From NCBI GenBank assembly GCA_017475485.1, contig JAFVFO010000066.1:1-51486 (forward strand): 51,486 bases of DNA. Direction: 5' to 3'. The notes beneath the pieces were generated by a model that searched no databases, was not told the DNA's origin, and saw nothing but the letters and a program-made list of their open reading frames with translations. Made by a program: the position numbers and the translations under genes. Below are positions 1 to 51,486 of this stretch, one piece after another. The stretch comes from Candidatus Gastranaerophilales bacterium (GTDB lineage Bacteria; Cyanobacteriota; Vampirovibrionia; Gastranaerophilales; Gastranaerophilaceae). Position 1 is the stretch's first letter. Every line of letters begins with the position of its first letter.

Positions 1-80
1 TCGCCAAGCCAAGTCTGGCTAGGCTCATTTGACAAGGGATGTGCAAATTATTTAGTTTTCAATGCAAGTTTAGTACCATT

Positions 81-425
81 TGGTACGGTTTCGGGCTGTT
101 CGCTGTTGCTCAACGCAACCGCGTGCGTGCTCCACATCCTTATGCCCGAGCCTTCGTTCGCTAAGAACTTCGTTCTAAGCTCACTCGGCTCGGGTAGAAC
201 GGCTTCGCACCGGCCCGCCGCGTCATCCGCGCCGTGCAGGTGCATACGCACACTTTTGCCTTCGCCTTCGCTTGCCTAGTCCGTCGGACTACGGCTCACT
301 CGGCTCGGGTAGTCCAGTTACGCATTAGCCCGCCAAGCTCATCGCTTGCCGTGCTAATGCTTCACATCCTTATGCCCGAGCCTTCGTTCGCTAAGAACTT
401 CGTTCTAAGCTCACTCGGCTCGGGT
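81..425 (-). repeat. Tandem GC-rich palindromic element, three 115-bp units
   Basis: The 16-base motif CTCACTCGGCTCGGGT occurs at 180-195, 295-310 and 410-425, exactly 115 bp apart. Read on the minus strand, each unit begins ACCCGAGCCGAGTGAG, followed by a short hairpin. In the outer two units this leads into a conserved tract ending ATAAGGATGTG. Bases 133-195 and 363-425 are identical over 63 positions; the middle unit has diverged. The left border is uncertain. The array is far richer in G+C than its surroundings. A related copy lies at 31284-31450. It runs directly into the 3' end of fabF and encodes that protein's last 20 residues. Open frames across it on either strand look like by-products of its composition rather than genes. 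The first 80 bases of the window hold nothing I recognise. Confidence 0.85.
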
Positions 426-1684
426 TCAAATTTTTTAAACAATACAGAGGCGTTATGTCCGCCAAAACCAAAGGAATTAGTCATAGCGTATTTAACCTCT
501 TTTTTAATTGCTTTATTTGGAACATAATTCAAGTCGGCAACTTCAGGGTCTTGGTTTTCCAAATTAATTGTCGGCGGAACTATGCCTTCTGTAATAGTTT
601 TTATACAAACAATACTTTCAGCCGCACCTGTTGCACCAATCATGTGCCCATGCATTGATTTTGTAGATGAAACCAAAAGATTTTTATTGGTACTTAAATC
701 TCCAAAAACTTTTGCTATCGCTTGAGATTCTGCAATATCGCCAAGATGAGTTGAAGTACCATGGGCATTAATATAATCTACCATATCAGGTTTTATATTA
801 GCGTCTGTAACTGCGTTTTCCATTGATTTAGCACCGCCTGCACCTGTCGGGTCGGGTGCTACCATATCATAAGCGTCTGAAGTTTGGCCGTATCCTACAA
901 CTTCAGCATATATTTTAGCATTGCGTGCAAGCGCATGTTCTAATTCTTCAAGAATTAAACAAGCACCGCCTTCACCCATTACAAAACCGTCCCTGTCAAC
1001 GTCATAAGGGCGGCTTGCGCGCTCGGGTTCATCATTTCTTCTTGATAGAGTTCTTGCTACGGTGAAAGCTCCCATGCCTAAATTTGTCATAACGGCTTCC
1101 GAACCGCCTGCAATGATAACATCAGCATCTCCATATTGAATAGAGCGCATAGCATCCCCTACCGCATGTGCGCTTGTAGCGCAAGCTGTAGTAATTGACT
1201 TAGATAAGCCTTTTGCCTGATGACGCATTGAAATTCTTCCGCATGCCATATTGGATATAAGCATTGGAATTGTGAAAGGAGAACATTTTACAGGGCCTCT
1301 TTGTATCATTGCCATGTGTTGTTTTTCAAATGTATCAAATCCGCCCGCGCCTGAGCCGAATATAACACCAACCCTGTATGGATCTTCTTTTGACATATCC
1401 AGTTTTGAATCTTTAACGGCTTCATCAGAAGCAACACAGGCAAATTGTGTAAATCTGTCCATACGTTTTGCTTCTTTTGGTTCTAAAAGTTGGTTATCAA
1501 TTATTTCCTGCTCAAATGTTGTTGCTTCTGCCCCTATTGTAACAAGATGTCCGTCATGCGGAATTCTGGTAAGGGTTTTCACACCTGATTTTCCTTCAAT
1601 TAAGGAATTCCAAAACTTATCTATACCACATCCGTAAGGACTTACAATACCGATACCTGTTACAACTACACGTCTTTTTACCAT
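362..1684 (-). CDS. fabF: Beta-ketoacyl-ACP synthase II (KAS II)
   Basis: Elongating condensing enzyme of type II fatty-acid synthesis; it joins malonyl-ACP to a growing acyl-ACP in the cytoplasm. The thiolase-fold catalytic triad is visible: Cys168 in TTACATS, His308 in NAHGTSTH and His345 in KSMHGHMIGATG, with the C-terminal glycine-rich NSFGFGGHNAS loop. The start is an ATG preceded by AAGGAGAG. The normal family C-terminus is reached near residue 420 (FKKFE). Residues 421-440 (PEPSELRTKF onward, to SGIRM) are encoded by the adjacent GC-rich repeat, whose TGA ends the frame. The gene lies downstream of acpP in the same direction, with a possible terminator hairpin between them. Family assignment is certain; whether the extension is tolerated or functional is unknown. 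Confidence 0.97.
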   Translation of the reverse strand: MVKRRVVVTGIGIVSPYGCGIDKFWNSLIEGKSGVKTLTRIPHDGHLVTIGAEATTFEQEIIDNQLLEPKEAKRMDRFTQFACVASDEAVKDSKLDMSKEDPYRVGVIFGSGAGGFDTFEKQHMAMIQRGPVKCSPFTIPMLISNMACGRISMRHQAKGLSKSITTACATSAHAVGDAMRSIQYGDADVIIAGGSEAVMTNLGMGAFTVARTLSRRNDEPERASRPYDVDRDGFVMGEGGACLILEELEHALARNAKIYAEVVGYGQTSDAYDMVAPDPTGAGGAKSMENAVTDANIKPDMVDYINAHGTSTHLGDIAESQAIAKVFGDLSTNKNLLVSSTKSMHGHMIGATGAAESIVCIKTITEGIVPPTINLENQDPEVADLNYVPNKAIKKEVKYAMTNSFGFGGHNASVLFKKFEPEPSELRTKFLANEGSGIRM

Positions 1685-1720
1685 AACTCTCCTTGAATAA
1701 TTTGAATAATCTAAAATTAA

Positions 1721-1747
1721 AAGGCTGCAATTAAATTTCGCAGCCTT
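1721..1747 (-). terminator. Possible intrinsic terminator/attenuator between acpP and fabF
   Basis: AAGGCTGC at 1721-1728 pairs with GCAGCCTT at 1740-1747 (8 bp, 11-nt loop). On the minus strand the stem is followed by a T-rich run (TTAATTTTAG). It would end many acpP transcripts before fabF and so favour the highly expressed carrier protein. The U-tract is imperfect. Confidence 0.5.
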
Positions 1748-1858
1748 ATATTTAATTATTTTAATCTCACTTTATTGCGCCTATACAATCATAGATTATT
1801 ATAGCGACAATCAATAGTTTCGCAAAATCTATATTTGCTGAGCTTAGGCTGTCATATT

Positions 1859-2095
1859 TTATTGGTGAGCTTCGATATAGTTTACTGCGTCTTGAACAGT
1901 TGCGATTTTTTCAGCGTCTTCATCAGGAATTTCGCAGCCGAATGCTTCTTCAAAAGCCATAACTAATTCAACAGTATCTAATGAATCAGCACCAAGGTCA
2001 GCTGTGAAAGATGCTTGCGGAGTAACAAGGCTTTCATCAACGCTTAATTGATCTATTACAACTTTTTTGACTTTTTCTAAAATTTCTGTACTCAT
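1859..2095 (-). CDS. acpP: Acyl carrier protein
   Basis: Small acidic carrier (78 aa, the usual ACP length) that holds acyl chains on a 4'-phosphopantetheine arm during fatty-acid synthesis. The attachment serine is Ser38 in the [10 protein letters not shown] motif. Helix II ([20 protein letters not shown]) is typical. The ATG has a GAGGT ribosome site four bases upstream. A good sigma-70-type promoter precedes it. It is followed by fabF, a common acpP-fabF pairing. Confidence 0.98.
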
Positions 2096-2137
2096 TTTTA
2101 CCTCAATTAAATAATACTAACATTTTTAACATTACTA

Positions 2138-2166
2138 ATTATATCTGGCACATAATATTTTTGCAA
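2138..2166 (-). promoter_or_regulatory. acpP promoter
   Basis: On the minus strand TTGCAA (2161-2166) is followed after 17 bases by TATAAT (2138-2143). This predicts a start of transcription near 2131 and a leader of about 35 nt containing the GAGGT ribosome site. Confidence 0.65.
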
Positions 2167-2247
2167 ATTTCGTTACAAATTATTAATATTTAATTTTAAT
2201 CAATTAAATGATAGAATAATATTAAGCATTATAAAAAGAGTTTATAG

Positions 2248-2865
2248 ATGAAAAAGAATTTAGGTTTTACATTAGCGGAAATTTTAATAGTCGTAGGTGT
2301 AATGGGCATAATTATCGGCTCTACGGTTTTAATGGTTTTTAAAACAAGTAATATTAATGTTAAAAAAATTCAAATGTCTTCGCAAAGTTTTTATTCAAAT
2401 ATTGAAAATACTTTTCGTGAAATTGTTTTATATGAAACCAGAGGAAAAGGTGTTAGAGAATTAAAACCCAGCGAATTAATGGATTATTTTGTAAATTATA
2501 TGGATGGTCAAAATATTATTGATTCGGAAGGTGTAGCGGGTGATTGTTCCATGTTTACTGTGGGGGCTGACTTTGCGGACTATTTAAAAGAAGATACAAA
2601 AGAAGAAAGTGAAGAAGAGGAAGAAGAACCCGAAATTAAAGAAGGTACAAAATGTGCCGAATTTTCACCCAGTATTATAGCGGGTTTTTATCTTGATGAA
2701 AAATGTGAAGAAGAAGTTACAATAAAAGAATTTCCGTCTGGCGATAAGCCTGAAAGAAATGTCACAAATGCATGCGGATATATTATCTATGAACCCCTTA
2801 AATCTACAGGTACATTCGGAAAAGATTTATTTGTTATCGGGGTCGGAAACAAGAACCTTAAGTAA
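2248..2865 (+). CDS. Type IV prepilin-like protein
   Basis: Protein of 205 aa with a class III (type IV pilin) signal: MKKNLG then FTLAEILIVVGVMGIIIG, with the cleavage Gly6, Phe at mature position +1 and Glu at +5. The hydrophobic helix spans about residues 7-30. It would be cut and N-methylated by PilD and assembled in, or prime, a type IV pilus, competence or type II secretion pseudopilus. The remainder includes an acidic low-complexity stretch near residue 113-130 and several cysteines (near 97, 133, 150 and 172) that could form disulphides. No other pilus gene is nearby, so its machine is unknown. Its 3' end overlaps the convergent gene by 39 bp. Confidence 0.85.
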   Translation: MKKNLGFTLAEILIVVGVMGIIIGSTVLMVFKTSNINVKKIQMSSQSFYSNIENTFREIVLYETRGKGVRELKPSELMDYFVNYMDGQNIIDSEGVAGDCSMFTVGADFADYLKEDTKEESEEEEEEPEIKEGTKCAEFSPSIIAGFYLDEKCEEEVTIKEFPSGDKPERNVTNACGYIIYEPLKSTGTFGKDLFVIGVGNKNLK

Positions 2866-3522
2866 TCTGTAAAGTTCAAAATCTTCATCACTTTCTAAAA
2901 GTGTTATAATGCCATGCGAAAGGAAATTGAACATTTTTAATTTTTCTTTTTTGTATTGTTGATAAACAATATCGTTGCAAATAACCTGATTTATATAGTT
3001 AAGGTTATTCATTTCGCTTAAAACTTTATATGTTTTTTGAGTGCTTGCAATATCGGGTTTTGCCCAAAGCGAAAATTTTAAGCTCGTTTTAATATGTCTT
3101 TTTTTATGAATATCAGAAAAATAGTTATATAACTTAATAAAATCATTAATGATATTATCAAATATTGAAAAATTGTTACAATTAAAAAATATTTTATCTG
3201 TAGCGTTAATATGAAGTTCCGTAATTTTGTATTTTGATTTCATTTTTTCTTCAATAATTAGGCAGATATCTTTTCTTAAGCCGTCAGGATTTTCGCAATT
3301 TTCAAAATCAAATTCAATAAGACCATAAAATCTATCGACCCTTGATTCTTTTTCCTGCTCCCTTTTTTCATTCATATATTTAACAGCTTGTTTTTTAAGA
3401 TCATATTCAACCTTTTTGCCTTTTAGAAAATCTTTAAAATTACCAAATATATCCCCTGCAAAATTAAGCGCGATTAGTAATATCGTACCTAAAACAATGT
3501 AACCTACTATTTGTTCAACCAT
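2827..3522 (-). CDS. Membrane-anchored orphan protein, possibly a degenerate cyclase-like fold
   Basis: Protein of 231 aa with one N-terminal membrane helix (about residues 5-27), then a charged linker and a soluble domain. The C-terminal pattern (QVICNDIVYQQY, then FNFLSHGIITLL, then FELYRLL) loosely resembles the end of class III adenylate/guanylate cyclase domains. I see no metal-binding aspartates or catalytic residues, so any such domain would be inactive. This is a weak resemblance only. It is the last gene of the pxpA-yvcK-panB-panC run, eight bases after panC, and overlaps the prepilin gene tail-to-tail. Confidence 0.6.
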   Translation of the reverse strand: MVEQIVGYIVLGTILLIALNFAGDIFGNFKDFLKGKKVEYDLKKQAVKYMNEKREQEKESRVDRFYGLIEFDFENCENPDGLRKDICLIIEEKMKSKYKITELHINATDKIFFNCNNFSIFDNIINDFIKLYNYFSDIHKKRHIKTSLKFSLWAKPDIASTQKTYKVLSEMNNLNYINQVICNDIVYQQYKKEKLKMFNFLSHGIITLLESDEDFELYRLLKVLVSDPDNK

Positions 3523-3529
3523 AAAAATC

Positions 3530-4366
3530 CTATAATTTCATATTATCAATTAACCTCGTTTTGCTGATTGGAGTTCTTGCTGCAATAAGCATTAAGGTAT
3601 TTCTATCCACTTCATTCTGAAACTCAAATGTTTCATAATTCACAAATTCGATATATTCTACATCAAGCTCTTTCATTAAAGCAAGAGAATTATCGACGAT
3701 GGCGCGTTTTGTTGCAATATTTTGTTCAACGAGTTTACGCGCTTCAAATAAAGATTGAGAAATTGATAATGCAATCTTTCTTTCATCTTGTGTTAAATAT
3801 TTATTTCTGCTCGATAGGGCAAGATTATCTTCCTCTCTAACAATCGGGCAGGGAACAATTTCAATATCAAAATTTAGGTCTTTAACCATTTTTTGAATAA
3901 TGAATAATTGCTGGGCGTCTTTTTGCCCAAAGTAAGCTCTTTTTGCATGTGTTAAATTAAATAATTTAGCAACAACCGAGCAAACACCGTCAAAATGTCC
4001 GGGGCGGGATTTGCCGCAAAGTTTATCAACCGCGGAATAAGGCGGACAAATCAAAGTTAAATTATCTTTAGAACTTGAATACATAACTTCGGGTGTTGGG
4101 GCGAAAACTATTGTAACACCTGATTTTTCGCATAATTTGCAATCAGCTTCAAAAGTTCTCGGGTATTTATCTAAATCTTCATTCACACCAAATTGTATAG
4201 GATTTACAAAAATTGAAACAACTGTATTATCGTTTTCTTTAACAGATTTATCTATTAAAGATTTATGGCCGTTATGTAATGCGCCCATTGTAGGAACAAG
4301 CCCGGTTGAACCTTTTAATTTTGATATTTCTTCTTTTAATTCTTCAATTGTTTTTATAATTTTCAA
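3530..4366 (-). CDS. panC: Pantothenate synthetase
   Basis: Joins pantoate and beta-alanine using ATP, giving pantothenate, the precursor of CoA and of the ACP arm. The nucleotidyltransferase HIGH-like motif is HNGH (about residues 31-34) in VPTMGALHNGHKSLI. FGQKDAQQL (about 150) and ALSSRNKYL (about 185) are family-conserved; 278 aa is the usual length. The start is TTG at 4364-4366, with GAGGAAG nine bases upstream inside panB; it gives the expected N-terminal spacing to HNGH. The gene overlaps the end of panB by 23 bp, so the two are probably translationally coupled. Confidence 0.96.
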   Translation of the reverse strand: MKIIKTIEELKEEISKLKGSTGLVPTMGALHNGHKSLIDKSVKENDNTVVSIFVNPIQFGVNEDLDKYPRTFEADCKLCEKSGVTIVFAPTPEVMYSSSKDNLTLICPPYSAVDKLCGKSRPGHFDGVCSVVAKLFNLTHAKRAYFGQKDAQQLFIIQKMVKDLNFDIEIVPCPIVREEDNLALSSRNKYLTQDERKIALSISQSLFEARKLVEQNIATKRAIVDNSLALMKELDVEYIEFVNYETFEFQNEVDRNTLMLIAARTPISKTRLIDNMKL

Positions 4367-5186
4367 GTTTTTTCACTTCCTCACTATCCAATTTGAATGT
4401 TTCGCTTGCATTCGGAAACGTTCCTTGTTCTACTTCTTTGACATATTCTTTTGCGGAATTTAAAATAATTTCTTTTAAATTTGTAAATTTTCTTGCAAAT
4501 TTTGGGGTAAATCTGTCATATTTGCCAAGTAAATCCTCTGATACCAATACTTGTCCCGAACAATCAGGCCCTGCGCCTATTCCGATTGTCGGGATGTCGA
4601 TATTTTCCGTAATAAAACGTGCCGATTCAGCGGGCATTAACTCTAAAACTATTGCAAAACATCCTGCTTCTTGGAGTTTTTTTGCTTCTTTTAAAATATG
4701 AAAAGTTTTTTGCGCGTCTTTTCCTTGAATTTTATTTCCGCCCAATGCGTTAATGCTTAAAGGGGTAAAACCAAGGTGTCCCATAACAGGTACACCGTTT
4801 TGGGTTAAGTGTTTAATACATTCAAGGTTAAATTCGCTTGCTCCTTCAATTTTAACGGCATTTGCCCCTGCTTTAATTAATAATAGCGCATTTTCAACAG
4901 TTTTTGATTTATCAATTTGTGATGACATAAAAGGCATATCTGCTACAATAAGCGCTTCTTTTACACCTCTTGCAACAGCAGAAGTAAATACCTGCATTTC
5001 CGTCATTGATATATCTGTTGTTTTATCAAGGCCTAAAATTACCTGTGCCAAAGAATCTCCGATTAAGATAATGTCAACTCCCGCTTCATCAAAATATTTG
5101 GCAGTTGAAAAATCATAGGCTGTTAAAACCGTAATTTTTTTATTTTCCGCTTTGAATTGCTGTATTTTCTGTATGTTTTTTTTCAT
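4344..5186 (-). CDS. panB: 3-methyl-2-oxobutanoate hydroxymethyltransferase
   Basis: First committed step to pantothenate: transfers a hydroxymethyl group from methylene-tetrahydrofolate to ketoisovalerate, giving ketopantoate. The TIM-barrel hallmarks are present: TAYDFSTAK near the N-terminus, IGDSLAQVILG (metal-binding Asp), VKIEGA, MGHLGFTP and LELMPAE with the catalytic Glu. The start taken is ATG at 5186; an in-frame GTG lies one codon upstream. Its first 47 bases overlap the end of yvcK in another frame, an unusually long but plausible overlap because both protein ends look normal. panE (ketopantoate reductase) is not in this window. Confidence 0.96.
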   Translation of the reverse strand: MKKNIQKIQQFKAENKKITVLTAYDFSTAKYFDEAGVDIILIGDSLAQVILGLDKTTDISMTEMQVFTSAVARGVKEALIVADMPFMSSQIDKSKTVENALLLIKAGANAVKIEGASEFNLECIKHLTQNGVPVMGHLGFTPLSINALGGNKIQGKDAQKTFHILKEAKKLQEAGCFAIVLELMPAESARFITENIDIPTIGIGAGPDCSGQVLVSEDLLGKYDRFTPKFARKFTNLKEIILNSAKEYVKEVEQGTFPNASETFKLDSEEVKKLENYKNN

Positions 5187-6522
5187 CACTTTTCTTCATT
5201 GACCTTTTGTACCAAGCATAAATTGCGCGTGCAACACCAACGCAGTTATGACGTACAAGCCCTTCTTTATTATCTTCCAATAAAGAACGCTCTACTACTT
5301 CTACTCCAAGTTTTTTAAGTTCGCCCCAATCAATATCTACAGGCAAACTTCCCGCTTGTTCATATTTTTCGGCTAAATTGCGGGGCATTGAATTATTGAC
5401 CAAGACCGCATCAAAGAAATTCTTATTAGAATCATCAATGTCATCAAGCCTTACATGTTCAAAAATTGTTTTTACATGGTCTGAAACCGAGTAATTGTCT
5501 GTTTCACCCGGTTGTGTCATTGCATTACAAACATAGATTTTTTTAGCTTTTGACTTCCAAACCGCTCTTGTAATATCTTTTACTAAGAAATTAGAAATAA
5601 CGGATGTATAAAGGCTTCCGGGGCCCATAATAATTAAATCGGCGTCTTTAATTGCTTCTATTACATCAGGAGCAGGTTTACAATCTTCAGGTTCACAGCA
5701 TAATTGCATGATTTTTTTATGGGCTTCGGGGATATTGCTTTCGCCTTTTACAATGGAATCATCTTCCATTTTGGCATATAGCTTCATATCATCGCATGTT
5801 GCAGGCAATACTCTGCCTCTGATTAATAAAACTTTTGATGATTCTCTTATTGCCGTAACCATATCTCCGCAAACAGCAGTCATTGCGGTAATAAAAAGGT
5901 TTCCGAAACTGTGTCCTTCTAAACCCTCTCCTGTTTTAAATCTGTATTGAAATAATTTAGTTACAATATTATCATCATCTGCTAAGCCTGCAATACAGTT
6001 TCTGATATCACCCGGGGGCAAAACACCCATTTGTTCTCTTAATCTGCCTGAAGAACCGCCGTCATCACCGACGGTTACAATTGCTGTTATATTATTTGTA
6101 ATTTTTTTAATACCGCGCAATAAAGTAGATAAACCTGTGCCCCCGCCTATTGCAACAATTTTCGGCCCATGGTCAAGTTTCATTTTGCGGTATAATACTT
6201 CGCCTATACTTTGTTCTGTGCGCATATTGTCAAAATCATTTAAAAGCATGGAAAAATTTGTTTTTTTCCAAGCCGCAATAAATAAAACAGCACCGATTAA
6301 AATTAGCAAAACGCCGACAGGTTCGGGCGGAACCATGTGAAATAAATCTTTTGCTTTATCGACAATATAATATAAAGGTTCAAGTTTAAATACAAAAGTA
6401 ACCCCGATTGCAGCCAATACTGACGATAAAACTATTAATAAAAACCACCTTTTTACTCTTAATCCGGGTACAAGCCAGATAGCGTCTTTCGGCATTTTAA
6501 CTTTTTTATCAAAAATTCTCAT
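5140..6522 (-). CDS. yvcK: YvcK/CofD-like gluconeogenesis factor with membrane anchor
   Basis: Member of the YvcK (UPF0052) family, which binds UDP-sugars and is needed for growth on gluconeogenic carbon sources and for cell-wall metabolism in Bacillus. The core begins near residue 120 with KIVAIGGGTGLSTLLRGIK, then TVGDDGGSSGRLR and GVLPPGDIRNC, and continues to a conserved MGPGSLYTSV motif. About 110 extra N-terminal residues contain two membrane helices (about 26-46 and 68-86). As I recall, cyanobacterial homologues have a similar extension. The ATG has GAGGG four bases upstream. It sits eight bases after pxpA and overlaps panB by 47 bp. The C-terminal tail is charged and probably disordered. 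Confidence 0.93.
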   Translation of the reverse strand: MRIFDKKVKMPKDAIWLVPGLRVKRWFLLIVLSSVLAAIGVTFVFKLEPLYYIVDKAKDLFHMVPPEPVGVLLILIGAVLFIAAWKKTNFSMLLNDFDNMRTEQSIGEVLYRKMKLDHGPKIVAIGGGTGLSTLLRGIKKITNNITAIVTVGDDGGSSGRLREQMGVLPPGDIRNCIAGLADDDNIVTKLFQYRFKTGEGLEGHSFGNLFITAMTAVCGDMVTAIRESSKVLLIRGRVLPATCDDMKLYAKMEDDSIVKGESNIPEAHKKIMQLCCEPEDCKPAPDVIEAIKDADLIIMGPGSLYTSVISNFLVKDITRAVWKSKAKKIYVCNAMTQPGETDNYSVSDHVKTIFEHVRLDDIDDSNKNFFDAVLVNNSMPRNLAEKYEQAGSLPVDIDWGELKKLGVEVVERSLLEDNKEGLVRHNCVGVARAIYAWYKRSMKKSDEKKHTENTAIQSGK

Positions 6523-6530
6523 TTTACCCT

Positions 6531-7160
6531 CTATATTTGATTTTGCACTCTATTATAATTAATTGGTGCAGGTTTTTCAACATTGTATGCTTTTTTTATA
6601 CTTTCCAAAGATGTAAAATGAATTGTATCAACATTTTTTGGAATTGAAGATATTTCGTCATCTTCCTTAAATTCATATTCCAGCGCTGTTTTTACACCTT
6701 CTTTAGATATTATTTCCTGAGCATTTTCATTATTTACAATTATATTCAGCCATGGACTGACTTTTTTAACGGCCTGTGCAATTACTATGGCGCTATGCTC
6801 ATCATTATTTAATTCATTTTTCAATGCGCCATGACATCTAATTGATTCAATTTCTAAGTCGTAAGTTTTTGCATAAGAAATTATTGCACCGATTTGATAA
6901 ATGACCACTGCTTCTAATTCTTCATCACTCAATTTCATTGTGCGTTTTCCAAAACCTTGTATATCGGGAAAACCAATATGTGCGCATAGTGCAACATTAT
7001 GAGAAAGTGCATACAAAAAGGCTTCTCTAATGTTAATAGGATCACCCGCATGAAAACCTGCCGAAATATTAATACTTGAACAGTATTGCGCTATTTCATA
7101 TTCATTTTTATTGTTATAAATTCCGTAGCCTTGTGCTACATCACAATTAAAGTCAAACAA
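6531..7160 (-). CDS. pxpA: 5-oxoprolinase subunit A-like (LamB/YcsF family)
   Basis: LamB/YcsF proteins form the A subunit of prokaryotic 5-oxoprolinase, which opens pyroglutamate to glutamate with ATP together with PxpB and PxpC. Seen here: FDFNCDVAQGYG at the N-terminus, NISAGFHAGDP, CAHIGFPDIQGFGKRTM, YQIGAI and RCHGALKNEL. All are family signatures. I choose the TTG at 7158-7160 because GGAG lies seven bases upstream and the family's N-terminal DxNCD motif starts at once. An ATG at 7199 would add 13 atypical residues. At 209 aa it is shorter than the usual 245-255; the C-terminal part is compressed. pxpB and pxpC are not beside it, so its substrate may differ. Confidence 0.85.
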   Translation of the reverse strand: MFDFNCDVAQGYGIYNNKNEYEIAQYCSSINISAGFHAGDPINIREAFLYALSHNVALCAHIGFPDIQGFGKRTMKLSDEELEAVVIYQIGAIISYAKTYDLEIESIRCHGALKNELNNDEHSAIVIAQAVKKVSPWLNIIVNNENAQEIISKEGVKTALEYEFKEDDEISSIPKNVDTIHFTSLESIKKAYNVEKPAPINYNRVQNQI

Positions 7161-7228
7161 TTTACTTCTCCACAAGATACTATATAAGAAATTATACAAT
7201 GAAGTGCGGAAAATGGGTAATAAATTTT

Positions 7229-7798
7229 CTAATCTAAGTAAAATACCGTTACAACTTTATGTGATTCTTCGGCAAATTCTACAGCTTTATGCAATGTATT
7301 GGATGAATGCGATAAGAAACAAATTAATTGCTGGCATTCTGAAATTATTTCGCGGTTGCAAATTCTGCTTGCGTCAGCCAATGTCATCATAGCCCTGTCA
7401 GGATGTTCTATAATATTAGGTACACCTATAAGCTGGTCTTGAACATCAGAAGGCTGCTGACCGATTGTTTGAGGAAGAATAATTTTTAACTTTTCAGGGT
7501 TAGCCTTGAGCGCTCCTCGAATTGCAGCAGCGTTAGTTCCTGAAGAACCGCCTGAAGTGATTATTGTATTTCCTTGCATAACAAGGCTTGTAGTTAGAGT
7601 TTCAATAATTTGTTGATGTGTAATTGTTAAATTTCTTGAACCAATGATAGCTATTCTTTTAGCGCTTTGGCGAATGGTTGCTAATTCTTGTGCTAATGCG
7701 TCAACATCTTCACCGTTTCCCTCGTCAACTGTATCTAAATCCCCGACAGGAACCATAATAGAGGGTTGCGAATGAGTTTCTTCAAATTTTTCTTCCAT
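7229..7798 (-). CDS. DNA recombination-mediator protein A-like (DprA/SLOG-fold) protein
   Basis: Protein of 189 aa with a single Rossmann-type domain related to DprA/SMF and SLOG proteins. Motifs: RIAIIGSRNLTITHQQ (about 48-63), ITSGGSSGTNAAAIRGAL (phosphate/nucleotide-binding loop), IILPQTIGQQP, CNREIISECQQLICF and a C-terminal KVVTVFYLD. I recognise this pattern from a short protein annotated 'DNA recombination-mediator protein A' in most cyanobacteria, which supports the affiliation of this genome. It lacks the extra domains of full DprA. Its biochemical role is not established. It is the first gene of the run leading to pxpA, 68 bases downstream. Confidence 0.85.
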   Translation of the reverse strand: MEEKFEETHSQPSIMVPVGDLDTVDEGNGEDVDALAQELATIRQSAKRIAIIGSRNLTITHQQIIETLTTSLVMQGNTIITSGGSSGTNAAAIRGALKANPEKLKIILPQTIGQQPSDVQDQLIGVPNIIEHPDRAMMTLADASRICNREIISECQQLICFLSHSSNTLHKAVEFAEESHKVVTVFYLD

Positions 7799-7891
7799 AG
7801 TTTTTTAACTTTTATCCTTTAATTTTTTGCTTTATAATAATAACATATTTTATTAATTTTGAAAATAGTTTGGAGAGGAAAATCGCATAAA

Positions 7892-10366
7892 ATGCTGACA
7901 AATGCACACTTGGAAGGACTGAATGAAAGGCAAAAAGAAGCTGTAACAGAGCCGAAAGGGACAATTTTGGTTCTCGCAGGTGCAGGAAGCGGCAAAACAA
8001 AGGTTCTAACTTCCCGAATAGTTGAACTTATTCAAAAAGGAGCTTGCGCTAATGATATTTTAGCCGTTACTTTTACAAACAAAGCGGCAAGAGAAATGCA
8101 GGAAAGATTATCGGCATATCTTGGCGAAAACATTGTAAAAAGAATGTGGGTCGGAACTTTTCACAGTATTTGCGGGCGCATTTTAAGGCGAGATTTAGAA
8201 AACTACAAAACGCGTGACGGCAGGCATTGGGATAATAATTATGTAATTTATGATGATACCGATACTAAAACTTTAATTAAAAATATTTTAAAAGATTTCA
8301 ATTTAGATGAAAAAGTGTATGATTATAAATCTATAAAAACGGCTATTTCAAATGCTAAAAATAAAATGCAAGACGCTTATACCTATGCTACTTATGCACG
8401 CGAATACTACATTCAAAAAGTATCTGAAATATATTATGAATATGAAAAAAGGTTAGCTTCAAATAACGCACTTGATTTTGATGATATGTTAATGCTTGCG
8501 GTTAATTTGTTAAAAGAAAATGAAGAAATTAGAGAAAAATATTCTCAAAGGTTTCAGCATATACTTTGCGATGAATTTCAAGATACAAATAAAGCTCAAT
8601 ATGATTTAATAAATATGCTTTTTCCCGCAGACAGTGAAAAACACCAAACAGGTTCTTTAATGGCGGTTGGTGATGTTGATCAATCATTATATTCTTGGCG
8701 CGGGGCTGATTTTAAAATTATACTTAACTTTCAGGATGATTATCAAAATACAAAATTAATTAAATTAGAACAAAATTATCGTTCCACATCAACAATTTTA
8801 GATGCCGCAAACGAAGTGATTAAAAATAATGAACAGCGTTTGGAAAAAAATCTTTTTTCTTCAAAAGGTAAAGGTGAAAAAATAACCCTTTATGAAGCTA
8901 TAGATAATTTTGCAGAAAGCAGATATGTAGCAAAAAAAATTCAAGACAGTAAAATTTCAAAAAATAATATAGCAGTTCTTTACAGAACAAACTCTCAATC
9001 GCGCTCAATTGAAGAAGCAATGATGTCATCAGGTATTCCATATAAAGTTGTGGGCGGGTTAAAGTTTTATGACAGAAAAGAAATTAAAGATATTATTGCA
9101 TATTTAAAATTAATTTATAATCATAATGATTCCGTAAGTTTAAAAAGAATTATAAATGAACCAAAGCGCTCTATTGGCGATACTACGGTAAACAAACTTG
9201 AACAATATGCCCTTGAAAACGATATAAGTATCTATGAAACCTTAAAAAATTTAGATAAAATTGAAGAAATTAATGCGCGCACAAAAGGCTTGTTAACCAA
9301 TTTCTATACCTTAATAGAAGAAATAACTTCATCTCAATATGAATATAAATTGGATGAATATATTTCATTTATTTTAGAACGCACAGGCTATGCGCCGAGT
9401 TTAAGGCAGGAAGAAAGTATCGAAAATCAATCAAGATTAGAAAACCTGGAAGAATTCATTAATGTTGCCCATGAATTTCAAGAAGATGATTTTGTTTTAG
9501 ACAGTGAAGATGACCTTGGTGTTTTGGGTAATTTTTTGGTTCAGGTGGCGCTTGTTTCGGATATTGATGAATTAAAAGAAGAAGATGAATCCGTTACATT
9601 AATGACCCTGCATGCGGCAAAAGGGCTTGAATTCCCCGTAGTTTTTCTTATAGGGCTTGAAGAAGGCGTTTTTCCGCACAATAGAAGCCTTGGTAATTAT
9701 GGACATGAAAACAGTGCCGAACTTGAAGAAGAAAGAAGACTTATGTATGTCGGAATAACCCGCGCAAAGGAAAAATTATATTTAACCTGCGCGCAGGAAA
9801 GAAAAGTTTACGGCCACAGCCAAACAAACCCTAAAAGTAGGTTTATTGGGGAAATTCCCGATGATTTAATTGAATATGATAATGTTTCGGAATATAAAAG
9901 TACAAAATCAAGTTTTTCTTCAACTGTTGACAGAATTAAACAAAGAAAAACCGAGCAAAATTACCCTAAAAACGAAGACAGACCCGCTGTTTCATCTTCT
10001 AACAGTCTTTTAAGTTCTATTGCGCGCATTAAACAAAGTGCGCAAAAAGCCAAAGATGAAAATATTGAAACCCCAAAAATTGATTATAAAAGAATTAATG
10101 CAAAAATTGTGAAGAAAAACACCCCTGAAAAACCAAAAGGCAATGTTATGGATATGATTGCACTTGTAAAGCAAAAGGCTTCAACCCCGCCTTCCGTAAC
10201 AAATACGCGCCTTCAAGGTTTATTTCCTGTAGGTACAAGAGTATTTCACGGACAATTCGGTGTAGGTAAAATTATAGCCGTTGAAAAAGAAAGCTATACC
10301 GTAGATTTTATGAAAGCAGGGACTAAAACCCTTGATGTTACAACATCTGGACTAAAGAGTTTTTAA
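7892..10366 (+). CDS. pcrA: ATP-dependent DNA helicase, PcrA/UvrD family
   Basis: SF1A 3'-5' helicase used in repair and in clearing replication and transcription conflicts. Motifs in order: Q-motif LNERQKEAV, Walker A LAGAGSGKT, Ia TFTNKAA, Ib GTFHSICGRIL, II CDEFQDTN, III GDVDQSLYSWRGA, IV EQNYRST, V TLHAAKGLEFPVVFLIGLEEG, VI EERRLMYVGITRAKEKLYL. The C-terminal 60 residues (VGTRVFHGQFGVGKIIAVE) form the Tudor-like fold by which PcrA/UvrD bind RNA polymerase. The ATG at 7892 is preferred, with GGAGAGG 13 bases upstream. A TTG at 7859 would add 11 residues and place the ribosome site inside the gene. Confidence 0.96.
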   Translation: MLTNAHLEGLNERQKEAVTEPKGTILVLAGAGSGKTKVLTSRIVELIQKGACANDILAVTFTNKAAREMQERLSAYLGENIVKRMWVGTFHSICGRILRRDLENYKTRDGRHWDNNYVIYDDTDTKTLIKNILKDFNLDEKVYDYKSIKTAISNAKNKMQDAYTYATYAREYYIQKVSEIYYEYEKRLASNNALDFDDMLMLAVNLLKENEEIREKYSQRFQHILCDEFQDTNKAQYDLINMLFPADSEKHQTGSLMAVGDVDQSLYSWRGADFKIILNFQDDYQNTKLIKLEQNYRSTSTILDAANEVIKNNEQRLEKNLFSSKGKGEKITLYEAIDNFAESRYVAKKIQDSKISKNNIAVLYRTNSQSRSIEEAMMSSGIPYKVVGGLKFYDRKEIKDIIAYLKLIYNHNDSVSLKRIINEPKRSIGDTTVNKLEQYALENDISIYETLKNLDKIEEINARTKGLLTNFYTLIEEITSSQYEYKLDEYISFILERTGYAPSLRQEESIENQSRLENLEEFINVAHEFQEDDFVLDSEDDLGVLGNFLVQVALVSDIDELKEEDESVTLMTLHAAKGLEFPVVFLIGLEEGVFPHNRSLGNYGHENSAELEEERRLMYVGITRAKEKLYLTCAQERKVYGHSQTNPKSRFIGEIPDDLIEYDNVSEYKSTKSSFSSTVDRIKQRKTEQNYPKNEDRPAVSSSNSLLSSIARIKQSAQKAKDENIETPKIDYKRINAKIVKKNTPEKPKGNVMDMIALVKQKASTPPSVTNTRLQGLFPVGTRVFHGQFGVGKIIAVEKESYTVDFMKAGTKTLDVTTSGLKSF

Positions 10367-10457
10367 AGCAATTAAATTAAAGTAACTAATTGAATAATAT
10401 AAGTTAAATCAGTTAACTTATATTATAAATAAATTTATCATAAATATAGGTTGGCTT

Positions 10458-10767
10458 ATGGATAATTTTGAAAAAGGATATTATGTTCAATGCTCCGGTT
10501 ATAAAGAATATTGATAATTTGAATAATAATTGCCAAGAAAAAATAAAAACTTTAACAAGATCACATATTAATGCAAGCGAACTTTTAAAGTTATTATATT
10601 CATATCCCAGAATCACAGCTAAAGATATATGTGAAAGTTTAAAAATGGATTATCAAAATGTTAATAATTTGCTAAAAGCCTTTGTGAAGCTAGGAATAAT
10701 AGAAGCAAATAATAAAAAAAGGAATAAAACATATACCTTTAAAGAATATCTTAATATATTTAATTAA
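10458..10767 (+). pseudogene. Decayed Fic-family protein: N-terminal fragment joined to C-terminal winged helix
   Basis: Frame A from ATG 10458 gives MDNFEKGYYVQCSGYKEY then a stop, which resembles the extreme N-terminus of Fic proteins. Frame B (open from TTG 10468, with an ATG at 10483) continues with about 90 residues closely resembling the C-terminal winged helix of Fic proteins. Examples are EKIKTLTRSHINASELL, ITAKDICESL, YQNVNNLLKAFVKLGI and NKKRNKTYTFKEYL. The whole AMP-transferase core (HPFxxGNGR) is missing. The simplest reading is an internal deletion plus frame change. Alternatively frame B is translated as a small stand-alone DNA-binding protein of 94-99 aa. Confidence 0.6.
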
Positions 10768-10807
10768 ACAGTTTACAGGGTTATTAAATCAATTATTGGA
10801 AAATAAT

Positions 10808-11308
10808 TTATCTGTAATTCGTATATTGCAAGGGTGCGTCAATTTTATCTTCATTTTCGCGCATTACTTTAATTACCGCCTGCAGGTCATCTCTTGATTT
10901 ACCTGAAACACGCACAGAATCGCCTTGAATAGATGCTTGAACTTTTAATTTTGTATCTTTAATTATACCTGTGATTTTTTTAGCTAATTCCGTTGATAAA
11001 CCTTTTTTGAGTTTAATTTCTTGTTTAACATTACCGCCCAAAGCGTTTTCAATTTTTTGCGGGTCAAGAATTTTAAGGCTTAAATTTCTTTTAACAAGTT
11101 TTGATTGTAAAATATCAAAAATATTTTTTAATTTCATTTCGTCATTTGTTGTAATTAAAATTGCCTTATCTTCAACAATATCAATAGAAGAATTGGAATC
11201 TTTAAGGTCGAAACGTGTTGATAATTCACGTTTTACCTGATCAATTGCATTTAATAATTCTTGTTTATCATAATCTGAAACTATATCAAAACTTGCGTCT
11301 TTGGCCAT
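10808..11308 (-). CDS. yajQ: YajQ-family nucleotide-binding protein
   Basis: Member of the YajQ family (UPF0234), whose homologues bind cyclic di-GMP and nucleic acids and act as regulatory cofactors. It starts with the typical ASFDIVSDYDKQELLNAIDQ and includes STRFDLKDS, the central GLSTELAKKI stretch and the C-terminal SIQGDSVRVSGKSRDDLQ. The length (166 aa) matches the family. The ATG has AAGGAGT well placed upstream. It stands alone just downstream of the nuclease gene; regulation is not apparent. Confidence 0.95.
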   Translation of the reverse strand: MAKDASFDIVSDYDKQELLNAIDQVKRELSTRFDLKDSNSSIDIVEDKAILITTNDEMKLKNIFDILQSKLVKRNLSLKILDPQKIENALGGNVKQEIKLKKGLSTELAKKITGIIKDTKLKVQASIQGDSVRVSGKSRDDLQAVIKVMRENEDKIDAPLQYTNYR

Positions 11309-11323
11309 AATTTTACTCCTTAT

Positions 11324-11890
11324 TCAGAAACTATTATAATATTTTCCTATTATTTCATCAATTCTTTTTTTATAATAATTACTATTTTTATATTCTACAT
11401 CTTTATATTCTGATTTTTCAATTGAAATATAGCGCATTTTTATATCCTGCGTTTTAAAAATTAAAGATAAAGTATATAAATAAACAATTGTTTGCAGGTC
11501 ATTTTCAACATCTTGCGGAATGTTAAGTGTTTTCCAATCATAAATAATAAAACCTTTATCATGATAAATAGCGTCATATCTGCCTGTTAGGTAGTAGGGT
11601 ATATTATTTAATTCGCATTTTATTAAAAAAGGATATTCTGTTTTTATAAAATTATCGCGGTTAATTGATTTTAAAAATTTGTCAAACACATTGCTATCAG
11701 ATAATTCCAGCTTCATTTTAGTTATATCATAGCCTTTTAAATATTGACAAATTAAACTGTGATATTTTGAACCTAAAACTGCTCTTTTGTCTTTTTTAAA
11801 TATTGAAAGATGATATTCATATTTATTAATAAATTCATCCAAACTTTTATCTAAAACTTTTAGAGAATTTGCACTGAATGTATCAATCAT
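11324..11890 (-). CDS. PD-(D/E)XK nuclease, AddB/RecB-like
   Basis: Protein of 188 aa. The RecB-family nuclease motifs are visible: an N-terminal His in YHSLICQYL, then LTGRYDAIYHDKG with the G-R-x-D motif, FIIYDWKT with the D-x-K catalytic core, and a C-terminal LQTIVYLY (the Q-x-x-x-Y motif). Such domains normally form the C-terminus of AddA, AddB or RecB; here it is a separate gene. Its ATG overlaps the TGA of the helicase gene (ATGA), so the two are translationally coupled and almost certainly act together on DNA ends. Confidence 0.85.
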   Translation of the reverse strand: MIDTFSANSLKVLDKSLDEFINKYEYHLSIFKKDKRAVLGSKYHSLICQYLKGYDITKMKLELSDSNVFDKFLKSINRDNFIKTEYPFLIKCELNNIPYYLTGRYDAIYHDKGFIIYDWKTLNIPQDVENDLQTIVYLYTLSLIFKTQDIKMRYISIEKSEYKDVEYKNSNYYKKRIDEIIGKYYNSF

Positions 11891-14800
11891 TTTAGCTCCT
11901 CGAGAAGTTCGCAGGGTTGAAATTCGCGCATTTTAGAATAAAATTTGTAATTTTTGGCACTTGTTAAATATAATTTTTTCTTTGCGCGCGTTATCCCGAC
12001 GTAGATTAGCCTGTAATTTTCTTCTATAATTTCTTGTTTTAATTCATCATCTGATTTTTTAATGTATTTTACTTTTTGATTAAATTTAGAGCTTTCTTTT
12101 AATTTGAAATCATTTGGTGTGGTTGATAAATTGTCTTTTGTTAATTCCGGAATAAATACATAATCAAATTCATCACCTTTAGATTTATGCAGAGTCATTA
12201 TTTGTACTTTAGAATTTTTTTCCGTATTATTTTCTGATGTGAAAAATTTTATATTTGAAAAGTTGGTTTTATATTGGATTTGGCGCATTCTATTTACCGT
12301 TTCTTCAAATGTTTTGACTGAATTTCTTATTTTTTGTGCAATTGTAGCGACAAGAGCAATATTAACCGCTTCTTTAGAATGAGAAAAATATACATTTGCA
12401 ATATCCGTAACTAAATCATATACGCTGTAATGATTTTTAAATAAAAAATAAGTTAAATCCCAATATAAGGGTTCATCAAAATCATCTTTTAAAAATATGG
12501 GTTTATCTAAAGAATTTGCGAAATTAAGGGTACTGTACTTATAAAACCCCAAATCATAAAGGTTAGAAGCAATGTTCGCTGTTAATTTTAAATCAAAAGG
12601 ATTAACAATAAACTCTAAAATTAATAATACAACGCGATACAAAGGGTTGTTTATAAGGCTGTCTGAATTTTTATAAGTTTTAATTAAATTTTCGCCTAAT
12701 AATTTATCCCATTTGGCAATTGCAAAATTGCTTCTTAAAAGCACTGCTATAGTTGCATTATTATCATTTTTTAAAATATCCTGAATTGTTGATATTATAT
12801 ATGTACTCTCTTGTGCTTCAAGGTTAAAGGTTTCTGTTGATACGGCATGTTTATCAATTATATTAATTCCTTCAACCGGTTTCATAACCAAATCAGAAAA
12901 TGCGTCAATTTGATTATTGTTTGCAATTTTGACAACATTATTGGCACAATCTAATACCCCTGTTGCACATCTTTGACATCTATCCATAACAATATTTTTA
13001 GAATTTTTAATAAATTCTTTAAAACCCTTAACATCTGAATTGGTAAATGTCGAAGTTATTGCCTGATTTATGTCCCCGCACCTTATAATGTTTTTATGTT
13101 TTCCGCCTAATAATTTAATTAAATTTTGCTGTACAAAACTTGAATCTTGCGCTTCATCTTCAATTATAATTCTTGCAAGATTTTGATAATATTCAAGCAC
13201 ATCTTTATTTTCGCGTAATAATTTTAAAGAATAAAATAACAAATCATCATAATCGATTAAATTTTCTTCTTTTAATTTTTCCTGATAAGCGTTATAAATA
13301 TTTAAAAATAATCTGTTATCGCACTTAAATTCAGGATAAATTGCCATTTCGTTTTTATAGGTTGAAATGGCTCTATCGTAAAGTTCAATTTTATCTGAAG
13401 TTACGGAATATTTTGAAGTAATTTCAGATAAAATATTACCTCGTTTAATTTCATCTATAATTTCAAAATCATAATCAAGTCCTAATTTGGTATAATTATT
13501 ATTTTCTTTGATTATTCTAAGTGCAAGCCCATGGATTGTTGAAATATTAGGCAATTCTCCTAAAGCGGGGAAACGTGCTTTAATTCTTTCTTTAAAATTT
13601 CTTGCCGCAGATTCCATGAAGGTTAAAATAAAAATATTTTTAGGTTCAATTTCGCCTAAAATCTGCCCTGACAATAGTTTATCGGTTAACAAAAGCATAA
13701 TTGTTGTTTTGCCCGAACCTGCAGTTGCAGATACAGACATTAAACCGCCTTTATAATTTAACACTCCTTTTTGGTCAGGGCGTGCTATAATAGGTTTTAG
13801 CGTTTTTTGTTCAACTATAATATCTGATTTAAAATATTTATCTATCCCCGAGAAATTTTCAATCCCCAAAGAATCATATATACTTGAATAAAGAACCATA
13901 TTATCGGCTAAAAGATAGAGCTTATAAAGCATTCTTGCAGTTCTATCTTTAGTTAATTCAATATTATCGCTAAGTTCAAAACTATCCTTAGACCACATTT
14001 TTTGCATAACCCAAGCATTATACAAAGGCCCTATATCCTGTTTTAGCCAGTTTTCGCTATTTACATCCAATAAAAACTGGTATTTTGTTTTATAAGAATA
14101 ATCTATTATTTTTTGAGAAGATGAAACCACAATTGAATTTTCGTCTATATCTTCATCCGATAAGGGGTTTTCGGATATAATAGTATTTTCCAATTGAACT
14201 ATCAATTCGTTATTTGAAACCTCTTTAAATACTTCTTCAAAATCTGTTATCTGTTTTAAAAGTTGATTAATTTTAATAATGTTGTGTTCTGTTTCTTTTG
14301 AAATTTTTACAAAACAATTAAAAATTTCATAAAGCTGGTCTGATAATTTTTCAAAACGTATTTTTTCATAAAGTTCTACAAGTTCTATAAAATCAGGCTT
14401 TTCTTTTATAAAATCAAACAAATTAATATTTTTAAAATCACGTTCTAATTTATATTCTTGGATTAATTGAATTGTTTTAACTTTATCGAAATTAAGCAAT
14501 TCTATAAAAATGCCCTTTAAGACATAAGGCGAAATATCTGAATTATTTTTATCATTTATAATTTTTAATAACTCTAAAATGTAGCCTATGAGCTTATTTT
14601 GGTTAAGTTTTTCATTTTTTGTAAGAAAGTTGAATTTAAAGTTAGATTTTAATAATGCACTTTTTAAAAATTCATCGCAATTTGGCGTAATAATGGATAT
14701 TTCAGAAGGCTTAATGCCTGAATTAATTAATTTTTTGATATCCGATAAAACGCAATCAGTCATTTCATTTCTTTTTATAAAGGTTTTTGCGCTTATATTT

Positions 14801-15654
14801 TTAAGTTCAATAGGAGTATCAGAATGTATATTATCTAAAATTTTATGTGCATTTATGGTTTTTTGGTTATTTTCCTTTACAATATGCGCTTTTTCATTTA
14901 ATAATTTTTCAAAATCAATATTTATTGCACCGAGGTAACCTAAACGTGACGAACCAAAAGAATCATAGCCTATAAAAAATTCTTTTACGCTTGGTTTAAT
15001 GTAGTCTAAATATGCTAAAAGTGCAGGTACTATTTCATCACCGTCATCTAAAAAAACATATTGAAAATTATTTTTTAATTTTTTATATAAAAATTGAAAG
15101 AGGTTTAACTGCCTTATATAGTCAAAAGCCCGATATTCAATGGTTTTTTTCTTATATTTATTAATTGCCTCTTTAGCGTTAAGTGCGAAACTTTCGCCTA
15201 AAATTTTTGAACGCATATCAACTTCGCTATCTGATAAGTTATTCAAATTAATTAAAGATATTCTTCTCAGCATTTGATGTAAAAGGCTTGTTTTTGAATT
15301 ATAACCCTTGAAATCAACCTCTTTAATACATTGTTTAAAAATAAATTGACTTACTTCAAGCCCTGATAAATTAGGAAGAATTTTACCTTTGTTATCGGGA
15401 ATTGAATTTTCAACTATTGCCCAATTGTCTAAAATATAGTTATATACAAGCCCGTAAAAGCTGTAAATTTTCAAATTGCCAATAGAACCTAACGGAGAAT
15501 TTTTTTTGATATAATCAATGAAAGCTCTTTTTTTATGCGCATTTTGAACTAAAACAAGAATATTTTCAGGATTTATTCCATTTTTTGTAAGTTTTAAATA
15601 TTCTTCTTCTAAAATTTGTGTTCTATTTGTATTTGAATTAGCATTAATTATCAT
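11887..15654 (-). CDS. Two-headed UvrD/AddA-like helicase (inactive AddB-like half plus active SF1 half)
   Basis: Protein of 1255 aa. The C-terminal half (from about residue 630) is an active SF1A helicase: Walker A VSATAGSGKTT (about 641), TFMESAARNFKERI (Ia), STIHGLALRII (Ib), IIEDEAQDSSF (II), GDINQAIT (III), IMTLHKSKGDEFDYVFIPEL (V), YRLIYVGITRAKKKLYL (VI). The N-terminal half follows the same plan but is degenerate. A residue pattern ANSNTNRT stands where GRAGSGKT would be, FLDDGDE replaces motif II, and VSSSQKIIDYSYKTKYQFLL and RMLYKLYLLADNMVLY occupy the places of motifs V and VI. This is how AddB relates to AddA. I infer a fused AddB-AddA-like engine. It starts four bases after the coiled-coil gene and overlaps the nuclease gene. 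Confidence 0.85.
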   Translation of the reverse strand: MIINANSNTNRTQILEEEYLKLTKNGINPENILVLVQNAHKKRAFIDYIKKNSPLGSIGNLKIYSFYGLVYNYILDNWAIVENSIPDNKGKILPNLSGLEVSQFIFKQCIKEVDFKGYNSKTSLLHQMLRRISLINLNNLSDSEVDMRSKILGESFALNAKEAINKYKKKTIEYRAFDYIRQLNLFQFLYKKLKNNFQYVFLDDGDEIVPALLAYLDYIKPSVKEFFIGYDSFGSSRLGYLGAINIDFEKLLNEKAHIVKENNQKTINAHKILDNIHSDTPIELKNISAKTFIKRNEMTDCVLSDIKKLINSGIKPSEISIITPNCDEFLKSALLKSNFKFNFLTKNEKLNQNKLIGYILELLKIINDKNNSDISPYVLKGIFIELLNFDKVKTIQLIQEYKLERDFKNINLFDFIKEKPDFIELVELYEKIRFEKLSDQLYEIFNCFVKISKETEHNIIKINQLLKQITDFEEVFKEVSNNELIVQLENTIISENPLSDEDIDENSIVVSSSQKIIDYSYKTKYQFLLDVNSENWLKQDIGPLYNAWVMQKMWSKDSFELSDNIELTKDRTARMLYKLYLLADNMVLYSSIYDSLGIENFSGIDKYFKSDIIVEQKTLKPIIARPDQKGVLNYKGGLMSVSATAGSGKTTIMLLLTDKLLSGQILGEIEPKNIFILTFMESAARNFKERIKARFPALGELPNISTIHGLALRIIKENNNYTKLGLDYDFEIIDEIKRGNILSEITSKYSVTSDKIELYDRAISTYKNEMAIYPEFKCDNRLFLNIYNAYQEKLKEENLIDYDDLLFYSLKLLRENKDVLEYYQNLARIIIEDEAQDSSFVQQNLIKLLGGKHKNIIRCGDINQAITSTFTNSDVKGFKEFIKNSKNIVMDRCQRCATGVLDCANNVVKIANNNQIDAFSDLVMKPVEGINIIDKHAVSTETFNLEAQESTYIISTIQDILKNDNNATIAVLLRSNFAIAKWDKLLGENLIKTYKNSDSLINNPLYRVVLLILEFIVNPFDLKLTANIASNLYDLGFYKYSTLNFANSLDKPIFLKDDFDEPLYWDLTYFLFKNHYSVYDLVTDIANVYFSHSKEAVNIALVATIAQKIRNSVKTFEETVNRMRQIQYKTNFSNIKFFTSENNTEKNSKVQIMTLHKSKGDEFDYVFIPELTKDNLSTTPNDFKLKESSKFNQKVKYIKKSDDELKQEIIEENYRLIYVGITRAKKKLYLTSAKNYKFYSKMREFQPCELLEELK

Positions 15655-15658
15655 TTTA

Positions 15659-18600
15659 TTATTGTTCTACATAAGACAATAATTTTTCTACGGCATTTTG
15701 GATAGAATTAATTTTATCTTCAATGATTTCAACCCTATTTGAAAGCATTTTTGTCTGGGTCATATTGTCATAAAAAATATCTATAAATTGGTTCGGATTA
15801 AATCCTTCTGCCTGAGCTTGCGTTAAAAGGTCCATTTTCTTTGATAATTCAAGCATTTTTTCATCCTGCATTCTTGAATTTTTAATCATAAGTTTTAGAG
15901 TATTTTCAACGCGTCCTGCAAATTCAACAGAATTTAATTTTGATTTTTCGCTTTGTACAAGTCTTGTTTTAATATCTTCAAAGCCCGTACTTTGAAGGTC
16001 GTCAATGCGCTCTTGCATAGAATCAATTTTTGAAACGGTATCTTTTATCCAGCCTTGAAGGTGTGAAATCTGGGTTTCAACATCTCTGTTTAATTTAACA
16101 TTTTCAAGCCCTACGGTTCTAAGTTCAATAACTTTTTCAAAAATATTTTTTATTTCATCACTGTTTGAGCTGCTTTTATCTACTGCAATACGAAGGTTTG
16201 CAATATCTGATTCAACATCTTCTAAAGTGTAAGAATAGTTTGATTTTTCATCTTGCGAACTTATTTTTTTAATTAATTGTTCTACTTTGTTGAATTCGCT
16301 TGCTAAATTTTCTTTAATTTCTTGTGAAATATTGCTTTTTAAAAATTCAAAATTAGAAAGATATTCAGATACCTTGTTCGACAAGTTGTTTAATTCCGGA
16401 TTTTCTTTGTTTGTATTATCTTCTTTTGGTGTTTTTTCAATTAAAGTTGAAATTTTTTGAATGTTATCTTTTAATTTTTGATCGGTTTGTTCTTGTAATC
16501 TTTTAAGTTCATCTTCAAAATTAGTGTTAAAAGTTTCAATTCCCTGCAATCTGTCTGAAATTTTTGTAATAGCACCGATAATTGTTGCTATATTTTTGCT
16601 TTCTTCAATTGCGGTTATTTTTGTATTTAAGTTTTGAGTTGTTGCTTGGATTTCTTCTAAAAGTTCTTTTGCATTATGAATTTGCTGTAAGTTGCTTCTA
16701 TCTACTTTTGCTTCAATATCAATAATGGTTTCTCTTAAAGATTTGCGTTCAACAATATTATCTAAATCGGCACCAATGTAGCTATCTAATAATTTATCTA
16801 TCTTTAATTCAAATTGGGTTATAGAATTTTTTGTTGACCTGTCGTTGTTTGCAATGCCTTCTAAAATGTCGCTTTTTATTTCATTTAAAACATCTTGAGA
16901 ATGTGCACTGTTGATATTAATTGTGTCGGATACTTTTTCAATAGTTTCCTGTGTTAAATTGTCAAGCCCCACTTCAAGCATTGCCAATTTATCCTGTAAT
17001 TTTTCAACATTATCATTTTGTTTAATTGAAAATTCAGAGAATTCTCCTTTGAAATCAGAAAATTCTTTTTGAATTCTGTCGTTAACACTTTCAACATTGT
17101 CTGTAATGCTGTCTGAAAGCCTTTGAAGGTCAACTTTGAGAGTATCTGTTGTTTCGATATTAATTGTTTTTGTATCTTCTTGTATTTTTTCAATACCCTT
17201 TTGAAGATTTTCCTTAAATTCAGCTATTGTTTGAGAAAAAGAAGTCTTTATCTCGCCTAAGTTGGCACTGTTTTCGGTTACAACATGTGTTCTGAAAATT
17301 TCAAGTTTATCAGCTATTGTAGGAATTGCTTCCGATATTTGGGTTAAAATTTGCATGCTTGAAGTTGCATTCATATCTGTTAAGCTGTTTTGCATGTTTT
17401 GAACGGAAGATTGAATTTCAAGCGTAACATCCCTTAAACCGTCTGATAATTCTCTTAAGGTTTTGCCTATATTTTTATCTTTTAATTCTTCTAAAGCACG
17501 CTCAATAGGTTCTTGCAAGACCTTGATATTGCCTTCGTTAATCGCGGTCAAATCTTTCTTAAATGCGGTTAGGCCTACTAAAAGAGTTTTTATTTCTTCT
17601 TTTGTAGAATTCAGATAATGATGAAATTCATTATCATTTTGGCGCGATTTATAAAGAATTTCGTCATTTATAAGATTGCGTACATTTTTTACTTCGTTTT
17701 CAAGCCCTTCAACATTTGTTGATAAGTTTCTTATTGTATCTTGCGCATTTGTAATATTTGAACTTAAGGAAGCAACGTTATTTTGAATGCCGGAAACATT
17801 ACCCGAAAGATTATATAATTCCGTTTTAAATTCATTATCTGAATTAGAGGTGTTAATCACCTTTTGAATTTCGTATTTTACATTTTCTATTTGTGATTTG
17901 ATATCTGAACTCAATGCTTCAATTTCGGGTCTTGAATCAATGCTTTTAATGGTTTCTTTAATTGTTTCGATAGTAGTTGTTAAATGCTTAACTTCCGATA
18001 ACGCGTCATTAAAGAGGTTGTCGCGCTGTTGAACACTTGCAACAAGACCTGATAAATCTCTGTATTTTGAATCTATAACGGTAATTGCGGAAATTATAGA
18101 GTTAACATTGCCTGAAATTGTGTTAATTTCGGAAGTTAAATTGGAGAATTCATCTTTTGTTGAGTTTTCCCTTAGTTGACTGAGAAAATCAGCAAAATTT
18201 TTATTCAGAGTCATTGTAATGTTTTCAAAACCTTGAGAAAAAGTTCTGAAATTTTCACTTAATTTTGTTAATTCTTCTGTGTTTTGAGGATTGTTTCTTT
18301 GTATTTCCACAGAATCGAAAATCTTTTGCAGGGCTAAGTCTTGACTGTTTAATTTTGAATAAATATTTGCGGTATCGTTAAGCAATCTTGTAATTTCTGC
18401 TGCGGTTTTAGGGTTCTGCGCCTGCTGAGTTTGCAAAAATGCTTTTAAGCTGTTTTCTAAATCTTTAAGAAATTGATTTGTCTGCCCATATTTAGAATCA
18501 ATTGTTTTTCTGAATTCGTTAATTAAAGTTGCCGCAATTTTTTCACTTGAAACGTTAGTTAAATTTTCATAACGCTGAGATAAACTTGTTAAAGCGTTAT

Positions 18601-18691
18601 AAATTTCTCCCTGCGACATTGATGATTTGGCATACAGACCCTTGATGGCTTGTGTGAGCTGGTCTAATCTGATTTCTATACTATCTACCAT
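15659..18691 (-). CDS. Long coiled-coil protein, first gene of the helicase/nuclease operon
   Basis: Protein of 1010 aa, nearly all helical heptad repeats with recurring patterns such as LSSNITNAQDTIRNLSTNVE and LQEPIERALEELKDKN. There is no signal peptide, membrane helix or Walker motif, so it is not an SMC/SbcC ATPase. A short distinct N-terminal region (residues 1-70) precedes the coils. The closest look-alikes are generic apolipoprotein-, MCP- or phage-tail-like coiled coils, so I assign no function. It ends four bases before the helicase start, implying one transcript with the helicase and nuclease. It could be a scaffold or DNA-end tether for them, or merely share regulation. Confidence 0.75.
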   Translation of the reverse strand: MVDSIEIRLDQLTQAIKGLYAKSSMSQGEIYNALTSLSQRYENLTNVSSEKIAATLINEFRKTIDSKYGQTNQFLKDLENSLKAFLQTQQAQNPKTAAEITRLLNDTANIYSKLNSQDLALQKIFDSVEIQRNNPQNTEELTKLSENFRTFSQGFENITMTLNKNFADFLSQLRENSTKDEFSNLTSEINTISGNVNSIISAITVIDSKYRDLSGLVASVQQRDNLFNDALSEVKHLTTTIETIKETIKSIDSRPEIEALSSDIKSQIENVKYEIQKVINTSNSDNEFKTELYNLSGNVSGIQNNVASLSSNITNAQDTIRNLSTNVEGLENEVKNVRNLINDEILYKSRQNDNEFHHYLNSTKEEIKTLLVGLTAFKKDLTAINEGNIKVLQEPIERALEELKDKNIGKTLRELSDGLRDVTLEIQSSVQNMQNSLTDMNATSSMQILTQISEAIPTIADKLEIFRTHVVTENSANLGEIKTSFSQTIAEFKENLQKGIEKIQEDTKTINIETTDTLKVDLQRLSDSITDNVESVNDRIQKEFSDFKGEFSEFSIKQNDNVEKLQDKLAMLEVGLDNLTQETIEKVSDTININSAHSQDVLNEIKSDILEGIANNDRSTKNSITQFELKIDKLLDSYIGADLDNIVERKSLRETIIDIEAKVDRSNLQQIHNAKELLEEIQATTQNLNTKITAIEESKNIATIIGAITKISDRLQGIETFNTNFEDELKRLQEQTDQKLKDNIQKISTLIEKTPKEDNTNKENPELNNLSNKVSEYLSNFEFLKSNISQEIKENLASEFNKVEQLIKKISSQDEKSNYSYTLEDVESDIANLRIAVDKSSSNSDEIKNIFEKVIELRTVGLENVKLNRDVETQISHLQGWIKDTVSKIDSMQERIDDLQSTGFEDIKTRLVQSEKSKLNSVEFAGRVENTLKLMIKNSRMQDEKMLELSKKMDLLTQAQAEGFNPNQFIDIFYDNMTQTKMLSNRVEIIEDKINSIQNAVEKLLSYVEQ

Positions 18692-18767
18692 TATTTGCTT
18701 TTTCCTATTGTCCCCATAGATTTATTCTAACAAAAAACCCTATATTTGCACTATTTTGTAAATTTTA

Positions 18768-20552
18768 TTAATAACTTGTTACCTTAAAAGCACTTGTTTT
18801 TAATACATCACGATATTGATTGTTTAAATGTGCCCAATCAAACAACACAATTCCGTCAATATGCAGTTTTCTTGCTATATGAATTTGTTTTAATAAATCT
18901 TCAGGGTCGGATTCAATAAATCCTGCAAAGAGTCCGGGGTATATTTTGGTAGCTGAATGAGTTTTTTTCTTAATTTCTTCAAGCATAGATTTTGCAAGTT
19001 CATCATCACCCGTTAATATTAACGGTGTAAATGCGTTAATATAATTGTTTTCAGACCAATCCAGCCAATCTTGAAATTTTGTTTTCAGGCTTGTTTTGTA
19101 ATCGGGAAAAATTACCGCAGAGAAAACGATATTTCTGTTTTTTAATAATTCCGATACTCTTCTTACATAATCAGTGATTTTAGAACTTCTGTATTCGCAC
19201 CATTTATCCCATAAATCGCTGCTGCGCTCAAGTTCTATCGGGTCAACTTCATATAAAGATAAAAATTCATTCCTTGCATATTGAGTATAACCCCATTGAT
19301 TTGAATAGTTTTCTTTTACTATGTTGGGATATCTGACATAATCTATGTTAAGCCCGTCAATATTATAGCTTGCAGATAATTCACTTATTAATTTTATTAA
19401 AAAATCAACTACTTCAGGGTTAGCAGGGTCTAAAAAATAGCCGTTATGTTCTTGAGGATGGGACACCCAGCCCATATAATCCGCTTTTTGGCGGGTTCTG
19501 TTCATCCAAAGAGGTTTTTGGGCAAGAATTGACTTGGAATTTGTTTCGGGGGATTTATTTCCTACATAAAAACTTTCAAACCAGCAGTGCACCTTGATAT
19601 TTCTTTTGTGCGCTTCTTGTATCCAAAGTGCAAGAATATCGGTGTTTTTGAATTCGGGGTTTTGCATTTCAAACCCGTAATTTTTCATAACATAAGAAGG
19701 GAAAATGGTTCTTCCATGGTAAAAAGTTTCAATAAATACGTTATTTACCCCTGTTGCTTTGATTTCATCAAGTGTTTTTTGAATATCTGAAATATTTTTA
19801 CTGTTTGGCCTAATCCACACACCTTTTAATTCATCTTTTATATAAGGCAGAGTGTATCGAAATGCAATAGATGCTTCATCAATTGCTTCTTTTGCGCAAT
19901 TTAGGGCAAGGTCTGAATTGTCTTTTTTAGATTTTTTATATTTTTGTTTAGCTTTTTTTAAATGAGTATAAACCAACTTATCTTCGCGCCCTTGAGCATC
20001 ATATTTTGTAGAAATAAGAATTTCCTGCACCTGTTTTATTTTGGCGCGCGCTTGGTATCTGCAGCTATCTACGGTTGTATAGGCTTTTATTGTTCTGTCG
20101 TAGATTTCTATTTTTGTTCCGATTTTAAGATTATCATTAATCCATTTTTTAGCGCTTCCATGTCCGGAAACAACATATCCGTCGCTTGGTATGGTTGAAT
20201 TTGCACCCGTTAAGGCAACAACTATGCCGTCTTTTATTATGGCTTCTTTGCCAAATTCATTTGTGCCGGTATTTTCCCCGAAGGCCCTTGTATATACAAC
20301 AAGCTGATTAGTACCGCGATAACCGGGATATGAATTTGTCGGGGTATCAATCGGGTAAATTGCGTTAATATTTCTTGAAGATTCTGAAATTATCCTGTCA
20401 TTTACAGGGTTTATGTTTATATTTTGTTCAATTTGTTTGTCGTCTGATTTTGAAAGATAGTAAATATCAAGATTTTGAACCTCAGCATACGCACTTGCTT
20501 TAGTAAAAATTAATAAAAATAAAACTATAGCTGTTATTTTAAAATGTTGCAA
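18768..20552 (-). CDS. Exported GH10-like (YddW/DUF187-type) glycosyl hydrolase
   Basis: Protein of 594 aa. It has a signal peptide (hydrophobic residues 6-20, cleavage probably after AYA). Residues about 60-190 form an N-terminal domain of unknown role. A TIM-barrel of the 'family 10 glycosylhydrolase-like' group follows from about 240: KGVWIRPNSKNI, VNNVFIETFYHGRTIFPS, HKRNIKVHCWFESF, YFLDPANPEVVDFL, IDGLNIDYVRYPN and a C-terminal HIDGIVLFDWAHL. Related proteins (YddW) are thought to act on peptidoglycan glycans. The start is TTG at 20550-20552 with GGGGA five bases upstream, giving a proper signal peptide. Catalysis is not proven by the motifs. Confidence 0.85.
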   Translation of the reverse strand: MQHFKITAIVLFLLIFTKASAYAEVQNLDIYYLSKSDDKQIEQNININPVNDRIISESSRNINAIYPIDTPTNSYPGYRGTNQLVVYTRAFGENTGTNEFGKEAIIKDGIVVALTGANSTIPSDGYVVSGHGSAKKWINDNLKIGTKIEIYDRTIKAYTTVDSCRYQARAKIKQVQEILISTKYDAQGREDKLVYTHLKKAKQKYKKSKKDNSDLALNCAKEAIDEASIAFRYTLPYIKDELKGVWIRPNSKNISDIQKTLDEIKATGVNNVFIETFYHGRTIFPSYVMKNYGFEMQNPEFKNTDILALWIQEAHKRNIKVHCWFESFYVGNKSPETNSKSILAQKPLWMNRTRQKADYMGWVSHPQEHNGYFLDPANPEVVDFLIKLISELSASYNIDGLNIDYVRYPNIVKENYSNQWGYTQYARNEFLSLYEVDPIELERSSDLWDKWCEYRSSKITDYVRRVSELLKNRNIVFSAVIFPDYKTSLKTKFQDWLDWSENNYINAFTPLILTGDDELAKSMLEEIKKKTHSATKIYPGLFAGFIESDPEDLLKQIHIARKLHIDGIVLFDWAHLNNQYRDVLKTSAFKVTSY

Positions 20553-20662
20553 AATATCCCCAATTATTGTTTAAAAAACACTCACAACAAAATTTTATAA
20601 TAAAAAAGGATATAAGCAAAATTTTGAACTTTATAAGGATATTAAAGAATTTAATAAAAAAT

Positions 20663-20696
20663 AAAAACCCTTCCATTGCTGAAAGGGGGCTTTAGT
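20663..20696 (-). terminator. Intrinsic terminator on the minus strand, possibly ending a small RNA
   Basis: On the minus strand CCCTTTC, an eight-base loop and GAAGGG precede TTTTTATTTTTTATT, a typical intrinsic terminator. No minus-strand gene lies immediately upstream, so it may end a short untranslated transcript starting near 20735. Confidence 0.5.
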
Positions 20697-20938
20697 TTAC
20701 TTTTGATATCCTCGGGTTTTACTTTTTACTCTCGTATATATAAAGTATATCGAAGTTATAAATTTGCTATATATTTTTGATTTTGCTTAATATTTTTTAA
20801 TAATATCCGCAAAAACACCGATATAGCTTGCTTTTCCAATTATTACAAAATATTAAGCAGCATATCAAAAAATAAAACTTGTCTTCATATTTCTTAACAT
20901 ACATGTTGAAAAGTAAAAAACATAGTGATATATTAAAG

Positions 20939-20963
20939 ATATACAAAGTATATCGCATACAAT
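20939..20963 (+). promoter_or_regulatory. Palindromic operator within the sigma-factor gene promoter
   Basis: GATATAC-AAA-GTATATC (20939-20955) is a perfect 7-bp inverted repeat ending two bases before the -10-like TACAAT (20958-20963), i.e. in the spacer of the core promoter. A repressor bound there would block transcription. A partly matching copy lies at about 20735-20752. Confidence 0.5.
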
Positions 20964-21012
20964 TTAAGTCAAGTAAAACAAAGTGTTCAAGGGTAGTTCA
21001 AGAGGTATTGTT

Positions 21013-21822
21013 ATGAAAAATTTTAAGTCTGTTTGTGTCATTTCGTCTGATTCGGAAATTGAATTAATTTTAAAAGCTCAAAAGGGCGATATTTATTCAC
21101 GCAATTTATTAATTGAAAAAAATCTTCCGTTAATTCAAAGAATTGCAACTAAATCTATTCAATCAACTTCCTTAACAAATAATGATTTAATTCAGGAAGG
21201 TATTTTTGGGCTTGTAACCGCAATTGAGAAATTCAACCCTGAAATCGGTGCAAAATTTTCAACTTATGCAAGCTGGTGGATAAAACAGGCGATGTTCAAA
21301 GCAATTTCAGAACAATCTTATGCGTATAATATTCCCGTTTATATACAAGAAACCCTTTCACGCTTCAAAAAAACAAAACAGCAAATGGAGCAAATCGAAC
21401 AAAAAGAAGTTTCAAAATCAGAAGTAGCAAGGAAATTAAATATGACAGAAGAAAAAATAAATACATTTTTAAATGCTTTTACAAAAACTCTCTCGATAGA
21501 ATCAGGTGCGAATTTGACTGATAACAAAGAACTAACTTTGGCTGAAATTATTGAAGATGAGAAGCAAAATGTTGAAAATTCAGTAATTGATTCTGAATTA
21601 AAAAAAGATATTAAAAAAGCATTAGAAAACTTAAAAGAAAAAGAAAAAAATGTTATTGTTTTACGTTTTGGCTTAGAAGACAAGCAAAAACAAACGCTGG
21701 AAGAAATCGGAAATTCTTACGGTGTTACAAAAGAATGTATAAGACAAATCGAAAAACGCGCATTGAATAAAATTGCGGGATTAGAAATTGCAAAAAACAG
21801 CTTAATTTCTTATATAAGATAG
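21013..21822 (+). CDS. RNA polymerase sigma-70 family factor
   Basis: Alternative primary-like sigma factor of 269 aa with regions 2, 3 and 4. Region 2 includes LPLIQRIATKS, NDLIQEGIFGLVTAIEKFNP and FSTYASWWIKQAM (region 2.3/2.4 for -10 recognition). Region 4 includes DIKKALENLKEKEKNVIVLRFGL and an HTH at QTLEEIGNSYGVTKECIRQIEKRALNKI. It lacks region 1.1, so it is a group 2/3-type factor rather than the housekeeping one. The ATG at 21013 has AGAGG seven bases upstream; the GTG at 20983 has none and is rejected. Upstream palindromes suggest dedicated regulation. Target genes are unknown. Confidence 0.92.
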   Translation: MKNFKSVCVISSDSEIELILKAQKGDIYSRNLLIEKNLPLIQRIATKSIQSTSLTNNDLIQEGIFGLVTAIEKFNPEIGAKFSTYASWWIKQAMFKAISEQSYAYNIPVYIQETLSRFKKTKQQMEQIEQKEVSKSEVARKLNMTEEKINTFLNAFTKTLSIESGANLTDNKELTLAEIIEDEKQNVENSVIDSELKKDIKKALENLKEKEKNVIVLRFGLEDKQKQTLEEIGNSYGVTKECIRQIEKRALNKIAGLEIAKNSLISYIR

Positions 21823-21946
21823 TAGTTTTGTTAATTTTGTATATTATTTGTTTTTTAGAAAATTGATTTTCTAAAACATATTGTATCAATCGATTAAACT
21901 GATGTAAATCTTTTTTTGCGCTACAATTATTTCAAAAGGAGATACC

Positions 21947-23203
21947 ATGAAGCCCGAAACAATTGTAGATGAAGCAGAAAATTCACTTCGCAACAGATTT
22001 TTAGAAATTGATAAAATTACTGAATATAACCAAAAAAAAGTGCTTGACGCATTTTATAAAAATAAAATCGGAGAAGAACATTTCTATACCGTTACAGGCT
22101 ATGGTCATGATGATATGGGTAGAGATGCCCTTGATAAAGTATTTGCGGAGGTTTTTAAAGCGGAAGCTGCGATTGTAAGACCCCATTTTGTTTCAGGTAC
22201 TCATACATTGGCCTGTGCGTTATTTGGGGTGTTGCATTATAATGACAGACTTGTATCTATTGCGGGTGAACCCTATGATACAATGCAGGAAGTAATCGGT
22301 TCGCGTGTTTGCGAGGATTTTGATACGACTTTAATAGGTCATGGGGTAAAATATACGGAAGTTCCCTTAAACGGCGAAGATGTTGACTATGAAAATATTG
22401 AAAAATATTTGCTTCCCGATACAAAAATGGTTCTGATTCAGCGCTCAAGAGGATATTCTCTTAGAAAACCGTTAAGTATAGCAGATATAGAGCGCATTAT
22501 TAAAATTGTTAAAAATAAAAATCCGCAAATATGCTGTTTTGTCGATAATTGTTACGGTGAATTTGTTGAAGCAAAAGAACCGATAGAAGTCGGTGCTGAT
22601 TTAATTGCGGGAAGCCTGATTAAAAACCCCGGAGGCGGTATTGTTGAAGCAGGCGGATATATTGCGGGTAAAAAGAAATATGTTGATATGGCTTCGCGCC
22701 GTTTAACCGCTCCCGGTATTGGTTCTGAAGGCGGTGCTATGCACAATCAAACCCGTGTTATGCTTCAAGGGTTTTTTATTGCGCCAAATGTTGTATCAGA
22801 CGCTCATAAGGGTGCGATTTTAGCTTCAAAAGTATTTGAGAATATGGGTTTTTCAACATTTCCCAAAAGCAATGATATAAGAACCGATTTAATTCAAACA
22901 ATTAAATTAAACAATTCACAGCAACAGCAGGCATTTTGTGCAATGATTCAAAAGTGTTCACCGGTTGAGAGCTATTTAACACCAATTCCCGATACGGTTC
23001 CGGGGTATGATTGCGACTTATTAATGGCAGGGGGCAGTTTTATTGAAGGTTCGACTATTGAGTTATCTGCAGACGGCCCTGTCAGAGAACCTTGGGCAAT
23101 ATATTTACAAGGCGGGTTAAATTATTTCCATGTAAAAATTGCTCTCAAGGGCATTGTTGAAAAATTGGCAACCTTATTGGATAATGATAAAAAAGTCGGC
23201 TGA
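21947..23203 (+). CDS. Methionine gamma-lyase family protein (YnbB / 'aluminium resistance protein' family)
   Basis: PLP enzyme of 418 aa in the Cys/Met-metabolism superfamily, similar to Bacillus YnbB. Motifs: VTGYGHDDMGRDALD near the N-terminus, IVRPHFVSGTHTLACALFGVL (cofactor phosphate pocket), CCFVDNCYGEFVE (PLP-ring Asp), and DLIAGSLIKNPGGG containing the Schiff-base Lys. Family members are assigned to C-S lysis but the physiological substrate is unsettled. The ATG has AAAGGAG upstream and a TACAAT -10 before it. The last 12 bases lie inside the predicted RNase P RNA. Confidence 0.93.
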   Translation: MKPETIVDEAENSLRNRFLEIDKITEYNQKKVLDAFYKNKIGEEHFYTVTGYGHDDMGRDALDKVFAEVFKAEAAIVRPHFVSGTHTLACALFGVLHYNDRLVSIAGEPYDTMQEVIGSRVCEDFDTTLIGHGVKYTEVPLNGEDVDYENIEKYLLPDTKMVLIQRSRGYSLRKPLSIADIERIIKIVKNKNPQICCFVDNCYGEFVEAKEPIEVGADLIAGSLIKNPGGGIVEAGGYIAGKKKYVDMASRRLTAPGIGSEGGAMHNQTRVMLQGFFIAPNVVSDAHKGAILASKVFENMGFSTFPKSNDIRTDLIQTIKLNNSQQQQAFCAMIQKCSPVESYLTPIPDTVPGYDCDLLMAGGSFIEGSTIELSADGPVREPWAIYLQGGLNYFHVKIALKGIVEKLATLLDNDKKVG

Positions 23204-23650
23204 TAATCGCGCAAAAACTCGTTTTTGTGAGGAAAGTCCGGGCAGTCTAAATAGCAGATTTGCTTGGGAAACCCAAGTGCCCGCGAGGGTGAGGACAGTG
23301 CCACAGAAAAACAGGTTGTTATGCGAAGCCGAATTTGCCGATATGATGAATATCGGCAAATCGGCGAAGACATTTAATAGGCGACGTAGGATGTTGAGGC
23401 TATCGAGCGACTTAGCGAGATAAAGCCGAAACACCCACAGGAGCTATTGATGTAAAATATAACATAAAGTGCAACGGCGGAGTAAAAGCCCACCGCTTAA
23501 ATCGTGAGATTTAAGGCAAGGTAAACCCCGATTGACTGCAAGTTTAAATTTGCAAGAAGGTGCTATTTCCGCTTCCTTTTGGAAGATTGCAAGATAAAAC
23601 GCGCAAGATAGATGATTATCTAATACAGAACCCGGCTTATAGGCGACTTT
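23192..23650 (+). ncRNA. rnpB: RNase P RNA, bacterial type A
   Basis: Catalytic RNA that trims tRNA 5' leaders. Conserved blocks: GAGGAAAGTCCGGGC (23229-23243), GGACAGTGCCACAGAAA (starting near 23293), GGCGGAGTAAAAGCCCACCG (near 23475) and ACAGAACCCGGCTTAT (23625-23640). The closing helix P1 is AAAGTCG (23192-23198) with CGACTTT (23644-23650); GATAATC near 23202 pairs with GATTATC near 23613 as P2. A hairpin CCGATATgatgaATATCGG fits an expanded peripheral helix. The 5' end overlaps the stop codon of the upstream gene. It is followed directly by an intrinsic terminator. Exact processed ends are approximate. Confidence 0.95.
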
Positions 23651-23683
23651 CTGCCCCTTTGTTACCAATAGGGGCAGTTTTTT
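23651..23683 (+). terminator. Terminator of rnpB
   Basis: CTGCCCC (23651-23657) pairs with GGGGCAG (23671-23677) and is followed by six Ts: a canonical intrinsic terminator placed immediately after RNase P helix P1. Confidence 0.9.
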
Positions 23684-23702
23684 ATTTATATTAATTTGCA
23701 CT

Positions 23703-23746
23703 AAAAAAAGCGGGCTTAACCCCTGAACCTGGGTCCCGCTTTTTTT
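23703..23746 (-). terminator. Bidirectional terminator downstream of the 53-aa protein gene
   Basis: Seven As plus GCGGG (23703-23714) pair with CCCGC plus seven Ts (23735-23746), with an inner ACCC/GGGT helix. It works in either direction. rnpB already has its own terminator, so this one probably serves the minus-strand small gene that ends at 23778. Confidence 0.85.
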
Positions 23747-23777
23747 GGGGTAAACCCCAACTAAACTTGATGACTTT

Positions 23778-23939
23778 TTAAACTAGCCCTAATACTTTTT
23801 TGTACCAACCGAAGGTTTCCAATTCAAGGCCGTTGAATGTAGTTCTAAGGCATTGTTTTTTCAAATAGTGTTGGAATTCTTCATTGAATTTAGACTTCAC
23901 GGTGCTTTGCGCCTGTGGTTTTTGAGTAGAGAGTGACAT
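23778..23939 (-). CDS. Unrecognised 53-aa protein with strong expression signals
   Basis: Protein reading MSLSTQKPQAQSTVKSKFNE and onward, ending TFGWYKKVLGLV. It has no signal peptide or membrane helix; the N-terminus is polar and the C-terminal half contains hydrophobic and aromatic positions that could form a small helical fold. A consensus AGGAGG lies five bases before the ATG. An extended -10 promoter lies about 50 bases upstream and a terminator about 30 bases downstream. These signals make it a very likely real, well-expressed single gene. I do not recognise the family. Confidence 0.8.
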   Translation of the reverse strand: MSLSTQKPQAQSTVKSKFNEEFQHYLKKQCLRTTFNGLELETFGWYKKVLGLV

Positions 23940-23988
23940 AAGAACCTCCTAGCAAGATAATACAACTAACAACTTGAACTTTTGACTT

Positions 23989-23997
23989 ATTATAGCA
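23989..23997 (-). promoter_or_regulatory. Extended -10 promoter of the 53-aa protein gene
   Basis: On the minus strand TGC-TATAAT is a perfect extended -10, predicting a 40-45 nt leader that carries AGGAGG. No clear -35 is seen, as expected for an extended -10 promoter. Confidence 0.6.
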
Positions 23998-24196
23998 CAA
24001 AATCTAATTTATGTAATCATGAATTTGAAAAAATAGCCCATAAAGACTAGGAAAACTAAGCCACATCTAACTTTTACACTTGTAACAAATATAAACTTTT
24101 ATTAAGAATGTAAAGTTCTTGTAATACATGGGTTTTAGGCAAGTTTTTTTATTTTTGCACTTTGTATTATAGCAAACTTGACAAAAGAAAAAAACC

Positions 24197-24331
24197 ATGA
24201 AAATATCGCCAATTAATTTTAATAATCATAAAATTTATAAACCTCAAAATAATCTCAAAAATAATATAAATAAAACCTCTTTAACTATGCCTAATTACAA
24301 GTTTTATTAGTCTTTTTACGGCGGATACAGT
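24197..24331 (+). other. In-frame upstream segment of the next gene, cut off by a TAG stop
   Basis: An ATG at 24197 opens 37 codons (MKISPINFNNHKIYKPQNN and onward, to MPNYKFY), then TAG at 24308-24310. The same frame then continues SFYGGYS directly into the ATG at 24332. The low-complexity Asn-rich start resembles N-terminal leaders of other orphan proteins in this lineage. The simplest view is that the original protein began at 24197 and a nonsense codon now separates the leader. A -10-like TATTATAG lies about 25 bases upstream of 24197. The rest of the gap, 23998-24196, is AT-rich and shows nothing else I recognise. Confidence 0.55.
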
Positions 24332-25912
24332 ATGGATTTGGCTGAAACATTTTCTAATTTAGCTCAAACTCAATATCCTAATTCTGATATTTATAGAAAT
24401 GTTCAAACGGAAATTAACGGTGAAAATAGCGATAAAACTTTGTATGATATACATTTTGAAAAATATAAAAAACTTCTTGATTGTTATTCCCTGCAGCAGT
24501 TAAAATCCGAAGAATTTAAACAAGAATTTCCCGAATTGCAAGGCGTAATATCCGAAAAAGAAGTTGACGCCATGAAGGGCAGTTTTATTGACGATTACAG
24601 AAGCGGACAGTATGAAATTTTTAATAATGATGAAGATTTAACTTTGCAATTAATAAAATTATATTGGGGGCAAGGGTTTTCTTTGAGTGATTTATCAAAA
24701 TATATTGCACAAAATTCCTCTGATAATAAACCTGTCAACCTTTATTATACAATGAAAAAGCTCAATATACCCATGATGAATTCAAAGTATGCCTCTGTTT
24801 TAAAATTGTCAAATAAAGAATACAATGAAAAATTCAGCTCTGAATTATCCATAAAATTAAAAGAAGCGCGTGAAATAAAAGCGCAAAAAAAAGAAGGCGA
24901 AGCAGTTGTTATTCCGAGGGGAGAATTGTCCCAAGCGCATAAACAGCATATTTCGGAAGGATTAAAAAAGCATTTTCAAGAACATCCCGAAAAATTGCTT
25001 GAAATGTCTGAAAGGCAAAAAAAATTCTACGAAGAAAATCCTAAATATAAAGAAGAATTATCTATAGTAATGAATTATGCCTGGAATAAAACGCAGGAAG
25101 GAAAAAGTGTTGCTAAACACCTTTCAAAATTTTTGAAAAAATTCTACAGCCTAAGAGTAGAACCTCAGCAAATTGCCAAACAAATACACACTATACAAAG
25201 TTCCGCACTAAAAGATTTTTGGGATAAAAACAAATGGGCAAAAACCCAATTTTCAATAGCTGCTGCAAAAGGCTGGGAATATCTTAGATTAAACCCAATA
25301 CAGGATGTTAAAGAAACAAAAAACCAAAATCCCGTAATTAATTTTATTCCGACAGCTTTAAGAGAGGAAATTATTGCTTGGGCAAAAAAGAAAGGATATA
25401 GAATTCCTATAATACCAATCGGAAGCGCAACTTTATATAAACAAGACAGTAAAGATTTTCCAAAAGATGATTCTCAGGCACAGCTGGCCCAAAAAATTCT
25501 TAACGGCGCTTATAGTACTTTTAAAGAAAAGGTTAATCTCAGTGTAACTGCAAAATCAGTTGCAATAATAAGCATTGAAAACGATTTAAAATATAGGCAT
25601 GAAAATTTGCCTGATTCCATAAAAAATAATGAAGATAAAATTGACGCTTTTGCAATTTGCCTTAAGGCATTTTCCGTTAAAACTCCTTTATATGATGAAC
25701 AAATAGTGAACGGCGTAAGAATGAAAGTCCCAAAACCGAATATAGACGTTGATTATATAGACGGCATTTTATTAAATTTTGCAGAAACCTTATGCAAAAT
25801 AGGCTGTTCTGAGATGATTGATTATATAAATGCTAAAATTGATGAAGCATACGAAGAAGTTTTAAAAGATAAAAATCATGCGGGTAATTTTGAAAGATTT
25901 TTAGCTTTTTAG
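24332..25912 (+). CDS. Orphan protein with DNA-binding-like modules
   Basis: Protein of 526 aa with no signal peptide. Residues about 90-145 (LIKLYWGQGFSLSDLSKYIA then VNLYYTMKKLNIPM) look like a helix-turn-helix of the kind in phage and homing-endonuclease regulators. Residues about 198-245 (LSQAHKQHISEGLKKHF, HPEKLLEMSERQKKFYEENP) resemble NUMOD3 nuclease-associated DNA-binding repeats. I see no nuclease active site. The C-terminal 150 residues are unassigned. The only start after the in-frame TAG is ATG 24332, which has only a weak ribosome site. The 3' end overlaps rfbA tail-to-tail by four bases. Confidence 0.7.
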   Translation: MDLAETFSNLAQTQYPNSDIYRNVQTEINGENSDKTLYDIHFEKYKKLLDCYSLQQLKSEEFKQEFPELQGVISEKEVDAMKGSFIDDYRSGQYEIFNNDEDLTLQLIKLYWGQGFSLSDLSKYIAQNSSDNKPVNLYYTMKKLNIPMMNSKYASVLKLSNKEYNEKFSSELSIKLKEAREIKAQKKEGEAVVIPRGELSQAHKQHISEGLKKHFQEHPEKLLEMSERQKKFYEENPKYKEELSIVMNYAWNKTQEGKSVAKHLSKFLKKFYSLRVEPQQIAKQIHTIQSSALKDFWDKNKWAKTQFSIAAAKGWEYLRLNPIQDVKETKNQNPVINFIPTALREEIIAWAKKKGYRIPIIPIGSATLYKQDSKDFPKDDSQAQLAQKILNGAYSTFKEKVNLSVTAKSVAIISIENDLKYRHENLPDSIKNNEDKIDAFAICLKAFSVKTPLYDEQIVNGVRMKVPKPNIDVDYIDGILLNFAETLCKIGCSEMIDYINAKIDEAYEEVLKDKNHAGNFERFLAF

Positions 25913-26778
25913 ATAGTTTTTGAAATTTTTTCTAAATATTCGCCATAACCGTTATGCCTGTACTTTTTGGATAACTCAAGTAATTTATTTTTTGGAATAT
26001 AGTGCATTCTGTAAGCTACTTCTTCAATTGCCGCAATTTTCATCCCTGTATTAATTTCCATGGAATGAACAAAGTTTGACGCTTGCAATAAGCTCTCAAA
26101 TGTTCCTGTATCAAGCCATGCAAAGCCTCTGCCTAAAATTTCTACTTTTAGAGCATCGTTTTTTAAATAAATTTTATTCAAGTCCGTTATTTCTAGTTCT
26201 CCGCGTGCGGAAGGAGTCAGACTTTTTGCGTATTTGACAACATTATTATCATAAAAATATAATCCCGTAACCGCATAATTTGATTTTGGATTTTGCGGTT
26301 TTTCTTCAATTGAAATTGCCTTATTGTTCTTGTCAAATTCAACTACGCCAAATCTTTCAGGGTCTTGCACCTGATAGCCGAATATGGTTGCACCTTTTGT
26401 TCTTGTACCTACTAATTTAAGCATAGAAGAAAATCCGAACCCATGGAAGATGTTATCCCCTAATATCAGTGCAACAGGCGAATTTTGTATAAAATCTTCA
26501 GCAATTATAAAACTTTCCGCTATTCCTTTAGGCACTTCTTGAACAGCATAAGAAAATTTTACACCGATATCAGAGCCGTCACCTAATACTTTTTTAAAGT
26601 TATCAATATCAAAAGGATTTGTAATAATTAAAATATCTCTAATCCCTGCTAATAACAATGTTGTTATAGGATAATAAATCATTGGTTTATCATAAACCGG
26701 AAGCAATATTTTAGATATCGGTAAACTTGCAGGATAAAGCCTTGACCCTGCACCTGCAGCTAAAATTATACCTTTCAT
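25909..26778 (-). CDS. rfbA: Glucose-1-phosphate thymidylyltransferase
   Basis: Makes dTDP-glucose from dTTP and glucose-1-phosphate, the first step to dTDP-rhamnose and other surface sugars. Motifs: LAAGAGSRLYPASLPISK (nucleotide loop with catalytic Lys/Arg), PVYDKPMIYYPI, AVQEVPKGIAESFIIA, LILGDNIFHG, EEKPQNPKSNYAVTGLYFYD and GRGFAWLDTGTFESLL. The length of 289 aa is typical. The stop of recA and this start overlap as TAATG, so it is probably co-transcribed with recA. The other rhamnose genes (rfbB, C, D) are not in this window. Confidence 0.96.
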   Translation of the reverse strand: MKGIILAAGAGSRLYPASLPISKILLPVYDKPMIYYPITTLLLAGIRDILIITNPFDIDNFKKVLGDGSDIGVKFSYAVQEVPKGIAESFIIAEDFIQNSPVALILGDNIFHGFGFSSMLKLVGTRTKGATIFGYQVQDPERFGVVEFDKNNKAISIEEKPQNPKSNYAVTGLYFYDNNVVKYAKSLTPSARGELEITDLNKIYLKNDALKVEILGRGFAWLDTGTFESLLQASNFVHSMEINTGMKIAAIEEVAYRMHYIPKNKLLELSKKYRHNGYGEYLEKISKTI

Positions 26779-27842
26779 TATTTTTCAGCCTTTTCTTCCT
26801 GAGGTTTATTTTTAGAAGCTATTTTTTCTCTGACTTTTGTTTCAATTTCATTTAAAATATTAGGATTTTGTTCTAAAAATTCTTTTGCCTTTTCTCTGCC
26901 TTGGCCGAGTTTTTCATCATTATAGCTAAACCATGCACCTGATTTTTTAATGATATCAAAATTAACCGCAACATCAATAATGTTGCCTAAGGCGCAAATT
27001 CCTTTTCCGTAAATAATATCAAATTCAGCTGTTTTAAATGGCGGTGCAACTTTATTTTTAGCAACTTTTACTCTAACCCTGTTGCCTATATCTTCGTTAT
27101 CTTTATTTTTAACACTGTCACATCTTCTGATATCAAGACGAACAGATGAATAATATTTTAGTGCTTGTCCGCCTGTTGTAGTTTCAGGGTTTCCAAACAT
27201 TATGCCTATTTTTTGTCTTAATTGGTTAATAAAAATAACTGTGGTATTGGTTTTTGCGACAATCGCGGTTAATTTTCTTAAGCCTTTTGACATTAAACGT
27301 GCCTGTAAACCCATTTGTTGTTCATCCATAGCTTTTTCTATTTCCGCTTTTGGAACTAATGCCGCAACAGAATCCACAACCACAACATCAATTGCACCGG
27401 AGCGTACTAATTCTTCGCAAATTTCAAGGGCTTGTTCACCTGTATCAGGTTGAGAAATTAAGAGTTGATCCACATCAACACCTAAATTTCTTGCATATTC
27501 AGGGTCAAGGGCATGTTCTGCGTCAATATAGGCTGCTATTCCGCCTTTTTTTTGAGCATTAGCTACAATATGCTGCGCTAAAGTTGTTTTACCTGACGCT
27601 TCAGGGCCGTATATTTCTATAATTCTTCCTCTCGGCACACCGCCTATACCAAGCGCAAGGTCAAGTGCTAAAGCACCTGTCGGAATACAATCGCATTCTA
27701 CACCTGTTTTATCTCCAAGGCGCATAATTGAGCCTTTTCCAAAGTCTTTTTCAATTTTATCTAATGCCATTTTTAAGGCTTTTTGTTTGCCTTCTTCAAT
27801 GGCTTTTAATTCTTTTTCGTCCATTTCTTTAACAGGTGACAT
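26778..27842 (-). CDS. recA: Recombinase A
   Basis: ATP-dependent strand-exchange protein and SOS co-protease. Motifs: Walker [13 protein letters not shown], catalytic Glu in [10 protein letters not shown], Walker [17 protein letters not shown], loop L1 [18 protein letters not shown], and loop L2/[22 protein letters not shown]. No intein. The ATG at 27842 is chosen because GAGG lies six bases upstream; the GTG at 27854 would add MRKF and overlap the ribosome site. Length is then 354 aa. I see no LexA-type palindrome in the promoter, so SOS control is not evident. Confidence 0.98.
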
Positions 27843-27877
27843 AAATTTCCTCACTTCCCTTGATGTTTATTAATTCA

Positions 27878-27907
27878 ATTATAAACCAACTTATTCAAAA
27901 ATGTAAA
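27878..27907 (-). promoter_or_regulatory. recA promoter
   Basis: Minus-strand TTTACA (27902-27907), 18 bases, TATAAT (27878-27883): a strong housekeeping promoter, predicted leader about 30 nt. Confidence 0.65.
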
Positions 27908-28048
27908 TTATTAATTTATTTCTTTAGTTTGTGATTTATTTTACAAAAAGAATAAATGTTTGATATATCAGGCTGACAGTTTTATTTTTTATGGCAAAAC
28001 TATTTTGCATTTTTAATCCAATTTATTCATTATTTTCATAAATTATTG

Positions 28049-28054
28049 TATAAT
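28049..28054 (+). promoter_or_regulatory. -10 element placed for a leaderless kdsA transcript
   Basis: TATAAT ends six bases before the kdsA ATG at 28061, so transcription would begin at or next to the start codon. No Shine-Dalgarno is present. Confidence 0.5.
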
Positions 28055-28060
28055 TATTTT

Positions 28061-28876
28061 ATGAAAACACTAAAACTTAACAATTTTGAAATAGGCGGAA
28101 ATAAATTAACAATTTTAGCAGGGCCTTGTGCTATGGAATCAAGGGAGATTGAGTTTGAAACAGCCAAAAAACTCAAAGAAATCTGCAAAAAAATAAATAT
28201 AAACTTTGTCTTTAAAACCTCGTTTGATAAGGCTAATCGTTCTTCATTGGGTTCTTATCGCGGTTTAGGAATAAAAGAAGGTCTTAAAATATTAACAGAA
28301 GTTAAAGACGAACTGCAAGTTCCTATTGTAACCGATATCCATGAGCCTTCTCAAGCGGAATTAGCAGCGAATGTTGCCGACATTATTCAAATACCCGCGT
28401 TTTTGTGCAGGCAGACGGATTTGCTTGTAGCAGCGGCAAAAACAGGTAAAATAATAAATATTAAAAAAGGGCAATTTTTATCGCCTAATCAAATGAAATC
28501 AATTGCACAAAAAGTTATTGATTCCGGAAATGATAAAATTTTAATAACGGATAGAGGAACAACCTTCGGCTATAATAACCTTGTTGTTGATTTTAGAGGT
28601 GTTCAAATCATTCAGGAAGAATTAGGTTTTCCTTATGTATTTGATGCAACCCACAGTGTTCAAATACCGGGCGGTCATGGCGGAAGTTCTTCGGGAGAGC
28701 GTAAATTTGTACCGTTATTAGCAAAATCCGCAATTGCGGCAGGCGCAAAATGTTTATTCTTTGAAGTTCATCCAAATCCTGATAAAGCCTTGTGTGATGG
28801 GGATAATATGCTTCCTTTGGATAAAGCTGTAGAAACTTTTGATATTTGCAATAAAATTTTTAATCTTGTAAATTAG
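28061..28876 (+). CDS. kdsA: 3-deoxy-D-manno-octulosonate 8-phosphate synthase, metal-type
   Basis: Condenses PEP with arabinose-5-phosphate to make KDO-8-phosphate, the precursor of the inner-core sugar of lipopolysaccharide; its presence implies an outer membrane. Motifs: LAGPCAMES (Cys23, the metal ligand of the metal-dependent class; the metal-free E. coli type has Asn), FKTSFDKANRSS, ADIIQIPAFLCRQTDL, FDATHSVQIPGG and the C-terminal FEVHPNPDKALCDG. The start is ATG 28061; the TTG at 28046 would lie upstream of the likely transcription start. Length is 271 aa. The 3' end overlaps the convergent orphan gene by 17 bp. Confidence 0.96.
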   Translation: MKTLKLNNFEIGGNKLTILAGPCAMESREIEFETAKKLKEICKKININFVFKTSFDKANRSSLGSYRGLGIKEGLKILTEVKDELQVPIVTDIHEPSQAELAANVADIIQIPAFLCRQTDLLVAAAKTGKIINIKKGQFLSPNQMKSIAQKVIDSGNDKILITDRGTTFGYNNLVVDFRGVQIIQEELGFPYVFDATHSVQIPGGHGGSSSGERKFVPLLAKSAIAAGAKCLFFEVHPNPDKALCDGDNMLPLDKAVETFDICNKIFNLVN

Positions 28877-30938
28877 CTTTATTATCTAAAATCATTTGGC
28901 AGGCTTTTGCAACTGTTCTTGGGAAATATTTAACAAGGAAATTAGACCTTGTTGTAACTTTTTCTTTATCCATACCATAAGTTGCACATAACATAAAGCA
29001 CTCGGCTGTAAGCTCGGAAAGCCCTGTGTTAGAATCTCCCCCGCCTGATTGAGAGAAATAATCAATAATATTTTCGCTTATTTGCGGATATTCTTTTTTG
29101 AAATTGTCTATTTCGGAATTATATATTTCAATTAATTCAGGATTTGAACTTATAATTGTTTTTGTTTCCGCTTTATCAAAATAAGAATTTGCTATTTGAT
29201 AATAATCTGCACCATGTCCTAATTCATGTGCAATTACAGGCAAGGAAGGAATTGTTTTTAATTCCCCGCTTCTGTTTATTGAGGCACTGCAATCATCAAA
29301 TAAACAAACAGAGGACGTATATTTTTCTATTTCCAACAGAATATCCGCAGGCAGGGTTTTAAAGAATTCAAAAACTTTATCATATTTTTCTTTATCATCC
29401 CAATATACAGAATGCAGTTTATCTGATAAATCAAGTACTTTTTTTGTTCCGTTAGGCAAATATATTTCTATAAAATAATCTTTATTTGAATAATATGCCA
29501 TATATTTTTCGCCGTTTATAACGGTTGTATTTGTATTTGTAATTTTATCTCTAAAGAATGTTCTTTCTAAGTTAAACAAATTTTCACCGTTATCATCATC
29601 AATTCGATATGAATATTCGCTTAACATAACATTGTCTTTATCGTCTAAAACTTCGCTATAATACCTTGTTGTAGAGGTTTGATTATATGAATAATTTTCT
29701 CTGTAAAATGTTTGGCCTTTTTCAATGCCTGTTTGTGCAATATTTCTTCCGCCTTGGATTGTGCCTTCTTCAATTCCTTTAATAATATCGTAATCTTCGG
29801 GGTAATCCTTCAAGTCGTATATTGTTGTATCATAAGCACCTTTTAAAATATCGGATTGTCTTGTATAGATGACTTCATAAGGTTCAAAATCCGATACTAT
29901 TTCAATTTGGCTATCTATATTATTAAAATCGGAATATCGCGTAATTAATGTTCTTTTACCGTTTTTAGAAGCGCTATAAACCGGCATATCAAGTTCTACC
30001 GCTGAAAGCTCGCCGTTTATTGTCCAATTTTTTTCAAGATAAGTGCCTATTTTTGGTTCTTGCAAAGTATCATGACAATCTATATGAGAATTTTTGCCGT
30101 TAATTTCATAATTTCCGACACTATTAACATGCACCTGCGGAATTTTTCTTTCGGAGCGCGAAATGGTCATTGTATTGTCCGGCAAAAAAGTTTTAATTAT
30201 GGTTACGAGGTTGCCTGTTTCATCATCTTGTCTGCTTTTCCACGCTTTTGCTTCGGCAAGTTTTGAGTTTTGTATCGGCACAAAGGATATTTGAAAATCT
30301 TTATCAATATTTTTAACTATATTATCGTAATCAAGTATATTTTTATACTGTTTAATGCTGTTTATCGGTACACCCATTGCAAATAGTACTACATCAGGAT
30401 TATCACCCTGATAATTTTTCGCTTTGTTTTTTGCTAAATCTATAACGCGGTGAAATCTGTCGCTATATAATGCCGTAACAAAGCTGTCTTCGTGCGAATG
30501 AGCGTCTTGTGCAAAAGAATCTATATCTTCTTTTGTAATAATTCCTTCATCAATCAGCCATGAAAGCGATAAAGCCTTATCTATAAAACTGTATGATACT
30601 ATTTGATATATTGCGCTTCCGTTAAATTCGACCTTTTCAAAAATGCCTACCAAATCATCATCCGGCATATCTTTAAACCAAGGGGTATTTCTGTATGCTT
30701 CAACATTTTCTATAGCTATAGAAGGCCTATTTTCGTATTTTGTACCTTTTACTTTATCTAAAACCAATTGCTCATACGAAAGCGCCCCAGAGCCATTGCG
30801 CGAAGTAAAACTAACTTCTTTTTTAGAAGTTTTAACAAATTCATCTTTTTTTATTTGCGAATTTAGTTTTACAAAGCAAGGCTTAGCTGCGGCTAATTGA
30901 AGATTAGCTGTAGTATTCTTGTTTATCTTACCTAACAT
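28860..30938 (-). CDS. Orphan HELGH metalloprotease-like protein
   Basis: Protein of 692 aa. A gluzincin-like motif LPVIAHELGHGADYYQ lies near residue 566, followed about 80 residues later by GLSELTAECFMLCATYG, whose Glu could be the third zinc ligand. The 550 residues before it are rich in Asp, Asn, Tyr and beta-type repeats and match nothing I know. There is no classical signal peptide; the N-terminus (MLGKINKNTT, then KKEVSFTSRNG) resembles other orphan proteins of this lineage. It may be a secreted or cell-associated protease or toxin-like effector. The ATG lacks a ribosome site and lies 13 bases from TATAAT, giving a very short leader. Confidence 0.7.
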   Translation of the reverse strand: MLGKINKNTTANLQLAAAKPCFVKLNSQIKKDEFVKTSKKEVSFTSRNGSGALSYEQLVLDKVKGTKYENRPSIAIENVEAYRNTPWFKDMPDDDLVGIFEKVEFNGSAIYQIVSYSFIDKALSLSWLIDEGIITKEDIDSFAQDAHSHEDSFVTALYSDRFHRVIDLAKNKAKNYQGDNPDVVLFAMGVPINSIKQYKNILDYDNIVKNIDKDFQISFVPIQNSKLAEAKAWKSRQDDETGNLVTIIKTFLPDNTMTISRSERKIPQVHVNSVGNYEINGKNSHIDCHDTLQEPKIGTYLEKNWTINGELSAVELDMPVYSASKNGKRTLITRYSDFNNIDSQIEIVSDFEPYEVIYTRQSDILKGAYDTTIYDLKDYPEDYDIIKGIEEGTIQGGRNIAQTGIEKGQTFYRENYSYNQTSTTRYYSEVLDDKDNVMLSEYSYRIDDDNGENLFNLERTFFRDKITNTNTTVINGEKYMAYYSNKDYFIEIYLPNGTKKVLDLSDKLHSVYWDDKEKYDKVFEFFKTLPADILLEIEKYTSSVCLFDDCSASINRSGELKTIPSLPVIAHELGHGADYYQIANSYFDKAETKTIISSNPELIEIYNSEIDNFKKEYPQISENIIDYFSQSGGGDSNTGLSELTAECFMLCATYGMDKEKVTTRSNFLVKYFPRTVAKACQMILDNKANLQD

Positions 30939-30973
30939 TTTGCTTATATTTATTATAAAACAAAAAATAAAAA

Positions 30974-31180
30974 TTACATTATGAAATTATTACCATATTT
31001 TAAAGAACCGGTGAGATAGCATTCTTTAACGGTTGACCTAAGACTTGAATAGGACTTGATTTTGTCACCTTTTTTGGATTCCTCAATTCCTGCAATGGCA
31101 TTTGAGTATTTTGAGGCAACTAAACCTGAGTTAATATTTAAATCAAGATTAATTAAAATAGAACTTGTCCTTGAATCCAT
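30974..31180 (-). CDS. Small orphan protein (68 aa)
   Basis: Reads MDSRTSSILINLDLNINSGL and onward, with no membrane helix or motif I recognise. A purine-rich GGGATAAAG precedes the ATG, a moderate ribosome site. It lies between the metalloprotease-like gene and the GC-rich element, in the same direction as both flanking genes. The length and position are compatible with a real small protein; there is no strong proof. Confidence 0.45.
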   Translation of the reverse strand: MDSRTSSILINLDLNINSGLVASKYSNAIAGIEESKKGDKIKSYSSLRSTVKECYLTGSLKYGNNFIM

Positions 31181-31283
31181 TGTCTTTATCCCTTTATATA
31201 GTTGAATTTGACTTACATATTAATAAAAACAAATTAAAAGGCTGTATATCAAAATTATATATTTTTGTTACAAAAGTTAATAA

Positions 31284-31450
31284 ACCCGAGCCGAGCGCGC
31301 TTAGCGACAGCTTAGCAAGCGAAGGCGAGGGCATAAGGATGTGGAGCATTAGCCCGCCAAGCTCCTCGCTTGCCGTGCCAATGCTTCACATCCTTTTGCC
31401 CTCGTTTTGCTCAGCGTGGCAAGTCTGCCTACGCTTCGCTTCACTCGGGT
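31284..31450. repeat. Second copy of the GC-rich palindromic element, at the 3' end of upp
   Basis: It is 167 bp bounded by ACCCGAG (31284-31290) and its complement CTCGGGT (31444-31450). It contains the hairpin-prone 31346-31384, which matches 322-360 in 37 of 39 positions, and the ATAAGGATGTG tract found in the first array. It is very GC-rich against an AT-rich background. On the minus strand it supplies the last two codons and the stop (CCC GAG TGA) of upp. The whole element is an imperfect palindrome, as in MITE or REP/RPE-like elements; no transposase is nearby. Confidence 0.85.
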
Positions 31451-32109
31451 ATTGTATTAAATATTCTGTCGCCGGCGTCACCAAGCCCCGGTAAAATATA
31501 GCCTTTAGAATTCAATCCTTTATCAAGTGAAGCTGTAACTATTCTGATGGCAGGATAAGCGTTTGATAATTTTTCAATGCCTTCGGGGGAAGATATTAAA
31601 CTCATAAATACAATATTTTCTTCCCTAACCCCTTTATTTATAAAATTTTTAACAGCGTCAAGCGCACTATTTCCCGTTGCAAGCATAGGGTCTAATATTA
31701 TAGTATAAACGCGCGATTTATCTTCGAGAATTTTTTTATCTTTGTCGTAATACCAAACAGGCTCAAGCGTTTCTTCGTTTCTATACATTCCTATATGATG
31801 TATATTTGCAAAAGGTAAAATTTCAGATGCTGTTTCGCAAAAACCAAGCCCTGCCCGCAAAATAGGCGCTATAATCAATTGTGAATTATCATCAAATACT
31901 TCGCAATCAGTTTTCATTAAAGGAGTTTCAACTTCAATTGTTTTTGTCGGAATGTTTTTAGATGCTTCATATATAAGTGCATAGCTTATTGTTTTCAGTG
32001 CTTGTTTAAAATTTTGTGTATCTGTTTTTTTATTTCTTATTATTGCAAGATTATGATTAATAACGGGGTGATTTAAAACTGTAACATTTTTTTTAAGCAC
32101 TGTATTCAT
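31441..32109 (-). CDS. upp: Uracil phosphoribosyltransferase
   Basis: Pyrimidine salvage: uracil plus PRPP gives UMP. Motifs: VETPLM near residue 61, IIAPILRAGLGFCETA, HIGMYRNEETLEPVWYYDK, the PRPP loop ILDPMLATGNSALDAV and the uracil-binding C-terminal GYILPGLGDAGDRIFNT. The normal end is NT plus at most a residue or two; the final Pro-Glu and TGA come from the adjoining repeat. The ATG has AAGGAAAAG upstream. The orphan gene upstream ends 10 bases before it. Confidence 0.96.
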   Translation of the reverse strand: MNTVLKKNVTVLNHPVINHNLAIIRNKKTDTQNFKQALKTISYALIYEASKNIPTKTIEVETPLMKTDCEVFDDNSQLIIAPILRAGLGFCETASEILPFANIHHIGMYRNEETLEPVWYYDKDKKILEDKSRVYTIILDPMLATGNSALDAVKNFINKGVREENIVFMSLISSPEGIEKLSNAYPAIRIVTASLDKGLNSKGYILPGLGDAGDRIFNTIPE

Positions 32110-32119
32110 CTTCTTTTCC

Positions 32120-32482
32120 TTAGGAACGATAGGTTGATTCTTCTTTCAATTTGTCAAAAACAATATCCGCTCCGATAACTGCATCTTCCAAACTATAGCC
32201 TTTTTCTTGAAGCATGTCGCAAAAATCCATGTGACATTCAACAAATTCGGGATTTTTCTTCAATATATCAAGTGAAGAAATAACACGATTATCAAGCCCT
32301 GATTTATCCATGTTAACTTTTGTACGGCCAAGCGCATTTAAGTAATTCTGCGCAGCTTCATAAGATTCCCTTGAAGCATTTTCATCATTGTGCATTTTTT
32401 GCACACCGGTGCTCTTAGACAATACATGGCTTGTCCTCGTCTTGACATAGTTAGTTAATTCGCTTGAAATATCGTTACTCAT
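32120..32482 (-). CDS. Orphan cytoplasmic protein (120 aa)
   Basis: Helical, charged protein with no signal peptide or membrane helix (for example LDILKKNPEFVECHMDFCDM, then GADIVFDKLKEES). I recognise no family. The ATG has GAGAG upstream. It ends 10 bases before upp and is probably co-transcribed with it. Confidence 0.7.
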   Translation of the reverse strand: MSNDISSELTNYVKTRTSHVLSKSTGVQKMHNDENASRESYEAAQNYLNALGRTKVNMDKSGLDNRVISSLDILKKNPEFVECHMDFCDMLQEKGYSLEDAVIGADIVFDKLKEESTYRS

Positions 32483-32618
32483 TATTTTCTCTCAATTTAA
32501 TATTTCTTATACAAAACACAGGAATAAAATTTTTTGCGCTTTTTTAGTGCAAAGTTTCCGCTTTTGCCATTTCTAAATATTTTACCTCTTTAAGCAAAGT
32601 TTCGCAAGGGGAAAAGTA

Positions 32619-33479
32619 TTATTTTTCTTTTTTTGATTTAGCTGCTATTTTTGCGCGTTTCTCAAGGGTCTTGGTCATAATGTGCACCATTTTTTGGTGC
32701 TCTTTTAATATCTTTCTATCCTGTTTTTGGGCTATTTTATAGGCATGCTTTTCTTCTTTTTGTTCTTTATTATATTCTTTTTTGATTTCTTTAACTTCTG
32801 AAATTAAAATTTTCTTTTCTTTTTTATAAGCTATTTTATCTTTTTTGTATGTAATTTTGGCACTTAAATCCTTTGCGTCTTCTTTTGTTAAATGTTTCAA
32901 AGAAACTTTATCATTTTTATTAAGGTTAATTGGTTTACCCTTTAGAAAAATCCAGCAAATTGAATTATCATACGCATTCATTACACCTGCTTTAAACCAG
33001 TTAGGGTGTTTTTTGCGCAAAATTGCCCCTTTGGTAAAAAAGTAGCCTATATCAACCCCCGGAGCAAAAAATGAAGCCCCACTCATGACAACTAATTCCG
33101 TTGCAATAATTGCAGCTTCTTTTTTATCAATGGGTTCATATTTTCTTGCAATTAAATATGCGTCATATTTCGAAATATCAACCTTTACGCCTTCTAAGGT
33201 AAAATCAAGTAATTTGCATATCAAAAAACCTGATTTATGAAATCTTCTTTCTTTTTGAGATTGAATAATCTGTGCTTTTATTTTTGCGTGGGGCGGGATA
33301 TCAACATTTTTAGATATTTTAATATTTTTATCAGGACTAAATTCAATTATATTTTCACTGTCATCTAAAATATCATATTCCGTATGCACCAAAGCATTAG
33401 ATTTTACAAGGTTTTTAGCGTTTACAGGCAAAACCGTAAAGAAACAAATTAAAAACAATGAAATTACTTTTTTCATCAT
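32619..33479 (-). CDS. Exported orphan protein with a charged coiled-coil tail
   Basis: Protein of 286 aa. It has an N-terminal signal peptide (LFLICFFTVLPVNA, likely cut after NAK/NA), a beta-rich middle (DIPPHAKIKAQIIQSQ, LLDFTLEGVKVDI) resembling envelope accessory proteins, a glycine-rich hydrophobic stretch near 135-150 (SGASFFAPGVDIGYFFTKGA), and a Lys/Glu-rich helical tail from about 205. I assign no function. It sits directly after the small membrane-protein gene (three bases) at the end of a four-gene run from 36043. The 32483-32618 gap upstream of the next gene is AT-rich without clear signals. Confidence 0.75.
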   Translation of the reverse strand: MMKKVISLFLICFFTVLPVNAKNLVKSNALVHTEYDILDDSENIIEFSPDKNIKISKNVDIPPHAKIKAQIIQSQKERRFHKSGFLICKLLDFTLEGVKVDISKYDAYLIARKYEPIDKKEAAIIATELVVMSGASFFAPGVDIGYFFTKGAILRKKHPNWFKAGVMNAYDNSICWIFLKGKPINLNKNDKVSLKHLTKEDAKDLSAKITYKKDKIAYKKEKKILISEVKEIKKEYNKEQKEEKHAYKIAQKQDRKILKEHQKMVHIMTKTLEKRAKIAAKSKKEK

Positions 33480-33482
33480 TTA

Positions 33483-33821
33483 CTATAAAACCTTATAAAA
33501 TATAAACCCTATACTTATTAAAACACAAAATACCTGAATTAGGCTATATATTTTCTCGTATTTATATGTGGCAAATTTTCCGACAATAAACGGTGACATT
33601 GCAAAAAGAAAAATAAGAATTTTTGAAAATATACCTTTAACAAAAAAGGTCAAAATAAATCCGGACAATATATATAAACCCATAAAAATTGTCATAGAAG
33701 CAATGAAATGCGAGGCTTTCATGATATCTTTTTGTTTAGATATATAAATTTTGTGAATGAAAATTGATAGAACAAAAAGTAATCCCGATAAAGAAAATGC
33801 TAATGCTAAAAATTTAAGCAT
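33483..33821 (-). CDS. Small integral membrane protein (four helices)
   Basis: Protein of 112 aa with four predicted membrane segments (about residues 4-25, 40-62, 67-83, 92-110). It looks like an uncharacterised small membrane protein; I recognise no family. Its ATG overlaps the end of the hydrolase gene by eight bases, so translation is probably coupled. Confidence 0.75.
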   Translation of the reverse strand: MLKFLALAFSLSGLLFVLSIFIHKIYISKQKDIMKASHFIASMTIFMGLYILSGFILTFFVKGIFSKILIFLFAMSPFIVGKFATYKYEKIYSLIQVFCVLISIGFIFYKVL

Positions 33822-34638
33822 ATATAAGCTCCTTATTTTTCAATTCAATATGAGAATTTAAAAATTCGGCAATTTTATTAAACACAAATTCTTTTTCATT
33901 ATCATAAAAAATCATGTGGTAGCTGTCATATAGAATAATTTTTTCTTTATCTTTTGAAGAAATTTTATTATACACAATCTCAGCCGATTTCGTACTTGTT
34001 AAATCGTCTTCTTTTGAATGGAACAATAAAACGGGTGCTTCAATATTAGAAAGATTTTTTCTTATTACTTTTGATAACTTCAATAATTCATAAAATCCCG
34101 TCATGGGAAATTCGTTCATGCCGACTTCCGATTTGGCTAATAATTTTTTTACAACAGCACGGGTTTTTTCGTTTTTTATCCCATAGGGTTCGCATTCGGG
34201 ATAATTATAATAAAATCTTATTATAGTAGCTAAACCCAAGGGCATTAAACAGTTATACCAAGGCAATCTCCAGCCGTCTAAATAAAGAGTTGTGGAACAA
34301 GGAACTATCCCTTTAATTTTCTTTGGAAATTCTATTCCCAAAGAAAGCCCTAAAACAGCACCAAGACAAATACCCGATACAAAAATATCTTCATATTTTT
34401 CAGATAAATTTAAAAATTTCTCTTTTGCAAAACTAAGCCAGTCTTGGTATTTAACGGTGTAAATTTCAAATGCTCTATCCCCATGCCCCGGCAAACAGGG
34501 TGCAAAAATGTCATAACCCTGTTTAAATAAAAACCGGGCATATTTTTTCAATTCAAAAGGAGAACCTGTAAGCCCATGAAATAGCAGTACAGCCCCTTTT
34601 GAATTACATTCATGTACTAATTCAAATTCTAACTCCAC
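33814..34638 (-). CDS. Alpha/beta hydrolase with Cys in the nucleophile position
   Basis: Protein of 274 aa of the carboxylesterase/monoacylglycerol lipase type. Oxyanion region LLFHGLTGSPFEL (about 19-31), lid start CLPGHGD, nucleophile elbow SGICLGAV with Cys91 instead of the usual Ser (G-x-C-x-G, as in dienelactone hydrolase), acid in HSKEDDLTS and catalytic His in DSYHMIFYDNE. The start is GTG at 34636-34638 with AGGT upstream. It lies 10 bases after the aminotransferase gene. The substrate is unknown; a Cys nucleophile would favour thioester-like or lactone substrates, or weaken hydrolysis. Confidence 0.85.
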   Translation of the reverse strand: MELEFELVHECNSKGAVLLFHGLTGSPFELKKYARFLFKQGYDIFAPCLPGHGDRAFEIYTVKYQDWLSFAKEKFLNLSEKYEDIFVSGICLGAVLGLSLGIEFPKKIKGIVPCSTTLYLDGWRLPWYNCLMPLGLATIIRFYYNYPECEPYGIKNEKTRAVVKKLLAKSEVGMNEFPMTGFYELLKLSKVIRKNLSNIEAPVLLFHSKEDDLTSTKSAEIVYNKISSKDKEKIILYDSYHMIFYDNEKEFVFNKIAEFLNSHIELKNKELIYA

Positions 34639-34648
34639 TAAAATAAAC

Positions 34649-36043
34649 CTATTTTGTTAATCTTGATAATATTTGATCCAATAAATCTATTGCCATATCA
34701 ATTTCTTTATCTGTAATATACAATTGCGGAACAAGGGTAATAACGTTTTTATAAAAACCGCCATTGTTCAAAACCAAACCGCATTTTTTGCCGTTGTAGG
34801 TTAAATCTCCCTTTAAACCTTCTTCCTGCATTGCATCGCAAAGGGTTTTATTAGGAGTGTATCTGTCTGCTTCGGTTATTTCCATACGAAGTGCAAAACC
34901 GATACCGCCAACATCACCAATAAATTTATATTTAGATTTTAAATGATTTAAACCTTCCATAAAATATGCTGATTTTCTTGGGATTTCGCGTTCAAATACA
35001 GCGCCTTCTTCATCAACTATATTCATAACTTCATAAGCAGCCCTTACGCCAATAGGATTAGAGCAATATGTAGAATGAGCAGAGCCGGGGGTAAATACAT
35101 CAGGTGCAATATATTTTTCCTGAGCCCATAAACCGGCCATGGGGTTCATGCCGTTTGTAATTGATTTTGCAAATGTCATAACATCAGGTACAACGCCGTA
35201 ATTTTCAATTGCCCAGAGTTTACCTGTTCTGTACATACCCATTTGAACCTCGTCAACTACAAGCATAATGCCGTATTCATCAAGAATTTGTTTTAATTCT
35301 TTGAAATACCATTTTGGTGCGTCGATATAACCGCCTGTACCTAAAATCGGTTCAGCAATAAATGCCTTGAATTCGCATTCTCTTGTTTTCGGGTCATATA
35401 TTGCTTTATATTCAGATTCAAACTGGCGTGCAAATTGTTTTATACAAAATCTGTCGCAAGAATCACATTTCATGCCATAAGGACATCTAAAGCAGTATGG
35501 GAAAGGTACAAAATTTGCTCTGTCGCCAAAATGACCGTATTTTTCTCTGTATCTGAAACTTGAAGTTAAAGACGTTGCGCCTATTGTTCTTCCATGGTAA
35601 CCGCCTTGGAATGCAAAGAAGCCCTGACGTTTTGTATAGTTGCGAACAATTTTAATAGCATCTTCCGTAACCTGCGCACCACCGACATTATAGTGCATTC
35701 TGCCTTTAACACCAAAGCGTTTTTGAATCATTGTAGCCATTTTTTCAGACAGCAATGATTTATACGGCTGTATGAATTTTGGAGTTAATTGAGGCAGTGT
35801 ATTCATCTGGTCTATAACTGCATTTGTAACTCTTTGATTTTTATATCCAAAGTTGCAGGAAGAATACATCATCTGTAAATCAAGATATGGTGTATCCTTA
35901 GCATCAAACATATACGAACCTTCGCAGCCTCTGAAAACTTTCGGATTTTTGGAATAGTGAACCGTATCACCCCATGAAGTCCATTCATTGTCTAATTCTC
36001 TTACTTTTTCATCCGTAATGGTTGTTGAGTTCGTGTAAATCAT
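34649..36043 (-). CDS. Class III PLP-dependent aminotransferase
   Basis: Protein of 464 aa of the ornithine/GABA/acetylornithine aminotransferase fold. Motifs: AFQGGYHGRTIGATSLTSS (PLP phosphate and ring stacking), FIAEPILGTGGYIDAP, LVVDEVQMGMYRTGKLW (Asp binding the pyridine N), TFAKSITNGMNPMAG (Schiff-base Lys) and HSTYCSNPIGVRAA. An insert YCFRCPYGMKCDSCDRFC has a cysteine pattern also found in a subset of GABA-aminotransferase-like enzymes and could bind a metal or Fe-S cluster. The substrate cannot be told from sequence. It is divergent from a MarR regulator, with a palindrome over its -35. Confidence 0.9.
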   Translation of the reverse strand: MIYTNSTTITDEKVRELDNEWTSWGDTVHYSKNPKVFRGCEGSYMFDAKDTPYLDLQMMYSSCNFGYKNQRVTNAVIDQMNTLPQLTPKFIQPYKSLLSEKMATMIQKRFGVKGRMHYNVGGAQVTEDAIKIVRNYTKRQGFFAFQGGYHGRTIGATSLTSSFRYREKYGHFGDRANFVPFPYCFRCPYGMKCDSCDRFCIKQFARQFESEYKAIYDPKTRECEFKAFIAEPILGTGGYIDAPKWYFKELKQILDEYGIMLVVDEVQMGMYRTGKLWAIENYGVVPDVMTFAKSITNGMNPMAGLWAQEKYIAPDVFTPGSAHSTYCSNPIGVRAAYEVMNIVDEEGAVFEREIPRKSAYFMEGLNHLKSKYKFIGDVGGIGFALRMEITEADRYTPNKTLCDAMQEEGLKGDLTYNGKKCGLVLNNGGFYKNVITLVPQLYITDKEIDMAIDLLDQILSRLTK

Positions 36044-36076
36044 TTATTCATCCTTCTACTTATATTTATGTTTTAT

Positions 36077-36125
36077 ATAATATTCTACTAAATATAAAAA
36101 TGCAATAGTCTGTATTCAGACCATT
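36077..36125 (-). promoter_or_regulatory. Aminotransferase promoter with overlapping MarR-type operator
   Basis: Minus strand TTGCAT (36100-36105), 17 bases, TATTAT (36077-36082). The inverted repeat AATAGTCTG-TATT-CAGACCATT (36104-36125, one mismatch between arms) overlaps the upstream edge of the -35. The size and symmetry suit a MarR dimer and the marR-like gene starts 65 bases away. Confidence 0.6.
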
Positions 36126-36189
36126 AAAAAATGTAAAGTTTGTAAATTATGAATTAGGAAAAGAAGCTAAATTATGGTATTATTCAGCT

Positions 36190-36642
36190 ATGAATTATCA
36201 AATAGGGAACAAATTAAAACAGCTTAATTCTATGTTAAGTGAGGTTGATAATATTTATCAATCATTGCTTAAGGCGAATAATGTTTCGGAAAGTGAATAT
36301 ATTGTTATGTTTGCAATAAACGAACTCGGTGAAGGCTGTTCCCAAAAAGATATTTCAGAAAACGGTTATGCCAGCAAAAAAACAATTAATTCCACAATTA
36401 AAAAATTTGAAAAAGACGGTCATATTGAATTAAGACCTGCAAAATACCCGAGCATGCAAATTTTCTTAACCGAAAAAGGTAAGAAATTCATGGAAGAAAG
36501 TATTATCCCCATTTTAAGGTTAGAAAGTAATGTTTTAGATGATGTTCCGGAAGATGAATTCGAAGCATTAGCGCAATGCTACAGAAAGCATTTAAGCGCT
36601 TTTAGAAGTCATGTTGAAAAATTCATAAAAGGTAGAAATTAA
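36190..36642 (+). CDS. MarR-family transcriptional regulator
   Basis: Protein of 150 aa. An N-terminal dimerisation helix precedes a winged helix: SESEYIVMFAINE, then GCSQKDISENGYASKKTINSTIKKFEKDGHIEL (recognition helix about 60-75), the wing RPAKYPSMQIFLTEKGKKF, and C-terminal dimer helices. It probably controls the divergent aminotransferase operon through the palindrome at 36104-36125. Its own -10 (TGG-TATTAT, 36175-36183) ends six bases before the ATG and there is no Shine-Dalgarno, so its mRNA may be leaderless. Confidence 0.92.
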   Translation: MNYQIGNKLKQLNSMLSEVDNIYQSLLKANNVSESEYIVMFAINELGEGCSQKDISENGYASKKTINSTIKKFEKDGHIELRPAKYPSMQIFLTEKGKKFMEESIIPILRLESNVLDDVPEDEFEALAQCYRKHLSAFRSHVEKFIKGRN

Positions 36643-37280
36643 AAAGTTATATTTCTTAACACATCTTTAAAATTTTGAAATTCAATATGGTTAATATTAT
36701 TTGCTTTGCAATATTTAATCAAACTTCCTTTTGCATATAAAATATCTGCCTTAGCGCAGACACAATAGTCAGAAACCCCGTCGCCCAGATAAACAATTTT
36801 GTTATAATATTTTTTAAGGTTTGAAACAACGGCGCATTTGCAGGTTGCGGAAGCATTTTTGCAATCAGGGTTAGAATTTGGGAAAGAAAGTTTTAACTTT
36901 TTATTTATAAATTCCGCATGGTTAGATATAATTTCAATATTTTCTATTTTATATTTTGCAAGAATTTTTTTAATAAAATAATCTATGCCGTCTGAAACTA
37001 TTATCAATTTTATTCCTTGTTTTATTCTGTAATTGTTAAATTCTATAAAATCTAAGTCTAATTCAACATTGTTAATATATTCATTAACTAAATCTTCCCC
37101 TAAGCCTTCAACAAGTTCAAATTCACGCATTAAACATTCTTTTGAGCTAATTTTACCTTCTTCCCATAATTTTTCCACTTCAAGCCAAGAAGCGTTTGCA
37201 TAACTTTTGAAAAAATTATATAAAGAATCTTTCTTTGTAATAGTTCCGTCAAAATCACTTACTATAATTAAATCTTTCAT
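36639..37280 (-). CDS. HAD phosphatase, MtnX-like
   Basis: Protein of 213 aa of the HAD superfamily, subclass IB (SerB/MtnX). Catalytic aspartates in VSDFDGTIT, Ser/Asp in IIVSDGIDYF and C-terminal YLGDGVSDYCVCAKAD. The cysteine-rich insert (CKNASATCKC) and the end (LIKYCKANNINHIEFQNF) recall Bacillus MtnX of the methionine-salvage pathway. It lies divergent from metH, which fits a methionine role but does not prove the substrate. There is no ribosome site: TAATAT (37288-37293) ends seven bases before the ATG, with TTGCAA 16 bases further upstream. The 3' end overlaps the marR gene by four bases. Confidence 0.8.
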   Translation of the reverse strand: MKDLIIVSDFDGTITKKDSLYNFFKSYANASWLEVEKLWEEGKISSKECLMREFELVEGLGEDLVNEYINNVELDLDFIEFNNYRIKQGIKLIIVSDGIDYFIKKILAKYKIENIEIISNHAEFINKKLKLSFPNSNPDCKNASATCKCAVVSNLKKYYNKIVYLGDGVSDYCVCAKADILYAKGSLIKYCKANNINHIEFQNFKDVLRNITF

Positions 37281-37287
37281 AATGTAA

Positions 37288-37332
37288 ATATTACTTGAGA
37301 AATAATTTATTGCAACAAATCTATGATATAAT
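37288..37332. promoter_or_regulatory. Divergent promoters of the MtnX-like gene and metH
   Basis: Minus: TTGCAA (37310-37315), 16 bases, TAATAT (37288-37293), 7 bases, ATG. Plus: TATAAT (37327-37332), 7 bases, metH ATG at 37340. The two start codons are only 60 bases apart and neither has a ribosome site, so both mRNAs are predicted to be leaderless. There is no room for a riboswitch. Confidence 0.55.
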
Positions 37333-37339
37333 TTCTTGT

Positions 37340-40000
37340 ATGTTTAAAAAACTGTTAGATGAGAAAATACTTATTTTAGACGGAGCTATGGGGAGCAATC
37401 TTCAAAAGTATAAACTTACTGAAGATGATTTTAGAGGTGAGATTTTAAAAAACCATAGTATAGATTTAAAAGGTAATAACGATTTATTATCCATAACAAG
37501 ACCTGATGTTATAAAGGATTTACACGGAAGATTTTTACAAGCAGGTGCAGATATTATTGAAACAAATACCTTTAGCGCAAATAGAATTTCTCAAAAGGAA
37601 TATCAATTAACACATTTAGTTAAAGAACTAAATATTGCTTCAATAAAAATAGCGCGTGAGGTTGCTGATAGCTATTCAACCCCCGATAAACCGCGCTTTA
37701 TTGCAGGTTCAATCGGGCCGACGGGGAAAACCGCTTCAATTTCTCCTGATGTCGAAAAGCCATACTACCGCGATATTACATTTGATGAACTATATGAAAG
37801 CTATTATGAACAAGCAAGTATAATGGCTGAATATGGGGTTGATGTATTTTTGGTTGAAACAATATTTGATACCCTGAATGCTAAAGCGGCACTTTATGCA
37901 ATAAGACAAGTTTTAAAAGAAACCAAAAAAGATATTCCTATAATGATATCGGTTACTTTAACCGATAAATCAGGAAGAACATTATCAGGACAAGTTTTAG
38001 AAGGGTTTTATTACAGCATTGAACATGCAAACCCAATCTCGGTCGGAATAAATTGCGCCATGGGTATAGATGATATGAAGCCTCATATAAGGGAACTATC
38101 CGATATAGCAGATTGTTATATTAGTTTATATGCAAATGCCGGTCTTCCTGACGCATTTGGTAATTATCTTGATACACCCGAAAAAATGGCTAAAGGATAT
38201 TTAGATTTAGCTGCAGGCGGATATATTAATATTGCGGGCGGCTGCTGCGGAACAACACCTGAGCATATTAAGGCAATAGCCGATAATTTAAAAGGGATTA
38301 AACCAAGAAAACTGCCTGAAAAGAAAAGCATTTGCGCATTTTCAGGGCTAGAACCTTTTATTTATAAACAGGAAAATAATAATTTTATAATGGTGGGCGA
38401 GAGAACAAATGTTACAGGAAGCGCAAAATTCGCCAAATTAATTGAAGAAAAAAAATTAGATGTTGCAATAGAAATTGCAAAAACACAAATAGAAAACGGC
38501 GCAAATATAATTGATGTCAACATGGATAAAGGTTTAATTGATTCAAAAAAAATGATGACAGATTTTTTGAATTATATTGCCGTTGAACCTGATGTGGCAA
38601 AAGTTCCGATAATGGTTGATTCATCAAAGTTTGAAGTAATTGAATCAGGTTTAAAATGTATTCAAGGCAAAGCAATTGTTAATTCAATCAGCCTAAAAGA
38701 AGGCGAAGAAAAGTTTATTGAACATGCGCAAATTATCCATAACCTCGGTGCTTCTATGGTTATTATGGCATTTGATGAAAAAGGTCAGGCTTCAACCACA
38801 AGGCGCAGAGTGGAAATAGTTGAGCGGTCTTATAAATTATTAAAATCTATAGGCATAAAAGATGAAGATATGATATTTGACCTTAATATTTTCCCTGTTG
38901 CAACAGGTATGAAGGAGCATAATATCAATGCAATTTCATTTATTGAAGCAACCCGTCTTATTAAACAAAAATACCCGAATGTATTAATTTCAGGCGGTGT
39001 AAGTAATTTATCTTTTTCTTTTAGAGGTTTAAACAGGGTCAGACAGGCGCTCCATAGCGTATTTTTATACCATGCGATTAATGCAGGCATGAATATGGGG
39101 ATAGTTAATGCGGGTATGATTGAAATATATGATGATATACCCGAACCCTTAAAAACATTATGCGAAAATGTTATTTTAAATAAATCCGATAGCGCGGGTG
39201 AAGAACTTTTAGAGTATGCCCAAAACAATCATCTTGAAACAAAAAATCAAAATCAGGAAAATAAAAACGAATGGCGCAATAATTCCGTTGAAGAAAGATT
39301 GCAATATGCGCTTATTAAAGGAAATATCGAATTTTTAGAAGATGATATAAAAGAAGGGCTTAATAAATATACCCCCGTTGAATTAATTGAAAAACCTTTA
39401 ATGGACGGTATGGATAAAATCGGTGTTTTATTAGGCGAAGGAAAAATGTTCTTACCTCAGGTTGTAAAATCGGCGCGCGTTATGAAAAATGCGGTCGATA
39501 TAATAAAAAACTATATGCCCAAAAATTCAAAACAAAATCATATAGGAAAAATTGTTTTAGCTACCGTTAAGGGCGATGTTCATGATATAGGGAAAAATAT
39601 TTTATCTCTTATTTTAACCTGTAATAATTTTGAAGTAATTGATTTAGGCGTAATGGTTAACTGTAAAGATATTTTAGAAACCGCAAAAAAATGTAACGCT
39701 GATATAATAGGACTTTCAGGGCTTATTACACCATCTTTAGATGAGATGATTAATGTAGCGGAACAAATGGAAGCACAGGGGCTTGATTTGCCGGGGCTTA
39801 TTATAGGCGGTGCTACAACAAGCAAACTTCATACAGCATTAAAAATAGCTCCGAAATACCATGGAATTGTAGTACATACATCCGGAGCAAGTGAAGTTGC
39901 GCCTATTGCACAAAAAATTATAAATAACGATAAAGATTTTATTAAACAAATTAAAGAAGAACAAAAAAAATTAGTGGAAGAATACAGTTGTAAAAAATAA
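37340..40000 (+). CDS. metH: Cobalamin-dependent methionine synthase lacking the reactivation domain
   Basis: Methylates homocysteine from methyl-tetrahydrofolate through B12. Domain order: homocysteine barrel (LDGAMGSNLQ; zinc cysteines in GINCAMG and GGCCGTTPEHI), pterin barrel (MVGERTNVTGS, IDVNMD, MVDSSKFEVIE), B12 cap helices (about 640-730) and B12 Rossmann domain with the cobalt-binding DVHDIGKN near 746, then GLSGLITPSLDEM and GGATTSKLHTA. It ends at residue 886. The AdoMet-binding activation domain (about 330 residues in E. coli MetH) is absent. The start is ATG 37340; the TTG at 37295 lies upstream of the promoter and is rejected. Confidence 0.96.
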   Translation: MFKKLLDEKILILDGAMGSNLQKYKLTEDDFRGEILKNHSIDLKGNNDLLSITRPDVIKDLHGRFLQAGADIIETNTFSANRISQKEYQLTHLVKELNIASIKIAREVADSYSTPDKPRFIAGSIGPTGKTASISPDVEKPYYRDITFDELYESYYEQASIMAEYGVDVFLVETIFDTLNAKAALYAIRQVLKETKKDIPIMISVTLTDKSGRTLSGQVLEGFYYSIEHANPISVGINCAMGIDDMKPHIRELSDIADCYISLYANAGLPDAFGNYLDTPEKMAKGYLDLAAGGYINIAGGCCGTTPEHIKAIADNLKGIKPRKLPEKKSICAFSGLEPFIYKQENNNFIMVGERTNVTGSAKFAKLIEEKKLDVAIEIAKTQIENGANIIDVNMDKGLIDSKKMMTDFLNYIAVEPDVAKVPIMVDSSKFEVIESGLKCIQGKAIVNSISLKEGEEKFIEHAQIIHNLGASMVIMAFDEKGQASTTRRRVEIVERSYKLLKSIGIKDEDMIFDLNIFPVATGMKEHNINAISFIEATRLIKQKYPNVLISGGVSNLSFSFRGLNRVRQALHSVFLYHAINAGMNMGIVNAGMIEIYDDIPEPLKTLCENVILNKSDSAGEELLEYAQNNHLETKNQNQENKNEWRNNSVEERLQYALIKGNIEFLEDDIKEGLNKYTPVELIEKPLMDGMDKIGVLLGEGKMFLPQVVKSARVMKNAVDIIKNYMPKNSKQNHIGKIVLATVKGDVHDIGKNILSLILTCNNFEVIDLGVMVNCKDILETAKKCNADIIGLSGLITPSLDEMINVAEQMEAQGLDLPGLIIGGATTSKLHTALKIAPKYHGIVVHTSGASEVAPIAQKIINNDKDFIKQIKEEQKKLVEEYSCKK

Positions 40001-40017
40001 CTTTTCAGAATAAAAAA

Positions 40018-40038
40018 GAGGCCCGAAGGCCTCCTTTT
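40018..40038. terminator. Bidirectional terminator between metH and pgk
   Basis: GAGGCC-CGAA-GGCCTC (40018-40033) flanked by an A-run on the left and CTTTTT-type T-run on the right; serves the convergent metH and pgk genes. Confidence 0.85.
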
Positions 40039-40052
40039 TATATGTAATTTAA

Positions 40053-41252
40053 TTAATCATCCAAAGCATTTACACCGGGTAAAATCTTGCCTTCGATAAA
40101 TTCTAATGAAGCACCGCCCCCTGTTGAAACATGGGTAAAATCAGCGGCATTGCAGAATTTCTTAGCGGCAGAAACGCTGTCGCCGCCGCCTATAACAGAT
40201 GTTGCGCCGTTGCGTGTTGCTTCTGCCACTGCATTTAATACAGCCTTAGTACCTTGTGCAAATTTAGGATTTTCAAAAGCACCTACAGGGCCGTTCATTA
40301 AAATTGTTTTAGATGATTTAATAACATCGGAAAATGCTTTTTGAGTTTCAGGGCCTGCGTCAACCCCTTCAAAGCCGTCAGGAATATTTTTAACATCAAC
40401 AACCTTGTTAGTGCCGTTTCCTGAAAAATCATCCGTTACTAAAACATCAGTTGCCAAAATTAATTTAACACCTTTTTCTTTTGCTTTCTTTTCAATAGCC
40501 AAAGCTGTTTCTAATTGGTCATCTTCGCAAATAGAATTGCCGATTTTACCGCCCTGTGCCTTAACAAAAGTATAAGCCATACCGCCGCCTATTATCATAG
40601 AATCAACTTTATCCAATAAGTTTCCTAATACTCCGATTTTAGTTGAAACCTTAGCGCCGCCAACAATTGCGCAAAACGGATGTATCGGATTATCAAGGGC
40701 AGAGCCTAAACATCTTAATTCTTTTTCCATTAATAAACCTGAAACTGCAGGTTTTAATATTTTAGCTAATTTAGCGGTTGATGTATGATTTCTGTGTGCA
40801 GCACCAAATGCGTCATTAACATAAAAATCGCCGAGTTTAGCAAGTTCTTTGGCAAATGTCATATCATCATCTTTTGCTTCTTCCGCTTTATAAAATCTTA
40901 TATTTTCTAAAATTGCAACATCTCCGTCTTTGAGTGCTTCTAATTCTTTATCTGCACCTTCACCGACAAGCGATTTAACAAATAAAACATCTTCCCCTAA
41001 AACCTTAGATAAATATTTTGCAACAGGTTCTAAGCTGAATTCAGGTTTAACTTCGCCCTTTGGCCTGCCTAAATGAGCCATTAAAATAATTTTAGCGCCT
41101 TTTTCTTTTAAGAATTTAATCGTAGGCAGGATTGCTTGAATTCTTGTATCATCCGTAACATTATTATTTTCATCTAACGGAACATTAACATCAACGCGGA
41201 CAAGAGCGCGTTTTCCTTTAATATCACCTAAATCTTTAATTGATTTTTTCAT
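40053..41252 (-). CDS. pgk: Phosphoglycerate kinase
   Basis: Glycolysis: 1,3-bisphosphoglycerate plus ADP gives 3-phosphoglycerate and ATP. Motifs: ALVRVDVNVPLDENNNVTDD, LMAHLGRPKG (substrate arginines and hinge), ENIRFYKAEE, VNDAFGAAHRNHTST, CAIVGGAKVSTKIGVL, TILMNGPVGAFENPKF and the nucleotide loop GGGDSVSAAKKF. The length of 399 aa is standard. AAGGAG precedes the ATG and a clear promoter lies upstream; gap is not adjacent. Confidence 0.98.
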   Translation of the reverse strand: MKKSIKDLGDIKGKRALVRVDVNVPLDENNNVTDDTRIQAILPTIKFLKEKGAKIILMAHLGRPKGEVKPEFSLEPVAKYLSKVLGEDVLFVKSLVGEGADKELEALKDGDVAILENIRFYKAEEAKDDDMTFAKELAKLGDFYVNDAFGAAHRNHTSTAKLAKILKPAVSGLLMEKELRCLGSALDNPIHPFCAIVGGAKVSTKIGVLGNLLDKVDSMIIGGGMAYTFVKAQGGKIGNSICEDDQLETALAIEKKAKEKGVKLILATDVLVTDDFSGNGTNKVVDVKNIPDGFEGVDAGPETQKAFSDVIKSSKTILMNGPVGAFENPKFAQGTKAVLNAVAEATRNGATSVIGGGDSVSAAKKFCNAADFTHVSTGGGASLEFIEGKILPGVNALDD

Positions 41253-41284
41253 TCTAAACTCCTTACTTAGCTGTAACTATGGAT

Positions 41285-41313
41285 ATTTTAGAATAAATAA
41301 AAATATTGTTCAA
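41285..41313 (-). promoter_or_regulatory. pgk promoter
   Basis: Minus strand TTGAAC (41308-41313), 17 bases, TAAAAT (41285-41290). Predicted leader about 25 nt containing AAGGAG. Confidence 0.6.
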
Positions 41314-41395
41314 TATTTTGATTTCTTTTAAAATTCAATAATCCGTATTAGTTATTATTTTTGACTTAATGCTACAATTATCTATAGAGGAAAAA

Positions 41396-43390
41396 TTGCA
41401 ATTTATTAGATTAACAGTCATAATAATCTGTTTTTTGGTGTCTGTTTTTTTCAACAGTGCATTTTGTGCTGAAAATTATAAAATCAAAGATTTAATAATT
41501 GATAATTCGGACAGAATGCTTTTTATACAGGCTCAAGGTAATTATAAAAATAATCAATCTTCAACATATATCCCGATTGATGAGAATTCTAAAAGTGTTA
41601 AATTGCTTGATTCAATTGCAACAATGACCCTGAATAACCCTTGCAGATATGTAATTGATATTCCAAACGCAGTATTAATAGGCGGGAATAAGGAATACAA
41701 CCTTGAAAATTCAAAAACTATTCAAAATATTAAACTTTCGCAATTTTCAAATTCGCCTTCCGTAGTAAGATTGACTATCGGGGTTAATAATTTTAATGAT
41801 TTATCCAAATTTAAAATATATTCTTACGGAGAAAATATTGTTATTAAATACAATAATCAAATAATTGATAATTCCCTGCAATATAAATTCTATACACCGT
41901 CTGGCGATATGGATAAAACGGCGGTTAACCAAAATACGGGCGCTTCCGTTACAAATAATTTGACAGGCGAAGTCACCAATTTAGCTCCTGTTTTTCAAAC
42001 AAAATATTACCTTTCGCGCATTGACCAAAATTCTGATGGGCTTATATTAAGAGGATTAGGGGCAATATCTTTACAAAAAACAATATATAATTCTGATAAT
42101 ACAAAGGCAACCCTGACCCTTGATAATGCTTCCGTTTCTGAAAAATTGCAAAATAAAACATACTTTATTCCGAGTTCTCAAAAAGGTTTGAATACGACAC
42201 TTACCATAAACAGGCTTAATTCTAAAAAAGTACAGATAATTTTACAAGGTGAAAGTTTAAAAGATTACAGGTTTGTAGTTTCTCAAGATGCTCAAAGCAT
42301 GTTTATTTCGCATAGAAGTTATGTGTTAAATACAATATTTTCAGCTAATTTAGCAGCGGTTAAATCTTATAATGTATCTAAAACACAGGCAGGATACAGG
42401 CTTTTTGATTTTATTTTTGATAAAGGCGTTACTTATGATGTTTTTGAATTAGGCGATAATTTTTATCTGGATATTGATAATTTAAGCGATTATAATATCA
42501 ACGCATTTGAAAATGTATTTAAAAATTATGATATTAAAATACAGGCAATGAAAATTGCAGGGGATAAAACACGTTTTATAATACCTTTGAATACCCTTAA
42601 TTTTTCTTATGCCAATATTGAATCAAGCGCAAAATCAATCAAACTTTGTTTTAAAGAAAAACCCGCCGTTATTGCAATTGCACCTTTACCCCAAACAGTT
42701 AAAAAAGAACCTTCGACCCCTGAAATAATAAAGCAAGATGAAGTCGGGAATATAAATGTAACATATATTCCAAAAGGCGAAGATGAAAAGAAAATTAAAA
42801 AACCCAAAAAATCAAAAGATGAAATGACTATTTCCGCAATGAGAAAAGTGGTGCTTGACCCCGGCCATGGCGGGTCAGATTGCGGAGCTATAGCTTTAGA
42901 AAATAAATATTACGAAAAAACAATTAATCTTGAAGTTGCAAAATTAATTCAGGAAAAATTAATGAAAAAAGATGTTTATGTATATATGACAAGGACAAAA
43001 GACGAAACCTTAACATTAGAAGACAGAGTTAATTATGCAAATGAAATTAACCCTGATATATACGTTAGTATCCATGCCAATTCAACCTTGCAAGAAGTGT
43101 CTTACGGGCTTGAAGTGCATTATTATAAAGATGATTCAATAGATTTAGCAAATACAATACATGATAATTTTGCAAATCAAAAAAATCTTAGAAAATGGGA
43201 AACTGTAGATAGGGGCGTGATTAAATCTCGTTTTTATGTTATAAATCATACTGAGATGCCTGCTGTTTTAATTGAAATGGGATTTATTTCAAACAGAACA
43301 GAACGCGATAAGTTAAATACAAAGGAAAGAAAAGAACAAATCGCAGATTCAATTGCAAAAGGCATATTGGAATATTTAAAGGTAAAATAA
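41396..43390 (+). CDS. AMIN-domain N-acetylmuramoyl-L-alanine amidase
   Basis: Exported zinc amidase that cuts stem peptides from peptidoglycan during cell separation. From the TTG start it has 664 aa: signal peptide (VIIICFLVSVFFNSAFCA), tandem AMIN-like beta regions across the first 400 residues that target septal murein, a charged linker (about 420-480) and an Amidase_3 domain. Zinc ligands: His in VLDPGHGG, Glu in YEKTINLEVA and His in YVSIHANS; catalytic Glu in IEMGFISN. TTG 41396 is chosen because AGAGG lies five bases upstream and an extended -10 (TGC-TACAAT, 41370-41378) lies just before. The ATG at 41369 would precede the transcription start. The stop overlaps murI (TAATG). Confidence 0.93.
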   Translation: MQFIRLTVIIICFLVSVFFNSAFCAENYKIKDLIIDNSDRMLFIQAQGNYKNNQSSTYIPIDENSKSVKLLDSIATMTLNNPCRYVIDIPNAVLIGGNKEYNLENSKTIQNIKLSQFSNSPSVVRLTIGVNNFNDLSKFKIYSYGENIVIKYNNQIIDNSLQYKFYTPSGDMDKTAVNQNTGASVTNNLTGEVTNLAPVFQTKYYLSRIDQNSDGLILRGLGAISLQKTIYNSDNTKATLTLDNASVSEKLQNKTYFIPSSQKGLNTTLTINRLNSKKVQIILQGESLKDYRFVVSQDAQSMFISHRSYVLNTIFSANLAAVKSYNVSKTQAGYRLFDFIFDKGVTYDVFELGDNFYLDIDNLSDYNINAFENVFKNYDIKIQAMKIAGDKTRFIIPLNTLNFSYANIESSAKSIKLCFKEKPAVIAIAPLPQTVKKEPSTPEIIKQDEVGNINVTYIPKGEDEKKIKKPKKSKDEMTISAMRKVVLDPGHGGSDCGAIALENKYYEKTINLEVAKLIQEKLMKKDVYVYMTRTKDETLTLEDRVNYANEINPDIYVSIHANSTLQEVSYGLEVHYYKDDSIDLANTIHDNFANQKNLRKWETVDRGVIKSRFYVINHTEMPAVLIEMGFISNRTERDKLNTKERKEQIADSIAKGILEYLKVK

Positions 43391-44163
43391 TGGAATATAT
43401 AGGTTTATTAGATAGCGGAGTAGGCGGTTTAAGCGTTCTTAAAAGACTTTATGAAATCATGCCCGATAAAAATTATATATTTTTTGGTGATACAAAAAAT
43501 GTTCCCTACGGAACAAAAACAAGCACCGAAATTTTTTCATATACTAAAAAAATATTAGAATTCTTTTTAACAAAAAACGTTAAAAATGTTGTTTTTGCCT
43601 GCAACACTACATCTGCCGTTGCTTATGACGAATTAAAAAAATACTTTTCTTCCAAATTAAATATTTTTCCTCTTATACAAACCGTAGCACCTTCTTCTAT
43701 AGAAGGTTTAAAAAACAATGATACTGTAGCCGTTTTTGCAACGCGCGCTACAATAAATTCCCACAAATATCAACAGGAAATTAATAAAATCAATCCGAAA
43801 ATCAACGTATTAGAGCTTGATTGCACCGGTTTTGTTGAAATAGTTGAAAATAGGCGTTATAGAGATAAATCATCTATTGATTTAATAAAATCAAAACTTG
43901 ATATTGTAAAAAAATATAATGCAAAAAGGGTGATTTTAGGCTGTACGCATTACCCTTATTTAGAGCCGATTTTTAAAAACATTTTAGAGGTTGAATATTT
44001 TGACCCTGCAATATCATTGGCAAGTATTGTTAAAGAAAAAATAGGAAATGAGGCAAACGGAAATAATATAGAATTTTTCGTTTCAAAAAATCCCGATGAA
44101 TTTATTAAAAGCGCTGAAATGTTTTTTGATGTGGAACATGCCGAGCTTGTTCAATTAAATTAG
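43390..44163 (+). CDS. murI: Glutamate racemase
   Basis: Provides D-glutamate for peptidoglycan. The two catalytic cysteines lie in FACNTTSAVAYDEL and ILGCTHYPYLEP, with GLLDSGVGGLSVLKRL (Asp/Ser pair) at the N-terminus and FFGDTKNVPYGTK. Length of 257 aa is typical. It is coupled to the amidase gene through TAATG, a sensible cell-wall pair. Confidence 0.97.
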   Translation: MEYIGLLDSGVGGLSVLKRLYEIMPDKNYIFFGDTKNVPYGTKTSTEIFSYTKKILEFFLTKNVKNVVFACNTTSAVAYDELKKYFSSKLNIFPLIQTVAPSSIEGLKNNDTVAVFATRATINSHKYQQEINKINPKINVLELDCTGFVEIVENRRYRDKSSIDLIKSKLDIVKKYNAKRVILGCTHYPYLEPIFKNILEVEYFDPAISLASIVKEKIGNEANGNNIEFFVSKNPDEFIKSAEMFFDVEHAELVQLN

Positions 44164-44176
44164 CTGTTGTTTTTCT

Positions 44177-45412
44177 TTAATCTTTAATTCTCATAGCGCA
44201 CAAGACTTCAAAAATACTCAAAATTAAAAATAAGCCGAAAACAAGAAGATATGAATTATTAGAGTATATCATAACCCCATTTTTTACTACAGGTTCAAAC
44301 ACATTCATTAACATGCCGGAAATCATACCTAAAATACCTACCATCATAAAAAATGCGCAGTTTTGTATGCTTACTGCGGTTGCCGAAACTTCATAGCGGT
44401 TATAAATATGCAAGGTTAAAATTAACAATGGCGATATGCTTCCGATGAATGACGGAATGCAGAATATTAAAGCTATTATTTTTGAATGTATATCGAAAAT
44501 CAAAAACAAACTAACAGCTAAACATGAAAAAAATGACAAAAATCCAAATGTTTTAAAAATAACGGCACGTTTGTTATTAATACATCTTGATATAAATGCG
44601 GTTATAGTGCCTGCAAATGCTGAAATGAGCGCCATTACAGATAAAATAACAGCAGACTTATGAAGCCCTATATGGCAAAAATCCTGCAGAAATTTATTTC
44701 CTATAACACTTTGTAAAACATAATAAAGTCCGTAATTTATGCTTCCAAAGATATATAAATTAACATTTCTTTTTTGGCTTAAGACTTCCTTAAAAGGAGC
44801 AAGCGAGAACTTGGTCTTTTTTTCGATATGTGTCGGTTTAAAAACAGCTAATGTAATAAGATAAATTATAGCTAAAATTAAAGTAAAATATGCTATTAAA
44901 GATAAGCTAATGCGCCAGCCTGTTTGATTAACTAAAGCTACAAACGGTGCATTTGCTATAATTCCGCCCGAATAGCCTATAAATAGCATATATGAAATGG
45001 ATAAAGAAAAATTTTTATCAGAGGAATATTTTTTGACTTCTCTTATTGTACTTAGGTAAAATGTCGCAGAACCAAAACCCACTAAGGCGCGGGATAAATA
45101 AAGCCCTAAAAGAGAATTGGAATGCGGAAAAATCAATACACCCAATGTAAAAATGATACATCCAAGTGCAATTACCCTGAAACCGCCCAATTTATCGACT
45201 AAAAGCCCTACAATTAACTGTGTAAGTGCATATACATAAGAAAATATTGCACCCAGCATAGTAATTTTAGAAGCGTTAACTAAAAAATCTCCCTGCAATA
45301 CGTTAAAAACAGCCCCCGGTATCGCAACACGCTGTATATTGGCCAGAAAATAAAATATGGTTGCGATAATTATTAAAAATAATCTGTATCTATGTTTCTG
45401 ATGAAGTGTCAT
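44177..45412 (-). CDS. Major facilitator superfamily transporter
   Basis: Protein of 411 aa with about 12 membrane helices. The N-terminal RVAIPGAVFNVLQGDF and the loop 2-3 motif GLLVDKLGGFRVIALG (MFS motif A variant D-x-x-G-x-R) are clear; GFGSATFYLSTIREVKKY follows in helix 4. The substrate cannot be told by eye. Its first 23 bases overlap the end of recF, so it is probably translated from the same mRNA, an unexpected partner for a repair gene. Confidence 0.88.
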   Translation of the reverse strand: MTLHQKHRYRLFLIIIATIFYFLANIQRVAIPGAVFNVLQGDFLVNASKITMLGAIFSYVYALTQLIVGLLVDKLGGFRVIALGCIIFTLGVLIFPHSNSLLGLYLSRALVGFGSATFYLSTIREVKKYSSDKNFSLSISYMLFIGYSGGIIANAPFVALVNQTGWRISLSLIAYFTLILAIIYLITLAVFKPTHIEKKTKFSLAPFKEVLSQKRNVNLYIFGSINYGLYYVLQSVIGNKFLQDFCHIGLHKSAVILSVMALISAFAGTITAFISRCINNKRAVIFKTFGFLSFFSCLAVSLFLIFDIHSKIIALIFCIPSFIGSISPLLILTLHIYNRYEVSATAVSIQNCAFFMMVGILGMISGMLMNVFEPVVKNGVMIYSNNSYLLVFGLFLILSIFEVLCAMRIKD

Positions 45413-46505
45413 TATTTATAATCTTACCTTCTTTGATTTTTATAATATCAACATTTTTCAAAAATTCAGGCGCAAAAGCCAATGTATCAACAGATGTTAT
45501 AATCATTTGAATATCATCATCAATTGCGTTTAGTAAATAATTCTGCCTGTTTGAATCGAGTTCTGCCAAAACATCATCTAACAATAAAAGCGGGGTTTCC
45601 TTTATTTTATCTTTTAAAATTTGCAGTTCCGCTAACTTTAGCGCAAGAACAATCGTTCTTTGCTGGCCTTGAGATGCGTATTTTTTAGAATCAATTTGAT
45701 TTATATAAAAATCAATATCATCCCTGTGCGCACCTATTAAGCATTGCGCGCGTTTTATTTCATCAGGCTTTATTTCGTTTAATTTGTTATAAATCAAATC
45801 GTTTAATTCAACTACGGATAAATCATTATCGGTTATGGTTTGGTAATGTATGGATAAATCTTCGCTTTGCGCCATTTTTGCGTGCTTTTGTTTTGCGATA
45901 CGTTCAAGTTCCGATAAATATTTTTTCCTTAAAAAGATTATATTAGCGCATTCTATTGCCATTTGCTGATTGAAAACATCAAGCATGTTGTTGTTAATAT
46001 TTCCGCCGTCTAAATAATTTGCTTTTTGAAGGCGGATTTTGTTATATTTTGATAATTTATCCAGATACAGAGGATATACTTGAGAAATAGCCAAATCAAG
46101 CCATTTGCGCCTGTTTGAAGGCTCTCCTCTTAATAAAAGCAGGTCGGAAGATGAAAAATTGACAGATTTTAAAACGCGCAAAAATTCGCGTGATTTTGTT
46201 TTTTTAAGACCGTTTACTTTCAGAATTTTATTTTTAGGCGGATTTATGGTTATTTCAAGCGTGATATCAGTATTTGTTTTAAAAATATCCGCTTTAATGT
46301 TTAAAAAATCTTTATTAAAAGTTATAAGCTCAGAATCTTTTTTAATTCTCTGGGAATCAAGTGCACAAAGGTAATATACGGCTTCTAAGATGTTTGTTTT
46401 TCCTTGGGCATTTTTTCCTATAATAAGTGTTTTATTTGAATTAAAATCATATTCAAAATCTTCATAATTTCTGTAGTTTTTTAGTGTTAACTTCTTTAGC
46501 TTCAT
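45390..46505 (-). CDS. recF: DNA replication/repair protein RecF
   Basis: SMC-like ABC ATPase that helps load RecA at single-strand gaps with RecO and RecR. Motifs: LTLKNYRNYEDFEYDF, Walker A IIGKNAQGKTNILEAVYYL, GEPSNRRKWLDLAI, QCLIGAHRDDIDF, ABC signature YASQGQQRTIVLALKLAE, Walker B PLLLLDDVLAELD. The start is ATG 46505 (an in-frame TTG lies one codon upstream). TACAAT on the minus strand ends eight bases before it and there is no ribosome site. It is not near dnaA/dnaN here. Confidence 0.97.
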   Translation of the reverse strand: MKLKKLTLKNYRNYEDFEYDFNSNKTLIIGKNAQGKTNILEAVYYLCALDSQRIKKDSELITFNKDFLNIKADIFKTNTDITLEITINPPKNKILKVNGLKKTKSREFLRVLKSVNFSSSDLLLLRGEPSNRRKWLDLAISQVYPLYLDKLSKYNKIRLQKANYLDGGNINNNMLDVFNQQMAIECANIIFLRKKYLSELERIAKQKHAKMAQSEDLSIHYQTITDNDLSVVELNDLIYNKLNEIKPDEIKRAQCLIGAHRDDIDFYINQIDSKKYASQGQQRTIVLALKLAELQILKDKIKETPLLLLDDVLAELDSNRQNYLLNAIDDDIQMIITSVDTLAFAPEFLKNVDIIKIKEGKIINNDTSSET

Positions 46506-46513
46506 CAATTTCT

Positions 46514-46523
46514 ATTGTACAAT
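46514..46523. promoter_or_regulatory. Shared palindromic -10 of recF and the PfkB kinase gene
   Basis: ATTGTACAAT is its own reverse complement and gives TACAAT on both strands. The minus copy (46514-46519) sits eight bases from the recF ATG; the plus copy (46518-46523) sits 22 bases from the kinase ATG with GAAGGAG in its leader. Confidence 0.55.
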
Positions 46524-46545
46524 AAAAGTAATTGAAGGAGATTTT

Positions 46546-47592
46546 ATGTACGATTTTATTACAATAGGTTCAGCCACACAGGATGTTTTTATTCAATCAG
46601 ATGTTGCAAGCATTGTTTCTGTCAGCCAATTATCTAAAAAAAGTGAATTCATGAGTTTTCCTTATGGCGCTAAAACCGAAATTGCCGATTTTACAAAAGC
46701 ATTAGGCGGGGGAGCTGTAAATACCGCTACAAATCTTGCGCACTTAGGCATGAAAACCTCAACCATTATAAAGCTCGGAAATGACGAAGTTAATAATATG
46801 ATTAAATTAAAACTTGCCCAAGGCGGAGTTGATATTATGAATGTTATAGATTCAACAAAAGAATTGACAGGTTTTTCAATAATATTAGTCAGCTTTCAAG
46901 GGGACAGAACGGTTTTGGCACACCGCGGCGCAAATGCCCATGTATCGGAAAAAGAAATAAATTTTGACGCTATTAAAAAATCGCGCTGGATGTATGTATC
47001 ACCCCTATCGGGCGACAGTAATAAAGTATTGGATGTTATTGCAAAATTTTGTCAGGAAAATAAAATTAATCTTGCAATTAATGCAGGAACTACAGCCTTA
47101 AAAAAGGGTGCAAAATATTTTGATAAAATACTTCATAGTGCACAAATCATGGTTATGAATAAGGAAGAAGCCACACTTGTAACTAAAATTCAGGTGCGCC
47201 CCGATACTAAAGAAACCAAATTTTCTCATTGTGAAATTCATCCTGATATTGAAGCCATGTTAAAAACCTTAAGAGGTAATTCAGATACCCTTGTTACAAT
47301 AACAGACGGCAAAAACGGCTCGTATTGCTATAACGGCAAAGAAATTTATATCTGCCCGACATATCCTGCTAAAGTCGTTTCAACACTGGGCGCAGGTGAT
47401 GCATTTTCATCTACTTTTGCTGCTTCAATAGATAAATTTAGCGATATTGAATTAGCCTTAAAATACGGCACAATAAATTCCGCTTCGGTATGCGAACATT
47501 TTGGCGCACAGGAAGGTTTTTTAACATTTGAAGAAATGGATGAAAAAATTAAAAAAAGCCCCGATTTTAAGGTTAAAAGGATTGAATTGTAA
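46546..47592 (+). CDS. PfkB-family carbohydrate/nucleoside kinase
   Basis: Protein of 348 aa. Motifs: FITIGSATQDVFIQSD at the N-terminus, KALGGGAVNTATNLAHLGM (PfkB signature 1) and VVSTLGAGDAFSSTFAA (signature 2; GAGD with catalytic Asp). The family includes ribokinase, adenosine kinase and fructokinase; the substrate is not resolved. GAAGGAG precedes the ATG. The stop overlaps the rqcP start as TAATG. Confidence 0.92.
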   Translation: MYDFITIGSATQDVFIQSDVASIVSVSQLSKKSEFMSFPYGAKTEIADFTKALGGGAVNTATNLAHLGMKTSTIIKLGNDEVNNMIKLKLAQGGVDIMNVIDSTKELTGFSIILVSFQGDRTVLAHRGANAHVSEKEINFDAIKKSRWMYVSPLSGDSNKVLDVIAKFCQENKINLAINAGTTALKKGAKYFDKILHSAQIMVMNKEEATLVTKIQVRPDTKETKFSHCEIHPDIEAMLKTLRGNSDTLVTITDGKNGSYCYNGKEIYICPTYPAKVVSTLGAGDAFSSTFAASIDKFSDIELALKYGTINSASVCEHFGAQEGFLTFEEMDEKIKKSPDFKVKRIEL

Positions 47593-47834
47593 TGCGTCTT
47601 GATAAATTTTTAAAAGTTTCAAGATTAATTAAAAGAAGAACAATTGCAAATGAAGTTTGCGACAGCGCAAGGGTTTTTGTTAATGAAATCTGCGCAAAAC
47701 CTGCTAAACAATTGAAAGTTGGCGATATTATTACAATTGAATACAAAAATCTGACTAAAAATTATAAGGTGCTTATAATTCCTAAAGGTAATGTTTCAAT
47801 TAATGAAGCAGGTTCATTATACGAAGAATTATAA
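47592..47834 (+). CDS. rqcP: S4-domain RNA-binding protein, RqcP-like
   Basis: Protein of 80 aa consisting of one S4 RNA-binding domain: MRLDKFLKVSRLIKRRTIAN, VNEICAKPAKQLKVGDIITI. It matches RqcP (YabO), which with RqcH extends stalled nascent chains on 50S subunits in ribosome-associated quality control. RqcH itself is not in this window. Heat-shock protein Hsp15 is a related alternative. It is coupled to the kinase gene. Confidence 0.88.
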   Translation: MRLDKFLKVSRLIKRRTIANEVCDSARVFVNEICAKPAKQLKVGDIITIEYKNLTKNYKVLIIPKGNVSINEAGSLYEEL

Positions 47835-48641
47835 TTCATCAACCAGCTTAGAATCAGATTCCATATCTGATTTCAAGGTTTGACGAACGATATCTGCCTG
47901 AGTATCAAGCATTTTACAAATAGTTTCAATATTTCTTATTTTATCTTCCAAAATAACATCTGCGTTATTTGTAATATTGCCGGTAATATTTTGATATGCG
48001 GCAATCGCAGCATTTGATGTACCTTGCATTAAGTTACCCGCAACGATTGCACCTAAACCAAATTCACCCGTATATGGTGCAATAGATTGCAAAATTCCGC
48101 CCCAGCCGGAAACTAAACCTGCAACGGGCAATAAAATATTTTGACCAAAACCAAAACCTGATGTAGCACCTGCCGCATAAGATGCACTATTCATTGCAGC
48201 AATTCCTGCGGCAGGAACTGCGTACCCTGTTGCTAAACCTGCAGCACCGCCTGTAGGAGAACCGCCTAAGAATGATAAATCAATACTTGAAGCACCGGAG
48301 GGAAATCCTGAATAGCTTGATAGGCCTGAAACACCAAAAGAATGTGTTGCGGAATCAAAATATGAATTTGTTGCATAATTCGGTGACCAATAGGAAGTGC
48401 CCGGAATATTCATCATACTGCTTCCGCCCATAACAGGCATGAAAGCAGAGGGTGAAAATAAATTGGCTAACTGCCACAAAAAACCGCCTGCACTGCCAAA
48501 GCCTGAACCTGTTGCGGTAGAACCTGAAACCGTTAAATCTCTTAAGCGGTCATAGGTTTCGTATAATTCTGCTTTAGCCGAGGAGCTTGCAGCACCCCAT
48601 TTATTTGCAATTGTAAGTGCGTGGTCATTTTTGTATGTCAT
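47829..48641 (-). CDS. Gly/Ala/Ser-rich orphan protein
   Basis: Protein of 270 aa from ATG 48641, which has GAGGT four bases upstream; an earlier in-frame start would add 13 atypical residues. It begins with a helical region (ALTIANKWGAASSSAKAELY), then has about 170 residues dominated by Gly, Ala, Ser and Tyr (GSGFGSAGGF, AGLATGYAVPAAGIAAM), and ends in a charged helix (EDKIRNIETICKMLDTQADI). There is no signal peptide. The composition suggests a structural or amphipathic surface/inclusion protein; no family is recognised. Confidence 0.65.
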   Translation of the reverse strand: MTYKNDHALTIANKWGAASSSAKAELYETYDRLRDLTVSGSTATGSGFGSAGGFLWQLANLFSPSAFMPVMGGSSMMNIPGTSYWSPNYATNSYFDSATHSFGVSGLSSYSGFPSGASSIDLSFLGGSPTGGAAGLATGYAVPAAGIAAMNSASYAAGATSGFGFGQNILLPVAGLVSGWGGILQSIAPYTGEFGLGAIVAGNLMQGTSNAAIAAYQNITGNITNNADVILEDKIRNIETICKMLDTQADIVRQTLKSDMESDSKLVDEL

Positions 48642-48754
48642 AATTACCTCAATATATAGTTTATTAGATTTTAAATTCAATTTCCATAATGTATTTTACT
48701 GATTTTTTAAGGATATTTTTCAAAATGTCAAAAAAAACATGCTATTCTTTATTT

Positions 48755-49510
48755 ATGGCAAGCAATTTTGATTTTCTGGAAAATATAGATAAAGAGCTTT
48801 ACTTGAATATAGAAGAAGCTCAAAAATTGTTCAGGGATGAATATTTTAATCAATCCATGGTGCAAATCAGAATATTTGCCGAAAAAATGTCTAAAAAAAT
48901 TTTAAATTCACCTGATAATTTAACTTTTGACGATACCCTTAATTGTTTGAAGGACAAAATTAAAACAGATAAAGAGCAGGAATTTATAGAAGATTTATTT
49001 TTTATAAAGCGGGAAGGAAATAAATGCGCCCATGGCGAAGATGTATCCGCAATTACCGTATTAGAAGCAATAAAGCGTGCTTATGAGGCTTCAATTAATT
49101 ATGCAAGCGCAAAAACAAAATCTTCAAAATTTAATAAGTTAAATTTTGATGATACTTTATTGATTACAACAAAACCGCGTTCGGAAAATACAATTGTTGA
49201 ACAATACGTTAAATTGGCGCAAGAGAAAAAAGAAGAACTATTGAATTCAAAACAGTCAGAATTCAGCGCAAAAGTTGAAAAAAAAGAAGATGAAGCAGTA
49301 AAAATCAAAAAAACAATTTCCCCTGAAAAACAAAGAATTAAAGACAAAATTAAAAAAGCAAAGAAAAATTTAAAACAAAATGTTAACAAAACCACAAAGC
49401 CTAAAAAACCGAAAAAACAAGATAATAAAAGGCTTTATAAGTTGATTGCTTTTATATTATTTGTAACAATTTCTCTATTTTTCTTAACAAAAATGATATT
49501 TTTATTTTAA
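48755..49510 (+). CDS. Tail-anchored protein with a DUF4145/HEPN-like domain
   Basis: Protein of 251 aa. Residues 1-110 resemble the DUF4145-type helical domain found at the N-terminus of some restriction helicases: FLENIDKELYLNIEEAQKLF, MVQIRIFAEKMSKKIL and IKREGNKCAHG, where Arg86-x6-His93 fits the HEPN RNase-like motif. A Lys-rich linker follows (about 165-228) and a single C-terminal membrane helix (about 231-250). The ATG at 48755 is chosen; TGC-TATTCT (48740-48748) ends six bases before it, so the mRNA may be leaderless. The function is unknown; a toxin or RNA-cutting role is speculative. Confidence 0.65.
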   Translation: MASNFDFLENIDKELYLNIEEAQKLFRDEYFNQSMVQIRIFAEKMSKKILNSPDNLTFDDTLNCLKDKIKTDKEQEFIEDLFFIKREGNKCAHGEDVSAITVLEAIKRAYEASINYASAKTKSSKFNKLNFDDTLLITTKPRSENTIVEQYVKLAQEKKEELLNSKQSEFSAKVEKKEDEAVKIKKTISPEKQRIKDKIKKAKKNLKQNVNKTTKPKKPKKQDNKRLYKLIAFILFVTISLFFLTKMIFLF

Positions 49511-49561
49511 ATCGGGCAATTTTTTCTCAAAAAAATACTTATTAACAATATAAGTTATTGA

Positions 49562-49753
49562 ATGGGCGTAGATATGCAAGAACAAGAGAATTGTGGAGTA
49601 GAATTAAACGGCAATTTGCATGAGGAGATTTCAAAGTATTCCGAATCTTTGACTTTGGATTATTGCGGATTTCGCTTGAGAGCATTGGCTAAAAAAATAA
49701 AATCTGAATGTATGAAATTAAAAAAACAGGAACAAAAATTCCTAAATATATAA
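49562..49753 (+). CDS. Small orphan protein (63 aa)
   Basis: Begins MGVDMQEQENCGVELNGNLH and ends with a Lys-rich helix. There is no membrane helix or known motif. TATAAG (49549-49554) lies seven bases before the ATG and there is no ribosome site, repeating the leaderless arrangement of nearby genes. An ATG four codons later is an alternative. It lies 20 bases before the HAD gene and may share its transcript. Confidence 0.5.
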   Translation: MGVDMQEQENCGVELNGNLHEEISKYSESLTLDYCGFRLRALAKKIKSECMKLKKQEQKFLNI

Positions 49754-49773
49754 TTTTATGATACCCTTCTTAT

Positions 49774-50505
49774 ATGGGTAAAAAAGTTTTATTTTTAGAT
49801 TTTGACGGAGTATTGTTTGATACACTTAAAGAGGTGTATTTAATATCCCGTTATATACATTCCGCTGTACCTTTTTTAGACGAAATTGACGAAAAAAATT
49901 ATAAAAGATATTCAAAATATAAATATCTTGTTTATAATATTTGGATGTTTTATTATTACAATCCCATAGCATTTTCAGGTTGTGATGAAAATGAAATTGT
50001 TTCAAAATACCAAAATGTACTTTTATCGCGTGATAAAAATGAAGAAGAAAAATTCTGCCGGAGTTTTTTATCTGCAAGAAGGGATTTAGTTAATAATCAT
50101 TTTGACTTTTGGAAAAATCTTGAAGTTCCGTATGAATTTTTTTACGGAATAAAAAAGCTGTATGACAATAAAAATGTTGATATTGTAATAATTTCCAAAA
50201 AAAATAAAAATTCTATTTTGGAGCGTTTTAAAACCTATAATTTTGACTTAGCTCCCGATTTTGTTTTTGCAAGAGAAATACTTGATAATTATTTATCAAA
50301 AGGCGAATTTATTAATGAATATATGGAACAAAAAGGCTATAACAGCGCAATTTTTGTTGATGATAATATAAATAATTTAAAAACCGTTCAAAATAATAGT
50401 GTAAAAACGATACTTGCCTTATGGGGCAATACCGCGCCGAATGACAAAGGGCTAAACCAAGAATTAGCACTTGATTTAATAGAAAATTATTTCATATCTA
50501 AATAA
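49774..50505 (+). CDS. HAD-superfamily hydrolase
   Basis: Protein of 243 aa. The nucleophile motif LFLDFDGVLFDTL, motif II in VIISKKNKNS, and the acidic motif IFVDDNINNLKTV are present, with a helical cap domain (about 20-110). It resembles phosphoglycolate-phosphatase-like or nucleotidase-like HADs; the substrate is unknown. It overlaps the convergent exported-protein gene by 19 bp. Confidence 0.85.
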   Translation: MGKKVLFLDFDGVLFDTLKEVYLISRYIHSAVPFLDEIDEKNYKRYSKYKYLVYNIWMFYYYNPIAFSGCDENEIVSKYQNVLLSRDKNEEEKFCRSFLSARRDLVNNHFDFWKNLEVPYEFFYGIKKLYDNKNVDIVIISKKNKNSILERFKTYNFDLAPDFVFAREILDNYLSKGEFINEYMEQKGYNSAIFVDDNINNLKTVQNNSVKTILALWGNTAPNDKGLNQELALDLIENYFISK

Positions 50506-51086
50506 TGTTTTGTTTTTTCGCTTAAATTATTGTATTTTACATTAACATTTTTTTGTACAGGTGCTTTAAAATCAGATAATTCGAGGTTATTTACATTAAC
50601 ATAATGCCCATGACGGGTTAATTGTTCAATATTTTGAACTTTTTTATCCGTAACTTTATCTGCTATTGTTTTATGAATTTTAACTTCATCATTTTTAATA
50701 TCGGCACTGCATTTTTTATTTTTATAAAATACCGTTTTATAGTAATTAATTTCATTATTATCAATTGAAATTTCTTTTGAATTATCAAAAAAAACCTCGC
50801 ATTTTATCGGGGTATAATTACCTTGTTCATTTTTTAAAATAATTAATTTATAGCCTTCAAGGGTATAAAAAATATTCGATTTGACAATGCCTATGACGTC
50901 TTTTTGGCCGTCTTGATTAATATCATAAAAATATCCTGTCGCATTGACATCTTCAATTTCAAACTTATTTTCAACAAAATTTTTTAAGATAGCGCTCGCT
51001 TCTTTATCTCCGTTTGAATTAAAATTAAAATTTGCGCAATACGCGCATTGGCTCATAACAACCAGCAATAAAAGCAATTTTTTCAT
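50487..51086 (-). CDS. Exported orphan protein with an FG-GAP/EF-hand-like calcium loop
   Basis: Protein of 199 aa with a signal peptide (KKLLLLLVVMSQCAYC, probably cut after AYC/CA). A loop YFYDINQDGQKDVIGIV (about 52-68) matches the D-x-N-x-D-G-x-x-D calcium-binding pattern of dockerin/FG-GAP proteins. The rest is beta-rich and unassigned, and it ends in a charged segment. It is likely periplasmic or cell-surface. Confidence 0.75.
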   Translation of the reverse strand: MKKLLLLLVVMSQCAYCANFNFNSNGDKEASAILKNFVENKFEIEDVNATGYFYDINQDGQKDVIGIVKSNIFYTLEGYKLIILKNEQGNYTPIKCEVFFDNSKEISIDNNEINYYKTVFYKNKKCSADIKNDEVKIHKTIADKVTDKKVQNIEQLTRHGHYVNVNNLELSDFKAPVQKNVNVKYNNLSEKTKHYLDMK

Positions 51087-51209
51087 ATATCTATTTTATC
51101 ATATTGTTTTTTATGCGCAAATTTTTTTTGTCACATACGTTGTATCGCAAAATACTACTATTGTATTTTATTCAAAAAAATGGTAATATATCGCAAGTGA
51201 GGGAAAAAA

Positions 51210-51486
51210 ATGGTAGATAACAGGGGTGTGTCCCCTATAACTACATATTTTAAAGCAGGCGATGCTTCCGGCATGGCCAATAAAATGTCCGAAGAAAAAT
51301 ACGGACAAGGCGGGGAATACTTTGTTAACGAAATGGAAGCAGAACAACGCCCCACAGAGGAATTTCAAGACCGCTCCGCCCAGCTTCGCGCCTCGCTTAA
51401 CGGTTTGGCTGCGCAAAATGCGGGCTCTATTGAATTTTTGAAAAAAGTTAAAGAAAAAGAAAAAGAACATAAAGAAAAAAAGAAAA
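51210..51486 (+). CDS. Orphan protein, cut off by the window end
   Basis: Open from ATG 51210 to the last base (92 codons, no stop): MVDNRGVSPITTYFKAGDAS, then EYFVNEMEAEQRPTEEFQDR and a Lys/Glu-rich helix at the cut. GTGAGGG lies just upstream as a ribosome site. Codons are more GC-rich than in the neighbours, at least in the middle of the fragment. No family is recognised from this part; it looks cytoplasmic and helical. Confidence 0.65.
   Translation, partial: MVDNRGVSPITTYFKAGDASGMANKMSEEKYGQGGEYFVNEMEAEQRPTEEFQDRSAQLRASLNGLAAQNAGSIEFLKKVKEKEKEHKEKKK

Follow-up and report, generated by a model that had tools for sequence, protein, structure and literature searches.

A candidate DNA-break resection complex of Cyanobacteriota whose dead and live SF1 helicase halves form a single chain in Gastranaerophilales

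We analysed a 51,486-nucleotide stretch of DNA (hereafter the window; contig JAFVFO010000066.1, assembly GCA_017475485.1) from a Candidatus Gastranaerophilales bacterium, which encodes a 1255-aa protein made of two homologous SF1 helicase halves, a degenerate N-terminal half (N) and an intact C-terminal half (C), next to a separate nuclease. Fusion, operon structure or joint occurrence in genomes links N, C and the nuclease, which probably constitute a chromosomally encoded helicase-nuclease for the processing of DNA ends, similar in action to AddAB or RecBCD. The balance of evidence also leans, if only slightly, towards a broader reading. In it, a dead N, a live C from a clade of its own and a Cas4/RecB-type nuclease would form a hitherto unrecognised complex for the resection of DNA breaks in Cyanobacteriota, standing in for RecBCD/AddAB in most cyanobacteria; RecBCD would have replaced it in a marine lineage with small genomes, and in gut Gastranaerophilales its two motors would have merged into one chain. 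The system is possibly the general end-processor of cyanobacteria. A dead helicase half combined with a nuclease is typical of the resection complexes AddAB and RecBCD. The original prediction was right about the fused dead and live SF1 halves, the detached nuclease and the AddAB-like architecture, and its suggestion that this locus could encode the recombination end-processor of its lineage is plausible. No description of the system was found in the limited collection of literature searched, and the available portions of PMC1193525 and PMC11063404 contain nothing on the point.

The three genes of the locus lie on the minus strand and are arranged in the transcriptional order of a 1010-aa probable coiled-coil ORF (15659..18691), the 1255-aa fused helicase ORF with its dead and live SF1 halves (11887..15654) and a 188-aa nuclease ORF (11324..11890). 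ORF calls reproduced the layout as predicted, with an ATGA overlap coupling the fused helicase and nuclease ORFs and four bases between the end of the 1010-aa ORF and the start of the fused helicase. The source genome (G000; 1.72 Mb in 66 contigs, 89.67% complete, the window being contig 26) yielded no PsaA/B match, and the host appears to be a gut bacterium of the cyanobacterial phylum that does not photosynthesise.

The N-half (residues 1-618; 13801..15654, minus strand) was assigned as an inactivated, AddB/RecC-like SF1A helicase based on an AlphaFold2 model, structure alignment, hhalign and PF00580. No helicase family matched the N-half of the window protein by itself; PF00580 alone matched 15 of 24 aligned N-halves (best 2.3e-11), and hhalign paired the N-half profile with the C-half profile at a probability of 97.2 (E 3.1e-11). 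In a sequence search of the PDB, the N profile of the order only was too weak (best E 0.48), and the profile that included phylum members retrieved PcrA at 2e-6. Modelled with AlphaFold2 (pLDDT 88.5, pTM 0.86), residues 1-618 aligned end to end with UvrD, AddB, AdnA, AdnB and RecB chains, and the Foldseek list for this model also included RecC. As modelled, N adopts a complete UvrD/AddB-type helicase fold with decayed motifs. The window protein carries NANSNTNRT at the Walker A position, where SF1 helicases have GxxxxGKT, and a degenerate motif II, DDGDE (residues 203-207; 15034..15048, minus strand), which faces EDEAQD of the C-half in the hhalign alignment. These data support the original prediction of an N-terminal SF1 half that has lost Walker A and motif II, and the comparison with AddB that it proposed did reveal a superposable helicase fold.

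The decay of N is uneven across relatives. None of the 79 fused proteins from the closest named relatives, counting the window protein, has the P-loop pattern, which occurs in 12/15 fused proteins of the order's other families, in all 12 N proteins from PsaA/B genomes and in none of the four remaining N proteins (G108, G099, G070 and G082). At motif II, most aligned rows have DDxDE or a similar sequence. In AddB, the inactivated helicase half is reported to recognise Chi, and ATP at a second AddB site to modulate the Chi complex (PMC4824097).

The C-half (residues 619-1255; 11887..13800, minus strand) is an intact SF1A helicase (PF00580/PF13361; UvrD-helicase 4.5e-45, UvrD_C 2.6e-21), as originally proposed. 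In its Walker A motif (residues 643-650; 13705..13728, minus strand), A643, G646, G648, K649 and T650 were invariant among 24 aligned sequences, as was motif II, DEAQD (residues 833-837; 13144..13158, minus strand), and both the P-loop and DEAQD were kept in 18/18 aligned C proteins. The SF1A core is found in both halves by fold or profile, with intact motifs in the C-half only. The C-half ends shortly past motif VI, the nuclease being a separate ORF. The AddA model reached 88.4 bits on the fused helicase against a cut-off of 707.65, and profile A3 scored AdnB at 104-112 bits, AddA at 160 and PcrA at 271.

The descent of C was examined in a tree of 52 rows and 820 columns (LG+C20), which included UvrD/PcrA, Rep, AddA/RecB and a group of 1020-aa proteins for comparison, left AdnAB out and contained several long branches. 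All 32 C rows, whether sampled in the order, in operons or in oxygenic genomes, formed one clade (100/100). A separate clade (96/90) without any C row united the four AddA and RecB rows, of which three owe their names to adjoining AddB or RecC matches. C may be the sister of AddA/RecB, a grouping that appears in the best tree (79/44) and is not rejected by the topology test. A single clade of C and UvrD was rejected (p-AU 0.0065), the group having been chosen after the tree was seen. Accordingly, the label "AddB-AddA-like" given to the fused protein in the original prediction holds for its architecture and is not established for its descent, since the C-halves fall outside the AddA/RecB clade.

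The 188-aa protein is a PD-(D/E)XK nuclease of the RecB/Cas4 type with its catalytic residues kept. It matched PDDEXK_1 (PF12705) at 4.6e-10, above the cut-off, its AlphaFold2 model reached a pLDDT of 95.4, and the alignments showed conservation of H44, E85, D106, D118, K120, Q133 and Y137; a cysteine count gave no iron-sulphur cysteine pattern in this protein. The description of a separate RecB-type nuclease, ATGA-coupled to the helicase ORF, was thus correct.

With AddAB, the system shares one dead and one live SF1A half plus a RecB-type nuclease, and the N-half superposes on AddB over 572 residues. AddAB carries a nuclease on each chain, whereas here a single nuclease is detached, N and C share one chain and C lies outside the AddA/RecB clade; moreover, the AddB chain bears an iron-sulphur nuclease where N is followed by C instead. 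The system is therefore not AddAB itself, given both the nuclease attachment and the clade membership. RecC resembles N as a dead helicase and occurs in a largely complementary set of genomes, but the source genome gave no RecC match at 1e-20. In mycobacterial AdnAB, AdnA and AdnB each carry a nuclease, so that two chains each combine helicase and nuclease, in contrast to the single detached nuclease here. PcrA/UvrD has in common with both halves the SF1A core and differs in the rejected C and UvrD clade, and UvrD is not known to have a dead twin or nuclease partner. ACE1, an Argonaute-associated Cas4-family nuclease of cyanobacteria (9iac, 9iab), was not listed by profile A4 at 0.01, and the cyanobacterial homologue L283 had no PDB sequence match at E 1.

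At least part of the fused protein was present in 55 of 58 genomes of the order, own genome included and some as contig fragments; it was not found in G038, G050 and G053. A second survey with N, C and nuclease profiles covered 292 genomes of the phylum, where 128 of 131 genomes of the order contained N and C (the fusion was not found in G170, G329 and G334) and 121/131 the nuclease (1e-12). The fusion is thus a core gene of its order. Among the 80 nearest relatives, most of the named ones were Candidatus Gastranaerophilales or uncultured gut bacteria, with a few others.

Outside the class, a set of 156 genomes obtained by subtraction contained N (1e-5) in 98, C (1e-66) in 79 and the nuclease in 106; N occurred together with the nuclease in 94 and with C in 72, so that C exceeded its strict threshold in 72 of the 98 N genomes. 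This threshold was set above the best tree-confirmed UvrD (5e-61, G108:C334) and misses one tree-confirmed C (G060, 6.6e-66). The nuclease was not found at 1e-12 in four N genomes (G083, G093, G106 and G235), among which G106 has N and C and no nuclease match even at 1e-3, and in G185, which has N and the nuclease, the C search yielded only UvrD-like scores. All five f9 genomes of the class had none of N, C, RecC and AddB at the thresholds used. Because the N profile also gave 41.8 bits (bias 19.4) to a Rep-like protein of the source genome (L003), weak N matches may include other helicases. Conversely, G082 was counted as N-negative, yet its locus L301 holds N at 1.2e-16. Each of the 15 phylum loci that were opened contained an N protein; lengths ranged from 512 to 745 aa, with a contig end truncating the shortest.

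In six loci (L139, L142, L277, L299, L300 and L301), N, C and the nuclease are encoded by consecutive genes on the same strand, with a 4-base overlap of N and C in L139, L277 and L301, and C and the nuclease were also seen in L302 (G091). Of the six operon genomes (G099, G105, G070, G078, G096 and G082), the first three were tested for PsaA/B and had none. PsaA/B was detected in 20 of the 31 genomes tested, including 12 N genomes taken as oxygenic, and was also not found in G108 and G073. In PsaA/B genomes, the N protein has 663-724 aa, the C protein 736-807 aa and the nuclease 256-284 aa. All three genes share a contig, far apart, in the PsaA/B genomes G174, G109, G079 and G164, and N lies about 31 kb from C in G111. 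Since the genes are unlinked there, their partnership in oxygenic genomes rests on homology and co-occurrence. A guess that Synechocystis sll1582 is an N homologue was backed by no paper found and was dropped.

The distribution of N was compared with those of RecC and AddB. RecC (PF04257) was present in 40/292 genomes, 35 of which belong to family f35 with genomes of 1.6-3.7 Mb. Marine Prochlorococcus and Synechococcus are reported to have recBCD (PMC5101192), and f35, judged also by its genome sizes, presumably represents this group; none of N, C and the nuclease was found at the thresholds in its 35 RecC-bearing genomes. AddB occurred in four f10 genomes of the same sample, and an AddB-like (1033 aa) and an AddA-like (1137 aa) gene adjoin in G058, from another family of the class. 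Among the 156 genomes outside the class, 98 had N and 44 had RecC or AddB, with only four having both (N only 94, RecC/AddB only 40, neither 18), giving an odds ratio of 0.019 and a Fisher value of 1.2e-18 when genomes are treated as independent and shared ancestry is ignored. This value rests on a small number of replacement events, since RecC occurs in just three families and AddB in a single one. The four exceptions, G061, G075, G088 and G108 (the last 9% contaminated), combine N with RecC; RecC/AddB co-occurred with C in five genomes, C together with AddB being seen in G064 and G073, and with the nuclease in five, and 7/156 had none of N, C, nuclease, RecC and AddB. This is the pattern expected of analogues, and the system is a good candidate for the broken-DNA machine of many cyanobacteria, because its parts are nearly always absent where RecBCD/AddAB is found. 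A search for AddB or RecC elsewhere in the source genome, suggested by the original prediction, found neither AddB (TIGR02773) at 1e-15, one fragment appearing at 0.09, nor RecC at the threshold given above.

Gene neighbourhoods and related machinery bear on three other explanations. In the window, the 4-base spacing would fit a three-gene SMC-like or defence operon of coiled-coil protein, helicase and nuclease. The nuclease is indeed a conserved neighbour, being encoded directly downstream of the fused gene in 29 of 40 loci and present in 76 of 80 named loci; the other 11 of the 40 comprise four contig ends and seven real separations, with the nuclease found elsewhere (better than 1e-60) in three of these seven genomes (G048, G040 and G045). 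In contrast, the 1010-aa protein, whose coiled coil rests only on weak SMC/Rad50/apolipoprotein-like model matches, had no blastp relative (1e-8, low-complexity filter on) among the ORFs of 120 N-C loci, which represent partly the same genomic places rather than 120 organisms. Its place directly upstream of the fused gene is taken by priA in 15/15 same-genus loci; in L059, Pfam identifies PriA in this position and DNA polymerase I two genes further up, whereas G030 has an IF-2B family gene, a gene of unknown identity and ruvC upstream. What the window shows is therefore probably the result of a local rearrangement, the coiled-coil protein was rejected as a system partner, and the three-gene operon is very improbable; of the neighbour conservation proposed in the original prediction, the nuclease part stood and the coiled-coil part did not. 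A housekeeping nuclease complex mainly destroying incoming linear or replicating DNA in defence or competence control, with repair secondary, is unlikely as well. S. elongatus mutants that lack ago, cas4, uvrD (with a pcrA paralogue alongside), recJcy, rpoD2 or a PD-(D/E)XK protein (Synpcc7942_0992) are reported to be more permissive for both RSF1010 plasmid transfer/maintenance and natural transformation (PMC10653904), and the uvrD and PD-(D/E)XK genes might, as a conjecture, correspond to C and the nuclease; the available text of PMC7125226 names only Argonaute and Cas4 for the foreign-plasmid and transformation effect. A PADLOC scan of the three window proteins gave GajB only, with GajB models matching the C-half (1.1e-46), but these matches land on the UvrD-type half, and no GajA (OLD/TOPRIM) was seen among the scanned window neighbours or ten scanned neighbours of relatives. 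Furthermore, neither the nuclease of the window nor the N protein of L139 had a PADLOC match at 0.01, the L128 N protein had one weak GajB match (1.8e-4) and the L139 nuclease weak Cas4-like matches (best 1.2e-4). A phage or mobile origin was dropped, with none of 38 A1 pattern matches in viral contigs confirmed. Defence as the primary role, raised in the original prediction, is thus not supported for a core gene that has no confirmed viral-contig relative and lies near priA and polA in the genus and ruvC in G030. This explanation partly overlaps with an AddAB/RecBCD-like end-processor, as RecBCD also destroys foreign DNA.

The source genome also encodes a second helicase-nuclease (L274:726-3788), a 1020-aa protein in which a UvrD-type helicase is followed by a C-terminal RecB-type nuclease with CxxC-type cysteines, and N-C therefore need not be the only end-processor. 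Relatives of this protein (1e-60) were found in 38 of the 59 genomes searched, and many genomes keep N-C with no relative at this threshold, for example G034, G035, G041 and G046. In the genus, the end-processing role could be shared with, or held by, the 1020-aa protein. That it is the real end-processor, with N-C acting as a replication-fork or restart helicase with PriA and PolA, seems rather improbable. Its helicase and nuclease share one chain, it occurs in 29/29 genomes of the genus, and priA, plus polA in L059, lies in the same gene row as N-C; however, no relative was found at 1e-60 in 21/59 genomes, yet N-C is present, in part or in full, in 17 of these, its full-length identity within the genus is 40-54% versus 63-72% for N-C, and a dead helicase half with a nuclease is typical of resection complexes.

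If N-C and the nuclease work like AddAB/RecBCD, C would load on a DNA end and translocate 3'-5', N would travel with C in the manner of AddB and RecC, as a "scanner" half without motor activity, and the nuclease would cut the unwound strands, leaving a 3' tail for RecA. The evolutionary course would comprise an N-C-nuclease operon in some lineages of the phylum, unlinked genes in oxygenic cyanobacteria, a fusion of N with C into one chain in Gastranaerophilales and the use of RecBCD or AddAB instead in a few lineages. The analysis provides as many as three specific candidate genes for each genome, predicted to form one complex, and a natural fusion of a dead and a live motor would be convenient for structural and single-molecule work on motor coordination. 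S. elongatus is reported to encode AddAB (PMC10269773) and PCC 7942 is given among the strains without recCD (PMC5101192); the genes annotated as AddAB in S. elongatus may be those of the present system.

The genome encodes a second helicase-nuclease outside the window (L274, contig C55, 726-3788, minus strand), a 1020-aa protein that combines a UvrD-type helicase and a RecB-type nuclease with a CxxC cluster in a single chain, and whose relatives were found in 38 of the 59 genomes (search at 1e-60). For the nuclease of the window, the cyanobacterial, Argonaute-associated Cas4 protein ACE1 (PDB 9iac, 9iab) was among the closest folds to the predicted structure. ACE1 may be connected with the S. 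elongatus genetic group that includes cas4, ago and uvrD (PMC10653904).

Just past the nuclease gene lie a YajQ-type (DUF520) gene (10808-11308, minus strand) and a PcrA/UvrD helicase gene (7859-10366, plus strand). Upstream, a GHL10-type glycosyl hydrolase-like protein is encoded (18768-20552, minus strand), a partial homologue of which (69% identical) was present at the edge of locus L058.

Among relatives of the fused helicase, genome G266 holds a full copy and a shorter one (C18:23519-26887; open-frame length, 1132). N-half matches in G130 (C2:60068-62476), G279 (C27:4604-7075) and G236 (C2:203329-206076) are split at profile positions ~263-276 by ~187-307 additional residues, which may represent inteins or inserted domains; the open frames of these genes measure 1480-1580. 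In addition, two proteins of G044, a genome with 7% contamination, resemble AddB over its first third (L095 and L096; C200:1363-2445 and C114:1831-2913; frames of 816 and ~975 aa).
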